A stretch of 47,395 nt of DNA from Chloroflexota bacterium (GCA_009840945.1 VXMU01000123.1:1-47395); one strand, 5' to 3'; numbered from the stretch's first letter, positions 1 to 47,395 are shown. Numbers and translations: made by a program. Notes: generated by a model from the sequence alone, not told the origin.

Positions 1-100
1 GGCCGCCAGCGAGCGGGGGATTGGCGAAGGCGAGGGCACGACGGTGAACGCGCCCCTGCCGGCCGGCCCGCCCGGGCGGAGCGCCAAGAGCTGATAAATC

Positions 101-145
101 AAAAAACACGCCCACCCCCCAACAGGGAAGCTCGGAGGGGGTGGG
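101..145 (-). terminator. Intrinsic terminator of the S9 peptidase gene
   Basis: Read on the minus strand, a 9-bp perfect stem (137-145 pairing with 111-119, CCCACCCCC type) is followed within four bases by six T residues (complement of 101-106). It lies about 70 bp past the stop of the leftward peptidase gene, so it is a convincing rho-independent terminator. Bases 1-100 hold nothing else I can assign. Confidence 0.75.
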
Positions 146-214
146 TCGGTGGTGGTGGGCTCGGCGGTCATGACCGCGATCCTAGTGCGACGCACCGCAA
201 CGAGCGGCTCGCGC

Positions 215-2164
215 CTACAGCCAGCGCGCGAACCACTCCACCACGCGGTCGTAGTACTCCCGGCGCAGGCTCGGGTGGCCGACACGGAGGAAGAGGTGCG
301 AGCAGTCCGGGTAGCGGATGAACTCGACGGTCTTGCCTCGCCGCTTCAATCCCGCGAACAGCTCCTCGGACTGCGAGATCGGGACGCGGATGTCCGCGTC
401 GCCGTGCTGCAGCAGCACCGGCGTCTCGATCGCGTCGACGTACATGATGGGGGAGCGCTCCAGGTAGTGCTCGAGGCGGTCCTGGGGCAGCCCGCCCCAC
501 TGCTGCTCGCCGAAGCTCGCGGCGATGTCCGTCTGGCCGTACATCGAGAGCAGGTTCGTCACCGGCGCGCCGATGGCCGCCGCGCGGAAGCGCTGGTCGT
601 GGCCGATCAGCCACGACGACATAAAGCCGCCGTACGAGTAGCCGTGAACGCCGAGCCGGTCGGCATCGACGTACGGCCGCTCGCACACCGCGTCGACGGC
701 GGCGAGGAGGTCTCGGGAGTCCTCGCCGCCCCAGTCCTCGAACACCGCAGAGGTGAACGCCTCGCCGTAGGTCGTCGAGCCGCGCGGGTTGGTGTAGAGC
801 ACGAGGTTGCCCGCGCACGCGATGACCTGGTGCAGCGGACTGAAGCCGTTGCCGAAGAAGCCGTTCGGCCCGCCGTGGATCTCCAGCACGAGCGGGTAGC
901 GCCGCGACGCGTCGAAGTCGGGCGGGAACGCGAGCCAGCACTCGATCTGGACGCTGTCGCGCTCCACGGTGAATCGCTCGGTGCGCCCGACCGCGTGGCC
1001 CGCGAGGTACTCCGCCGCGCTCGATGTCAGCACCGCGCTGTCGCCGCTGTCGAGGTCGAGCGTCGTGACCTCGCCGGGACGGTCGAGGGTCGAGGCCACG
1101 AAGGCGAGGCGGCGGCCGTCCGGCGAGGCGGCGAGGGCGCCGAGGACCTCCTCGGCGGCTCGTTCGTCGCGCAGCCCGCCGTCGCGGTCGACGCTATGGA
1201 TGCCGGACGAGCCGCGCGCGTCCGCGGCGAAGACGATGCGGTCGCCGTACCACACGACGGGCGGGGCGGCGGCGACCGGGAAGAAGCCGGCCTGCGGCTC
1301 GACGGTGTCGTCGGTGAGGCGGCGGCACTCGCCGCTGTCGGCGTCGGCGAGGTAGACGAAGTGTTGCCACGCGTTGTCGTCGGACATGCCGACGAAGGCG
1401 ATCTCCTGACCGTCGGGCGACCATGCGACGCCGCCCGCGGCGACGCTCTCCCACACCAGCCGCCGGACGCGCCCGCCCGTGGCGGCCATCACGCACAACT
1501 CGCCGCCCAACGGCGCGCGCAGGAACCGCCGCGGCGAGCGGTCCGAGACGAACGCGAGGCGCTCCCCATCGGGCGAGACGGCGAGGGAGCGATGGTTGAA
1601 GTCGCCGTCGGTGAGCTGCTCGTGGCTGCCGTCGGCGACATCGACGCGGAAGACGTGCGTGCGCGTCTCGCCGCGCCAGCCGATGGTGTCGCCCCGGTAG
1701 TAAAGCTCGCGCGCCTCGCGCGTCCTCGGACGCTCGGGCTCGTCGTCCGGCTCGTCGGCCGAGGGGTCGACGTCGCCCAGGCAGTAGATGGTCTGGCCGT
1801 CGGGTGACCAGGCGTAGTCCGTGACGCCGTCGGGGAGGTCGGTGAGCTGCGCCGCCTCGCCACCGTCGCTCGGCAGCAGCCAGAGCTGCGAGGGGCCCTC
1901 GGTGTCTGCGCGGCGGCGGAACGCGAGGCGCGAGCCGTCCGGCGACCAGCGCGGCGCGCCGTCGCGCGGCCCGGCGGTGAGCCGCCGCGCCTCGCCGCCC
2001 TCGAACGGCGCCATCTCGACGTGCGAGCTGCTCTCGAACGTCTCGGGGTCGACGCTCGTGTGGACGTACGCGACCGCTCCGTCCGTCGAGCGCACCGAGA
2101 GGGCGCCGACGGCGGGGAGCCCGAAGACGAAGTCGCTGCCGAAGGGCTCTCGCTGGTCGGCCAT
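215..2164 (-). CDS. S9 family prolyl oligopeptidase-like serine peptidase
   Basis: A 649-residue cytoplasmic-type peptidase that should cleave short peptides or acylated substrates. The N-terminal two thirds carries five WSPDG-type beta-propeller repeats (e.g. [20 protein letters not shown]), the TolB/PD40 blades that gate the active site in this family. The C-terminal alpha/beta hydrolase domain has the nucleophile elbow GYSYGG with Ser510, Asp591 in the GDADIRVP motif and His623 in CSHLF, a complete catalytic triad. I start it at the ATG beginning MADQREPFG, because GGGGAG lies 9 nt upstream; the open frame runs further upstream but without family-like sequence. No signal peptide is visible. 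It is divergent from the nitronate monooxygenase-like gene and ends at a strong terminator. The substrate cannot be told from sequence; acylaminoacyl peptidase is the likeliest specific name. Confidence 0.93.
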
Positions 2165-2275
2165 CGTCACTCGCTCCCCTCGTCCCGGCCGCGTCGAGTG
2201 CGGCGCGCCGAGGGTATCTTGCATCGGCGGTGTCGCGGGATGTGGCATATCGCGCACCGCCCCCTCGATTTCGCC

Positions 2276-2281
2276 TAGACT
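2276..2281 (+). promoter_or_regulatory. Candidate -10 element (TAGACT) of the nitronate monooxygenase-like gene
   Basis: TAGACT lies 28 nt before the start codon. The 9-mer CTAGACTCC that contains it recurs upstream of the second acyl-CoA dehydrogenase (6226-6234). No convincing -35 box is seen. Confidence 0.35.
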
Positions 2282-2309
2282 CCGCCATGACCGGGAGAGG
2301 AGACCCCCG

Positions 2310-3410
2310 ATGAGTAACCCACTGTTTTCGAGACTGTGCGAGGAGTACGGCTGCGAGATTCCCGTCGTGGCCTTCGCGCACACCAAGGACGTGATCGCGG
2401 CCGTCAGCAACGCGGGCGGCATCGGCGTCCTCGGCGCCACCAGCCTCACCCCCGACGAGCTGCGCTCCGACATCCGCTGGATCCGCGAGAAGGTCGGCGA
2501 CAAGCCCTTCGGCATCGACCTGCTCGTGCCCGCCTCGTTCGTGCAGGGCAACCTCGAGGACCTCGAGGAGATGATCCCGGACGAGCACCGTGCCTTCATC
2601 CAGAACATGAAGGACGAGTACGGCATCCCCGACCCCGACCCGAACGAGCAGCGGCCGAGCAGCCATGACCTGCTCGAGCGCTCCCGCTCCTCCCTCGAGG
2701 TGCTGTTCGAGGAAGAGGTGCCGATCTTCGTGTCCGGCCTCGGCAGCCCGGCGTTCATCCTGGACCGCGCGCACGCGGCCGGGATGAAGGTGTGGGGCCT
2801 GGTCGGGTTGCCGCGGCAGGCGCAGCGCCAGGTCGACGCCGGCGTCGACGTGATCGTCGCGCAGGGCTACGACTCCGGCGGCCACAGCGGCACGGTCGGC
2901 ACCTTCACGCTGGTGCCCGAGGTGGTCGAGATGGCGAAGGGCTCGAACTCGCTCGTGCTCGCCGCGGGCGGCATCAACAACGGCAAGCAACTCGCCGCCG
3001 CGCTCACCATGGGCGCCGCGGGCGTGTGGACGGGCACGATCTGGCTCGCCACCCACGAGTCCGAGACCGAGATGTTCCTCAAGCAGCGCCTCATCGAGGC
3101 GCGCGCCGAGGACCCCATCCAGTCGCGCGCGATGTCCGGCAAGCCGGTCCGCCAGCTGCCCTCGCGCTGGTCGGACGCCTGGAAGCAGCCGGACGCGCCG
3201 GACCCGCTGCCGATGCCGCTACAGGGCATGCTGGTGGGCGACATCCTCGACGGCATCCGGGACGGCAAGATGGAGGAGTGGATGACCACACCGGCCGGCC
3301 AGAGCGCCGTCGGCATCCACGCCATCCGGCCCGCCGCCGACGTGGTCTACGGCCTCGCCGAGGAAGCGCTCGACTGCTTCGAGAGCGTCGGCGCGGCGGT
3401 CGAGGCGTAG
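2310..3410 (+). CDS. Nitronate monooxygenase / 2-nitropropane dioxygenase-like FMN oxidoreductase
   Basis: A 366-residue TIM-barrel flavoenzyme of the NPD/nitronate monooxygenase family, expected to oxidise alkyl nitronates or a related substrate with FMN and O2. Family features seen: the N-terminal [11 protein letters not shown] and [13 protein letters not shown] segments, a central [13 protein letters not shown] motif (family GGHxG, with the likely catalytic His) and the FMN-phosphate-binding run [15 protein letters not shown] followed by GAAGVWTGT. Start: ATG at 2310 with GAGAGGAG 7 nt upstream. A longer frame upstream is antisense to the peptidase gene and is not coding. The sulfotransferase gene begins 6 bp after the stop, so the two are probably co-transcribed. 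The family also includes enoyl-ACP reductase II (FabK) relatives, so the physiological substrate is uncertain. Confidence 0.88.
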
Positions 3411-3416
3411 CGCGGC

Positions 3417-4058
3417 ATGGCACTGGACATCGTCGGCGCAGGCCTCGGCCGTACCGGGACGCTCTCGCTCAAGTACGCGCTGGAGCTGCTCGGCTTCGAC
3501 AAGACGTATCACATGCTCGAGGTCGGCAACTACGCCGACCACCGCGACATGTGGTCCGCGGCCCGCCGCGGCGAGGCCGTCGACTGGGACACGATGTTCG
3601 CGGACTTCCGCGCCTCGGTGGACTGGCCCGCGTGCGACTTCTGGCGGGAGCTCTCCGAGCACTACCCGGAGTCGAAGGTGCTGCTGAGCGTGCGTGACCC
3701 GGAGCGCTGGTACGCCAGCATCCGCAACACGATCCACCTCAGCACCGCCGCCGGACTGAACGCCGAGGACGACGCGGAGCGCGAACGGGCCGAGTGGGCG
3801 AACTGGTTCATCTGGGAGACCAACTTCGACGACCGGATGGACGACAAGGACCACGTCATCGGCGTGTACGAAGCGCGCACGGAGCAGGTGAAGGCGGCCA
3901 TCCCGTCCGACCGCCTGCTGGTCTACGAGACCGGCAGCGGCTGGGATCCGCTCTGCGAGTTCCTCGACGTGCCGGTGCCGGACGACCCCTACCCGCACGT
4001 CAACACCACCGAGGAGTTCCGCGAGCGCTTCGGACGGCGGCAGCGGGCGCGCGACTAG
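3417..4058 (+). CDS. Sulfotransferase family protein (P-loop, Sulfotransfer_4-like)
   Basis: A 213-residue protein resembling the small sulfotransferase-like family common in marine bacteria and actinobacteria. The N-terminus GAGLGRTGTLSLKYAL is the 5'-phosphosulfate-binding P-loop, and VLLSVRDPERWYASI at about residues 85-100 corresponds to the 3'-phosphate-binding strand and helix. It would transfer sulfate from PAPS to an unknown acceptor, or use the same fold for another nucleotide-dependent role. It follows the upstream oxidoreductase gene by 6 bp, which suggests one transcript. No clear Shine-Dalgarno sequence precedes its ATG, consistent with translational coupling. Confidence 0.8.
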   Translation: MALDIVGAGLGRTGTLSLKYALELLGFDKTYHMLEVGNYADHRDMWSAARRGEAVDWDTMFADFRASVDWPACDFWRELSEHYPESKVLLSVRDPERWYASIRNTIHLSTAAGLNAEDDAERERAEWANWFIWETNFDDRMDDKDHVIGVYEARTEQVKAAIPSDRLLVYETGSGWDPLCEFLDVPVPDDPYPHVNTTEEFRERFGRRQRARD

Positions 4059-4105
4059 CACGCGGGTCGGAGAATGCGGCTCACGCCGCGGGCAGGAGAC
4101 CGACG

Positions 4106-4771
4106 ATGGTGAGCCAGGGCTCAGGCAGCCTGGCCGAGTCGGACAGCGACGTCGTCGTCCGCATCGAGCAGGTCAGCGCGCAGCCGACCGGCGAGGGCAA
4201 CCGCCTGGAAGTCAGCATCGAGACGAACCACGGGCCGCTCACCGCGCTCATGGACCCGGCCGAGGGCAGCGTGAAGTGCGCGATCTTCGTCGGGACCGAG
4301 GGACCGGCCGGCGGCGTCTACGCCCGGCTCGCCGAGGACCTTGTCGAGCAGGGCATCACCTCGCTGCGCGTCAACCCCCGGCTCACCGGTGAGCTCGAGG
4401 AGACCGTGATCGACGTCCTCGCGGCATGCTCGCTCCTCAAGGGGCTCGGCGGGGGGCGCGCGGTGGTCGTGGGGCACTCGTACGCGGGGGCGGTCGCGAT
4501 CAAGTCGGGCGTGATCAGCCCGTTCCTCACGGCGGTGGCCGCGCTGGCGGCGCAGCGCTACGGCACGCAGGAGGTCGACCAGCTCGGCAAGCCGCTGCTG
4601 CTCATCCACGGCGAGGACGACCAGGTGCTGCTCCCGCTTGCCTCGGACGACATCTACCAGCGGGCGCAGGAGCCGAAGCACATGGTGATCCTCCCCGCCA
4701 CCGGGCACCGCCTGCTGGGCGTGGAGCAAGAGGTCTACGACCTGCTCCACCAGTTCATCAGCGCCGCCTGA
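4106..4771 (+). CDS. Alpha/beta hydrolase (dienelactone-hydrolase-like size)
   Basis: A 221-residue alpha/beta hydrolase. It has the nucleophile elbow GHSYAG with Ser125, an acid in HGEDDQV (Asp172) and the triad His in ATGH (His201), so the catalytic triad is complete. The first ~50 residues form a beta-rich N-terminus without a signal peptide. The start is the ATG at 4106 with GCAGGAG upstream; the longer frame into the sulfotransferase gene is a shadow. It follows the sulfotransferase by 47 bp on the same strand and may share its transcript. The substrate (ester, thioester or lipid) is unknown. The following acyl-CoA dehydrogenase has its own candidate promoter. Confidence 0.8.
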   Translation: MVSQGSGSLAESDSDVVVRIEQVSAQPTGEGNRLEVSIETNHGPLTALMDPAEGSVKCAIFVGTEGPAGGVYARLAEDLVEQGITSLRVNPRLTGELEETVIDVLAACSLLKGLGGGRAVVVGHSYAGAVAIKSGVISPFLTAVAALAAQRYGTQEVDQLGKPLLLIHGEDDQVLLPLASDDIYQRAQEPKHMVILPATGHRLLGVEQEVYDLLHQFISAA

Positions 4772-4812
4772 GGCGGGTGCGAGGGACCACAAGACGTAAG
4801 CGAAATCGCTGG

Positions 4813-4818
4813 TAGAAT
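4813..4818 (+). promoter_or_regulatory. Candidate -10 element (TAGAAT) of acyl-CoA dehydrogenase 1
   Basis: TAGAAT sits in the 11-mer GGTAGAATCGC, which recurs exactly upstream of acyl-CoA dehydrogenase 3 (7571-7581). The ATG follows about 50 nt later. No clear -35 box. Confidence 0.4.
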
Positions 4819-4869
4819 CGCGCGCAAGCACGCACGCGGGGATGAGCCGCGAGGGACCGAGGAGGCAAC

Positions 4870-6093
4870 ATGGACTGGGCAGACACCGAAGAGCAGGCGG
4901 CATTCCGTGAGAACGTGCGCTCGTTCATCGACGGCAACCTGCCGCAGTACTACAAGGACAAGCGGGTCTGGAACAACGTCACCCTCGAGGATGACTGGCA
5001 GATGGACATGGTCCACGGCAGCGACGACGCCAAGGCCGCGGCGCAGGAGTGGTCCGACCGTATGTCCTCGCGCAACTGGGTCGCCCCGCACTGGCCGCAG
5101 GAGTACGGCGGCGCCGGCCTCACCACCATGGAGCAGTTCATCTTCAACATGGAGATGGCCGAGGCCGAGGCCCCCATGGTCGGCGGGCAGGGCCTCTCCC
5201 TGATGGGCCCGACGGTGCTCATCCACGGCACCGACGAGCAGAAGGAGCGCCTGCTGGCGCCGACGCTGCGCGGTGAGATGCTGTGGTCGCAGGGCTTCTC
5301 CGAGCCCGGCGCCGGCTCAGACCTCGCCTCGCTGCAGACGCGCGCCGTCCGCGACGGCGACGAGTACGTCATCAACGGCCAGAAGATGTGGACCTCCACG
5401 GCGCACAAGTCCAACTGGCTCTTCGGCATGTTCCGCACCGACCCGGACGCGCCGAAGCACCGCGGCATCAGCTTCATGGTCATGCCGCAGACCAACAACG
5501 GCATCTCGGTCCGCCCGATCATCTCGATGGGCTTCGAGCACGCCACCAACGAGACCTTCTTCGAGGACGTGCGGGTCCCCGCCAACAACGTCATCGGCGA
5601 GGTCAACCGCGGCTGGTACGTGGGCATGACGCTGCTCGACTTCGAGCGCTCGAACATCGCTGGTGCGGTCGAGACGCGGCGGCGGCTGCAGTCGCTGATC
5701 GACTACCTGCACACGGACCAGGGCGAGCTGCGGTCGCAGGACCGCGCGGCGCGTGCGCGCACGCTCATCGCCGACCGCTGGATCGAGTCCGAGGTGCTGT
5801 TCAACTTCTCGTTCCGCATCATCTCGATGCAGGCGAGCGGCCTGGTGCCGAACTACGAGGCCTCGACCTCGAAGATCTTCAGCTCGGAGCTGTCGCAGCG
5901 GACGGCGAACACCGGGATGAAGACGTTCGGGCTGTACGCGAACATCTGGGACCGCGCCCACGAGTTGACGCCGCTGGACGCGCGCTTCACGCAGCTCTAC
6001 GTGCACAGCGTGGTGTTCACGATCTTCGGTGGGTCGAACGAGATCCAGCGCAACATCATCGCGACGCGCGGGCTGGCGCTGCCCCGCAGCTAG
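4870..6093 (+). CDS. Acyl-CoA dehydrogenase, tandem copy 1
   Basis: A 407-residue FAD-dependent acyl-CoA dehydrogenase, predicted to introduce an alpha,beta double bond into an acyl-CoA thioester and pass electrons to an electron-transfer flavoprotein. The flavin/substrate signature FSEPGAGSDLASLQTRA is intact, as are WTSTAHKSNW and the C-terminal FGGSNEIQRNIIATRG. The medium-chain-type catalytic Glu that precedes the GTxxIQ motif is replaced by Gly (FGGSNEIQ). A Glu at position 259, in LLDFERSNIAGA, matches the position used by isovaleryl-CoA dehydrogenase-type enzymes and is the likely base. GAGGAGG lies just upstream of the ATG. It is the first of three tandem paralogues, each followed by the same hairpin. 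Chain length and branching preference cannot be deduced. Confidence 0.93.
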   Translation: MDWADTEEQAAFRENVRSFIDGNLPQYYKDKRVWNNVTLEDDWQMDMVHGSDDAKAAAQEWSDRMSSRNWVAPHWPQEYGGAGLTTMEQFIFNMEMAEAEAPMVGGQGLSLMGPTVLIHGTDEQKERLLAPTLRGEMLWSQGFSEPGAGSDLASLQTRAVRDGDEYVINGQKMWTSTAHKSNWLFGMFRTDPDAPKHRGISFMVMPQTNNGISVRPIISMGFEHATNETFFEDVRVPANNVIGEVNRGWYVGMTLLDFERSNIAGAVETRRRLQSLIDYLHTDQGELRSQDRAARARTLIADRWIESEVLFNFSFRIISMQASGLVPNYEASTSKIFSSELSQRTANTGMKTFGLYANIWDRAHELTPLDARFTQLYVHSVVFTIFGGSNEIQRNIIATRGLALPRS

Positions 6094-6111
6094 CTCCTCC
6101 TCGCACGCACA

Positions 6112-6148
6112 ACGCGGCGCGCCCCGGGCAACCGGGGCGCGTTCGCGT
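6112..6148 (+). terminator. GC-rich hairpin after acyl-CoA dehydrogenase 1
   Basis: A perfect 10-bp stem (6118-6127 with 6132-6141) closes on a GCAA tetraloop of the GNRA type. A further 5-bp outer stem (6112-6116 with 6144-6148) is separated by a small internal loop. There is no T tract, so it may terminate weakly or protect the mRNA 3' end. Near-identical copies follow the other two paralogues. Confidence 0.6.
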
Positions 6149-6226
6149 CTGTCCCCCGCGCGGCGCGAGCAGGCGCGGGATCGAGGGCTCGACGTGACGG
6201 GCCCACGCAGGCGTTGCCGCGGTTGC

Positions 6227-6232
6227 TAGACT
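6227..6232 (+). promoter_or_regulatory. Candidate -10 element (TAGACT) of acyl-CoA dehydrogenase 2
   Basis: TAGACT 48 nt before the ATG, in the same 9-mer context (CTAGACTCC) as upstream of the nitronate monooxygenase-like gene. No clear -35 box. Confidence 0.35.
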
Positions 6233-6280
6233 CCACTCGACCCGCACGCAGGAACGCCGAGCGGAGACCGGAGGCAGCGC

Positions 6281-7504
6281 ATGGACTGGGAAGACACCAC
6301 CGAGCAGGCGACGTTCCGCGAGGACGTCCGCTCGTTCATCGAGGAGAACCTGCCGCAGTACTACAAGGACAAGCGGGAGTGGAACGCCGTCACCCTGGAG
6401 GATGACTGGCAGGAACACATGATGCACGGCGGCGACGAGGCCAGGGCCGCCGCGCAGGAGTGGGCCGACGTGCTCTCCTCGCGCAACTGGGTCGCGCCGC
6501 ACTGGCCCAGCGAGTACGGCGGCGGCGGGCTCACCACCATGGAGCAGTTCATCTTCAACATGGAGATGGCCGAGGCAGAGGCCCCCATGGTCGGCGGGAG
6601 CGGCCTCTCGCTCCTCGGGCCGACGGTGCTGATCCACGGCACCGACGAGCAGAAGGAGCGGCTGCTGGAGCCTTCGCTGCGCGGCGAGATGCTGTGGTCG
6701 CAGGGCTTCTCGGAGCCGGGCGCCGGCTCGGACCTCGCCTCGCTGCAGACGCGCGCGGTGCGCGACGGCGACGAGTACATCATCAACGGCCAGAAGCTGT
6801 GGACCTCCTCGGCGCACAAGTCGAACTGGCTGTTCGGCCTGTTCCGGACCGACCCGGACGCGCCGAAGCACCGCGGCATCACCTTCATGGTCATGCCGCA
6901 GATCAACAACGGCATCTCGGTCCGCCCGATCACGACCATGGGCTGGGAGCACGGCACCAACGAGACGTTCTTCGAGGACGTACACGTGCCCGCCAACAAC
7001 GTCATCGGCGAGGTCAACCGCGGCTGGTACGTCGGGATGACGCTGCTCGACTTCGAGCGCTCCAATATCGCCGGCGCGGTCGAGACGCGGCGGCGGCTGC
7101 AGTCGCTTATCGACTACCTCGACACCGAGGACGGGCAGCTGCGGTCGCAGGACCGGGCGCAGCGGACGCGCGCGCTCATCGCGGACCGCTGGATCGAGTC
7201 GGAGGTGCTGTTCAACTTCTCGTTCCGCATCATCTCGATGCAGTCGAGCGGGATCGTGCCGAACTACGAGGCGTCGACCTCGAAGATCTTCGGCTCGGAG
7301 CTGGACCAGCGCACGGCGAACACGGGGATGAAGGCGTTCGGCCTGTACGCGAACATCTGGGACCGCGCGCACGAGCTGACGCCGCTGGACGCGCGCTTCA
7401 CGCAGCTCTACGTACACAGCGTGGTGTTCACGATCTTCGGCGGCTCGAACGAGATCCAGCGCAACATCATCGCGACGCGCGGGCTGTCGCTGCCGCGCGG
7501 CTAG
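6281..7504 (+). CDS. Acyl-CoA dehydrogenase, tandem copy 2
   Basis: A 407-residue paralogue of the preceding gene with no apparent gap between them; long blocks are identical, including EPGAGSDLASLQTRA and the C-terminal EIQRNIIATRG. Glu259 (in DFERSNIAGA) is kept as the candidate catalytic base, and the medium-chain-type Glu is again Gly. Differences concentrate in the N-terminal helical domain and in acyl-pocket segments (e.g. THALIADR-type and ITTMGWEHGTNE regions), which could tune chain-length preference. The ATG follows GGAGGCAGC. A candidate -10 box at 6227-6232 and a hairpin at 7531-7554 make it a self-contained unit. Role: beta-oxidation-type dehydrogenation; exact substrate unknown. 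Confidence 0.93.
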   Translation: MDWEDTTEQATFREDVRSFIEENLPQYYKDKREWNAVTLEDDWQEHMMHGGDEARAAAQEWADVLSSRNWVAPHWPSEYGGGGLTTMEQFIFNMEMAEAEAPMVGGSGLSLLGPTVLIHGTDEQKERLLEPSLRGEMLWSQGFSEPGAGSDLASLQTRAVRDGDEYIINGQKLWTSSAHKSNWLFGLFRTDPDAPKHRGITFMVMPQINNGISVRPITTMGWEHGTNETFFEDVHVPANNVIGEVNRGWYVGMTLLDFERSNIAGAVETRRRLQSLIDYLDTEDGQLRSQDRAQRTRALIADRWIESEVLFNFSFRIISMQSSGIVPNYEASTSKIFGSELDQRTANTGMKAFGLYANIWDRAHELTPLDARFTQLYVHSVVFTIFGGSNEIQRNIIATRGLSLPRG

Positions 7505-7530
7505 CACACCCCTCGCACGCAGCAACGCGG

Positions 7531-7554
7531 CGCGCCCCGGGCACCCGGGGCGCG
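7531..7554 (+). terminator. GC-rich hairpin after acyl-CoA dehydrogenase 2
   Basis: The same 10-bp CGCGCCCCGG stem as after copy 1 (7531-7540 with 7545-7554), with the loop changed to GCAC. No T tract follows. Confidence 0.6.
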
Positions 7555-7571
7555 TTGGCGTGGAGCGTGGG

Positions 7572-7577
7572 TAGAAT
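7572..7577 (+). promoter_or_regulatory. Candidate -10 element (TAGAAT) of acyl-CoA dehydrogenase 3
   Basis: The 11-mer GGTAGAATCGC is identical to that upstream of copy 1, suggesting that the promoter region was duplicated with the gene. Confidence 0.4.
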
Positions 7578-7625
7578 CGCCCGAGCAATCACGCGGCATC
7601 GCGACGCAGCGAAGGGAGCATGCGC

Positions 7626-8849
7626 ATGGACTGGGCGGACACGGAGGAGCAGGCGGCGTTCCGCGAGAGCGTGCGCTCGTTCATCGACGAGAACCTGCCG
7701 CAGTACTACAAGGACAAGCGTGTCTGGGCGGCCGTCACCCTCGAGGACAACTGGCAGCAGGACATGGTCCACGGCAGCGACGAGGCGCAGGCGGCGGCGC
7801 GCGAGTGGGCCGCCACCCTGGACTCGCGCAGCTGGGCCGCGCCGCACTGGCCGGAGGAGTACGGCGGCGGCGGGCTGACCACCATGGAGCAGTTCATCTT
7901 CAACATGGAGATGGCCGAGGCCGAGGCGCTGCTGGTCGGCGGCGGCGGTCTCTCGCTCCTCGGGCCGACGGTGCTCATCCACGGCACCGATGAGCAGAAG
8001 GAGCGCCTGCTGCCGCCGACGCTGCGCGGCGAGATCCTGTGGGCGCAGGGCTTCTCCGAGCCCGGCGCGGGGTCCGACCTCGCTTCGCTGCAGACGCGCG
8101 CCGTGCGCGACGGCGACGAGTACATCATCAACGGCCAGAAGATGTGGACCTCCTCGGCCCACAAGTCCAACTGGGTCTTCGGGATGTTCCGCACCGACCC
8201 GGACGCCCCGAAGCACCGCGGCATCACCTTCATGGTCATGCCGCAGGGGAACAACGGGATCTCGGTCCGCCCGATCATCACGATGGGCTGGGAGCACGGC
8301 ACCAACGAGACCTTCTTCGAGGACGTCCGGGTGCCCGCCACCAACGTCATCGGTGAGGTCAACCGCGGCTGGTACGTCGGCATGACCCTGCTCGACTTCG
8401 AGCGCTCGAACATCGCCGGCGCGGTCGAGACGCGGCGGCGGCTGCGCTCGCTCATCGACTACCTCGACACCGACGAGGGCCGGCTGCGGGCGCAGGACCG
8501 CGGCGACCGCGCCCGGACGCTGATCGCCGACCGCTGGATCGAGTCGGAGGTGCTGTTCAACTTCTCGTTCCGCATCATCTCGATGCAGTCGAGCGGGATC
8601 GTGCCGAACTACGAGGCGTCGACCTCGAAGATCTTCGGGTCGGAGCTGAACCAGCGCACCGCGAACACGGGGATGAAGGTGTTCGGGCTCTACTCGAACA
8701 TCTGGGACCGCGCACACGAGCGCACCCCGCTGGATGCGCGCTTCACCCAGCTCTACGTGCACAGCGTGGTCTACACGATCTTCGGCGGCTCGAACGAGAT
8801 CCAGCGCAACATCATCGCGACGCGAGGCCTGTCGCTGCCGCGCGGCTAG
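7626..8849 (+). CDS. Acyl-CoA dehydrogenase, tandem copy 3
   Basis: The third paralogue, 407 residues when started at the ATG that gives MDWADTEEQ, the same N-terminus as copy 1. An ATG two codons earlier (7620) is only one base from GAAGGGAG, whereas 7626 is seven bases away, so 7626 is preferred. All family signatures are present: EPGAGSDLASLQ, WTSSAHKSNW, DFERSNIAGA with the candidate base, and FGGSNEIQRNIIATRG. It carries the same Gly in place of the medium-chain-type Glu. The gene converges on the MFS exporter gene across a 73-bp spacer containing the shared hairpin. It probably shares electron acceptor and general pathway with copies 1 and 2. Confidence 0.93.
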   Translation: MDWADTEEQAAFRESVRSFIDENLPQYYKDKRVWAAVTLEDNWQQDMVHGSDEAQAAAREWAATLDSRSWAAPHWPEEYGGGGLTTMEQFIFNMEMAEAEALLVGGGGLSLLGPTVLIHGTDEQKERLLPPTLRGEILWAQGFSEPGAGSDLASLQTRAVRDGDEYIINGQKMWTSSAHKSNWVFGMFRTDPDAPKHRGITFMVMPQGNNGISVRPIITMGWEHGTNETFFEDVRVPATNVIGEVNRGWYVGMTLLDFERSNIAGAVETRRRLRSLIDYLDTDEGRLRAQDRGDRARTLIADRWIESEVLFNFSFRIISMQSSGIVPNYEASTSKIFGSELNQRTANTGMKVFGLYSNIWDRAHERTPLDARFTQLYVHSVVYTIFGGSNEIQRNIIATRGLSLPRG

Positions 8850-8872
8850 CCACCCTCGCACGCACAACGCAG

Positions 8873-8896
8873 CGCGCCCCGGGCAACCGGGGCGTG
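8873..8896 (+). terminator. GC-rich hairpin between acyl-CoA dehydrogenase 3 and the MFS gene
   Basis: Third copy of the 10-bp stem (8873-8882 with 8887-8896) with a GCAA loop; one pair has become G-U. It lies between convergent genes and could serve both directions. Confidence 0.6.
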
Positions 8897-8922
8897 TTCG
8901 CGTGCGCTGGCCCCGCAGGTCG

Positions 8923-10404
8923 CTACCGCGCCGCCCACCACTCCGATGCGCGCTCGCTGCCGAGCCACCACGCCAGCGCGGTGGTCAGCGCGAGCACCAC
9001 GGCGGCGACGACCCAGATCTCGTGGAACGTTGACACCTGCGCCTCCGTAACGAGCTCGGCGAACTCGGGTGAGCCAAACTCGATCGACCCGGCGCGCGCG
9101 TAGAAGCGTCCGAGGCCGTGCGAGGTGAGCAGCCCCGTCCCGACCAGCATCCCGCCCATGCGCGCGAGCGTGAGCCACGAGGCGGCCACCGCGCGCTCCT
9201 CGTCACGCACGTGGCTCAGCACGGCGACGCCGAGCGGGGCGATGAGCAGCCCGAACCCGAAGCCGCCCACGACCAGCGGCGTCGTGCGCCACACCTCCGG
9301 GAGCACCTCGTCCCAGGGGAGCAGGCCGGCGAAGCAGGCTGCGCCGAGCAGCACGCCGAGGGCGGCGGGCAGGCGCGGGCCCATGCGGCCGGTCACCCAC
9401 CCCCCGGCGAGCGCACCGACGGGCACGGCGGCGGTGAAGCGCAGCAGCGTGAAGCCGCCGTCGATCGGCCGCTCGACCAGCACGAGGTTCACGAACAGCG
9501 GCACGCTGATGAGTGCCGTGATCAGCCCCGCCCCGACGAGCACGCTCATCACCGCCGCGCTCGACACCGGCCTCGACGCGAACATCCCCAGCCGCAGCAT
9601 CGGCTCCTCGACGCGACGCTGCCGCAGCACGAAGAGGACCGTGAGCGCGGCAACGCCGAGGAGCAGGAGCGCGGTGATCCCCCACGGGCGAGGGTCGATC
9701 GGGTCGTCGGCGATGGCGATGGTGAGCGCGGCGAGCGCGGCCGCGAGGAGCGCCGCGCCGGGCCAGTCGATGCGGCCCTCGGCGCGCTCGTTGCGGGCGA
9801 GCCACCAGACGGCGCCGAGCACGGGTAGCGACATCGGAATGTTGAGCCAGAACATCCATCGCCAGCCCAGTAGCTCCGTGATGAGGCCGCCCCAGAGCGG
9901 GCCGACGAGCGCGCCCGCCTCGGACGCCGCGGCGGTGGCGCCGAGGCCGAGCGCGCGGCGCCCGGGCGGCATCTGCGCGACCACGATCGCCATCGCCACG
10001 GGCACGACCGCGCCGCCGCCCACAGCCTGCAGGCCCCTCGCGACAACGAGGAACCAGAAGTCCGGCGCGGCGGCGACCAGCGCGCTGCCGAGCATGAAGA
10101 CGCCCAGCGACGCGGCGTACACCCGGCCGTGCCCCCGCGCGTCGGCGATGCGCCCGACGATCGGCAGCGCCACGATGTAGCCGAGCAGGTAGCCGTTGAT
10201 CACCCACGACGCCAGGAAGAAGTCGTCGACCGCCAGGCCGATGTCGGGGATGAGCGCGGGCAGCACCGTGACCACCGAGGTCTGGTCGTCGGCGGCGATG
10301 AAGACGCCGCCCGCCACGGCGACAAGCAGCCATGCGCTGTGGGGCGACCCGGTCGCCTCGAGGTCCCCGCCCTCCCCGGAGCCCGGATCAGGGCGGGGGC
10401 GCAA
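8923..10404 (-). CDS. MFS exporter, DHA2 (EmrB/QacA, P55-like) family
   Basis: A 493-residue major facilitator protein of the size typical for 14-helix DHA2 exporters. Motif A is seen as GRIADARGHGR after the second helix, and the DHA2 antiporter motif C region as GPLWGGLITELLGWRWMFW. The N-terminus has no signal peptide. Start: TTG at 10404, 17 bp inside the preceding lipoprotein gene, with GAGG about 10 nt upstream; the first later alternative would cut into helix 1. It is the last gene of selD - LppX-like lipoprotein - MFS, all overlapping. The pairing with an LppX/LprG-type lipoprotein matches mycobacterial lprG-Rv1410c (P55), which exports lipids and affects drug tolerance, so a lipid or amphiphile substrate is a reasonable inference. 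Confidence 0.9.
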   Translation of the reverse strand: MRPRPDPGSGEGGDLEATGSPHSAWLLVAVAGGVFIAADDQTSVVTVLPALIPDIGLAVDDFFLASWVINGYLLGYIVALPIVGRIADARGHGRVYAASLGVFMLGSALVAAAPDFWFLVVARGLQAVGGGAVVPVAMAIVVAQMPPGRRALGLGATAAASEAGALVGPLWGGLITELLGWRWMFWLNIPMSLPVLGAVWWLARNERAEGRIDWPGAALLAAALAALTIAIADDPIDPRPWGITALLLLGVAALTVLFVLRQRRVEEPMLRLGMFASRPVSSAAVMSVLVGAGLITALISVPLFVNLVLVERPIDGGFTLLRFTAAVPVGALAGGWVTGRMGPRLPAALGVLLGAACFAGLLPWDEVLPEVWRTTPLVVGGFGFGLLIAPLGVAVLSHVRDEERAVAASWLTLARMGGMLVGTGLLTSHGLGRFYARAGSIEFGSPEFAELVTEAQVSTFHEIWVVAAVVLALTTALAWWLGSERASEWWAAR

Positions 10405-11140
10405 TGTCCACGTCCTCGCCGAAGCGGCTCAGCTCGAGGCGGCGCAGGATGCCCGACGACTCGTCCTCGGAGATCGCGCCGCGTACGTCGACGCGGTACA
10501 GGAGCAGGTCCTCGACGCCGATCCAGAGCGTGGCGCGCACCTCGAAGCCGGGGGTCGCGGTCGGGAAGACGGCGAGGTCGCCCGAATCGGCGAGCACCTC
10601 GATGCGGTAGGTCTCGACGCCCCCGACCTCCTCGATGCCTTCGAGGACGGGTTCGAGCACCTCGCGCATGAGCGCCGCGACGCCGTCCTGGGGGTCGAAG
10701 AACTCCTCGATGGAGATGTCCTCGCGCTCCCACGAGCGGTCGAACGGGTTCTGGATCCAGCTCCCCTCGGGCAGGATGATCACGCCGGTCTCGAACTTCA
10801 CCGTGCCGAGCGCGCCCTCGATCTCCGCGCGCATACGGTCGGCGCCGCCGATGTCGCCCTCGGCGTAGACCATCATGATCCCGCGCACGATCTCGCTCGC
10901 GCCGTTCTCGTGATCCAGCCGGAAGTGCATCTGCTGGACGCCCTCCATGCGGTCCGCGGACTCGCGGATCACCGCGGCGGGGTCGACGGGTGTCGGCGTG
11001 GGCTCCGGCGTTGCGGTCGCCTGCGCGGCCGTGGGCGTCGCCGGGGGTGCGGGCTCCTCGTCGCCGCCGAAGCACGACAGCGCGAGGGCCGCCGACATGA
11101 CGGCCAGCGCCACGAGCGCCGCCCGGAGCGCGGGCGTCAC
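10388..11140 (-). CDS. LppX/LprAFG-family lipoprotein (LprG-like)
   Basis: A 250-residue lipoprotein. The N-terminus has a hydrophobic signal with lipobox LALSC (lipidated Cys23), then a Pro/Thr-rich linker of about 25 residues. The mature domain runs from about residue 50 (AVIRESADRMEGVQQMHF) and has the alternating strand and ionic pattern of LppX_LprAFG/LolA-like lipid-binding half-barrels. Start: GTG at 11140, overlapping the selD stop by 4 nt (GTGA), so translation is coupled. It also overlaps the start of the MFS exporter gene. In mycobacteria this family carries triacylated lipids in the envelope and works with a DHA2 exporter, the same order as here. The cargo here is not known. Assignment rests on pattern recognition; the family is divergent. 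Confidence 0.78.
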   Translation of the reverse strand: MTPALRAALVALAVMSAALALSCFGGDEEPAPPATPTAAQATATPEPTPTPVDPAAVIRESADRMEGVQQMHFRLDHENGASEIVRGIMMVYAEGDIGGADRMRAEIEGALGTVKFETGVIILPEGSWIQNPFDRSWEREDISIEEFFDPQDGVAALMREVLEPVLEGIEEVGGVETYRIEVLADSGDLAVFPTATPGFEVRATLWIGVEDLLLYRVDVRGAISEDESSGILRRLELSRFGEDVDIAPPP

Positions 11141-12183
11141 CGCGCCACCACTACGGGCGGGCCCTCCTCGACGCGTCCGACGCGCCAGCAGCCCCCGCCG
11201 TCGTCGGCGATCGCGTCGCGAAGTGCGTCGGCGTCCGCCTCGGGCACGGCGATGAGCAGGCCGCCGGAGGTCTGCGGGTCGTAGAAGACATCGACGAGCG
11301 CCTGGTCGGGATCGCCCTCGATGCGGACGCGGTCGCCGAGGTGCGCGACGTTGCGGTTCCCACCGCCCGTCACCACGCCCTCGGCGGCAAAGCGCGCGGC
11401 GTCGGGCAGCAGGGGCAGCGCGTCGAGGTCGAAGACGAGCGTGGCGTCGCTCTGCCGCGCCACCTCGGCGGCGTGCCCGGCGAGCCCGAAACCGGTCACG
11501 TCGGTCACGGCGTGCGCGGCCGCGGCGCGCGCGAGGTGCGCGGGGTGGCGGTTGAGCGTGCGCATCGACTCGACGGCAGCCTCGAAGCCCGCCTCGGCGC
11601 CCTCGCTGCCGGCGGCGCTCATCAGGATGCCGGTGCCGAGCGGCTTGGTGAGCAGCAGGGCGTCGCCGGGCTGCGCTCCGCCCGTGGTGAGCACGGCGTC
11701 GGGGTGGATCACGCCCATCACCGAGAGCCCGTACTTCGGCTCGGCGTCGATCACCGTGTGGCCGCCAGCGACGACGCCGCCCGCCTCGGCGACCTTGTCG
11801 GCGCCGCCGCGCACGATCTCCGCCAGCAACTCGGGGTCGAGGTCCTCCGGGAACGCTGCGATGTTCAGCGCCACTCGCACCTCGCCGCCCATCGCGTAGA
11901 CGTCGGACATGGCGTTGGCGGCCGCGATCTGGCCGTAGATGTATGGATCGTCGACGACGGGCGGGAAGAAGTCGAGCGTCTGGATCACTGCCAGGTCGTC
12001 GCTCAACCGGTAGACGGCGGCGTCGTCGGACGGCGCGAGGCCGACGAGCAGCTCGGGGTGCTGCCCGGGGGCGAAGACTTCGTGCAGGGGGCGCAGAACC
12101 TGCGCCAGGGTCGCGAGACCCAGCTTCCCCGCTCAGCCGCCGCAGGATGCGAGGTCGGTGAGGCGAATCTGCTCAGCCGTCAC
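11137..12183 (-). CDS. selD: Selenide, water dikinase, selenocysteine-containing (TGA readthrough at codon 17)
   Basis: SelD makes selenophosphate from selenide and ATP for selenocysteine and selenouridine synthesis. An ordinary frame would begin only at MSDDLAVIQTLDFFPP, lacking the catalytic N-terminus. The same frame continues upstream through one TGA (12133-12135) to GTG 12183, which has GGAGGG 7 nt before it. Translated with TGA as U, the N-terminus reads TDLASCGGUAGKLG, then HPELLVGLAPSDDAAVYRL, exactly the SelD active-site region. U17 and Lys20 fall at the positions of E. coli Cys17 and Lys20, and DDAAV supplies the Mg-ATP aspartates. The whole protein is 348 residues, normal length. 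Other family motifs include NAMSDVYAMGG and VTDVTGFGLAGH. A hairpin with a GGUUC loop lies 32 nt past the UGA. It heads the selD - lipoprotein - MFS operon. Sequencing error is the only serious alternative. Confidence 0.92.
12091..12105 (-). promoter_or_regulatory. Candidate bacterial SECIS hairpin in selD
   Basis: On the mRNA, GCGCA and UGCGC form a perfect 5-bp stem around the pentaloop GGUUC. The loop starts 33 nt after the selD UGA. Bacterial SECIS elements lie just 3' of the UGA inside the coding sequence, with a G (often GGU) early in the apical loop, which fits. A competing small hairpin (GGGUC around UCGC) lies closer to the UGA, so the functional fold needs modelling. Confidence 0.5.
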
Positions 12184-12210
12184 GCGTCGTCCCTCCGCTC
12201 GTACGCGTCC

Positions 12211-12222
12211 CATCGTACGATG
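12211..12222. promoter_or_regulatory. Palindromic bidirectional -10 region between selD and nth
   Basis: CATCGTACGATG is a perfect 12-bp palindrome in the 44-bp divergent spacer. It gives TACGAT as a -10 hexamer on both strands: rightwards at 12216-12221, exactly 6 nt before the nth ATG (leaderless), and leftwards at 12217-12212, giving selD a short leader with its Shine-Dalgarno sequence. No obvious -35 boxes are seen. Confidence 0.5.
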
Positions 12223-12227
12223 CCGCC

Positions 12228-12926
12228 ATGCCGCCGACACCCGGTATCCCGACCGCGTCGCCCGAGGAGCTGTCCGACCGCTGGGACATCGCCGAGATGC
12301 TCGCCATTCTCGACCAGGCGTACGGGCGCGCCCCGCACCGCCCCCACGGCGACGCGCTCTCCGAACTCGTGCTCGCGCTGCTCTCGCAGCACACCTCGGA
12401 CCACAACTCGGGCCGGGCGTTCCACCGCCTGATCGAGCGCTTCCCCGACTGGGACTCCGTGATCGAGGCGCCTACCAGCGAGGTGGAGGACGCGATCCGC
12501 CCCGGTGGCCTCGCGCCGACGAAGGCGCCGCGCCTGCAGGCGCTCCTGGCCGAGGTACGCGACCGCGTCCCGGACTTCGACATCGACTTCCTCGAGGCGC
12601 TACCGGTCGAGGAGTCGAAGGCGTGGCTGCGCTCGCTGCCGGGCGTGGGGCACAAGAGCGCGGCGGTGACGCTCATGTTCGCCCTCGGACGGCCCGCGAT
12701 GCCTGTCGACACACACGTGGGGCGGGTCGCGAAGCGGCTGGGGCTCACGCCGCAGCGAGCGAACCCGGACCAGCAGGCGGAGCTGATTGAGGGGATGCTG
12801 GAGGCGGAGCAGATGCTCCCATTCCACGTCGACCTCATCCAGCACGGCCGCCGCACGTGCCACGCCCGCAACCCGGAGTGCGAGCGCTGCCCGCTGCTCG
12901 CGCACTGCCCGCGTGTGGGGCTGTGA
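12228..12926 (+). CDS. nth: Endonuclease III-like base-excision DNA glycosylase
   Basis: A 232-residue helix-hairpin-helix glycosylase/AP lyase of the endonuclease III family, which removes oxidised pyrimidines. The HhH motif LPGVGHKSA carries the catalytic Lys143, and VDTHVGR supplies the catalytic Asp161. The C-terminus has the four-cysteine iron-sulfur loop with spacing C-x6-C-x2-C-x5-C (CHARNPECERCPLLAHC), so the cluster should be present. It is divergent from selD. No Shine-Dalgarno sequence precedes the ATG, but TACGAT sits exactly 6 nt upstream, so the message is probably leaderless. An ATG at 12220 is out of frame. A MutY-type identity is less likely because the length is short and there is no C-terminal NUDIX-like domain. 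Confidence 0.92.
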   Translation: MPPTPGIPTASPEELSDRWDIAEMLAILDQAYGRAPHRPHGDALSELVLALLSQHTSDHNSGRAFHRLIERFPDWDSVIEAPTSEVEDAIRPGGLAPTKAPRLQALLAEVRDRVPDFDIDFLEALPVEESKAWLRSLPGVGHKSAAVTLMFALGRPAMPVDTHVGRVAKRLGLTPQRANPDQQAELIEGMLEAEQMLPFHVDLIQHGRRTCHARNPECERCPLLAHCPRVGL

Positions 12927-12937
12927 GCGAGCCCTCT

Positions 12938-13030
12938 TGCCCCCTCTCCCTGGGGAGAGGGCTGGGGTGAGGGGTTCCGGCTCCTCCAGCCGTCGAGGTC
13001 CCCGCAGACCCCTCTCACCCTCGCCCTCCC
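12938..13030. repeat. REP-like CCCTCTCC palindromic element
   Basis: An 8-bp stem CCCTCTCC/GGAGAGGG (12942-12949 with 12954-12961) is followed by GGTGAGGGGT (12966-12975) and its near-inverted partner ACCCCTCTCACC (13008-13019). This CCCTCTCCC...GGGTGAGGGG pattern is a widespread type of intergenic repeat in bacteria. It lies in the 281-bp nth-argJ spacer and may end nth transcription. Confidence 0.6.
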
Positions 13031-13049
13031 CCCACAGTCATGTTGGGTC

Positions 13050-13099
13050 GGAGCGCCGAGGCGTGGCCTCGACGCTCCTCGGACGCGGGGATACCCCGC
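13050..13099 (+). other. Two strong hairpins in the nth-argJ spacer
   Basis: Hairpin 1 pairs 13050-13062 with 13066-13078 (12 of 13 pairs, loop GTG). Hairpin 2 is a perfect GCGGGG/CCCCGC stem at 13085-13099 with loop ATA. They lie upstream of a TATACT -10 candidate, so they are more likely part of nth 3' processing than an argJ leader, but neither has a T tract. Confidence 0.45.
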
Positions 13100-13178
13100 T
13101 GGGAGGAGACGGGATCAGAGTGGAAGGGCGGCGAATCCAGCCGCCTGCGCGGGCATGAGCACAAGCGCTATCGCTGCC

Positions 13179-13184
13179 TATACT
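13179..13184 (+). promoter_or_regulatory. Candidate -10 element (TATACT) of argJ
   Basis: TATACT lies 23 nt before the preferred TTG start of argJ, with GGGAG between the two. A weak TGAGCA lies 17 bp upstream at the -35 position. Confidence 0.5.
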
Positions 13185-13207
13185 CGATGCCCGGACGGGA
13201 GCCACGC

Positions 13208-14446
13208 TTGAGCGACCCCGCACAGGCCGTCGAGGCGCGCATCGAGACCATCGAGGGCGGCGTGACCGCGCCCGCGGGGTTCCTCGCGGGCGGCGCGTAC
13301 GCCGGCATCAAGACCTACGGCCCCGAGCCGCGCCTCGACGTGGGCATCCTTGCCGCGGACCGCGACTGCACCGTCGCGGGCGTCTACACGCGCAACGCCG
13401 TGGTCGGCGAGCCCGTGCGGCTGACGCGCGAGCGCGCCGCCGGGGGCGTCGCCCGCGCCATCGTCGCCAACTCGGGCTGCTCGAACGTGGCGACGGGCGA
13501 ACAGGGCGTCGAGGACGCCCTACGCATGACCGCGCTCGCCGCCGCGAAGCTCGGCGTCGACGAGCAGCATGTGCTCGTCGCCTCCACCGGCGTGATCGGC
13601 CGCTTGCTGCCGATGGACCGCATCGAGTCCGGCGTCCGCGCTGTCGACGTGACCGAGACCGGTGGCGAGGAGTTCGCGCGGGCGATCATGACCACCGACA
13701 CGCACCCCAAGCAGGCGGCCGTTCGCGTCGAGGCGGGCGGGCGGACCTACACGATCGGCGGCGTCGCGAAGGGCTCCGGGATGATCCACCCGGACATGGC
13801 GACGATGTTCGGCTTCCTCACCACCGACGCACCCGCCGAGCAGGGCTGGCTCCAGGCCACGCTGCGCCGCGTCTGCGACCGCTCCTTCAACATGGTCGAC
13901 GTGGACATGGACACCTCGACGTCCGACACTGTGCTGCTGCTCGCCAGCGGCGCGGCCGGCGGCGAGCCCGTCCGCGACGGGCACCCCGCCGCGGACGCCC
14001 TCGAAGCGGCCATCGAGGCGGTCTCGGTCACGCTCGCGCGCCAGCTCGCGCGCGACGGCGAGGGGGCGAACACGCTGATCGAGGTGGTCGTGGAGGGCGC
14101 GGCGAGCGACGAGGATGCGCGCGTCTGCGCGCGCACGATCAGCTCGTCGCCGCTCGTGAAGACGATGGTGACGGGTCGCGACCCGAACTGGGGCCGCGTG
14201 CTGATGGCCGCCGGGCGCTCCGGCGCTGCGATCGACCTCGCCGCCGCGAGCGTCTGGATCGGCGAGCACATCGCGTTCGATCGCGGCACGCCGGCCCCGA
14301 CGAGCGAGACGGCGATCTCCGCCGCGATGGACGCCGAGGAGGTCGGCATCCGCATCGACCTCGCCTCGGGCGAGGCGACCGCCACGGCGTGGGGGTGCGA
14401 CCTGACCGCCGAGTACGTGAGCATCAACGCGGACTACACGACATGA
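13208..14446 (+). CDS. argJ: Bifunctional glutamate N-acetyltransferase / ornithine acetyltransferase
   Basis: ArgJ moves the acetyl group from N-acetylornithine to glutamate, closing the cyclic arginine pathway; bifunctional forms also use acetyl-CoA. The 412-residue length fits. The self-cleavage and catalytic motif KGSGMIHPDMATMFGF is present, with Thr199 as the nucleophile that becomes the N-terminus of the beta chain. MTTDTHPKQAAV and the C-terminal TGRDPNWGRVLMAAGRSGA are also typical. Start: TTG at 13208, placed 6 nt after GGGAG. An in-frame ATG at 13187 is only two bases from a TATACT box and is less likely. It overlaps argB by ATGA, so the two are translationally coupled. No argC, argF or argR is found in the window. 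Confidence 0.93.
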   Translation: MSDPAQAVEARIETIEGGVTAPAGFLAGGAYAGIKTYGPEPRLDVGILAADRDCTVAGVYTRNAVVGEPVRLTRERAAGGVARAIVANSGCSNVATGEQGVEDALRMTALAAAKLGVDEQHVLVASTGVIGRLLPMDRIESGVRAVDVTETGGEEFARAIMTTDTHPKQAAVRVEAGGRTYTIGGVAKGSGMIHPDMATMFGFLTTDAPAEQGWLQATLRRVCDRSFNMVDVDMDTSTSDTVLLLASGAAGGEPVRDGHPAADALEAAIEAVSVTLARQLARDGEGANTLIEVVVEGAASDEDARVCARTISSSPLVKTMVTGRDPNWGRVLMAAGRSGAAIDLAAASVWIGEHIAFDRGTPAPTSETAISAAMDAEEVGIRIDLASGEATATAWGCDLTAEYVSINADYTT

Positions 14447-15228
14447 CCAGCGCAGCGATCACCAGCGACCGCATCATCGTCGTGAAGATCGGCGGCTCCA
14501 CCCTCGGCGACGAGGACACGACGCTCGTCGACGTGGTGGCGCTGCGACGCGAAGGCCTCTACCCCATCGTCGTCCACGGCGGCGGGGCGATGATCACGGA
14601 CTGGCTCGAACGCCTCGACGTGCCCGCCGTCTTCGTCGACGGCCTCCGCTCGACGAGCGAAGAGGCGCTCGAGGTGGTGGTCGGTGTACTGCGGGGCGTG
14701 GTGAACACGCGGCTTGTGAGCGAGATCGTGCGCCTCGGTGGCCGCGCGGTCGGCGTCTCGGGCGTAGACGGCGGGCTGGTACAGGCGCGCCGCGCCGACG
14801 AGCGCCTCGGCTTCGTCGGCGAGATCACCGGCATCGAGCCGGCGGTGCTGTACCCGATCCTCGAGAGTGGCGCGATCCCGGTGATCGCCCCGATCGGGCT
14901 GGAGCCGCCGAGCCAGCCGCTCAACATCAACGCCGACACCGTGGCCGGCGAGGTCGCTCGCGCCCTCCAGGCGCGCCTGCTGGTCTTCATGACCGACGTC
15001 GACGGCGTCCTCGATGGCGACGGTACGCTCATCGAGACGCTCGGCGGCGAGCAGGTCCCGACGCTGCGCGAGGCGGGTACGCTCGCGGGCGGGATGCTGC
15101 CGAAGATCGACGCCAGCCTGCGGGCTGCCGAGCAACAGGTGACGGTACACGTGGCGCAGGGGCGCTCGCGGCGTACACTGGAGCGCATCGTAGCGGGCGA
15201 ACCGCTGGGGACACGGATCGAGGTGTAG
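14443..15228 (+). CDS. argB: Acetylglutamate kinase
   Basis: ArgB phosphorylates N-acetylglutamate, the second arginine step. A 261-residue amino-acid kinase fold: the N-terminal KIGGSTLG phosphate loop, the glycine-rich VVHGGGAMI, the substrate segment INADTVAGEVA, LVFMTDVDGVL and the C-terminal GGMLPKIDASLRAAEQ. The ATG overlaps the argJ stop by four bases (ATGA). The N-terminal regulatory helix seen in arginine-inhibited hexameric ArgB is short or absent here (KIGG starts near residue 15), which hints at an unregulated form. LysZ (lysine branch) is a homologous alternative, but the argJ and argD context favours ArgB. Confidence 0.93.
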   Translation: MTSAAITSDRIIVVKIGGSTLGDEDTTLVDVVALRREGLYPIVVHGGGAMITDWLERLDVPAVFVDGLRSTSEEALEVVVGVLRGVVNTRLVSEIVRLGGRAVGVSGVDGGLVQARRADERLGFVGEITGIEPAVLYPILESGAIPVIAPIGLEPPSQPLNINADTVAGEVARALQARLLVFMTDVDGVLDGDGTLIETLGGEQVPTLREAGTLAGGMLPKIDASLRAAEQQVTVHVAQGRSRRTLERIVAGEPLGTRIEV

Positions 15229-15230
15229 CC

Positions 15231-18023
15231 CTGGGCTTCTTCGAGGACCGCGAAGACCGAGGCCCGCTGGGGCCACCCGACGAGCCGTTCCGGATCGGCG
15301 GGGCCAACAACTTCCGCTCACCCATCTCACTGCGGTGGATCGGTCTGCTGGCCGCCGTCGTGCTGCTGTTCGTGGCGGCCAACGTTGCGAAGTCGATCTA
15401 CGTCGACTTCCTGTGGTTCGACTCCGTCGACTACGCCGGCAACTTCCAGCGCGTGCTAACCGCGCGCGCCATGCTCTTCGTCATCGGCACCGCGATCACC
15501 CTCGTCGTGCTCGGCTTCAACATCTGGCTCGCGCGCCGGCTGGCGCCCGAAGGCCTCGAGGAGTCGTTCATCGAGGACGTCGACCCCGACGCGATCCGCC
15601 GCGTCGTCTCGGTCGTGATGATCGCGATGACGCTCTTCCTCTCGATCATCTTCGGCGCGGTCGCCGCGGGCTCGTGGGAGACGGTGCTCTCGTGGTGGTA
15701 CGCCGTCGAGTTCGGCGTGGACGACCCGGCCTTCAACCGCGACGTCTCGTTCTACATGTTCGACCTGCCGGCGCTGCACCTCTTCCAGGGGTGGGTGCTG
15801 TCACTCCTCGTGGTCTCGGGCCTGGGCGCGGGCTCGGTGTACGCGCTGACGTACTCGCTGCAGCGCTTCGAGCTGCAGATACCGCGCGGGATGCGCATCC
15901 ACATCTCGGTGCTGGTCGGGCTGATCCTGCTCGTCATCGCCGTGGGGACGTACCTCTCCGCCTTCGACCTCGCGACCTCGCGGCTCGGCATCGTGACGGG
16001 CGCGACGTACACCGACATCAACGCGCGCCTCCCGGCGCGCTACGCCATGGTCGCCCTCGGCGCGTTCGCCGGCCTCGCGACCATCGCGAACGCGCTGCTG
16101 AGCGGGAGCTGGCGCATCCCGGCCTTCACCATCGGCCTGTGGGTTGTGGCCGGCATCGTCGGGGGCTTCATCTACCCCTCGTTCGTGCAGTCCTTCCAGG
16201 TCGACCCCAACGAGCTCGAGCGAGAAGAGCTCTACATCGACCGCAACATCGACATGACCCGGCTCGCCTGGGGACTCAGCGAGATCGAGGTCACGACGTT
16301 CCCCGCCGAGGCCGCAGTCACCGAGGAGGAGATCACCGCCAACGAGGCGACGCTGTCCAATATCCGCCTCTTGGACGCCCGGCCCACGCGCGACACCTTC
16401 GTGCAGATCCAGTCGATCCGCCCGCTCTACACGTTCGAGGACGTGGACGTGGACCGGTACATCATCGACGGCCAGGCGCGCCAGGTGATGCTGGCGCCGC
16501 GCGAGCTGGACCTGCGGCGCGCCTCGCAGACGGCGGGCTCGGGCTGGACGCAGGAGCGGCTGCAGTTCACGCACGGCTTCGGCGCCGTCGTCGCGGGGGT
16601 GAACGAGATCACCCAGGAGGGCCTGCCCGTCCTGCTCACGCGCGACATCCCGCCCGTCGGTGACGTGATCCCGCTGACCACGGACGGGGCTCGCATCTAC
16701 TTCGGCGAGCTGACCGACCACTACATCATCGTCAAGACCAAGGAGAACGAGTTCGACTACCCCGACGGCGACACGACCGTCGAGACCACGTACACACCGG
16801 ACCGCGGCATCCAGCTTTCGAACCTGCTGCGCCGCTTCGCGCTGGCGTGGCAGCTCGGGGACCGCAACCTGCTCATCTCCGGCCGCATCACGGGCGATTC
16901 CACGCTGCTCATGCACCGCTCGCTGGCGGACCGGATCACCAAGGTGGCGCCCTTCCTGCGGCTGGACAGCGACCCGTACATCGTCGTCCGCGACGGCCGC
17001 ATCGTCTGGATCCAGGACGCGTACACCGTCTCGGGTGACTTCCCGTACTCGCAGCACCTCGGCACCGTGAACTACATCCGCAACAGCGTGAAGGTGGTCG
17101 TCGACGCCGAGACGGGCGACATGACCTTCTACCTCATGGACCCCGATGACCCGGTCGCGACGACGTGGGCGAAGATCTTCCCGGACCTCTTCACGGACCG
17201 CGACGAGATGCCGGCGGACCTCCAGGCGCACCTGCGCTACCCCGAGGACATGTTCCAGCTGCAGTCGCAGCAGTACCTGCGCTACCACATCACGGACCCG
17301 CGCGTGTTCTTCCTCGGCGAGGACCTGTGGAACATCCCCACGGAGAAGTTCCGCCAGCAGGAGCAGCCGCTCGAGCCCTACTACGTGATCATGAAGCTCC
17401 CCGGCGAGGAGATCGAGGAGTTCTCGCTGATCATGCCGTTCACCCCGCGCAACCGGCAGAACACCATCGCGTGGCTCGCCGGCCGCTCCGACGGCGAGAA
17501 CCTTGGCTCGCTGCGCTCGTACCGCTTCCCCACCGACGACCTGGTCTTCGGCCCGGCGCAGATCGAGGCGCGGATCGACCAGGACCCCGGCATCTCCGCA
17601 CAGCTCACGCTGTGGGAGGGCGCGGGCTCAGAGGTGATCCGCGGCAACCTGCTCATGATCCCCATCGGCGACTCGTTCCTGTTCGTCGAGCCGATCTACC
17701 TGCAGGCCGAGACCTCGCGCATCCCGGAGCTGAAGCGGGTCGTGGTGGCGAACGGCAACAACATCGCGATGGAGCCGACGTTCCAGCGCTCGCTCGACGT
17801 GGTCTTCGGCCGCCGTGCGTCCTCGCTGCCCGGCGCCGACAGCTCAGTGGCGCCCTCGCCCGCGCCGACGCGCGACGATGACACCGACGACGTGGTGATA
17901 CCGACCGGCGACATCGAGACGCTGATCCGCCAGGCACAGGATGCCTCGGAGGCGGCCCAGGACGAGCTCGACCGGTTGCGCGCCATCCTGGACGAACTCG
18001 AGCGGCTACAGAACGAGCAGTAG
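15231..18023 (+). CDS. UPF0182 family membrane protein
   Basis: A large integral membrane protein of unknown function, common in Actinomycetota, Chloroflexota and cyanobacteria. The N-terminal ~300 residues contain about seven hydrophobic helices, followed by a long extracytoplasmic or cytoplasmic domain with family motifs such as NIRLLDARPTRDTF, LTTDGARIYFGE and FTPRNRQNTIAWLAGRSDG. The last ~40 residues form a Gln/Glu/Arg-rich coiled coil (AQDELDRLRAILDELERL) after a Ser/Pro/Asp linker. The first ATG/GTG/TTG in frame is GTG 15360, but family-like sequence (GFFEDREDRGPLGPPDEPF, then the first helix) reads upstream to CTG 15231. CTG 15231 has GAGGTG 5 nt before it and sits 2 bp after the argB stop. 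I therefore propose a CTG start giving 930 residues; the exact start is uncertain. Confidence 0.85.
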   Translation: MGFFEDREDRGPLGPPDEPFRIGGANNFRSPISLRWIGLLAAVVLLFVAANVAKSIYVDFLWFDSVDYAGNFQRVLTARAMLFVIGTAITLVVLGFNIWLARRLAPEGLEESFIEDVDPDAIRRVVSVVMIAMTLFLSIIFGAVAAGSWETVLSWWYAVEFGVDDPAFNRDVSFYMFDLPALHLFQGWVLSLLVVSGLGAGSVYALTYSLQRFELQIPRGMRIHISVLVGLILLVIAVGTYLSAFDLATSRLGIVTGATYTDINARLPARYAMVALGAFAGLATIANALLSGSWRIPAFTIGLWVVAGIVGGFIYPSFVQSFQVDPNELEREELYIDRNIDMTRLAWGLSEIEVTTFPAEAAVTEEEITANEATLSNIRLLDARPTRDTFVQIQSIRPLYTFEDVDVDRYIIDGQARQVMLAPRELDLRRASQTAGSGWTQERLQFTHGFGAVVAGVNEITQEGLPVLLTRDIPPVGDVIPLTTDGARIYFGELTDHYIIVKTKENEFDYPDGDTTVETTYTPDRGIQLSNLLRRFALAWQLGDRNLLISGRITGDSTLLMHRSLADRITKVAPFLRLDSDPYIVVRDGRIVWIQDAYTVSGDFPYSQHLGTVNYIRNSVKVVVDAETGDMTFYLMDPDDPVATTWAKIFPDLFTDRDEMPADLQAHLRYPEDMFQLQSQQYLRYHITDPRVFFLGEDLWNIPTEKFRQQEQPLEPYYVIMKLPGEEIEEFSLIMPFTPRNRQNTIAWLAGRSDGENLGSLRSYRFPTDDLVFGPAQIEARIDQDPGISAQLTLWEGAGSEVIRGNLLMIPIGDSFLFVEPIYLQAETSRIPELKRVVVANGNNIAMEPTFQRSLDVVFGRRASSLPGADSSVAPSPAPTRDDDTDDVVIPTGDIETLIRQAQDASEAAQDELDRLRAILDELERLQNEQ

Positions 18024-18144
18024 CCGCCTCCGTGGGCGCGATCCGTCGCGCCTGCCCGAAGCCGGCAACGGCAACGACGGGTAAGCTGTCCGTTGTGCCT
18101 CGGCACGCCGACCACACACAACGCATCGAGTACGGGAGAGCAGC

Positions 18145-19332
18145 GTGACGGATACCCAGGCCCGAGAAGCCGAGCTCTACATGCAGGCCGCGCGGCGGCT
18201 GCCGGTCACCCTGGTGCGCGGCGAGGGGGTGCGCGTCTGGGACGACGAGGGCAAGGAGTACCTCGACTTCGTCGCCGGCATCGCATCGTGCACCTTCGGG
18301 CACTCCGACCCCGAGCTTGCGGAGGTCATCGCCGAGCAGGCGCGGACGCTGATCCACGTCTCGAACATCTTCTACACCGAGCCGCAGATCGAGCTGGCCG
18401 AGCTGCTCATCGAGCACTCGGCGATGGACCGCGTCTTCTTCGCCAACTCGGGCGCCGAGGCGAACGAGGCGGCGCTGAAGCTCGCGCGCAAGTGGGGCCG
18501 CCTCAACCGCAGCGGCGCGCACGAGATCATCGTGGCGCAGAACGGCTTCCACGGCCGCACGATGGCGACCGTCGCCGCCACCGGCACGCCCGCCTACCGC
18601 GAGCCCTTCGAGCCGCTCGTGCCCGGCTTCATCTACGTCGACTTCGATGACGTCGAGGCGATCCAGTCCGCGACGAACGAGCACACCGCCGCCGTCATGC
18701 TGGAGCCGATCCAGGGCGAGGGTGGCATCAACGTCCCGGACGCCGGCTACCTGCGCGCCGTCCGCGAGTGGTGCGACGAGCAGGGCATGCTCCTGATCCT
18801 CGACGAGGTGCAGGTCGGCATGGGCCGCACGGGCACGCTCTGGGCGCACGAGCAGGCCGGCATCATCCCCGACATCATGACCAGCGCGAAGGCGCTCGGC
18901 GGCGGCGTGCCGATCGGCGCGATGATGGCCACCGAGGCCGCCTCGGTCTTCGAGCCCGGCGACCACGGCTCCACCTTCGGCGGGCAGCCGCTGGCCACCG
19001 CGGCCGCGGCCCACGTGCTGCGCCGGGTGGTCGAGGGCGACACGCTGGCCAACGTGCGCGCCCGCGGCGAGCAGGCGGCGAGCCGCCTGTCCGCCCTCGG
19101 CGAGAAGCACGACGTGGTGCGCGGCGTGCGCGGGCGTGGCCTGCTTATCGGCCTCGAGCTCAACGACGCGATCGCCCCGCAGGTGGTCGTCGAGTCGGTG
19201 CAGCGCGGTGTGCTGCTCAACCCGGTGCGCCCCGACGTGGTGCGCATGATGCCGCCGCTCAACGTCACCGCCGAGGAGATCGACCAGGTGGTCGACATCA
19301 TCGACGGCGCGATCGCCGAAGTCGCCGGCTAG
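18145..19332 (+). CDS. argD: Acetylornithine aminotransferase
   Basis: A 395-residue class III PLP aminotransferase that converts N-acetylglutamate semialdehyde to N-acetylornithine. The PLP lysine is Lys249 in SAKALGGGVPIGA; ILDEVQVGMGRTG carries the PLP-pyridine Asp, and NSGAEANEAALKLARK and GFHGRTMATV are family segments. Start: GTG 18145 with GGGAGAG 6 nt upstream. TAAGCT at 18082-18087 could be its -10. The gene follows the UPF0182 gene by 121 bp. Some members of this family also serve as succinyldiaminopimelate or ornithine aminotransferases, but the arg neighbours support ArgD. Confidence 0.92.
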   Translation: MTDTQAREAELYMQAARRLPVTLVRGEGVRVWDDEGKEYLDFVAGIASCTFGHSDPELAEVIAEQARTLIHVSNIFYTEPQIELAELLIEHSAMDRVFFANSGAEANEAALKLARKWGRLNRSGAHEIIVAQNGFHGRTMATVAATGTPAYREPFEPLVPGFIYVDFDDVEAIQSATNEHTAAVMLEPIQGEGGINVPDAGYLRAVREWCDEQGMLLILDEVQVGMGRTGTLWAHEQAGIIPDIMTSAKALGGGVPIGAMMATEAASVFEPGDHGSTFGGQPLATAAAAHVLRRVVEGDTLANVRARGEQAASRLSALGEKHDVVRGVRGRGLLIGLELNDAIAPQVVVESVQRGVLLNPVRPDVVRMMPPLNVTAEEIDQVVDIIDGAIAEVAG

Positions 19333-19337
19333 CGCCC

Positions 19338-19736
19338 GTGCAGTTCCGCTGGGCGATCGTCTACGTGAAGGACGTGGAGGCCTCCGTCCGCTTCTACCAG
19401 CGCGCCTTCGGCGTCGGCCTGCGATTCGTCGCGCCCGGCGGCGAGTACGCGGAGCTCGAAACCGGCGCGACGGCGCTCGGGCTCGCGGCAAACTCGATGG
19501 CCGCGACGAACTTCGCGCCCCCGATCCGCGAGAACGACCCCGGACTCCCGCCCGCCGCGTTCGAGATCGGCTTCGAGGTCGAGGACGTCGCGGCTGCGTA
19601 CACGCACGCCGTGGAGGCGGGCGCGACACCGCTCGCCGAGCCTGTCGAGAAGCCGTGGGGCCAGACCGTCGCGTACGTGCGCGACCCGGACGGGATCCTC
19701 GTCGAACTCGGCTCGCCGACCGGCGGCGAAGGCTAA
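19338..19736 (+). CDS. VOC (glyoxalase/bleomycin resistance) superfamily protein
   Basis: A 132-residue protein with two VOC beta-alpha-beta-beta-beta repeats. The N-terminal repeat opens with WAIVYVKDVEASVRFYQRAF, and the second has FEIGFEVEDVAAAYTHAVEAGA and ends in YVRDPDGILVELGS, the typical metal-binding Glu motif. Start: GTG 19338, 5 bp after the argD stop, so it is probably co-transcribed with argD and argG. The role could be a lyase, dioxygenase or binding protein; the substrate cannot be inferred. A second VOC protein of the same length lies after argG on the other strand. Confidence 0.8.
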   Translation: MQFRWAIVYVKDVEASVRFYQRAFGVGLRFVAPGGEYAELETGATALGLAANSMAATNFAPPIRENDPGLPPAAFEIGFEVEDVAAAYTHAVEAGATPLAEPVEKPWGQTVAYVRDPDGILVELGSPTGGEG

Positions 19737-19769
19737 CGACCCAGGCACCGCAGTGACGGAGACACAGTG

Positions 19770-21008
19770 ATGGCTGAACGCATCGTGCTTGCCTACTCGG
19801 GCGGCCTCGACACCTCGGCGGCCACGAAGTGGCTGCAGGAGGACCGCGGCTACGAGGTGATCTGCCTCCTCATCGACCTCGGCAACGTCGAGGACATGGA
19901 GGGCGCGGAGCGGCGCGCGAACGAGGCCGGCGCGATCGAGTACGCCGTGGTCGACGCGCGTGAGGACTTCATGCGCTACTTCGCGTTCCCCGCGCTCGCG
20001 GCAAACGCGGTCTACGAGGGCGAGTACCCCCTCGCCACGGCCCTCGGGCGTCCGCTCATTGCGAAGCTGCTGGTGGACAAGGCGCGCGAGGTGGGCGCGA
20101 CGGCCGTCGCGCACGGCTGCACGGGCAAAGGCAACGACCAGGTCCGCTTCGACGTCGCCCTCGCCACGCTGGCGCCGGACCTGACCATCGTCGGCACGGC
20201 GCGTGAGCACCAGTGGACGCGCGAGGAGGCGCTCGACTACTGCCGCGGTCACGGCATCTCCGTCGAGGGCGGCGAACGCTCCCCGTACTCCATCGACGAG
20301 AACATGTGGGGCCGGGCCATCGAGGCGGGTGAGCTGGAGGACCCCTGGGTCACGCCGCCGGAGGACGCCTACCAGTGGACGCGGCCCATCGGCCAGACCC
20401 CGGACGAGGCCGCCGAGGTCGAGCTCGGCTTCGAGCGCGGCATGCCCGTCTCGCTCGACGGCGAGCCCATCTCGTCCGTCGACCTCGTGGACCGGCTGAA
20501 CGAGCTGGCGGGGATGCACGGCGTGGGGCGACTCGACATGGTCGAGAACCGGCTCGTGGGCATCAAGTCGCGCGAGGTGTACGAGGCGCCCGCGGCGGTG
20601 GCGCTGCTGGCGGCACACCGCAAGCTGGAGACGCTGACGCTGACGAAGGACCAGATGCGCATGAAGGCGCGCGTCGCGCAGGAGTACGCGGACCTGGTCT
20701 ACAACGGGCAGTGGTTCAGCGCGCACCACCAGGACCTCGCGTCCTACGTGCAGTCGACGCAGCGCCACGTCACGGGCGAGGTGCGGCTGCGACTGTGGCG
20801 CGGCCACGCCGACGCCGTGGGGACGCGCTCGGACCGCAGCCTCTACAACTACGCGCTGGCGACCTACGGCTCGGAAGACGACTTCGACCAGCAGGCGGCG
20901 CTCGGCTTCATCAAGCTGTGGGGGCTGCCGCTGGAGGTGCAGGCGCGCCAGCAGCTCCTCCGCGAGCCGGCCGACCCGCTGCGCCTCGCCGCGCCCGGCG
21001 AGGAGTAG
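19770..21008 (+). CDS. argG: Argininosuccinate synthase
   Basis: ArgG joins citrulline and aspartate with ATP. A 412-residue protein with the N-type ATP pyrophosphatase loop LAYSGGLDTSA and the conserved AHGCTGKGNDQVRFD segment. SPYSIDENMWGRAIEAG and RLDMVENRLVGIKSREVYEAP are also standard. Start: ATG 19770, 8 nt after GGAG; a GTG immediately before is possible but has poorer spacing. It is separated from argH by a leftward VOC gene, which breaks up the usual argGH pair. Confidence 0.94.
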   Translation: MAERIVLAYSGGLDTSAATKWLQEDRGYEVICLLIDLGNVEDMEGAERRANEAGAIEYAVVDAREDFMRYFAFPALAANAVYEGEYPLATALGRPLIAKLLVDKAREVGATAVAHGCTGKGNDQVRFDVALATLAPDLTIVGTAREHQWTREEALDYCRGHGISVEGGERSPYSIDENMWGRAIEAGELEDPWVTPPEDAYQWTRPIGQTPDEAAEVELGFERGMPVSLDGEPISSVDLVDRLNELAGMHGVGRLDMVENRLVGIKSREVYEAPAAVALLAAHRKLETLTLTKDQMRMKARVAQEYADLVYNGQWFSAHHQDLASYVQSTQRHVTGEVRLRLWRGHADAVGTRSDRSLYNYALATYGSEDDFDQQAALGFIKLWGLPLEVQARQQLLREPADPLRLAAPGEE

Positions 21009-21020
21009 CCCCGCGCCGAC

Positions 21021-21419
21021 TCACTCGGCCTCGCCGCTCCCCGTGAACAGCGTCGTGTCGTCCACGAGGCAGAGCGGGTTGCCGAACGGGTCGGTGAAGT
21101 AGGCGCTGCGCTCGCCCCATACCCGCTGCTGGATGCCCCAGCCCACGTCGTCGTCATCGAGGAACTGTGCGCCCGCCTCGACCGCCCGGTCGAGCGCGGC
21201 CTCGAGGTTGGGGAGGGCGAGGTAGACGAGGTCGGGATTCGCGCGGAACGCGCGACCGTGCGCGGACGGGTCCACGAGCGCAAGGATCACACCGTCACAG
21301 TCGAAGTAGTGTCGCGTGGGCGTGACCTTGTCCGGCTCCATGTCGAGCACGCGGGCGTAGAAGGCGTCGGCCGCCTCCATGTCCGGGACGGGCACGATTA
21401 CGCGGAACAGGCGGGGCAT
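21021..21419 (-). CDS. VOC superfamily protein
   Basis: A 132-residue VOC-fold protein. The N-terminal repeat reads FRVIVPVPDMEAADAFYARVL, the second has LALPNLEAALDRAVEAGA, and it ends in AYFTDPFGNPLCLVDD, the typical end of a glyoxalase-like repeat. Start: the ATG giving MPRLFRV, with GGAGG 5 nt upstream; the longer frame crosses the argH promoter and is not used. It is convergent with argG (12 bp between stops) and divergent from argH. Function unknown; it is not obviously close to the other VOC protein. Confidence 0.8.
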   Translation of the reverse strand: MPRLFRVIVPVPDMEAADAFYARVLDMEPDKVTPTRHYFDCDGVILALVDPSAHGRAFRANPDLVYLALPNLEAALDRAVEAGAQFLDDDDVGWGIQQRVWGERSAYFTDPFGNPLCLVDDTTLFTGSGEAE

Positions 21420-21489
21420 ACGGCCTCCGATCGACTCCGAAGATACGCGTACGGCCTCGGGCCCGCTCGCGCACCGCATGGCCCCGATG

Positions 21490-21495
21490 TAGCCT
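21490..21495 (+). promoter_or_regulatory. Leaderless-type -10 element (TAGCCT) of argH
   Basis: TAGCCT ends exactly 6 nt before the argH ATG, and there is no Shine-Dalgarno sequence. The same hexamer at the same distance precedes yggS. Confidence 0.5.
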
Positions 21496-21501
21496 CGAAC
21501 G

Positions 21502-22923
21502 ATGGACGAGGACAGCCGGACGACTCCGCCCGACGACCGCGAGGCCAAGCTCTGGGGCGGCCGCTTCGAGCGCCCCACAGACAGGCTCGTCGAGGCCTAC
21601 GGCGCCTCGATCGCCTTCGACCGGCGGCTCTACGGTGAGGACATCGCCGGGTCGGCCGCGCACGCGCGGATGCTCGCCAGGCAGGGCATCATCTCCCGGG
21701 ACGACCTCGACGCTATCAACGCCGGCCTCGATGCCATCCTCCGTGAGATCGAGGCGGGCGAGTTTGAGTTCCGCGAGGACCGCGAGGACATCCACCTCAA
21801 CATCGAAGCCGCGCTCGCCGAGCGCATCGGCGAGCCGGCGCGACGCCTGCACACGGCGCGGTCGCGCAACGACCAGGTCGCCACGGACCTCCGCATGTAC
21901 GTGCGCGCCATGTGCGACGAGGCGTCCGAGGGCCTCATGGAGCTGCGGAGCGCGCTCCTCGACCTCGCGGAGCGCGAGGCCGAGACCGTAATCTCCGGCT
22001 ACACGCACCTCCAGCGCGCCCAGCCGGTGCTGCTCGCGCACCACCTCCTGGCGTACGAGGAGATGCTGACCCGCGACACCGGCCGCTTCCGCGCCGCGCG
22101 CGTGACCGCGAACGTGCTGCCGCTCGGCTCGGGCGCGCTTGCCGGCGTCGGCTACCCCATCGACCGCGAGTTTGTCGCGCGCGAGCTGCGGTTCCCCGAA
22201 ATCGCCGCGAACTCGCTCGACGCGGTCTCGGACCGCGACTTCGTCGTGGAGTTCCACGCCGCGGCCGCGCTGACGATGGTGCACATCTCGCGCTTCGCCG
22301 AGGAGATCGTGTTGTGGGCCTCCGCCGAGTTCGGCCTCGTGCAGCTCGACGACGCCTTCTCGACGGGGTCGAGCATCATGCCGCAGAAGCGCAACCCCGA
22401 CGTAGCCGAGCTGGCGCGGGGCAAGAGCGCGCGCACCATCGGCAACCTCGTGCAGGCGCTGACGCTGCTCAAGGGGCAGCCGCTCGCCTACAACCGCGAC
22501 CTGCAGGAGGACAAGGAGCCGCTTTTCGACACCATCGACACGCTCCTCGACACCCTTGAAGTGGTCGCGGCGATGGTGCCGACGCTGCGCTTCGACGCCG
22601 CGCGCGGCCGGGCGGCGGCGGGCGGGGACTTCGCGCTCGCGACCGACCTCGCCGACCACCTCGTGCAGCGCGGCGTGCCGTTCCGCGAGGCGCACGAGGC
22701 CGTTGGCGCCCTCGTGGCCGAGTGCGAGCGCAGCGGCCGCACGTTCGAGGACCTCACGCTGGACGACTACCGCGCGGCGCACCCCGCGTTCGGCGAGGAG
22801 GTGCTGTCGCTGGACATCGAGGCGTCGCTGGCCGCTCGCAGCGCCTACGGCGGCACCGCGCCGGAGCGCGTGGCCGAGCAGCGTGAGGCGGCGCGGGCGC
22901 GGATGCTCACGGAGCCCGCGTGA
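21502..22923 (+). CDS. argH: Argininosuccinate lyase
   Basis: ArgH splits argininosuccinate into arginine and fumarate, the last arginine step. A 473-residue member of the fumarase/aspartase superfamily: LWGGRFERPTD at the N-terminus, HTARSRNDQVATDLRMY, SGYTHLQRAQPVLLAHH and the signature loop GSSIMPQKRNPD near residue 290. The ATG at 21502 has no ribosome binding site but a -10-like TAGCCT 6 nt before it. Its stop overlaps the rpe start by GTGA, so rpe is coupled to it. Confidence 0.94.
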   Translation: MDEDSRTTPPDDREAKLWGGRFERPTDRLVEAYGASIAFDRRLYGEDIAGSAAHARMLARQGIISRDDLDAINAGLDAILREIEAGEFEFREDREDIHLNIEAALAERIGEPARRLHTARSRNDQVATDLRMYVRAMCDEASEGLMELRSALLDLAEREAETVISGYTHLQRAQPVLLAHHLLAYEEMLTRDTGRFRAARVTANVLPLGSGALAGVGYPIDREFVARELRFPEIAANSLDAVSDRDFVVEFHAAAALTMVHISRFAEEIVLWASAEFGLVQLDDAFSTGSSIMPQKRNPDVAELARGKSARTIGNLVQALTLLKGQPLAYNRDLQEDKEPLFDTIDTLLDTLEVVAAMVPTLRFDAARGRAAAGGDFALATDLADHLVQRGVPFREAHEAVGALVAECERSGRTFEDLTLDDYRAAHPAFGEEVLSLDIEASLAARSAYGGTAPERVAEQREAARARMLTEPA

Positions 22924-23600
22924 GCGGCGCGGAGCGGGTGCTGATCGCACCCTCGATCCTCACCGCGGACTTCGGCCGGCTCGCCGCCGACGTCGCCGCC
23001 GCCGAGGCAGGCGGGGCCGACGTGATGCACATCGACGTGATGGACGGGCACTTCGTCCCGCAGCTCAGCTTCGGGCCGCTGGTGCTGGAGGCCGTGCGGC
23101 GGGCGACGTCGCTGCCCGTCGAGGTGCACATGATGGTCGCCAACCCGGTCGACCAGCTCGCGCCGCTCGCCGAAGCGGGCGCGGACCGGCTGATCTTCCA
23201 CCTGGAAGCCGCGCCGGACCCCCACGCCGCGATCGAGCGCACGCGCGAGCTGGGATGCCAGGCGGGCATCGCCATCAGCCCGCCGACACCCGCGTCGAGC
23301 CTCGAACCGTGGCTCACGGCGATCGACATGGTGACCGTGATGCTCGTGCATCCGGGGCGCGGCGGGCAGGAGCTGCTTGCCGACCACCTCCCGAAGGTCG
23401 GGGAGCTGCGGCGCATGGCCGAGGCAGCCGGGACCCCGCTGGTGGTCGAGGTGGACGGCGGGGTCAAGGCCCACAACGCCTCGATGTGTGTCGAGGCGGG
23501 GGCGACGCTGCTGGTGGCCGGCTCGGCGGTCTACAACGACCGCGAGACGCCGACCGAGGCGATCGCCGGGCTGCACGAGGCAATCGGACGCACCTCGTAA
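22920..23600 (+). CDS. rpe: Ribulose-phosphate 3-epimerase
   Basis: Interconverts ribulose 5-phosphate and xylulose 5-phosphate in the pentose phosphate pathway. A 226-residue TIM barrel with the N-terminal IAPSILTADFGRL, the metal-binding HIDVMDGHFVPQLSFGP and EVHMMVANP, and VMLVHPGRGGQ near the phosphate site. VEVDGGVKAHNAS follows, then the phosphate-binding VAGSAVYND. Start: GTG overlapping the argH stop by four bases. Nothing is unusual in the catalytic residues. Confidence 0.94.
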   Translation: MSGAERVLIAPSILTADFGRLAADVAAAEAGGADVMHIDVMDGHFVPQLSFGPLVLEAVRRATSLPVEVHMMVANPVDQLAPLAEAGADRLIFHLEAAPDPHAAIERTRELGCQAGIAISPPTPASSLEPWLTAIDMVTVMLVHPGRGGQELLADHLPKVGELRRMAEAAGTPLVVEVDGGVKAHNASMCVEAGATLLVAGSAVYNDRETPTEAIAGLHEAIGRTS

Positions 23601-23643
23601 GCGACGAGGTCTCTCGAACCTGCTGTGGGTGTGGGTGTTCGCG

Positions 23644-23901
23644 CTACGTGTTCGCGAGCGCGCCTTCGGGGATCGCGGGCTTGCCCTCTGCCAGGCGCTT
23701 GAGCTGCGTGCGCAGGCAGCGGGTGCAGACGTTCACGCGCTGCATGCGGCCGTCGATGAGCAGGCGCTTGCTCTGGACGTTGGGGCGGAACTCGCGGTTG
23801 GTGCGGGGGGCCTTGCGCTCCCAGCGGCCCGAGTGCTTGTGGCGGATGTTGCGCCCGAACTTCGTGCGCTTCGGGCAGAGGTCACACTTGCCGGAGGCCA
23901 T
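23644..23901 (-). CDS. rpmB: Large-subunit ribosomal protein bL28
   Basis: An 85-residue basic protein beginning MASGKCDLCPKRTKFGRN. It has two CxxC pairs (CDLC near residue 5 and CTRC near residue 60), the zinc-binding form of L28. HKHSGRWERKAPRTNREFRPN is typical of the family. The start used is ATG 23901, which matches the family and has GAGGA 9 nt upstream; a TTG two codons earlier is possible. It is divergent from fakA across about 108 bp. In many Gram-positive and Chloroflexota genomes rpmB adjoins the fakA/recG region, as here. Confidence 0.93.
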   Translation of the reverse strand: MASGKCDLCPKRTKFGRNIRHKHSGRWERKAPRTNREFRPNVQSKRLLIDGRMQRVNVCTRCLRTQLKRLAEGKPAIPEGALANT

Positions 23902-23935
23902 CGCCAACCATCCTCGTTACGAACGTGGTCGCTCG

Positions 23936-23966
23936 TTGTCCGCGATCGGGGTTAAGAGCGTAGCAT
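23936..23966 (+). promoter_or_regulatory. Candidate promoter of fakA-degV-recG
   Basis: TTGTCC (23936-23941) and TAGCAT (23961-23966) are separated by 19 bp, about 45 nt before the fakA ATG, in the spacer divergent from rpmB. Confidence 0.45.
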
Positions 23967-24009
23967 TGGGCCCAACGAGACGCCATTGCGGATACGGAGC
24001 GGCGAGGCG

Positions 24010-25623
24010 ATGACACCACCCCAGCGCCTGGATACTGCAGCGTTCAGCGATGCCCTCGATGTCGCACTCGAGTGGTTCGAACTCAACCGCGAGGCTATCA
24101 ACGCGATCAACGTGTATCCCGTCCCGGACGGCGACACCGGGACCAACATGCTGCTCACCCTCCGCGCCTCCCGCCGCGCCGCGGACGACCAGGGGAGCGG
24201 CAACGGCGGCGTCGACGCCTTTACGCAGGCGATGGCCCAGGGTGCGCTCCTCGGGGCGCGCGGGAACAGCGGCGTCATCCTCTCCCAGATGGTGCGAGGG
24301 CTCGCCGAGGGGCTCGAGGGCAGCGCGGACGTTGGCCCGAGCGAGCTGCTCGGCGCACTCGAGTCGGCCGCCAGCGCCGCCTACTCGGCCGTGGCCACGC
24401 CCGTGGAGGGCACGATGCTCACCGTCATGCGCGAGGCGGCCGAGGGGGCCACGGCGGACGACACCGCCGACCCCTCGCTCGCGTCCGTGCTCGACGCAAC
24501 CGTGAGCGCGGCGCGGGTGAGCGTGGAGCGCACGCCGGAGCTGCTGCCGCAGCTCAAGGACGCGGGCGTCGTCGACGCCGGCGGCGAGGGCGTCGCGGTG
24601 CTCCTCGAAGGCCTGCGCTTCGGCGTGATCGGCGAGGACCTGCCGCCGCCTCCCCCCGCACCGGTCGGCACCGTCCAGCTCGAGGGGGTCGGCCACGAGG
24701 GGCATGGCTTCTGCGTCGAATACCTCGTGAGCGGCGAGGACCTCGACCGCGACGCGCTGGCGAAGGTGTTGACCGACGCGGGCGGCAACTCGCTGCTCGT
24801 CGTGGGGGACACGCGCACGCTGCACGTACACGTCCACATGGACGCGCCCGGCCCCGCCACGGCGGCGGGCGCCAGCTTCGGCGAGGTCCAGAACGTCAAG
24901 GTCGAGGACATGCAGGCCCAGCACGACGAGTGGGCCGCCGGCCACGAGGAGGCCGCGGGCGACGCGCCCCCGGTCGGCCTCGTCGCCGTCGTGCAGGGCG
25001 ACGGGCTGCGGATCGCGTTCCGCGACCTGGGCGCGACGGGCATCGTCGACGGCGGCGCGACGAACAACCCGAGCGCGGGCGACGTGCTGGAGGCGGCGCT
25101 GCGCGCCGGGACCGAGCACACCTTCATCCTCCCCAACGACTCGAACGTCGTCATGACGGCGCAGCAGGCGGCGACGCAGGAGCCGGACCGCATCACCGTG
25201 GTGCCGGCGAAGTCCGTCACGGCCGGCCTCGCCGCCGCCGTCGCGTTCGTGCCCGGCGACGACATCGAGAGCATCGCCGAGGACCTCGCCGACGCGGCGA
25301 CGGCGGTGCGGAACGTCGAGGTCACCGAGGCCGTGCGCGACACCACCGTGGATGGCGTCGCGGTGCGGATCGGCGACTCCATCGTGCTCGTCGACGGCAC
25401 GCTCAAGGCGCGCACCGAGACGCCCGAGGAGGCGCTGATGATGGGCCTCGCCGAGGCCATCGGCGACGACGGCGAGATCGTCACGCTGATCCTCGGCGCC
25501 GATGCGCCCGAGGAGGCCGCGGAGAGTCTGCCCGACCTCATCGAGGCGGCACACCCCGACGTCGAGGTCGAGGTGGTCATGGGCGGGCAGCCGCACTACC
25601 CTTACCTCGCCGGCGTGGAATAG
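24010..25623 (+). CDS. fakA: Fatty acid kinase catalytic subunit FakA (YloV/DAK2-DegV type)
   Basis: FakA phosphorylates fatty acids held by a FakB (DegV) protein to form acyl phosphates. A 537-residue protein: the N-terminal ~200 residues are a DhaL-type kinase domain with the Mg-ATP motif VYPVPDGDTGTNML, GALLGARGNSGVILSQM and VDAGGEGVAVLLEG. The middle and C-terminal parts match the YloV domains (e.g. ILPNDSNVVMTAQQAA, then VPAKSVTAGLAA). The start is ATG 24010 with GGAG 10 nt upstream. It is followed 31 bp later by a degV gene, its expected partner, and then recG. Adjacent fakA and fakB genes make the functional inference strong for a family often left as hypothetical. Confidence 0.88.
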   Translation: MTPPQRLDTAAFSDALDVALEWFELNREAINAINVYPVPDGDTGTNMLLTLRASRRAADDQGSGNGGVDAFTQAMAQGALLGARGNSGVILSQMVRGLAEGLEGSADVGPSELLGALESAASAAYSAVATPVEGTMLTVMREAAEGATADDTADPSLASVLDATVSAARVSVERTPELLPQLKDAGVVDAGGEGVAVLLEGLRFGVIGEDLPPPPPAPVGTVQLEGVGHEGHGFCVEYLVSGEDLDRDALAKVLTDAGGNSLLVVGDTRTLHVHVHMDAPGPATAAGASFGEVQNVKVEDMQAQHDEWAAGHEEAAGDAPPVGLVAVVQGDGLRIAFRDLGATGIVDGGATNNPSAGDVLEAALRAGTEHTFILPNDSNVVMTAQQAATQEPDRITVVPAKSVTAGLAAAVAFVPGDDIESIAEDLADAATAVRNVEVTEAVRDTTVDGVAVRIGDSIVLVDGTLKARTETPEEALMMGLAEAIGDDGEIVTLILGADAPEEAAESLPDLIEAAHPDVEVEVVMGGQPHYPYLAGVE

Positions 25624-25654
25624 CGAGCGTGCGTACGCGGATGGACCAGTCACT

Positions 25655-26518
25655 GTGAGTATCCGGATCCTGACCGACTCGACCGCCGACCTCAGCCCCG
25701 AGCTGGCGGCCGAACACAACATCGCCGTCGTCCCGGCGAGCGTCCTCTTCGGCGACGAAGAGTTGCTCGACGGCGTCGACATCCAGTCGGCGGAGTTCTA
25801 CGCGCGGCTTGCGAGCGACCCCGTGCTGCCGACCACGTCGCAGCCCGCTCCGGGCGCGTTCCAGGCGGCGTACCAGCAACTCGCCGACGAGGGGGCCACG
25901 GAGATCCTCTCGATCCACGTCTCGGAGAAGCTCAGCGGCACGCTCGGCTCGGCGCGCCAGGGCGCGCAGGGCGTCGAGGGCGTGCGCGTCGAGCACGTCA
26001 ACTCGGGGCTCGTGACCATGGCGATGGGCCTCGGCGTGATCGCCGCGGCGAAGGCCGTCGCGGGCGGCGCCAGCCTCGACGAGGCGCGCGCCGTCGCGGA
26101 GTCCCAGTTCGCACGCACGCACACCTACTTCCTGCTCGACACCCTCGAGTACCTCCAGCGTGGCGGGCGCATCGGCAGGGCGGGGGCGGCCATCGGCACG
26201 CTGCTGCGCGTCAAGCCGCTGCTGACCATCCGCGATGGCGAGGTCGAGGCGGCTGGACGCGTGCGCACGAAGAAGAAGGCCGTGGCCGACATGCTGCGTC
26301 GCGTCTCCGAGCTGGGCCCGATCGAGCAGATGATGGCGGCCCACGGTGCGAGCGCCGCAGAGTCCGAGGACCTGATCCGCCAGCTGCGCGCCGTCGCGCC
26401 CGATGCGGACCTCATCACCGGCGAAGTCGGTCCCGCGATCGGCGTCCACACCGGCCCCGGGTCGCTTGCCTGCGCCGTCGTGACCGCCGAGGAGTCCTCC
26501 CCAGCCACCGCGACGTGA
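25655..26518 (+). CDS. DegV family fatty-acid-binding protein (FakB)
   Basis: A 287-residue DegV protein that binds a fatty acid and presents it to FakA. Family motifs: IRILTDSTADLSPE at the N-terminus, LPTTSQPAPGAF near residue 60, ILSIHVSEKLSGTLGSARQ and the GGRIGRAGAAIGTLLRVKP segment that covers the lipid headgroup. Start: GTG 25655; upstream frame belongs to the end of fakA and the spacer. Its stop overlaps recG by GTGA. The chain specificity (saturated or unsaturated) cannot be read from the sequence. Confidence 0.9.
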   Translation: MSIRILTDSTADLSPELAAEHNIAVVPASVLFGDEELLDGVDIQSAEFYARLASDPVLPTTSQPAPGAFQAAYQQLADEGATEILSIHVSEKLSGTLGSARQGAQGVEGVRVEHVNSGLVTMAMGLGVIAAAKAVAGGASLDEARAVAESQFARTHTYFLLDTLEYLQRGGRIGRAGAAIGTLLRVKPLLTIRDGEVEAAGRVRTKKKAVADMLRRVSELGPIEQMMAAHGASAAESEDLIRQLRAVAPDADLITGEVGPAIGVHTGPGSLACAVVTAEESSPATAT

Positions 26519-29049
26519 CCGCCGACCTCAAGCTGCTCGGCGCGGTCCTCGAGCGCGAGTTCGACGAGGGCTGCGGCGACACGATCGTCGAGGGGGGCCT
26601 CGACGAGATGCTGCGCCTGCAGGCGCGCGACGAGCCGCCCGGCTCGCCGCTGCTGCGTATGGTCGGCGCGCTCCCCGCGGCCGGCTACCGCTCGCTCGAC
26701 CTCGAGGAGCGTCGGACCTGGCTGCGGCGCGCCCGCGCGACGGTCGTGCACGCGCTGGCCGAGGGCGCGAGCGGCGGCCGGGCCAAGTCGACGCGGCGGC
26801 GGGCGCCCGCGCGCAAGCCGGCGGCGGCGAAGCGTGGCGCGTCGAGGGCTCCGCAGCGCGCTCCCGCCGTCCTGATCCCGCCCGGCCCCGAGGCACTGGA
26901 GCTGCCGATCGCGCAGGCGCGGACGAAGCTGGGCCGGGCAAACATCACGCGCCTCGAGAAGCTCGACATCGTCACCGTCGCCGACGCGCTGCGCCACTAC
27001 CCCTACCGCCACCACGACTTCACGAAGACGGTGCCGATCGCGCAGATCCGCGTCGGCCACGAGCAGACGATCCGCGGCACGGTCGACCGTGCGCGCGCGA
27101 TCCGCATGGGACGCGGCGGCCGCATGCAGGCCACCGAGGCGACCATCAGCGACGAGAGCGGTGCGCGCATCCGAGTCGTGTGGTTCAACCAGCCGTACCT
27201 GGCGAAGCAGCTTCCCGCGGGCACCGAGATCGCCATCGCCGGCTCGGTCCGCGCGTACCGCGGCCGCCCGACGTTCGACAACCCGGCGTACGAGCGCATC
27301 ACGGACGAACTCCGCCACACCGGGCGGCTCGTGCCCGTCTACCACCTCACGCAGGGCCTGCCCCAGCGCGGACTGCGCGAGGCGATCGCGAGCCTCCTCG
27401 AACGCTTCGCCGACCGGCTGCCGGACCCGCTCCCGGCCGAGCTGCGCGCGCGCCGCGAGCTGCCGGGCATCGTCGAGGCGACGCGCCAGATCCACTACCC
27501 CGACGACCAGGAGCAGCTCGACCGCGCCCGCCAGCGTCTCGCCTTCGACGAGCTGCTCGCCGTGCAGCTCGGCGTCGTGCGCCGCAAACGCGAGCGCGAG
27601 CAGCAGGGCGACGCCCCGGCGTTCGAGGGTCGCGCGACCGCCGAGGCGTTCCTCGAGACGCTGCCGTTCGAGCTGACCGGCGCGCAGCAGCGCTCGCTCG
27701 ACGACGTGCTCGCCGACCTCGGGCGCTCGCAGCCCATGGGCCGGCTGCTGCAGGGCGACGTGGGCTCGGGCAAGACCGTGGTCGCGCTCGCGGCGATGCT
27801 CGCCGCTGTTGCGGCAGGCCACCAGGCCGTGCTCATGGCGCCGACCGAGGTGCTGGCGGAGCAGCACTTCCGCACCGTCTGCAAGCTCCTGTCGGGCGAG
27901 TCCGGCGACCTGCTGAACGGGATGGTCAAGCTGCCGTTCATCGAGCAGCAGCTCCAGGTTGTGCTGCTGACCGGCTCGACGCGGGCGAAGGAGCGTCGCG
28001 CCGCCCTCGACGCGATCCGGCACGGCGGCGCGCAGATCGCGGTCGGCACGCACGCGTTGATCCAGGAGGGCGTCGACTTCGACCGGCTGGGCCTCGCCGT
28101 CGTCGACGAGCAGCACCGCTTCGGGGTGATGCAGCGCGCGGCCCTGCGTGGTGGTCCCGACGAGGGCGAGGGGGAGGTCGAGGCCCTCGAAGCACCCGCG
28201 AAGCCGACCCCGCACCTGCTCGTGATGACCGCCACGCCGATCCCGCGCTCGCTCGCGCTCACGCTCTACGGCGACCTCGACCTCTCCACCATCGACGAGA
28301 TGCCGCCGGGCCGCACGCCCATCGAGACGCGCTGGCTCACACCCATCGAGCGCCCGGTCGCCTTCGAGCACGTCCGCGCCGAGGTCGCCGCCGGCCGCCA
28401 GGCGTTCGTGATCTGCCCGCTCGTCGAGGGCTCGGACGCCGTCGTCTCCCGCGCGGCGACCGAGGAGTACGAGCGCCTGCGCCGCGAGCAGTTCCCGGAG
28501 CTCGCGGACCGCATCGCGCTGCTGCACGGCCGCATGTCGGGCCGCGACAAGGACGCGGTGATGCAGCGCTTCGCCTCCGGCGAGGCGGCCGTGCTCGTCT
28601 CCACCGCCGTCGTCGAGGTCGGCATCGACGTCCCGAACGCGACGGTGATGCTGATCGAGGGCGCGGACCGCTTCGGCCTCTCGCAGCTGCACCAGTTCCG
28701 TGGCCGCGTCGGGCGTGGCGAGCACCCCTCGGCGTGCTTCCTGCTCGCCGACGACCCGTCGCCGGAGGCCGAGGAGCGGCTGTCGCTGGTCTCACGCACC
28801 TCGAACGGCTTCGAGCTGGCGCAGGCTGACCTCGAGCTGCGCGGACCGGGCGAGCTCTTCGGCACGCGCCAGTCCGGCATCCCCTCGCTGCGCGTCGCCT
28901 CGCTCCTCGACGGCCGCCTCATCGACGCCACGCGCCGCGAGGCGGAGACGCTGCTCGACGCCGACCCGGAGCTTGCCGCCGATGCCCACGCCACGCTGCG
29001 CGCCCTCGTCGAGCGCGCCGAGGCGGGCATCGTCGCCGAGGCGCACTGA
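26515..29049 (+). CDS. recG: ATP-dependent DNA helicase RecG
   Basis: RecG remodels stalled forks and Holliday junctions. 844 residues, longer than usual because the N-terminus (about residues 1-140) contains a small helical domain and a basic low-complexity linker (KSTRRRAPARKPAAAKRG). The wedge OB fold follows (TIRGTVDRARAIR to AGSVRAYRGRPTFDNPAYE). Then come the helicase motifs: GDVGSGKTVVA (Walker A), DEQHRFG (motif II), MTATPIPRSLALT, STAVVEVGIDVPNAT and QFRGRVGRG (motif VI). Start: GTG 26515, overlapping degV by four bases. Its final 36 bp, including the stop, are repeated exactly 815 bp downstream on the far side of an inserted nuclease gene. Confidence 0.94.
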   Translation: MTADLKLLGAVLEREFDEGCGDTIVEGGLDEMLRLQARDEPPGSPLLRMVGALPAAGYRSLDLEERRTWLRRARATVVHALAEGASGGRAKSTRRRAPARKPAAAKRGASRAPQRAPAVLIPPGPEALELPIAQARTKLGRANITRLEKLDIVTVADALRHYPYRHHDFTKTVPIAQIRVGHEQTIRGTVDRARAIRMGRGGRMQATEATISDESGARIRVVWFNQPYLAKQLPAGTEIAIAGSVRAYRGRPTFDNPAYERITDELRHTGRLVPVYHLTQGLPQRGLREAIASLLERFADRLPDPLPAELRARRELPGIVEATRQIHYPDDQEQLDRARQRLAFDELLAVQLGVVRRKREREQQGDAPAFEGRATAEAFLETLPFELTGAQQRSLDDVLADLGRSQPMGRLLQGDVGSGKTVVALAAMLAAVAAGHQAVLMAPTEVLAEQHFRTVCKLLSGESGDLLNGMVKLPFIEQQLQVVLLTGSTRAKERRAALDAIRHGGAQIAVGTHALIQEGVDFDRLGLAVVDEQHRFGVMQRAALRGGPDEGEGEVEALEAPAKPTPHLLVMTATPIPRSLALTLYGDLDLSTIDEMPPGRTPIETRWLTPIERPVAFEHVRAEVAAGRQAFVICPLVEGSDAVVSRAATEEYERLRREQFPELADRIALLHGRMSGRDKDAVMQRFASGEAAVLVSTAVVEVGIDVPNATVMLIEGADRFGLSQLHQFRGRVGRGEHPSACFLLADDPSPEAEERLSLVSRTSNGFELAQADLELRGPGELFGTRQSGIPSLRVASLLDGRLIDATRREAETLLDADPELAADAHATLRALVERAEAGIVAEAH
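29014..29049 (+). repeat. 36-bp direct repeat, left copy (recG 3' end)
   Basis: The last 36 bases of recG, ending in its TGA. They are identical base for base to 29829-29864. The base just before differs between copies, so 36 bp is the exact length. It bounds the nuclease insert on the left. Confidence 0.95.
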
Positions 29050-29141
29050 GTCCTTCCCAGCCCGAGACGCCCTTCCTCCGGACGCCTGGACGGCCGGGGG
29101 CGCCAGCGCGTCGCCCAACGAGTGGTGCGGATCCGCGACCG

Positions 29142-29147
29142 TATACT
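29142..29147 (+). promoter_or_regulatory. -10 element (TATACT) of the inserted nuclease gene
   Basis: TATACT, 33 nt before the ATG, with two purine-rich ribosome binding candidates (CAGGAG, GGGGAG) between. No consensus -35 box was found. Confidence 0.5.
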
Positions 29148-29179
29148 CCCGACTGACCGGACCAGGAGCGGGGAGCGCA

Positions 29180-29824
29180 ATGACCGGAATTGTCTACTGC
29201 CTCGAGAATCCGGCGATGCCGGATCTTGTGAAGATCGGCATCACGCAGGACATCGAACAGCGGATACGCTCACTCGATAACACGAGCGTCCCGCTGCCCT
29301 TCGTGTGCTTCGTGGCGGTGGAGGTAGACGACGCTAACGAGACCGAACAACTGCTCCATGATGTCTTTAGCGATCATCGGGTCCGGAGCAACCGTGAGTT
29401 CTTCGAGGTCAGCCCTGAGCGCGTAGCTGCTGCATTACGCCTCACGGGCGGTCGTGATGTGACCCCGACCACGGACGTGGTCGACGACCAGGAGGCGCAG
29501 GCCGCGCTGAACAAGGCTCGCAAGAAGCGCGCGCGATTCAATTTCGGGATGGTTGGCATCGAGGCCGGTGCGGAACTGCAGTTCCATTACCGGGGCATCC
29601 TGAATGACGGCCAGCCTTTCACGGCTGAGGTTGTGTCGCGCACCACGATTCTGTTCGAGGGCCAGGAGACATCACTCTCCGCAGCGGCCAGCACCATTAT
29701 GCAAAGACACGGTGTCACCTGGACCGCCAAGTGGTCGCCCTCGGGTCCCTTGCATTGGTACTACGAAGGCGAGTCGCTGGACGAGCTAAGGCGAGCGATG
29801 GAGAACGAGGGTGGCGACGAGTAA
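29180..29824 (+). CDS. T5orf172 (GIY-YIG-like) nuclease with RAMA/DUF4357-like C-terminus
   Basis: A 214-residue protein. Residues 1-95 match the T5orf172 branch of the GIY-YIG nucleases: GIVYCLENPAMPDLVKIGIT (GIY-like at 3-5, KIG at 18-20), arginines at 28 and 30, and the acidic motif NREFFEV with Glu73, so a catalytic set is retained. A charged linker (KARKKRARF) leads to a C-terminal domain (about 120-205) with GIEAGAELQF, TILFEGQETSLSAAAS and a WSPSGPLHWYYEGE end. This resembles RAMA/DUF4357 modules found beside restriction enzymes. Codon use is more AT-rich than neighbours. It is the only gene in an insert flanked by a 36-bp duplication of the recG end. A free-standing homing-type or defence nuclease is the best guess; activity is not proven. 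Confidence 0.8.
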   Translation: MTGIVYCLENPAMPDLVKIGITQDIEQRIRSLDNTSVPLPFVCFVAVEVDDANETEQLLHDVFSDHRVRSNREFFEVSPERVAAALRLTGGRDVTPTTDVVDDQEAQAALNKARKKRARFNFGMVGIEAGAELQFHYRGILNDGQPFTAEVVSRTTILFEGQETSLSAAASTIMQRHGVTWTAKWSPSGPLHWYYEGESLDELRRAMENEGGDE

Positions 29825-29828
29825 ACAC

Positions 29829-29864
29829 CGCGCCGAGGCGGGCATCGTCGCCGAGGCGCACTGA
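29829..29864 (+). repeat. 36-bp direct repeat, right copy
   Basis: Exact copy of 29014-29049. It contains a GAGG 10 nt before the GTG of the AlkD-like gene, so the duplication keeps that gene's translation signal. Confidence 0.95.
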
Positions 29865-29866
29865 CC

Positions 29867-30592
29867 GTGGCGGCCGACCTCGACGCGCTCGTGCGCGAGG
29901 TGGACGAGCGCCTCGATGCCGGGGCGGACCCCGGCCGCGCCGAACACGGCGAGGGCTACCACGCCACCTCGATGCGGATCCGAGGTGTCCCGACACCCGT
30001 GCTGCGGAGCATCGCGGGCGACCTCGCGCGCCGGCTCAAGATGGAGGCCGACATAACCATCGAGTTGGCCTCGAGGCTCGTCGGGAGCGGCGGCTTCGAC
30101 GAGCGGACGCTCGGCTACATCCTCCTCTCGCGGCACCGCGCGGCGCGCACGTCGCTCGACGGAGATCGGATCGAGGCGCTGGGCGAGGGCATGGACAACT
30201 GGGCCTCGGTCGACGCGTACTGCTCGCTCGTGGCGGGGCCGGCGTGGCTCGCGGGCCGCCTCGAGGACGCCCGCGTCAAGAGGTGGGCGCGCTCGCCCGA
30301 CCGTTGGTGGCGACGCGCCGCGCTCGTCTCGACGACGGCGCTCAACAAGAAGCGCGCCCTCGGCGGCAGGGGCGACGCCGCGCGCACCCTCGCGCTCTGC
30401 GAGCGGCTCGCGGCCGACCGCGACGACATGGTGGAGAAAGCCGTCTCGTGGGCGCTGCGCACCCTCGCCGCCCGCGACCCCTCAGCCGTCCGAGGCTTCC
30501 TCGACGTGCACGAGGAGGTCCTGGCCGCGCGCGTGCTGCGCGAGGTCCGGCACAAGCTGGAGACCGGCCGCAAGAACCCTCGACGCGCCTAG
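29867..30592 (+). CDS. DNA alkylation repair protein, AlkD-like HEAT-repeat family
   Basis: A 241-residue all-helical protein of the AlkC/AlkD family, whose members excise bulky or cationic N3/N7-alkyl purines without base flipping. Typical segments: MRIRGVPTPVLRSIAGDLAR near the N-terminus, MDNWASVDAYCSLVAG, RWWRRAALVSTTALNKK and DDMVEKAVSWALRTLAARDP, followed by RHKLETGRKNP. The WxxVD and EKAVSWALR features match the family's DNA-binding concave face. Start: GTG 29867, two bases after the right copy of the 36-bp repeat. Before the insert it would have followed recG by two bases in one repair operon. Confidence 0.86.
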   Translation: MAADLDALVREVDERLDAGADPGRAEHGEGYHATSMRIRGVPTPVLRSIAGDLARRLKMEADITIELASRLVGSGGFDERTLGYILLSRHRAARTSLDGDRIEALGEGMDNWASVDAYCSLVAGPAWLAGRLEDARVKRWARSPDRWWRRAALVSTTALNKKRALGGRGDAARTLALCERLAADRDDMVEKAVSWALRTLAARDPSAVRGFLDVHEEVLAARVLREVRHKLETGRKNPRRA

Positions 30593-30713
30593 GGGGTGGT
30601 GGCGCATCGCCCCCGCCGGGACTCTGGTGGGCCGCGATCGCCGGGCGGTCGAGGTGGCTTAGTGCGACGCGACCGGTCGCCCGCCGTCGCGGGCTCACGA
30701 GGCGCTGCGCCTT

Positions 30714-30719
30714 TATGCT
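30714..30719 (+). promoter_or_regulatory. Leaderless-type -10 element (TATGCT)
   Basis: TATGCT ends exactly 6 nt before the ATG of the small membrane protein, and no ribosome binding site lies between. Confidence 0.5.
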
Positions 30720-30725
30720 GGGGGC

Positions 30726-31007
30726 ATGTACCAACCCCAGGAGCAGGCGCCGGGCGGATGCCGCGAGACGCTGCTGCTCACGCGCATCGCGTTCCAGATC
30801 CTGCTGCCGGGCATCGTCGCGCTGGCGGGCGTGCTGCTCCTCGTGCTGTTCTTCTTCTACGCGCTCGCGACGTACCCCCCGCTCGCGCTCATCCCCGTCG
30901 GGATCCTCGCCGCGGTGCTGTACGGCATCTACCTCTACGACAAGCGCCGCCACCGCGACCAGGTCGACGAGATGGGCGACGACGACATGTTCGGCGGGCT
31001 GCCCTAG
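30726..31007 (+). CDS. Small membrane protein of unknown function
   Basis: A 93-residue protein that I do not recognise. It has a short soluble N-terminus (MYQPQEQAPGG), then two hydrophobic helices (about residues 22-45 and 52-72). A charged tail follows, with a basic stretch KRRHRDQ and an acidic one EMGDDDMFGGLP. A hairpin of two helices with both ends in the cytoplasm is likely. The ATG has a TATGCT hexamer 6 nt before it and no Shine-Dalgarno sequence, supporting a real, leaderless gene. It lies between the AlkD-like gene and yggS with about 133 bp of spacer on each side. Confidence 0.65.
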   Translation: MYQPQEQAPGGCRETLLLTRIAFQILLPGIVALAGVLLLVLFFFYALATYPPLALIPVGILAAVLYGIYLYDKRRHRDQVDEMGDDDMFGGLP

Positions 31008-31128
31008 CGAGAGCAGACCTCGCCACCTCGTCGGGGTGCAGCCTGCCGACCGCACAAGTCGAGCCTGGGCCGATGACGTAGCGATGGGATCTCGCTCGGT
31101 GCGTCTGGCGGCGGCCATGCCGGGGGCG

Positions 31129-31134
31129 TAGCCT
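31129..31134 (+). promoter_or_regulatory. Leaderless-type -10 element (TAGCCT) of yggS
   Basis: TAGCCT ends exactly 6 nt before the yggS ATG, with no ribosome binding site; identical hexamer and spacing to argH. Confidence 0.5.
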
Positions 31135-31140
31135 TAATGC

Positions 31141-31845
31141 ATGACGACGAGCACTGCCACCATCGCCACACGCCTCGAGGCCGTCCGCGAGCGCATCGCG
31201 GCGGCCTGCGAGCGCGCCGGGCGTGACACCGCCGAGGTCACAATCGTCGGGGTGACCAAGACACACCCCGTCGACGCCGTCGAGGAGGCCCTCGCCGCCG
31301 GGCAGGTCGACCTCGGCGAGAACCGCGCCCAGGAGCTCGCGCCGAAGGCCGAGGAGGCCGCGGGCATGGGCCTCGCGCCGCGCTGGCACTTCATCGGCGG
31401 GCTGCAGCGCAACAAGGTGCGGCAGGTGCTGCCGCACATCGCCGTGCTGCACTCGCTCGACTCCGTGCGCCTGGCAGCCGAGATCGAGAAGCGCGCCGAG
31501 CAGGGCCGCTCGCCCGACCCGGACGTCCCGCTGCCGTGCTACGTCGAGGTCAACGTGGGCGGCGAGGCGTCGAAGCAGGGCGCCGAGGCGGCCGAGGTCG
31601 GCGAGCTGCTGCGCGGCGTGGCCGGGATGCGGCACGTCGAGGTCGTCGGGCTGATGACCGTCGCGCCACAGGTCGACGACCCGGAGCAGGTGCGGCCCGT
31701 CTTCCGCGAGCTCCGCGAGCTGGCGCACGCGCACGGCCTCGAGGGCCTCTCGATGGGCATGACCGAGGACTACGAGGTCGCCATCGAGGAGGGCGCCACG
31801 ATGGTGCGGCTCGGGCGGGTCATCTTCGGCCCGCGACGCTCCTAG
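31141..31845 (+). CDS. yggS: YggS/PROSC family PLP-binding protein
   Basis: A 234-residue TIM-barrel protein that holds pyridoxal phosphate and buffers PLP and amino-acid pools. The PLP lysine is Lys40 in VGVTKTHPVD. GENRAQELAPK, WHFIGGLQRNKVR, CYVEVNVGGEASKQG, GLMTVAP and LSMGMTEDYEVAIEEGATMVRLG are all characteristic. The yggS-proC-yggT order found here is conserved widely in bacteria. The start has no ribosome binding site but has the TAGCCT box described above. Confidence 0.92.
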   Translation: MTTSTATIATRLEAVRERIAAACERAGRDTAEVTIVGVTKTHPVDAVEEALAAGQVDLGENRAQELAPKAEEAAGMGLAPRWHFIGGLQRNKVRQVLPHIAVLHSLDSVRLAAEIEKRAEQGRSPDPDVPLPCYVEVNVGGEASKQGAEAAEVGELLRGVAGMRHVEVVGLMTVAPQVDDPEQVRPVFRELRELAHAHGLEGLSMGMTEDYEVAIEEGATMVRLGRVIFGPRRS

Positions 31846-31871
31846 CAGAGGCTCCTGGAAAGAGACACGGC

Positions 31872-32678
31872 ATGCGCATCGGCATCATCGGCGGCGGCTT
31901 CATGGGCGAGGCGTTCCTGCGCGGCATCCTGCGCGCCGAGGTCGCCTCGCCCGCCGAGATCGCGGTCGCCGAAGTCGTCGAGGCGCGTCGCACCGAGCTC
32001 ACCGAGCACGGCGTGCGCGTCACCGACGACCCGCAGAGCGCGTGCATCGGCGCGGACGTCGTGCTGCTCGCCGTGAAGCCCGACGTGGTGTCCGAGGTGT
32101 GCGAGAGCATCGCGGGGGCCATCGGCTCCGACGCGGTGCTCGTCTCCATCGCCGCGGGCGTGGCGCTGTCCGACATCCAGCGCCACAGCGGCCACCGCGC
32201 TTCTGTGCGCGTGATGCCAAACCTCCCCGCCGCCGTCGGCGAGGGCGCCGCCGCCTACCTCCTCGGCGACGCCGTGACGGCGGACCAGCGCGCGAGGGTC
32301 GACCAGCTGCTCGGCGGCGTTGCGGCCGCCGTGGTCGAGGTATCGGACGACGACGCGGTCGACCTCGCAACGGCACTGCACGGCTCCGGGCCGGCGTACG
32401 TCTACCTCGTGATTGAGTCGATGATCGACTCGGCGGTGCGGCTGGGGATGAAGCGCCCGGACGCCGAGGCGCTGGTGCTGGCGACCGTAGCGGGGTCCGC
32501 GCGCTACGCTATCGAGAGCGGGCAGCACCCGGCGGCGCTGCGCAACGCAGTGACCTCGCCGGGCGGGACGACTGCCGCCGCGCTGGGCGAGCTGGAAGCA
32601 GCCGGACTGCGCGCGGCGTTCGACGACGCGATCGAGGCCGCATACGGGCGGGCCCAGGACCTGAGGGAGCCGGAATGA
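31872..32678 (+). CDS. proC: Pyrroline-5-carboxylate reductase
   Basis: The final proline-biosynthesis enzyme, which reduces pyrroline-5-carboxylate with NAD(P)H. 268 residues: a Rossmann fold with MRIGIIGGGFMGEAF, VLLAVKPDVV, the conserved RVMPNLPAAVGEGAAAY and the substrate site HGSGPAYVYLVIESMIDSAVRLGM. VTSPGGTTAAALGELE follows near the C-terminus. The ATG at 31872 follows a GGAAAGAGA stretch; the longer frame back into yggS is a shadow. It overlaps yggT by ATGA. Confidence 0.93.
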   Translation: MRIGIIGGGFMGEAFLRGILRAEVASPAEIAVAEVVEARRTELTEHGVRVTDDPQSACIGADVVLLAVKPDVVSEVCESIAGAIGSDAVLVSIAAGVALSDIQRHSGHRASVRVMPNLPAAVGEGAAAYLLGDAVTADQRARVDQLLGGVAAAVVEVSDDDAVDLATALHGSGPAYVYLVIESMIDSAVRLGMKRPDAEALVLATVAGSARYAIESGQHPAALRNAVTSPGGTTAAALGELEAAGLRAAFDDAIEAAYGRAQDLREPE

Positions 32679-32938
32679 CGATCCTCGTCGAGATCATCCT
32701 GCTGTTCCTGCAGATCATGTGGTTCGCCATCTTCGCCCGCGCCATCATCAGCTGGTTCCCCATCGACCAGGGCGGCCCCATCGTGCGCGCGCTCGACGCG
32801 ATCACGGAGCCGATCCTGGAGCCGTTGCGACGCGTGGTGCCGCGCGTCGGCATGATCGACATCACGCCAATGGTGGCGATCATCCTGATCTTCGTGATCT
32901 CGGCCGCCCTGCGGTCGGGCCTCTCGACCGGCGTCTAG
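32675..32938 (+). CDS. YggT family membrane protein
   Basis: An 87-residue protein with two hydrophobic helices (about residues 3-25 and 66-84) around the family loop RAIISWFPIDQGGPIVRALDAITEPILEPLRRVVP. YggT proteins have been linked to osmotic shock, division-site or membrane functions in different bacteria; its task here is unknown. The ATG overlaps the proC stop (ATGA), so expression is coupled. It converges with the DUF167 gene. Confidence 0.9.
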   Translation: MTILVEIILLFLQIMWFAIFARAIISWFPIDQGGPIVRALDAITEPILEPLRRVVPRVGMIDITPMVAIILIFVISAALRSGLSTGV

Positions 32939-32951
32939 CCTCGTCGTAGTC

Positions 32952-33221
32952 TCAGTCGCCCCCGAGGCGGCTCCGCACCTCCGCCTCCTCGAGCCCCTCG
33001 ACCTCGACGACCTTGCGCCGGACGGTGTGCCCGGAGACGACGCGCACGGCCGAGGGGCGCAGGTCGAGGCGCCTCGCCAGGAGCCGCTCGAGCGCGCGGT
33101 TGGCGCGGTCGCGGGCGGGCGGGGCGGTGACGCGCACCCGCAGTGCGTCCTCCTCGAAGCCGAGAATCTCCTCGCGGGTGGCGCGAGGGGTCACGTGAAC
33201 GCTGATCCGAGCGGTGGGCAT
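32952..33221 (-). CDS. DUF167 / UPF0235 (YggU) family protein
   Basis: An 89-residue small alpha/beta protein: ISVHVTPRATREEI, then LRVRVTAPPARDRANRALERLLARRL, the core motif of the DUF167 family, and VVSGHTVRRKVVEVEGL. Function is unknown. In many bacteria yggU follows yggT on the same strand; here it is on the opposite strand and converges, so the pair has been rearranged. The start ATG follows GGAGG-like sequence (CTGGAGGCTTGTCCC on the minus strand). Confidence 0.9.
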   Translation of the reverse strand: MPTARISVHVTPRATREEILGFEEDALRVRVTAPPARDRANRALERLLARRLDLRPSAVRVVSGHTVRRKVVEVEGLEEAEVRSRLGGD

Positions 33222-33254
33222 GGGACAAGCCTCCAGTGTCCGGGGCGGGCGGTG

Positions 33255-33629
33255 CTACTCCGTGACCGTCGAGACGGCGTCGTCGAGCATGATGGTGATG
33301 TGCGACATGGGCGAGCCGGTGTCGCCCGCGCCGTGCCAGTGGTCCTCGCCGGCGGGGATGTGGATGAAGTCGCCGGCGCTGATCACGTGCTCCTCGCCGC
33401 CCGCGCCGACCTTGCCGATGCCGGCGACGACGTAGAGCAGCTGGTCCGAGGTGTGACGGTGCAGCTTCGTGCGCGCGCCGGCGGCGAACTGCACGATACC
33501 GAACGACATCTGGTCGCCGCGGCCCGTGTCGCCGCCGGCGATGCGGCGCGCCCAGACGTGGCCGCCCTGGAAGATCTCCGCGGTGCTGCTCTCGACCGTC
33601 TCACCCTCGGCGGCCCGTACGACTTCCAT
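33255..33629 (-). CDS. Cupin-domain protein
   Basis: A 124-residue single cupin. Motif 1 is LHRHTSDQLLYVVAGIGKV, and motif 2 is AGDFIHIPAGEDHWHGAG, with the metal-binding histidines present. The start chosen (MEVVRAAEGE) has GGAGGG 10 nt upstream; an ATG six codons earlier sits inside that ribosome binding site. The frame extends much further upstream but the extension looks like a shadow. Function unknown; small cupins of this kind often act as isomerases, dioxygenases or ligand-binding proteins. Confidence 0.82.
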   Translation of the reverse strand: MEVVRAAEGETVESSTAEIFQGGHVWARRIAGGDTGRGDQMSFGIVQFAAGARTKLHRHTSDQLLYVVAGIGKVGAGGEEHVISAGDFIHIPAGEDHWHGAGDTGSPMSHITIMLDDAVSTVTE

Positions 33630-33763
33630 GCGATGCGTTCCCTCCATCGTGCGCCCGGCGCCGCACATCGGTAGGCCGACGCGCGCGGCGAGCGTGCGCA
33701 GATAGTCGCCGATGCGTGTGATTCGCTCCACCCTCGGGCCGCGCGTGGGTCTATCGACTGGGT

Positions 33764-35395
33764 CTACCGCGCGCCCGCGTACAGCTCGGTCTCCGGGAAG
33801 AAGGCGTACCACCCGAACCAGAACGCGAGGTGGCCGCTGATGCGGGCGAGCCGCTCCCCGTTGGGGCCGACGAGGGCATCCTCGGTCACCTCCCACTCGG
33901 CTCCTGTCGCGTCGACGACCGTGCCCTCCTCGGGGCCGGGGTAGAAGCGCCGCTCACCGCGCTCGAAGGCGCGCACTTCGCCGCCCGAGGGGTAGAGCAC
34001 GGGTCCCACCCGGCTGTACCCGAGCGTGTCGATCTCCCGCTCGGTCACCAGGACGATGGGCTGGTCGTTGAAGACGTCGTTCACCACGTGCTCCTCGGCG
34101 AGCACGTCGATGGGGTACGCCTTGCGTGCGCCGCCCATGCGCAGGCCGTAGACGTACTGCTTGAGGTAGAGGTCTTCGCTGCGCTGCCACACCGGGAACA
34201 TCGTCTCCGGGTCGGAGAAGTAGTGGCCGTACGCCGCTCCCGGCTGGTAGAGCCGCGGGAAGCCGGTGTTGATGTCGAGCACCACCGAGTGGGGGTGCCG
34301 CTCCAGCCAGTCCGAGTACGTGGAGAGCACGACCGGGAGCAGGTTGAGGCGCAACGGGTTGCCCTCGAGGTCCAGCTTGCCGACGAGCTCGCCGAGCACG
34401 GGCTCGCCGGTGAACTGGTTCCACAGCGTGCGCGTGTTGCGGTCGTACATGAGCTTGTTGCTGCGGTAGAGGAAGCCCGAGGTGCCGAAGTTGTACGTCA
34501 CGCCGTCCGGCCCGCGGTCGTCGTAGGCGATCGCCGCGCCGCAGAGCGTGCAGTACGCCAGCGAGATCGGCACCCCGCCCACCTCGATGTTCGCCATCTC
34601 GTGCCAGTCGAGGATGCGCAGCGGGTAGGCGTGCGCCTCGCCGTTGATGGCGATGCCGAACACCGCCTCGTCCGGTTCGAGGTAGTCGACGTCCTCGGGC
34701 GCGATCATGTTCGGGAACTCGAGCGGCGGGATGGAGTCGACGAGGACGCCGCCCCAGAGGATCTCCTCGACGCGGATCGCCGAGGGGTGCTCGTCGGAGA
34801 GGAACTCGGCGAACTGCGGGTCGATGATGCCCAGCAGCCGGCCCTTCCAGCTCGTGAAGCCCGGCGGCGGCTCGAGGTCCGAGGCGCCGTACCAGCGGAC
34901 CCAGTAGTGGCGGTAGGGGCTGACGTCCGCCCCGGTGATCGCGCGCAGCGCGTCGTAGTACTCGAGGTAGTCGAGGCCCTCGCGCAGGATGCGCGTGTCG
35001 CGCGCCCACAGCAGCTCGATGAGTACCGCGGCGAACCGCTCGTCGTCGGCGTGGACGATGCGCGCGAGGGCGAGCCGCCACGCCTCCTCGCCGGCCTCGA
35101 TGTCGGTGAGCGTGTTCATCAGCTCCAGCGCCTCGGCGTCGCCGATGGGCGCCGAGGACGCCTCGGGCCACACGCGCGGCGTCGGCGTGGGGCGCGGCGT
35201 GGCGGAGGGGGTGGGCGTCTCCGTCGCGTCCGCCGCCGGGGTTGCCGTGGCTTGCGTCGCGGGCGCCGTGGTGGCCGCGGGCTCCGGATCGGCCTCGTCG
35301 GCGGTGCAGGCGACCGCGAGCGCCGCCAGCACGGCGAGAATCGCGAGGGCAGTGCGCGCGAACGCGCGAGGCATCATGAGGTCGAGTCGAGGCAT
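33764..35395 (-). CDS. DUF3179 domain lipoprotein
   Basis: A 543-residue exported protein. The signal peptide ends in a lipobox LAVAC (Cys30), followed by an Ala/Thr/Pro-rich linker of about 45 residues. The DUF3179 region (about residues 250-510) contains GIAINGEAHAYPLRILDWHEMAN, SLAYCTLCGAAIAYD, TSGFLYRSNKLMYDR and TLWNQFTGEPV. The YCTLCG cysteine pair may bind metal or be redox active. The upstream ~150 residues are helical and unassigned. Start: ATG 35395 with GGGAG 5 nt upstream. DUF3179 is common in marine Chloroflexota, archaea and Bacteroidota, and its function is unknown. Confidence 0.86.
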   Translation of the reverse strand: MPRLDLMMPRAFARTALAILAVLAALAVACTADEADPEPAATTAPATQATATPAADATETPTPSATPRPTPTPRVWPEASSAPIGDAEALELMNTLTDIEAGEEAWRLALARIVHADDERFAAVLIELLWARDTRILREGLDYLEYYDALRAITGADVSPYRHYWVRWYGASDLEPPPGFTSWKGRLLGIIDPQFAEFLSDEHPSAIRVEEILWGGVLVDSIPPLEFPNMIAPEDVDYLEPDEAVFGIAINGEAHAYPLRILDWHEMANIEVGGVPISLAYCTLCGAAIAYDDRGPDGVTYNFGTSGFLYRSNKLMYDRNTRTLWNQFTGEPVLGELVGKLDLEGNPLRLNLLPVVLSTYSDWLERHPHSVVLDINTGFPRLYQPGAAYGHYFSDPETMFPVWQRSEDLYLKQYVYGLRMGGARKAYPIDVLAEEHVVNDVFNDQPIVLVTEREIDTLGYSRVGPVLYPSGGEVRAFERGERRFYPGPEEGTVVDATGAEWEVTEDALVGPNGERLARISGHLAFWFGWYAFFPETELYAGAR

Positions 35396-35497
35396 GGAGT
35401 CTCCCGTGGTGGCGGGAACGGGGCCCATCCAGCGTACCGCGACTGACCACGTACGTGGGATCGGCGGCGCCGCTGCCCCCCGGTGGTCGCGCGTGAG

Positions 35498-35707
35498 CTA
35501 CGCTCGCGCGCCGATCCGGAGCGATGCGAGGAGCCGTCGGGTCGAATCGGCGACCTCGTCCACCGCGGTGTCGAACACCTCGGTGTTCGCGCGCGAGGGG
35601 CTGCGGAAGCCGCTCACCTTGCGCACGAACTGGAGCGCGGCTGCCTCGATCTCCTCGTCGGTCGCGGGCGTGGAGCCCTGGCGGAGGACCTTGATGCTGC
35701 GGCACAT
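35498..35707 (-). CDS. DUF2277 family small protein
   Basis: A 69-residue protein beginning MCRSIKVLRQGSTPATDEE and continuing AALQFVRKVSGFRSPSRAN, the pattern of DUF2277. It is predicted to be helical and basic, with no membrane segment. Start: ATG 35707, 7 nt after GAGGG. It lies 23 bp after the arsenite methyltransferase gene on the same strand and is probably co-transcribed. Function unknown; the N-terminal MCR motif is strongly conserved in this family. Confidence 0.85.
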   Translation of the reverse strand: MCRSIKVLRQGSTPATDEEIEAAALQFVRKVSGFRSPSRANTEVFDTAVDEVADSTRRLLASLRIGARA

Positions 35708-35730
35708 GGGAGAGCCCTCGCTGTCGCCGG

Positions 35731-36621
35731 TTACGCCGGGCGGACGGCGGTGACGTTCGCGCTGGTGATGCCGGGGCGGGTCTCCTCCGCGCAGTCGGCG
35801 CGCACGTCGCTGAACCCGGCGGCGCGAATGTGGCCCAGGTACTCCTCGACCGGCAGCGCGCCGGCGACGCATCCCGCCCAGGCCTCGAGGTCGGCACGCT
35901 CGCCCGCGGGCAGGTCGGCGGTGAGCACCATGTCGGAGACACGCAGCCGGCCGCCGGGCTTGAGCACGCGGAACGCCTCGCGGAACACCTGCGGCTTGTC
36001 CGTCGAGAGGTTGATCACGCAGTTCGAGATGATGACGTCGAAGGTGTCGTCGGCGAACGGGATGTCCTCGATCTCACCGAGGCGGAACCGCACGTTGGTC
36101 GCGCCGACGCTCTCGGCGTTGTGGCGGGCGAGCTGGACCATGTCCGGGGTCATGTCCACGCCCCACACCTCGCCGTCCGGCCCCACCTGCTTCGAGGCGA
36201 GGAAGCAGTCGATGCCACCGCCGGAGCCGAGGTCGAGCACCGCCTCGCCGGGACTCAGCTCGGCGATCGCGGTCGGGTTGCCGCATCCAGCCGCGGCAAG
36301 CTGGGCGGCGTCCGGCACCTCCGAGAGCTGGTCGGTGTCGTAGAGCGCCGAGCCCCACACCCCGCCGTCCTCGGCCGCATCGGCGGGGGCGTCGTCGGCC
36401 TCACAGCAGCCGTCGACGCTGCACGCCTGCCCCTCGGGGGTGGCGAACTGGAGCAGCTCCAGGGACATCGGCTGGGGGCCGTCGGCGTCGGCGGCGCAGC
36501 AGGCCTCGGCGGTCGTGGTGGCGTGCTCGCCGAGGGCGGCGCGGGCGCGCGCCCCGTAGCGCTCGGTGACGGCCTGGCGGATGTCGCGATCGGACGGGTG
36601 GGCGGCTGCGGACTCGGTCAT
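35731..36621 (-). CDS. arsM: Arsenite S-adenosylmethionine methyltransferase
   Basis: A 296-residue SAM-dependent methyltransferase of the ArsM type, which methylates arsenite. The SAM site is VLDLGSGGGIDCFLASKQVG and VDMTPDMVQLARHNA. The arsenic-binding cysteines expected in the family are seen in AAAGCGNP, IISNCVINL and WAGCVAGALP. The N-terminal region adds a cysteine-rich stretch (AEACCAAD, CSVDGCCEA) often found in ArsM. Start: ATG 36621, 8 nt after AAGGAGAC. No arsR or ars pump genes are adjacent, so regulation is not evident. DUF2277 follows. Confidence 0.9.
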   Translation of the reverse strand: MTESAAAHPSDRDIRQAVTERYGARARAALGEHATTTAEACCAADADGPQPMSLELLQFATPEGQACSVDGCCEADDAPADAAEDGGVWGSALYDTDQLSEVPDAAQLAAAGCGNPTAIAELSPGEAVLDLGSGGGIDCFLASKQVGPDGEVWGVDMTPDMVQLARHNAESVGATNVRFRLGEIEDIPFADDTFDVIISNCVINLSTDKPQVFREAFRVLKPGGRLRVSDMVLTADLPAGERADLEAWAGCVAGALPVEEYLGHIRAAGFSDVRADCAEETRPGITSANVTAVRPA

Positions 36622-36685
36622 CGTGTTGTCTCCTTCAGTCCGGACATAGTACCGCGCGAGGCAGCTCGCGGCCCCTCCGGCGTGC

Positions 36686-37846
36686 TCACGGCTGCTCGTT
36701 GCCGAGCAGCACGACGTCGGTGAAGAGCGCCCCCGCGCCGCCGTTGCTGACCATCGCGACGCGCGCGCCCTCGACCTGGCGAGGCCCCTCGGAGCCCCGG
36801 AGCTGCTTCGTGCCCGCGATGACCTTCTGCAGCAGCTGCGCCGTGCCCGGGTGGCTGAAGGACATCGTCCCGCCGTCCGTGCAGATCGGGAACTCGCCGC
36901 CGACGCGGACGCGGCCGTCCATGACGAACGGACTGCCCTCGCCCTCCTCGCAGAACCCGTACGCCTCGAACTGGCGGATCACCTCGAACGAGAACGGGTC
37001 GTAGAACTCGCACACGTCGACGTCCGCGGGGCCGAGGCCGCACGCGGCGAACGCCTGCTCCGCGGCGAAGCGCCCGACGTCGCCCGCCACGTCCCACAGC
37101 GGCGCCATGACGTACGAGGGGCCGCGCCGGTCCAGCCCGCCGCCGAGGACGTAGACCGGCTGCACGTCGAGGTCGCGGGCGCGCTCGACGCTGGTGAGCA
37201 CCAGGCCCGCGCCGCCCTCGCCGGTCATCGCGCAGTCGAGCAGGCGGAAGGGGTCGGCGATCATCGGCGAGTTGAGCACGTCCTCCGGCGTGACCACGCG
37301 GTCCGAGTAGACGGCCTCCGGGTTCATCCCGCCGTGCGTGCGCACCGCCGAGGCGACCTCGGCGAGGTGCTCGGGCTGCGTGCCGTAGAGATGCATGTGG
37401 CGCTGCGCGATGAGCGCGAACTCGGCCGCCGTGTAGAGCCCCCAGCACTCGACGAACTCGTTACTCGGACGCGTCCACGGAGCGGTCGAGGCGCGCTCCG
37501 TGTACGCGCCGGCCTGCCCGTTGGCGAGCGCGACCGTGTGGCAGTAGCCCGCCGCGATGGCGGAGGCGGCTTCGAGGACGGCGGGGATGCCCGTCGACTG
37601 GGTCCCCATCCACATCGGCCGCCCGCCGAACTGGTGCACCCAGTCGCGCTGGTTCTGCGAGCCCGCCCCCGTGCCCGTCGTGATGTTCAGCCCGTCGACC
37701 TCGGCGGGCTCGATGCCCGCGTCCGCGAGGGCGCCGCGTACGGCGTCGAGGGTGATCGAGAAGGAGGTCTCATCCGGGAGGTGGCGCGCCTGCACGGTGT
37801 TGTACGCGCCGACGATGGCGACCTGGTGGAGGTCTCGCGTGGCCAT
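36686..37846 (-). CDS. Thiolase-superfamily protein, SCP-x/Ltp2-like, without catalytic cysteine
   Basis: A 386-residue thiolase-fold protein related to lipid-transfer (SCP-x) thiolases. Family segments: VAIVGAYNTVQ, TLDAVRGALADAGIEPAEVDGL, GEGGAGLVLTSVERA, CEFYDPFSFEVIRQFEAYGFC and HPGTAQLLQKVIAG. At the usual nucleophile position (CASG) it reads TQSTG, with Gln83 in place of Cys, and the C-terminal thiolase cysteine is also absent (SNGGAGALF). It therefore probably does not perform thiolysis. Ltp2-like proteins of this sort act as retro-aldolases in sterol or acyl side-chain degradation, usually with a DUF35 partner, which I do not see here. Start: ATG 37846 after GAGGCG. Confidence 0.82.
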   Translation of the reverse strand: MATRDLHQVAIVGAYNTVQARHLPDETSFSITLDAVRGALADAGIEPAEVDGLNITTGTGAGSQNQRDWVHQFGGRPMWMGTQSTGIPAVLEAASAIAAGYCHTVALANGQAGAYTERASTAPWTRPSNEFVECWGLYTAAEFALIAQRHMHLYGTQPEHLAEVASAVRTHGGMNPEAVYSDRVVTPEDVLNSPMIADPFRLLDCAMTGEGGAGLVLTSVERARDLDVQPVYVLGGGLDRRGPSYVMAPLWDVAGDVGRFAAEQAFAACGLGPADVDVCEFYDPFSFEVIRQFEAYGFCEEGEGSPFVMDGRVRVGGEFPICTDGGTMSFSHPGTAQLLQKVIAGTKQLRGSEGPRQVEGARVAMVSNGGAGALFTDVVLLGNEQP

Positions 37847-37927
37847 GACGCCTCGATGCCCGCTACCCTGGTGAGCCCGCATCGTGTGCCGGCTCGGCCC
37901 ATCGTAGCGGGCGTCGCGCGTGTGGCT

Positions 37928-38260
37928 CTACTCGCGGGCGAGCAGCCGGTATCCCACCTGGCGCACGGTCTGCAGGTAGTCCGCGCCGTGCCCCAGCTTG
38001 GAGCGCACGCGCGAGATCAGGACCGCGAGGCGCCGCCGATGGTCGTCGCCGGCGTCTTCCCACAGCCCGGCCGCGAGGGCCTCGTATGACGCCACGCGCC
38101 CGTCCTCGGCGGCAATGAGGTAGAGCGCCTCGAACTCCATGTACGTGAGGTCCGCGACACGCTCCCCGACGGTCACGAGGTAGCGCTCGCGGTCGATGAC
38201 CAGGTCACCCACGGCGATGCGCGCGCTGGGCTGAACCTCTGCAGTCGTCTGTGCGTTCAC
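37928..38260 (-). CDS. Stand-alone OmpR/PhoB-type winged-helix regulator
   Basis: A 110-residue protein made only of a C-terminal-type response-regulator DNA-binding domain: VGDLVIDRERYLVTVGERVADLTYMEFEALYLIA, then YEALAAGLWED, the recognition helix region RLAVLISRVRSKLG and TVRQVGYRL. There is no receiver domain. Start: GTG 38260 with GGGAG 7 nt upstream. It lies directly downstream of glnK (134-bp spacer), and a 19-bp palindrome lies in that spacer. It may regulate the ammonium operon or itself, but that is inference. Confidence 0.85.
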   Translation of the reverse strand: MNAQTTAEVQPSARIAVGDLVIDRERYLVTVGERVADLTYMEFEALYLIAAEDGRVASYEALAAGLWEDAGDDHRRRLAVLISRVRSKLGHGADYLQTVRQVGYRLLARE

Positions 38261-38326
38261 GGAGACACTCCCGTGGGAAGCAGTTCAGGTCTGCCGGTGA
38301 GAGCCGCCGACCGCGCCCCGGTCGCG

Positions 38327-38345
38327 GCGACTGGACTCCAGTCGC
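38327..38345. promoter_or_regulatory. 19-bp palindrome upstream of the winged-helix gene
   Basis: GCGACTGGA and TCCAGTCGC form a perfect 9-bp inverted repeat around one central base, between glnK and the regulator gene. It could be an operator for a dimeric winged-helix protein, or a short hairpin. Confidence 0.45.
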
Positions 38346-38394
38346 ACGCGCCCGGGTACGCGGTCATGGCGTTCGGCTCTCCGGTTCGCGGCGG

Positions 38395-38745
<351 letters not shown>

Positions 38746-40218
38746 TTACCCCGCGTCCGCGGGCGGCATGGGAGCGCCGCCGGCGATGGGTGCGCCCGTC
38801 TGGAGGGCGGGAGCGCCGAAGTGCGGGCCGAACGGGTCGCGACCACCGGTGAACTCGGGGTACGCCTCCATCGCGTGCTCCGCCACGTCCAGGCCGCTTT
38901 CCTCCTCGGACTCGTCGACGCGCAGGCCGACCGTGTACTTGATGATGCCGAACATGATGATCGAGGTCACCACGGTCCAGGCGCCCACGGCCACCACGCC
39001 GATGACCTGGTAGATGAACTGGTCGATCCCCCCGCCGACGAGCAGGCCGTAGCTGGCCGAGTCGGCGTAGTTCGGCGCGAGGTTCGCCTGCGTCGTGAAC
39101 AAGCCGACCGCCAGCGTGCCCCAGATCCCGTTGAAGAGGTGCACCGGCACCGCGCCCACCGGGTCGTCGATCTGGAACCGGTAGAGCAGCTCCACGCCGT
39201 AGACGATGATCACGCCGGCGACGACGCCGATCACGACCGCGGCCCACGGCTCCACCGTGGCGCAGCCCGCCGTGATGCCCACCAGGCCGCCGAGCACACC
39301 GTTGAGCGTGAGCGAGAGGTCCGAGTGACCGGTGCGCAGCCGCGAGATGACCATCGCCGTCACCGCGCTCGCCCCGGCGGCCAGCGTCGTGGTGACCGCC
39401 ACGCGGGCCGCGAGGTCCGCGAAGCCGCCGCTCAGGCCGAGCGTCGACCCGGCGTTGAAGCCGTACCAGCCGATCCACAGGATCATGACGCCGAGGAAGC
39501 CCAACGGCATCGAGTGGCCCGGCAGCGCGTTGACGATGCCGCCCGGGCCGAACTTGCCGCGTCGCGCGCCGACCATGATCGCGCCCACCAGCGCGGCCCA
39601 GCCGCCCACCGAGTGGACGACGGTCGAGCCGGCGAAGTCGATCATGCCGTTGTCGCCGAACTGGATGTCGGAGGCGTACGCGCTCAGGAAGCCGTCGCCC
39701 CACGCCCAGTGGGTGACCACCGGGTAGATCACGGCGGTGATCACCACCGTGTAGACCAGGTACGCGGCGAACTTCGTCCGCTCCGCGACCGCGCCCGAGA
39801 CGATGGTGGCCGCCGTGGCCGCGAACGCGAACTGGAAGAAGAACCCGGCGTAGTCGGCGTCCTCGCCCCCGTAGAAGAAGCTGCCGCCGCCGAAGAAGCG
39901 GATGTCGATGAACTCGGTGGTGCCGTAGGCCAGGCCGAAGCCGACCGCCCAGTAGGCGATGGCGCCGAACGAGAGGTCCAGCGCGTTCTTCATCAGGATG
40001 TTGGTGACGTTCTTCGAGCGGATGAACCCCGACTCGACCAGGCCGAAGCCGGCCTGCATGAACAGCACCAAGATGCCCGCGATCAGCAGCCATGCGATGT
40101 CGATCGCCCCGGCCAGGCTCTCGACCGTGTCCTCCGCGGCCGCCACGCCGGTGCCGGCGACCAGCGCCGCCCCGCCGCCCATTACTACCGCCGCAGGGCC
40201 CAGATAGCGCACTCTCAT
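38746..40218 (-). CDS. amtB: Ammonium transporter, AmtB/Rh family
   Basis: A 490-residue ammonium channel. The N-terminus is a signal peptide ending VAAAED. Helices follow in the Amt pattern with MQAGFGLVESG, NILMKNALDLSFGAIAYW, THWAWGDGF, VVHSVGGWAALVGA (first pore His) and VHLFNGIWGTLAVGL (second pore His). The cytoplasmic tail of about 60 residues includes DESEEESGLDVAEHAMEAYPEF. Start: ATG 40218, 9 nt after AAGGGGGG. It is co-transcribed with glnK, the standard pair for nitrogen-limited growth. It is divergent from a lipoprotein gene. Confidence 0.93.
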   Translation of the reverse strand: MRVRYLGPAAVVMGGGAALVAGTGVAAAEDTVESLAGAIDIAWLLIAGILVLFMQAGFGLVESGFIRSKNVTNILMKNALDLSFGAIAYWAVGFGLAYGTTEFIDIRFFGGGSFFYGGEDADYAGFFFQFAFAATAATIVSGAVAERTKFAAYLVYTVVITAVIYPVVTHWAWGDGFLSAYASDIQFGDNGMIDFAGSTVVHSVGGWAALVGAIMVGARRGKFGPGGIVNALPGHSMPLGFLGVMILWIGWYGFNAGSTLGLSGGFADLAARVAVTTTLAAGASAVTAMVISRLRTGHSDLSLTLNGVLGGLVGITAGCATVEPWAAVVIGVVAGVIIVYGVELLYRFQIDDPVGAVPVHLFNGIWGTLAVGLFTTQANLAPNYADSASYGLLVGGGIDQFIYQVIGVVAVGAWTVVTSIIMFGIIKYTVGLRVDESEEESGLDVAEHAMEAYPEFTGGRDPFGPHFGAPALQTGAPIAGGAPMPPADAG

Positions 40219-40330
40219 ACGTACACGCCCCCCTTTCCAGCGCACACGCTAGGCAGGGGCCGTTACGCTCCGGTGTCGCCTCGATGAAGACTGGGTGACG
40301 CATTTCTTGCCCCGGCGTTGCGAGGATGTT

Positions 40331-40342
40331 TCGGACGTCCGA
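40331..40342. promoter_or_regulatory. 12-bp palindrome in the amtB-lipoprotein spacer
   Basis: TCGGACGTCCGA is a perfect palindrome roughly midway in the 234-bp divergent region. It could bind a dimeric regulator of either gene. A TAGAAT hexamer at 40380-40385 is a -10 candidate for the rightward gene. Confidence 0.35.
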
Positions 40343-40452
40343 CGCCGATCCGTCGCCTGCCCCATGGCAGACCGGGAGTTAGAATGTGGGTACCGCACCC
40401 GCTTCCCACCGCGAGTGCCGCCCTGGCACGGCGCGGCGAAAGCAGCCCACCC

Positions 40453-41049
40453 ATGACGCGATCGCGACCCTGGAAACACCGCGGGTGGTCGCTCGCCCTG
40501 CTCATCACGCTCATTGTTGGAATCGCCGTCGGCTGCCGTGGAGGCGACGCTCCAGAGGCCCCCACCGCGACGCCGACCGTCTCCGGGGGCGGCCTCACGA
40601 CCACGACGCCGACGCCCACACCCACCCTCGCCCCCGGGCTCCAGGGCGAGGACCTCGAGGTCGTGATCTGGGGCGAGCGGGTCTGCGAGCTGGCGCGCAC
40701 CTTCGCCGTCGACTTCCTGGCCAGCGGCGACCCTCGCGACCCGCAGGAGCTGTCAATCGAGGAGCGGAAGGAGCGCGCCGAGATGATCTTCCCGGCGCAG
40801 TTCGCCGCCGTGGACGCCGCGCTGGACGGCCTCGGTGTGATCGAGACTCCGGAACGCACGGCGGCCCTGCACGAGCTGCTGCGCGAGACCTACGAGGGCT
40901 TGCGCGACGCGCTCCGCGACCAGGAAGTGATCATCGAGGCCGCCGACAGCACGGAGGAGATCGCGTTCAGCAACCTCACGGTGAACGAGTGGATCAACCT
41001 CGCGTTCCGCCAGGCGGAGCTACTCCAGAACGCCGGCTACTGCCCGTAG
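40453..41049 (+). CDS. Lipoprotein of unknown function
   Basis: A 198-residue exported protein. MTRSRPWKHRGW is a basic n-region, then a hydrophobic core and lipobox AVGC with Cys28. A Thr/Pro-rich linker (ATPTVSGGG, TPTPTPTLAPG) precedes a helical domain with charged segments (LSIEERKERAEMIFPAQF, RTAALHELLRETYEGLRDALRD). I do not recognise the family. Start: ATG 40453; ribosome binding is weak. The upstream frame to 40318 is not convincing because it would bury the signal peptide. It is divergent from amtB. Confidence 0.75.
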   Translation: MTRSRPWKHRGWSLALLITLIVGIAVGCRGGDAPEAPTATPTVSGGGLTTTTPTPTPTLAPGLQGEDLEVVIWGERVCELARTFAVDFLASGDPRDPQELSIEERKERAEMIFPAQFAAVDAALDGLGVIETPERTAALHELLRETYEGLRDALRDQEVIIEAADSTEEIAFSNLTVNEWINLAFRQAELLQNAGYCP

Positions 41050-41192
41050 CGCCCGGTGACCCTCGCCGGCGCGGAGCGGCGCGACGATTGCACATGCTCG
41101 CCGCCTCGCGTACATGAACCCCACGGCGCGGCGCGCGACCTCGCGCGGCCCGTGTCCGCGTGTGAAGCCGACGAGGCAGGGGAGGGTCGCAC

Positions 41193-42470
41193 ATGCCGGG
41201 TCCGCTGGATGGCATCAAGGTGTTCGAGGTCTCACAGATCGTCGCCGGACCGTATTGCGGCCTGAACCTGGTCGACCTCGGGGCCGACGTGATCAAGGTC
41301 GAGCCGCCGGGCGGCGAGGGCATCCGCCAATCCGGCGGGTTCGTGCCGGGCGAGAGCAAGGGCTTCCACTCGCTCAACCGCGGCAAGCGCTCCCTGGTCA
41401 TCGACCTGCGGTCGCCCGACGCACAGGAGCTGGTGCACCGCATCATCGGGGGGTTCGATGTCTTCGTGATCAACGCCCGCCCCGGCGTGCCGGAGCGGCT
41501 GCGAGTCGACTACGAGACGCTCAAGCAGTTCCGCCCGGACCTGATCTACTTCGAGAACACCGGCTTCGGGCGCGGCGGCCCCAGCGAGTTCCGGTCCGGC
41601 TCGGACGCCGTGGCGCAGGCCTACTCCGGGCTCCTCGCCGGCGACGGCAAGGTCGACGAGTTCGGGGCGCCCGAGATCATCACGGCGACCGCACCCGCGG
41701 ACTTCCACGCCGGCCTCGCGGGCGCGATGGCGATCTCGGCGGCGCTCTTCCACCGCGAGCGCACGGGCAAGGGACAGTTCATCGAGACCTCGCTGTTGCG
41801 CGCGGGCCTCGCGCTGCAGGGCACGCGGGTGGGCAAGCTGCCGGCGCTCGACGCGCAGACCACCGACGTCGCGCTCCAGCGGATGCGCGACGTGCAGGCG
41901 GCCGGGGGCAGCTACAAGGAGCTGGTCGCCGCGCGCGGCAACCTCTTCGACGCGATGGGGCGTGCGGCGGCGCGGCTGTTCTACGGCGGCTACGCCGTCA
42001 AGGACGGCGGCGTCATCCTCGGCGCGCTCACCCCGCTCAACCGCGACCAGATGCGCCGCGCGATCGGCGTCGAGGACGACCCGACGGCCGACCCGGAGTT
42101 CGACTCGCTCCCGCCGGAGAACCGCAAGCTCGTCGACGAGATGCTGGAGCGCATCCGCGGGATCATGATGACGAAGACCATGGACGAGTGGATCGAGATC
42201 TTCGACCGCGAGGGCGCGCCGATCTCGAAGGTCAACTGGCCCGAGGACATGGCCGACGACCCGCAGGTCGAGGCCATGGGCTACATGATCGACCTCGAGC
42301 TGACGGGCTCTGAGCGCATGGTCGGCCCGATCGTCTCAATGTCGGAGACGCCGACGGGCTCCGACCGCCCATCGGCGCCCCTCGGCCGCCACACCGACGA
42401 GGTGCTCCACGAGCACGGCGTCGACGACGCCGAGATCGCCCGCCTGCGCGAACTCGGAGCGATCGCGTAA
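41193..42470 (+). CDS. CaiB/BaiF family type III CoA-transferase
   Basis: A 425-residue type III CoA-transferase, moving CoA between carboxylic acids through an aspartyl-CoA thioester. The N-terminal motif GIKVFEVSQIVAGPYCGLNLVDLGADVIKVEPPGG and NRGKRSLVIDLRSPD are typical. The nucleophile is probably Asp170 in APADFHAG, followed by the conserved RTGKGQFIETSL. The C-terminus has RPSAPLGRHTDEVLHE. Start: ATG 41193, with GGGGAGG about 9 nt upstream. It stands alone on the plus strand, apart from the two minus-strand homologues further on. The acid pair used is not predictable. Confidence 0.9.
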   Translation: MPGPLDGIKVFEVSQIVAGPYCGLNLVDLGADVIKVEPPGGEGIRQSGGFVPGESKGFHSLNRGKRSLVIDLRSPDAQELVHRIIGGFDVFVINARPGVPERLRVDYETLKQFRPDLIYFENTGFGRGGPSEFRSGSDAVAQAYSGLLAGDGKVDEFGAPEIITATAPADFHAGLAGAMAISAALFHRERTGKGQFIETSLLRAGLALQGTRVGKLPALDAQTTDVALQRMRDVQAAGGSYKELVAARGNLFDAMGRAAARLFYGGYAVKDGGVILGALTPLNRDQMRRAIGVEDDPTADPEFDSLPPENRKLVDEMLERIRGIMMTKTMDEWIEIFDREGAPISKVNWPEDMADDPQVEAMGYMIDLELTGSERMVGPIVSMSETPTGSDRPSAPLGRHTDEVLHEHGVDDAEIARLRELGAIA

Positions 42471-42503
42471 GCGCCTGCATCCGCAGGGCAGGCTCGTCGA
42501 GGG

Positions 42504-43514
42504 TTACGGGGCCGGGTAGTCGCGGCCGGTGTACGCGCGTTCGGCGTTGCACATGATGCCGTCGCTGTTGCCGTCGCGCATGCCCAATGCCGCGAGGGCC
42601 GCGTAGAGGTTCGGGTGCGTCCGGCGGTCGACGCGCCAGCCGAACTCACCGCACGTGCGGGCGGGTTGTGGGCCGTCGTACGCCGGCTCGGCCGTCGCTG
42701 CGGGCTCGGGCGTTGGCGTCGACGTGGCTACGGGCGCCGACGCGGCATCTCCGCAGTGTGAGGACCACGAGCGCGCGATGTACTCGAGCTCCGCGCGGTC
42801 CGCGGTCATCCCCAGCTCTCGCTTCACCTCGACGTGGAGTGCCAGGTAGCGACACCACCCCGGCAGGTCGGGCCGGTCCCACTCAGCGGGGTCGCGGTCC
42901 GCCTTCGAGCTGTTGAGCGCTGCCTGCGCCGGCCGCAGGTTGCGCGACCAGTTGCCCAGCGAGGACTCCCGGTACCCCGAGCACCACGCCTCCTTGAGAG
43001 CCACGACGTGCTCGACGTGGACGGCCCGCCCCGTGTTCTGCAGTCGCTCCCCCGTGTACCAGCCGGTGATAATGCCGTCCGCCGAGCCGTCGTCGGCGTC
43101 CCAGCGGTCGCGCAGGGCCCTCGCGTCGTAGCTGGCGAAGTGGTCGCGGTCGTAGCCCTCGCAGCGCTCCGGCGCCACGGCGATCCCGTCGAGGCTGAGT
43201 GACGCGGTCGTCGTGCTCGGCGTCGCAGCGGGGGTCGAGGTCGGCGCGACGGTCTGTGTGGGACTCGATGTCGGCGCGGGACTTGCCGTGGGCGTGGGAC
43301 TGGTGGTGGGCGCGGCCGTCGGCGACGGGCTTGCAGCTGGGGCGGTGGGGGTCGAGGTGGGCGAGGCGACGGCAGGGGTCAGTGTCGCCGCGGGCGCGGT
43401 CGCATCCAGGGCGGGCGCGCTCTCGTCGGCTGAAGGCGTGCAGGCGGCGACCGCCACGAAGACGAGCGCGCACAGACCGATACGAGCGAGACGACGTACG
43501 CGACCGCGGACCAT
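42504..43514 (-). CDS. Secreted lipoprotein nuclease: HNH/DUF1524-like domain plus Excalibur motif
   Basis: A 336-residue exported lipoprotein with lipobox VAAC (Cys25). A remarkably long Pro/Ser/Thr/Ala linker runs from about 26 to 100. The central domain has HVEHVVALKEAWCSG, then NWSRNLRPAQAALNSSKADRDPAEW, the His and Asn pattern of HNH/DUF1524-type nucleases. The C-terminus is an Excalibur calcium-binding motif (CGEFGWRVDRRTHP, then DGNSDGIMCNAE). A cell-surface, calcium-dependent nuclease for DNA scavenging or competition is the likely role. Start: ATG 43514 after AGGTG; a GTG two codons upstream is possible. It converges on the CoA-transferase at 41193-42470. Confidence 0.85.
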   Translation of the reverse strand: MVRGRVRRLARIGLCALVFVAVAACTPSADESAPALDATAPAATLTPAVASPTSTPTAPAASPSPTAAPTTSPTPTASPAPTSSPTQTVAPTSTPAATPSTTTASLSLDGIAVAPERCEGYDRDHFASYDARALRDRWDADDGSADGIITGWYTGERLQNTGRAVHVEHVVALKEAWCSGYRESSLGNWSRNLRPAQAALNSSKADRDPAEWDRPDLPGWCRYLALHVEVKRELGMTADRAELEYIARSWSSHCGDAASAPVATSTPTPEPAATAEPAYDGPQPARTCGEFGWRVDRRTHPNLYAALAALGMRDGNSDGIMCNAERAYTGRDYPAP

Positions 43515-43590
43515 CCACACCTGCTACCGGACCAGGCACCGGCGCAGGACGTGCGCGAGCGGCGCATCACATTCGGGATGCGCGCATCAT

Positions 43591-43611
43591 GTACGGAGTA
43601 TTACGTACGGA
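43591..43611 (-). promoter_or_regulatory. 14-bp-period direct repeat in the AT-rich nuclease upstream region
   Basis: GTACGGA occurs twice (43591-43597 and 43605-43611) with a 7-bp gap, in a short AT-rich patch between the nuclease and the leftward CoA-transferase gene. On the minus strand it contains TAATACT, a possible -10. It may be an operator of the nuclease gene. Confidence 0.4.
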
Positions 43612-43657
43612 AAATCACCAATGTGGTGCCATACCCAGCGTGGCGGGGTATCCGGCG

Positions 43658-44959
43658 TCAGGCGGACGCGGTCTCCAGGTAGACCGTCCCGATTACCTCG
43701 TCGTCGAGGAGCTGCTGGTACTCCCCGGCGTTGAGGCCGAGCACCCCGCACAGGATCTCCTCGTTGTGGCGGCCGAGGGTGGGCGCGGGTCGCGCGGGGA
43801 GCAGCGACGTGCGCTCGAACCGCGCCATGGGGCCGGGGAAGAAGTGCGTGCCCGCCTCGTGCTGCGTGATGGACTGGAAGAAGCCGCGGGCGACGTGGTG
43901 GGGGTCCGAGGTGATCTCCTCGTGGTGCGTGGTGGCGACCGCCGGGACGCCCGCGGCCTGCAGTTGCAGCATCAGGGCGTGGTCCTCGAACGCGGGGGTC
44001 CACGCCGCGACCTCGGCGTTGATGGCGTCGCGGTTGCGATGGCGCACCGCCGTGTCGGCGAAGCGCTCGTCCTCGGCGAGCTCGGGGCGACCCATCTGGG
44101 CGCACAGCGCCGCGAACGCCTCGTCCGACGGGATGGCGATGGTGATCCAGCGGTCCTCGCCCGCGCACGGGAACGCGCCGTACGGCGCCATCGAGGGGTG
44201 GTGGTTGCCGGCGTGACCCTGGACGCGGCCGTTCATCTGGTAGTCCATGAACGCGTGCCCGACGTGGCTGGCCACCGCCTCGAACTGCGAGATCTCGACG
44301 AGCTGACCCTCGCCCGTGCGGTCGCGCGAGAAGAGCGCGGCCTGCAGCGCGAAGGCGACCTGCGCGCCGGAGGTCGGGTCGCCGTGCAGCGAGGCGGGAG
44401 TCTCCGAGGGGTCCGACTCGGGGTATCCGCGGACCCCCGTGTGGCCGGCCACCGCCTCCATGTTCGCTCCATAGCCCTTGAAGTCGCGGTACGGACCCTC
44501 GATGCCGAAGCCGGGGAAGCGGACCATGATGAGCTCCGGGTTGACCTCCCGGAGCACCTCGTAGCCGATGTTGAGGTTGTCGACGACGTCGGCGGCGTTG
44601 TTCTCGATGTAGGCGTCGCTGTGGCGCACGAGGTCCAGGAACAGCTCGTGGCCGCGTTCGCTGCGGAGGTCGAGCGTGACGGACTTGCAGCCGCGCTTCG
44701 CGTAGTTGAACCACGCCTGCCGGTTCCAGAAGCCCTCGCTGCCGTCGCGGTTGAGGTACGAGGCGCCGGCGCGCCCTTCGAGCAGCGCCTGGGGAATGTG
44801 GCGGAGGTTCGTGCGTGTCGGGTTGAGGTGCTGGATCGACTCGATCTCGATCACCTCCGCGCCGAGGTCGGCGAGGATCATCGTCGAGAACGGCCCGGCC
44901 CACACGATGCCCTGGGCGAGCACGCGGATGCCGTCGAGGGGCTTCGCCGGGTCGGCCAT
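43658..44959 (-). CDS. CaiB/BaiF family CoA-transferase, subunit-like copy A
   Basis: A 433-residue type III CoA-transferase. N-terminal GIRVLAQGIVWAGPFSTMILADLGAEVIEIE, then YAKRGCKSVTLDLRSERG. The nucleophile is likely Asp194 in HGDPTSGAQ, followed by RTGEGQLVEIS. C-terminal APTLGRHNEEILCGVLG is typical. Start: ATG 44959, 5 nt after AGGAGA. The gene follows another CoA-transferase gene by only 9 bp, so the two are co-transcribed and may form a heteromer. The upstream partner lacks the Asp. Substrate unknown. Confidence 0.9.
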   Translation of the reverse strand: MADPAKPLDGIRVLAQGIVWAGPFSTMILADLGAEVIEIESIQHLNPTRTNLRHIPQALLEGRAGASYLNRDGSEGFWNRQAWFNYAKRGCKSVTLDLRSERGHELFLDLVRHSDAYIENNAADVVDNLNIGYEVLREVNPELIMVRFPGFGIEGPYRDFKGYGANMEAVAGHTGVRGYPESDPSETPASLHGDPTSGAQVAFALQAALFSRDRTGEGQLVEISQFEAVASHVGHAFMDYQMNGRVQGHAGNHHPSMAPYGAFPCAGEDRWITIAIPSDEAFAALCAQMGRPELAEDERFADTAVRHRNRDAINAEVAAWTPAFEDHALMLQLQAAGVPAVATTHHEEITSDPHHVARGFFQSITQHEAGTHFFPGPMARFERTSLLPARPAPTLGRHNEEILCGVLGLNAGEYQQLLDDEVIGTVYLETASA

Positions 44960-44968
44960 CTTCGTCTC

Positions 44969-46177
44969 CTAGACCACGCCGCGCTGCCCGAGGATCGCGA
45001 CCTCCGCGGGCGTGTGGCCGAGGCGCTCGGTCAGCACCTCGAAGGTGTGCTCGCCGAGGAGGGGCGCCACGTGCATCTCGCCCGGCGTGCGCTTGAAGCG
45101 GATCGGGAGGCCGGGGTACTCGTACGTGCCGGCGACCGGGTGCTCGATGGTGCGGAAGAAGTCGCGCGCGCGGAAGGCGGGGTCGCGGTAGGCGTCCTCG
45201 ACGGTGTTGATGGCGCACACCGGCCAGCCCTCGGCCTGCGCGATCTCCATGACTTCCTGCTTGGTGTGGGAGAGCACCCACGGGTAGAAGATCGCCTCCA
45301 TCTCCGGCAGGAAGTCCGGGTTGAAGACGTTCGAGGTGAAGTGCTCGTTGTCGATGAGGTCCTCGCGGCCCATCGCGCGGCACATGCGCGGGAACCACGC
45401 GGGCTGCGTCGCGACCTGCACGTAGCCGTCGGCGCACGGGTAGACCCCGGTCGGCAGCCCGCTGTAGACGACGTTCTTGATGCGCTCGATCATGAGCGCG
45501 CCGGAGTACTGGTACGCGACGATGTTCGGGCCGCCCCGGTCCATCGAGGCGGTCAAAACCTCGTGGATCGAGATCTCGACGCGCTCACCCTGTCCATCGC
45601 GCAGTGAGGTGCGCAGCGCGCCCATCATCATCCCGGCGATGACGCAGCCGGCGAAGAAGAGCGGGGCGTAGAGCCCCAGCTTGATCGGTTCGCGCTCGGG
45701 GTCGCCGGTGACCTGCATCACGCCCCCGGCGGCGTAGAGCAGCATGTCGTCGGCCTCGAAGTCCCGGTACGGACCGTCCTGGCCAAAGCTCGAGATGCGC
45801 ACGAGCGCCGCCGCCGGGTTCGCCTCCGCGAGCACGTCCGGGCCGATGCCGAGGCGCTCGAGCGTCCCGGGCCGGAAGCTCTCGACGATGATGTCGGCGT
45901 CGGCGGCGAGCCGCAGCAGCAGCTCCCGTCCGGTCGCGGTCGCGAGGTCCAGCGTGACGCTGCGCTTCCCCGTGTTGAGGTGCAGGAACATCCCGCTGGT
46001 CTCGATGTGAGGCTCGTCGCGCGGGAAGGGGCCGATACGTCGCGAGGCGTCTCCGCGGCCCGGGCGCTCGATCTTGAGCACCTCGGCGCCGTAGTCAGAG
46101 AACATCTTGGTCGCGTACGGGCCCGCAACCCCCTGCGTGAGGTCAAGGACGCGCGCCCCTGCGAGCGGTCCGGTCAT
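44969..46177 (-). CDS. CaiB/BaiF family CoA-transferase, subunit-like copy B, nucleophile absent
   Basis: A 402-residue protein with the full family fold: GARVLDLTQGVAGPYATKMFSDYGAEVLKIERPG, HLNTGKRSVTLDLATA, FGQDGPYRDFEADDMLLYAAGG and the C-terminal LLGEHTFEVLTERLGH. Gap-free alignment of the nucleophile region against the other two copies places Leu173 (APLFFAG) where they have Asp (ADFHAG and GDPTSG). The usual aspartyl-CoA chemistry should therefore not occur in this subunit. Start: ATG 46177; a longer frame upstream has no family-like sequence. It is the first gene of the pair with copy A. Confidence 0.88.
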   Translation of the reverse strand: MTGPLAGARVLDLTQGVAGPYATKMFSDYGAEVLKIERPGRGDASRRIGPFPRDEPHIETSGMFLHLNTGKRSVTLDLATATGRELLLRLAADADIIVESFRPGTLERLGIGPDVLAEANPAAALVRISSFGQDGPYRDFEADDMLLYAAGGVMQVTGDPEREPIKLGLYAPLFFAGCVIAGMMMGALRTSLRDGQGERVEISIHEVLTASMDRGGPNIVAYQYSGALMIERIKNVVYSGLPTGVYPCADGYVQVATQPAWFPRMCRAMGREDLIDNEHFTSNVFNPDFLPEMEAIFYPWVLSHTKQEVMEIAQAEGWPVCAINTVEDAYRDPAFRARDFFRTIEHPVAGTYEYPGLPIRFKRTPGEMHVAPLLGEHTFEVLTERLGHTPAEVAILGQRGVV

Positions 46178-46278
46178 GCGCCTGCCCCCGGCAGGAGCGC
46201 AGCCTACCGACGCGAAGCCGATCGAGGCAAGCAGGCAAGCACTGCGCGAGCCACAAGTCCACGAAGCCGGCCCCCCGG

Positions 46279-47262
46279 CTACGCGAGGTCGTACAGCGGA
46301 GGCTTCGACCACTGCTCGCTGGGCGGGTTCTCCTGCCGCCGGATCTCCTCGCGGCTGCGGGCCGCCTCGATCTTCTTCGCCTCGCGCAGGATGCGGTCGC
46401 GCTCACGCTCGTGCTCGTGCTGTCGCTTGACGGCGCGCTCGCTGCGGCGGCGCTTGGGCTTGCCCGCGTACTCGTTGACGCGGCCCTCTTCGAGCAGCTG
46501 GTCCAGGTGGCTGCGCACGTTGCCGTCGGCGGCGCGGCGCAGGCGCGTGTCGATCTCGTCGCCGTAGACGCGGAGCATGATGTCCCAGCTGCTGAGCTGC
46601 TCGCCGTCCTTGAGCACCTCGAGGATCTGCTGCTCGCGCATGTTTCGGTGGTTGACGTACATCTGGAGCCGCTCGCGGGGGTCCTCGACGATCTTGCCGT
46701 GGCCGGGGCAGATGACCTGGAGGTTCGGCAGTTCGAGCAGCTTCTCCAGGCTGCGCCGGTAGTCGCCGAGGTCCCACACCGTGGTGGTCGAGGAGCCGAG
46801 CAGCGTGTCGCCGGTGAACAGCACGCCCTCCTCCTCCAGGTAGTAGCAGAGCGAGTCGGAGCTGTGCCCCGGCGTCTCGATGACCTGCAGGCGGACGCCG
46901 CCGCCCATGTCCAGGACGTCGCCGTCGCCGTACTGGTGGACCTGGCGCGGAATGCGTCCGGTGAGGAGGCGCCGGCCGCCCTTCGGGATGGCGATCTCGG
47001 CGTTCAGGAACTCCTTGGTCCACTTCAGGTTGCCGGAGTGGTCGGCGTGGTGGTGCGTGATGGTGGCGATGCCGATCTCGGCGTGCTCGGTGGCGGCGAG
47101 GTAGCCGCGCAGGAACCACTGGTAGCGCTCGGTTGCCTCGCCGGAGTCGATGGTGAGGGACTGCCCGCCGGGCGGGCCGATCAGGTAGATCGACGTGAAG
47201 TCGGGGTGCATCACGTTCTCGTCCGGCACCATGGCGGCGCGTACGGATTTGCTGATCTGCAT
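46279..47262 (-). CDS. Metallo-beta-lactamase-fold hydrolase, LACTB2-like
   Basis: A 327-residue MBL-fold protein. The zinc motif is THHHADHSG, with the further ligands in TPGHSSDS, FTGDTLLG and CPGHGK. The C-terminal 110 residues add a small helical or winged domain (MREQQILEVLKDGEQLSSWD, then GNVRSHLDQLLEEGRVNEY) as in LACTB2 and related endoribonucleases. The last 60 residues are highly charged (KRRRSERAVKRQHEHERERDR type). Start: ATG 47262, with GCGAGG upstream. RNase activity, or thioesterase or glyoxalase II activity, are the main options. It sits at the contig edge on the minus strand. Confidence 0.88.
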   Translation of the reverse strand: MQISKSVRAAMVPDENVMHPDFTSIYLIGPPGGQSLTIDSGEATERYQWFLRGYLAATEHAEIGIATITHHHADHSGNLKWTKEFLNAEIAIPKGGRRLLTGRIPRQVHQYGDGDVLDMGGGVRLQVIETPGHSSDSLCYYLEEEGVLFTGDTLLGSSTTTVWDLGDYRRSLEKLLELPNLQVICPGHGKIVEDPRERLQMYVNHRNMREQQILEVLKDGEQLSSWDIMLRVYGDEIDTRLRRAADGNVRSHLDQLLEEGRVNEYAGKPKRRRSERAVKRQHEHERERDRILREAKKIEAARSREEIRRQENPPSEQWSKPPLYDLA

Positions 47263-47300
47263 CGGGGTCCTCGCCTTGTGTCCGGGGCGCCCGGCCGGGC

Positions 47301-47395
47301 GCCGCCGGGGGGGGGGGGGGTTTTAAAAAAAAACACCCCACCCGAAAAAAAAATCAATCCAGACAAAGAGATGTGGAGAAATAATATTAAAGTGT
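47301..47395. other. Contig-end low-complexity sequence, probable artefact
   Basis: A 14-base G run (47307-47320) passes into TTTT and two runs of nine A (47325-47333 and 47345-47353), then AT-rich sequence. This contrasts sharply with the high-GC contig and holds no coding pattern. It looks like an assembly or read-end artefact. Confidence 0.7.

Follow-up and report, generated by a model that had tools for sequence, protein, structure and literature searches.

The recG-alkD locus

The window analysed here, a whole stretch of 47,395 nucleotides from a Chloroflexota bacterium, carries between its recG gene and an AlkD-like gene (alkD) a short segment with a single nuclease gene, bounded on both sides by the same 36 bp of the recG 3' end. 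The features of the locus, all on the plus strand, are as follows:

26515..29049, plus strand: recG, the upstream host gene, 844 aa (Pfam RecG_wedge, DEAD, Helicase_C and RecG_dom3_C)
29014..29049, plus strand: left copy of the 36-bp repeat, which is the recG 3' end including its stop codon (36/36 identity to 29829-29864)
29050..29828, plus strand: inserted segment of 779 bp, missing from three congeneric genomes and without terminal inverted repeats
29050..29179, plus strand: non-coding leader of the insert, 130 bp (from the sequence and a consensus scan)
29180..29824, plus strand: gene for a GIY-YIG (T5orf172) nuclease with a predicted RAMA domain, 214 aa (PF10544, 2e-17; PF13455, 1e-16; PADLOC PDC-S57 family)
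29829..29864, plus strand: right copy of the 36-bp repeat, a non-coding remnant of the recG tail that carries the putative ribosome binding site of alkD (GAGG)
29867..30592, plus strand: AlkD-like DNA alkylation repair gene, the downstream host gene (Pfam PF08713, E=3e-44)

The two repeat copies are spaced 815 bp apart. By comparison, when the local 2.5 kb was simulated 500 times with an order-3 Markov model, no exact repeat exceeded 17 bp, and elsewhere in the window exact repeats of at least 30 bp occur only among three tandem acyl-CoA dehydrogenase paralogs (4870-8849). The 36-mer has an internal direct repeat, GCCGAGGCG occurring twice, and no inverted arms. Between the copies there is one convincing gene, that of the nuclease, with a GC content of 0.603 against 0.742 for recG and alkD, and a GC3 of 0.749 against 0.96 and 0.94, respectively; the 779-bp unit thus encodes no integrase or transposase. 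The leader is host-like in GC content (0.73), and a consensus scan of its 130 bp returned neither a sigma-70 promoter nor an intrinsic terminator. An assembly artefact is an unlikely source of the repeat, because a chimera would have to make two matching joins around foreign DNA.

Both host genes have been spared: recG keeps an intact C-terminus, ending in VAEAH and the stop codon, and the start of alkD is intact after the duplication. Indeed, in-silico removal of one 815-bp unit yields recG...TGA-CC-GTG(alkD), which is the junction found in two congeneric genomes. These results bear out most of what a sequence-only reading of this DNA had claimed, namely the exact repeat, the single T5orf172 gene of lower GC than its neighbours, the return to recG, two bases and alkD on deletion of 815 bp, the sparing of both genes and the lack of an integrase or transposase. 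The same reading had placed the ribosome binding site of alkD inside the repeat; this is plausible, but solely in the form of the GAGG at 29853-29856, 10 nt ahead of the alkD GTG.

The empty site in congeneric genomes

A search of close relatives for recG-alkD junctions with and without the insert, as the sequence-only reading had proposed, was made in three other genomes of the same genus (G035, G036 and G037), and none of them carries the insert. In G035 and G037 recG is joined directly to alkD and there is a single copy of the 36-bp sequence, one base off the window copy in each. In G036 (locus L304) recG is followed by an alkD remnant, about 21 codons near the alkD end, again without the nuclease. 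Because two of these genomes are empty at the site and the third lacks the nuclease, the empty arrangement is ancestral and the insert derived. The nuclease segment is a real, recent insertion between recG and alkD; the site is occupied by the nuclease in the window alone, and within this sample of three congeners the insert is specific to the window's lineage. The closest nuclease relative in the taxonomic family, in genome G041, is 59% identical. We also observed that alkD is otherwise deleted in G036, which is a second kind of instability at the recG-alkD junction.

The window's own genome contains one copy of the nuclease gene, and the DNA of the insert has no strong second match there; on both counts a multi-copy element in this genome was rejected.

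A GIY-YIG nuclease with a predicted RAMA domain

The N-terminal half of the protein is a T5orf172/MUG113 domain of the GIY-YIG group (Pfam; T5orf172 E=2e-17), in which Y6, K18, G20, R28 and E73 of the core are invariant across 42 aligned relatives and H60 is nearly so. The C-terminal half gave no Pfam sequence match. An AlphaFold (AF2) model of the protein has a pLDDT of 90.5 and a separate model of the C-terminal half one of 75, and for both models the best fold match was 7ydw, the MPND RAMA domain bound to DNA, followed by 6pbd (CcrM). The C-terminal-half model matched 7ydw with E=1.6e-3, prob 1.00 and TM 0.51/0.59; the E-values of the fold matches are modest (about 1e-2 and 2e-3), with three RAMA-bearing chains in the top three ranks. 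With RAMA domains as its best predicted-fold matches, the C-terminal half is predicted to be a domain of this fold.

The PADLOC profile PDC-S57, a single-gene phage defence candidate, matches the protein over residues 2-209 (E=1e-65), that is, over its full length, and we found no difference between the two; the entry has candidate status and says nothing on the mode of insertion. The nuclease is probably a virus-defence enzyme, and we infer a single-gene, type IV-like one, in which the RAMA domain would read DNA and the GIY-YIG domain would cut it. Two-domain GIY-YIG-RAMA proteins have been mentioned as possible adenine-methylation readers or type IV restriction enzymes (PMC11037411), in a work in which winged-helix wH-GIY-YIG fusions are the only ones tested and the RAMA fusions are a mention. 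The RAMA domain of the present nuclease possibly reads adenine methylation; for the MPND RAMA domain, structural work did not confirm a 6mA preference (PMC9963953). Three relatives (L031, L033 and L042; proteins of 269-271 aa) have the same T5orf172 N-terminal half joined to a different, longer C-terminal half, which suggests that the reader domain may be swapped between relatives.

Relatives and their gene context

Full-length relatives of the nuclease were found across many phyla. Plasmids gave no nuclease match at 1e-20 and 50,697 phage records no match spanning 80% of the query; a plasmid or phage passenger was rejected on these results. A scan of neighbouring genes covered 19 loci and took in both sides at one of these; 11 of the 18 other typed loci adjoin type I restriction, other methylase or SNF2/HNH/MrcB-type genes (L046, L047, L054, L059, L081, L082, L084, L091, L109, L111 and L112). 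This context, together with the PDC-S57 match, favours a putative defence role over homing. At four other loci the nuclease gene lies directly behind a housekeeping gene: rpoD (L045 and L049), glmS (L064) and cobT (L090). The two rpoD cases are both from Rhodobacteraceae, with nucleases 13-24 bp behind rpoD that are about 63% identical to each other, and the rpoD 3' end may be occupied in both through common descent or through repeated insertion. L049 is a clean insert 3' of rpoD, without a flanking repeat.

Flanking duplications at other loci

Flanking repeats were sought by comparing the 500 bp before the nuclease gene with the 350 bp after it, in 79 relatives and then in 28 more, which makes 107 relatives whose flanks could be used. 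A repeat scoring at least 17 was found in 7 of the 107 and in 6 of 697 control windows taken from the same loci (Fisher p=5e-4); because these controls were not matched for one-gene insertion, the enrichment does not show that the nuclease family causes duplication. The second batch of 28 added no further repeat scoring at least 17, and in about 100 of the 107 relatives no flanking duplication is recognisable. Of the seven scoring repeats, four (L051, L054, L069 and L076) could not be read as pieces of host genes. The one in L054 lies close to a sequence that resembled a tRNA by eye; ARAGORN finds no tRNA there, and for this reason it was not counted.

In the other three relatives, which came from the kind of search for matching duplications that the sequence-only reading had proposed, the nuclease does lie between direct copies of a piece of a host gene: (i) In L090 the tail of cobT is duplicated over 213 bp (204/213 identical). 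The insert provides the C-terminus of the attached cobT copy (TKKTGGR), and the downstream copy keeps a different one, VKQAKTRTRRRVA. (ii) In L064, from SAR86, the tail of glmS is duplicated over 31 bp that span the stop codon; the host gene was recognised by its SIS and glutamine amidotransferase domains (Pfam). (iii) In L094 an insert of 1,075 bp, with an intact tRNA-Gln gene on one side, is flanked by a duplicated part of that gene, 27 bp long (26/27 identical), corresponding to the 5' part of the tRNA. Many Bradyrhizobium genomes have the same tRNA-Gln joined directly to the sequence that lies beyond the L094 insert, and thus show the empty site. The Bradyrhizobium genome bin of L094 (G397) has, on a second contig (C228), an uninterrupted tRNA-Gln site, which may be a second tRNA copy, a strain mixture or contamination.

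Most differences between the copies fall on third codon positions (8 of 9 for L090, 4 of 4 for L064; combined p about 2e-5), which suggests two functional alleles and not a gene with a decayed copy. Either the insert brought a tail from another strain, as fungal mitochondrial ORFs do (PMC3630166), or recombination later exchanged the attached tail; the window, whose copies are identical, leaves the origin of the tail undecided. With the window, the duplications thus measure 27, 31, 36 and 213 bp, and no shared ends, terminal inverted repeats or integrase were found among the window insert and the three comparison inserts. A transposon with inverted ends was rejected, there being no terminal inverted repeat in any of them. 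As a separate observation, the DNA right after the glmS stop codon differs between most of the 19 SAR86 congeners examined (L064, L227-L245), which makes the glmS 3' end a cargo hotspot in SAR86.

Known systems and the mode of insertion

To the knowledge of the sequence-only reading, this form of element was undescribed. That claim is wrong, because restriction-modification (R-M) genes offer a precedent: 'insertion with long target duplication' has been described for them, also where they moved without linkage to a recognised mobile element (PMC3874152, PMC3031569, PMC1643837), with Nobusato et al. 2000 and Furuta et al. 2010 as the sources cited in these three papers, and a review gives the duplications as of the order of 100 bp (PMC3874152). 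A second precedent comes from fungal mitochondria, where endonuclease ORFs duplicate the C-terminal part of a host gene, as in Allomyces atp6 and in Glomus atp6, atp9, cox2 and nad3 (PMC3630166). What appears to be undescribed in the literature searched is a long target duplication with a solitary GIY-YIG-RAMA gene, here at four loci.

The present case has these features in common with the R-M genes: the gene of a DNA-cutting enzyme sits in the chromosome between long direct copies of its target, relatives have the empty site, no transposase or integrase is linked, the GC content is lower, repeat length varies and component genes are able to move alone. In spite of these similarities, there are differences: (i) the gene here is a solitary GIY-YIG-RAMA gene without a methylase of its own; (ii) the duplication is 36 bp in the window as compared with about 100 bp, and three of the four cases are shorter than that; (iii) the hosts are Chloroflexota, Rhizobiales, SAR86 and Bradyrhizobium, whereas the R-M cases are from H. 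pylori.

On balance, we think it probable, though far from settled, that a solitary restriction-type gene was acquired horizontally and entered by insertion with long target duplication. The GIY-YIG-RAMA gene would have arrived as such a solitary gene; a break or staggered opening would have arisen at the recG-alkD target; and the incoming DNA would have repaired it, the target piece being copied on both sides, by host functions that were possibly helped by the nuclease. This order of break, DNA capture and target copying is our inference. The duplication left the recG end and the alkD start intact, so selection tolerates the insert, and later recombination between the 36-bp copies could cleanly delete the 815-bp unit. 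The lack of shared ends or terminal inverted repeats, together with duplications of 27-213 bp, speaks against the action of a transposase or of a single recombinase; unshared ends and this range of lengths fit the long, variable target duplication of R-M genes. A role of the nuclease in making the break is possible, and unproved, because most relatives have no duplication and L049 is clean behind rpoD.

Homing offers another explanation: the nuclease would cut the empty gene end, and repair would install the nuclease together with the donor's copy of the tail, leaving the recipient's tail behind. GIY-YIG/T5orf172 nucleases include phage homing endonucleases of the same nuclease domain family (PMC10448857), and in the fungal ORFs, one of which is GIY-YIG, the endonuclease ORF likewise follows a tail that replaces that of atp6, atp9, cox2 or nad3, with the native tail displaced downstream (PMC3630166). 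As there, the tail differences in L090 and L064 are mainly synonymous, as if from functional alleles, and the attached copy in L090 runs on into its new C-terminus. However, synonymous differences would also result if an ordinary duplication were followed by allelic replacement of the attached tail, and in the window, with identical copies one base off each congener, a foreign tail is not evident, whereas the fungal ORFs, which are in organelle genomes, carry a clearly foreign tail. Homing activity has been reported for the fungal ORFs and is putative for the window nuclease. The four targets are unrelated, with no common target sequence apparent, and the family is linked to restriction systems and not to one homing site. 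Moreover, phage T5orf172 homing endonucleases reside in phage genomes and carry CapR, DUF723 or DUF4397 DNA-binding domains (PMC10448857), zinc-finger-type domains among which the RAMA fold is not found; the window family had no match at 80% coverage in the phage records. We consider homing unlikely, if still worth weighing. A broader proposal, in which GIY-YIG-RAMA genes would be self-moving one-gene elements whose nuclease opens a conserved host-gene end and inserts with a copy of that end, the native piece staying downstream, has indirect evidence in its favour and seems to us doubtful as well.

The segment could also be integrative cargo moved in trans; a tyrosine or serine recombinase encoded at another place would then use the repeats as att sites, and the nuclease would be a passenger. 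Integration at the 3' ends of genes and at tRNA genes is a classic pattern, and the glmS hotspot of SAR86 would be in keeping with such traffic. Nevertheless, the repeats, from 27 to 213 bp, share no common core or insert end; the recG 36-mer has direct and not inverted internal repetition; the three congeners have recG followed by alkD or its remnant, with no other cargo; and in L094 the duplicated piece is the 5' part of the tRNA. An integrase in the insert, a common att core and shared ends, by which a tyrosine-recombinase element would be recognised, were all absent, and we regard this explanation as quite improbable. Finally, a stray double-strand break at recG-alkD repaired with foreign DNA, as a one-off duplication unrelated to the gene carried, would agree with the many relatives without duplications and with the 130 bp of non-coding DNA of host-like GC, any DNA being insertable in this way in principle, but is very hard to credit when three more duplications accompany members of this family, in unrelated bacteria and at unrelated genes, and when flanking repeats are more frequent than in the control windows.

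The way in which solitary defence genes spread in the absence of transposases has yet to be settled. This nuclease family provides four naturally marked insertion events, two of them with the empty site, in different host genes of unrelated bacteria, and thereby makes the idea of insertion with long target duplication testable with one small enzyme. Should the break be the work of the nuclease, a single protein would combine defence with its own means of spread; the self-moving proposal, if true, would give a bacterial counterpart of the tail-duplicating ORFs of fungal mitochondria, with defence and homing in one protein.

Elsewhere in the window, the three tandem acyl-CoA dehydrogenase paralogs at 4870-8849 (407, 407 and 409 aa; identified by sequence and not by profile) share exact repeats of up to 110 bp, which points to recent tandem duplication or gene conversion.
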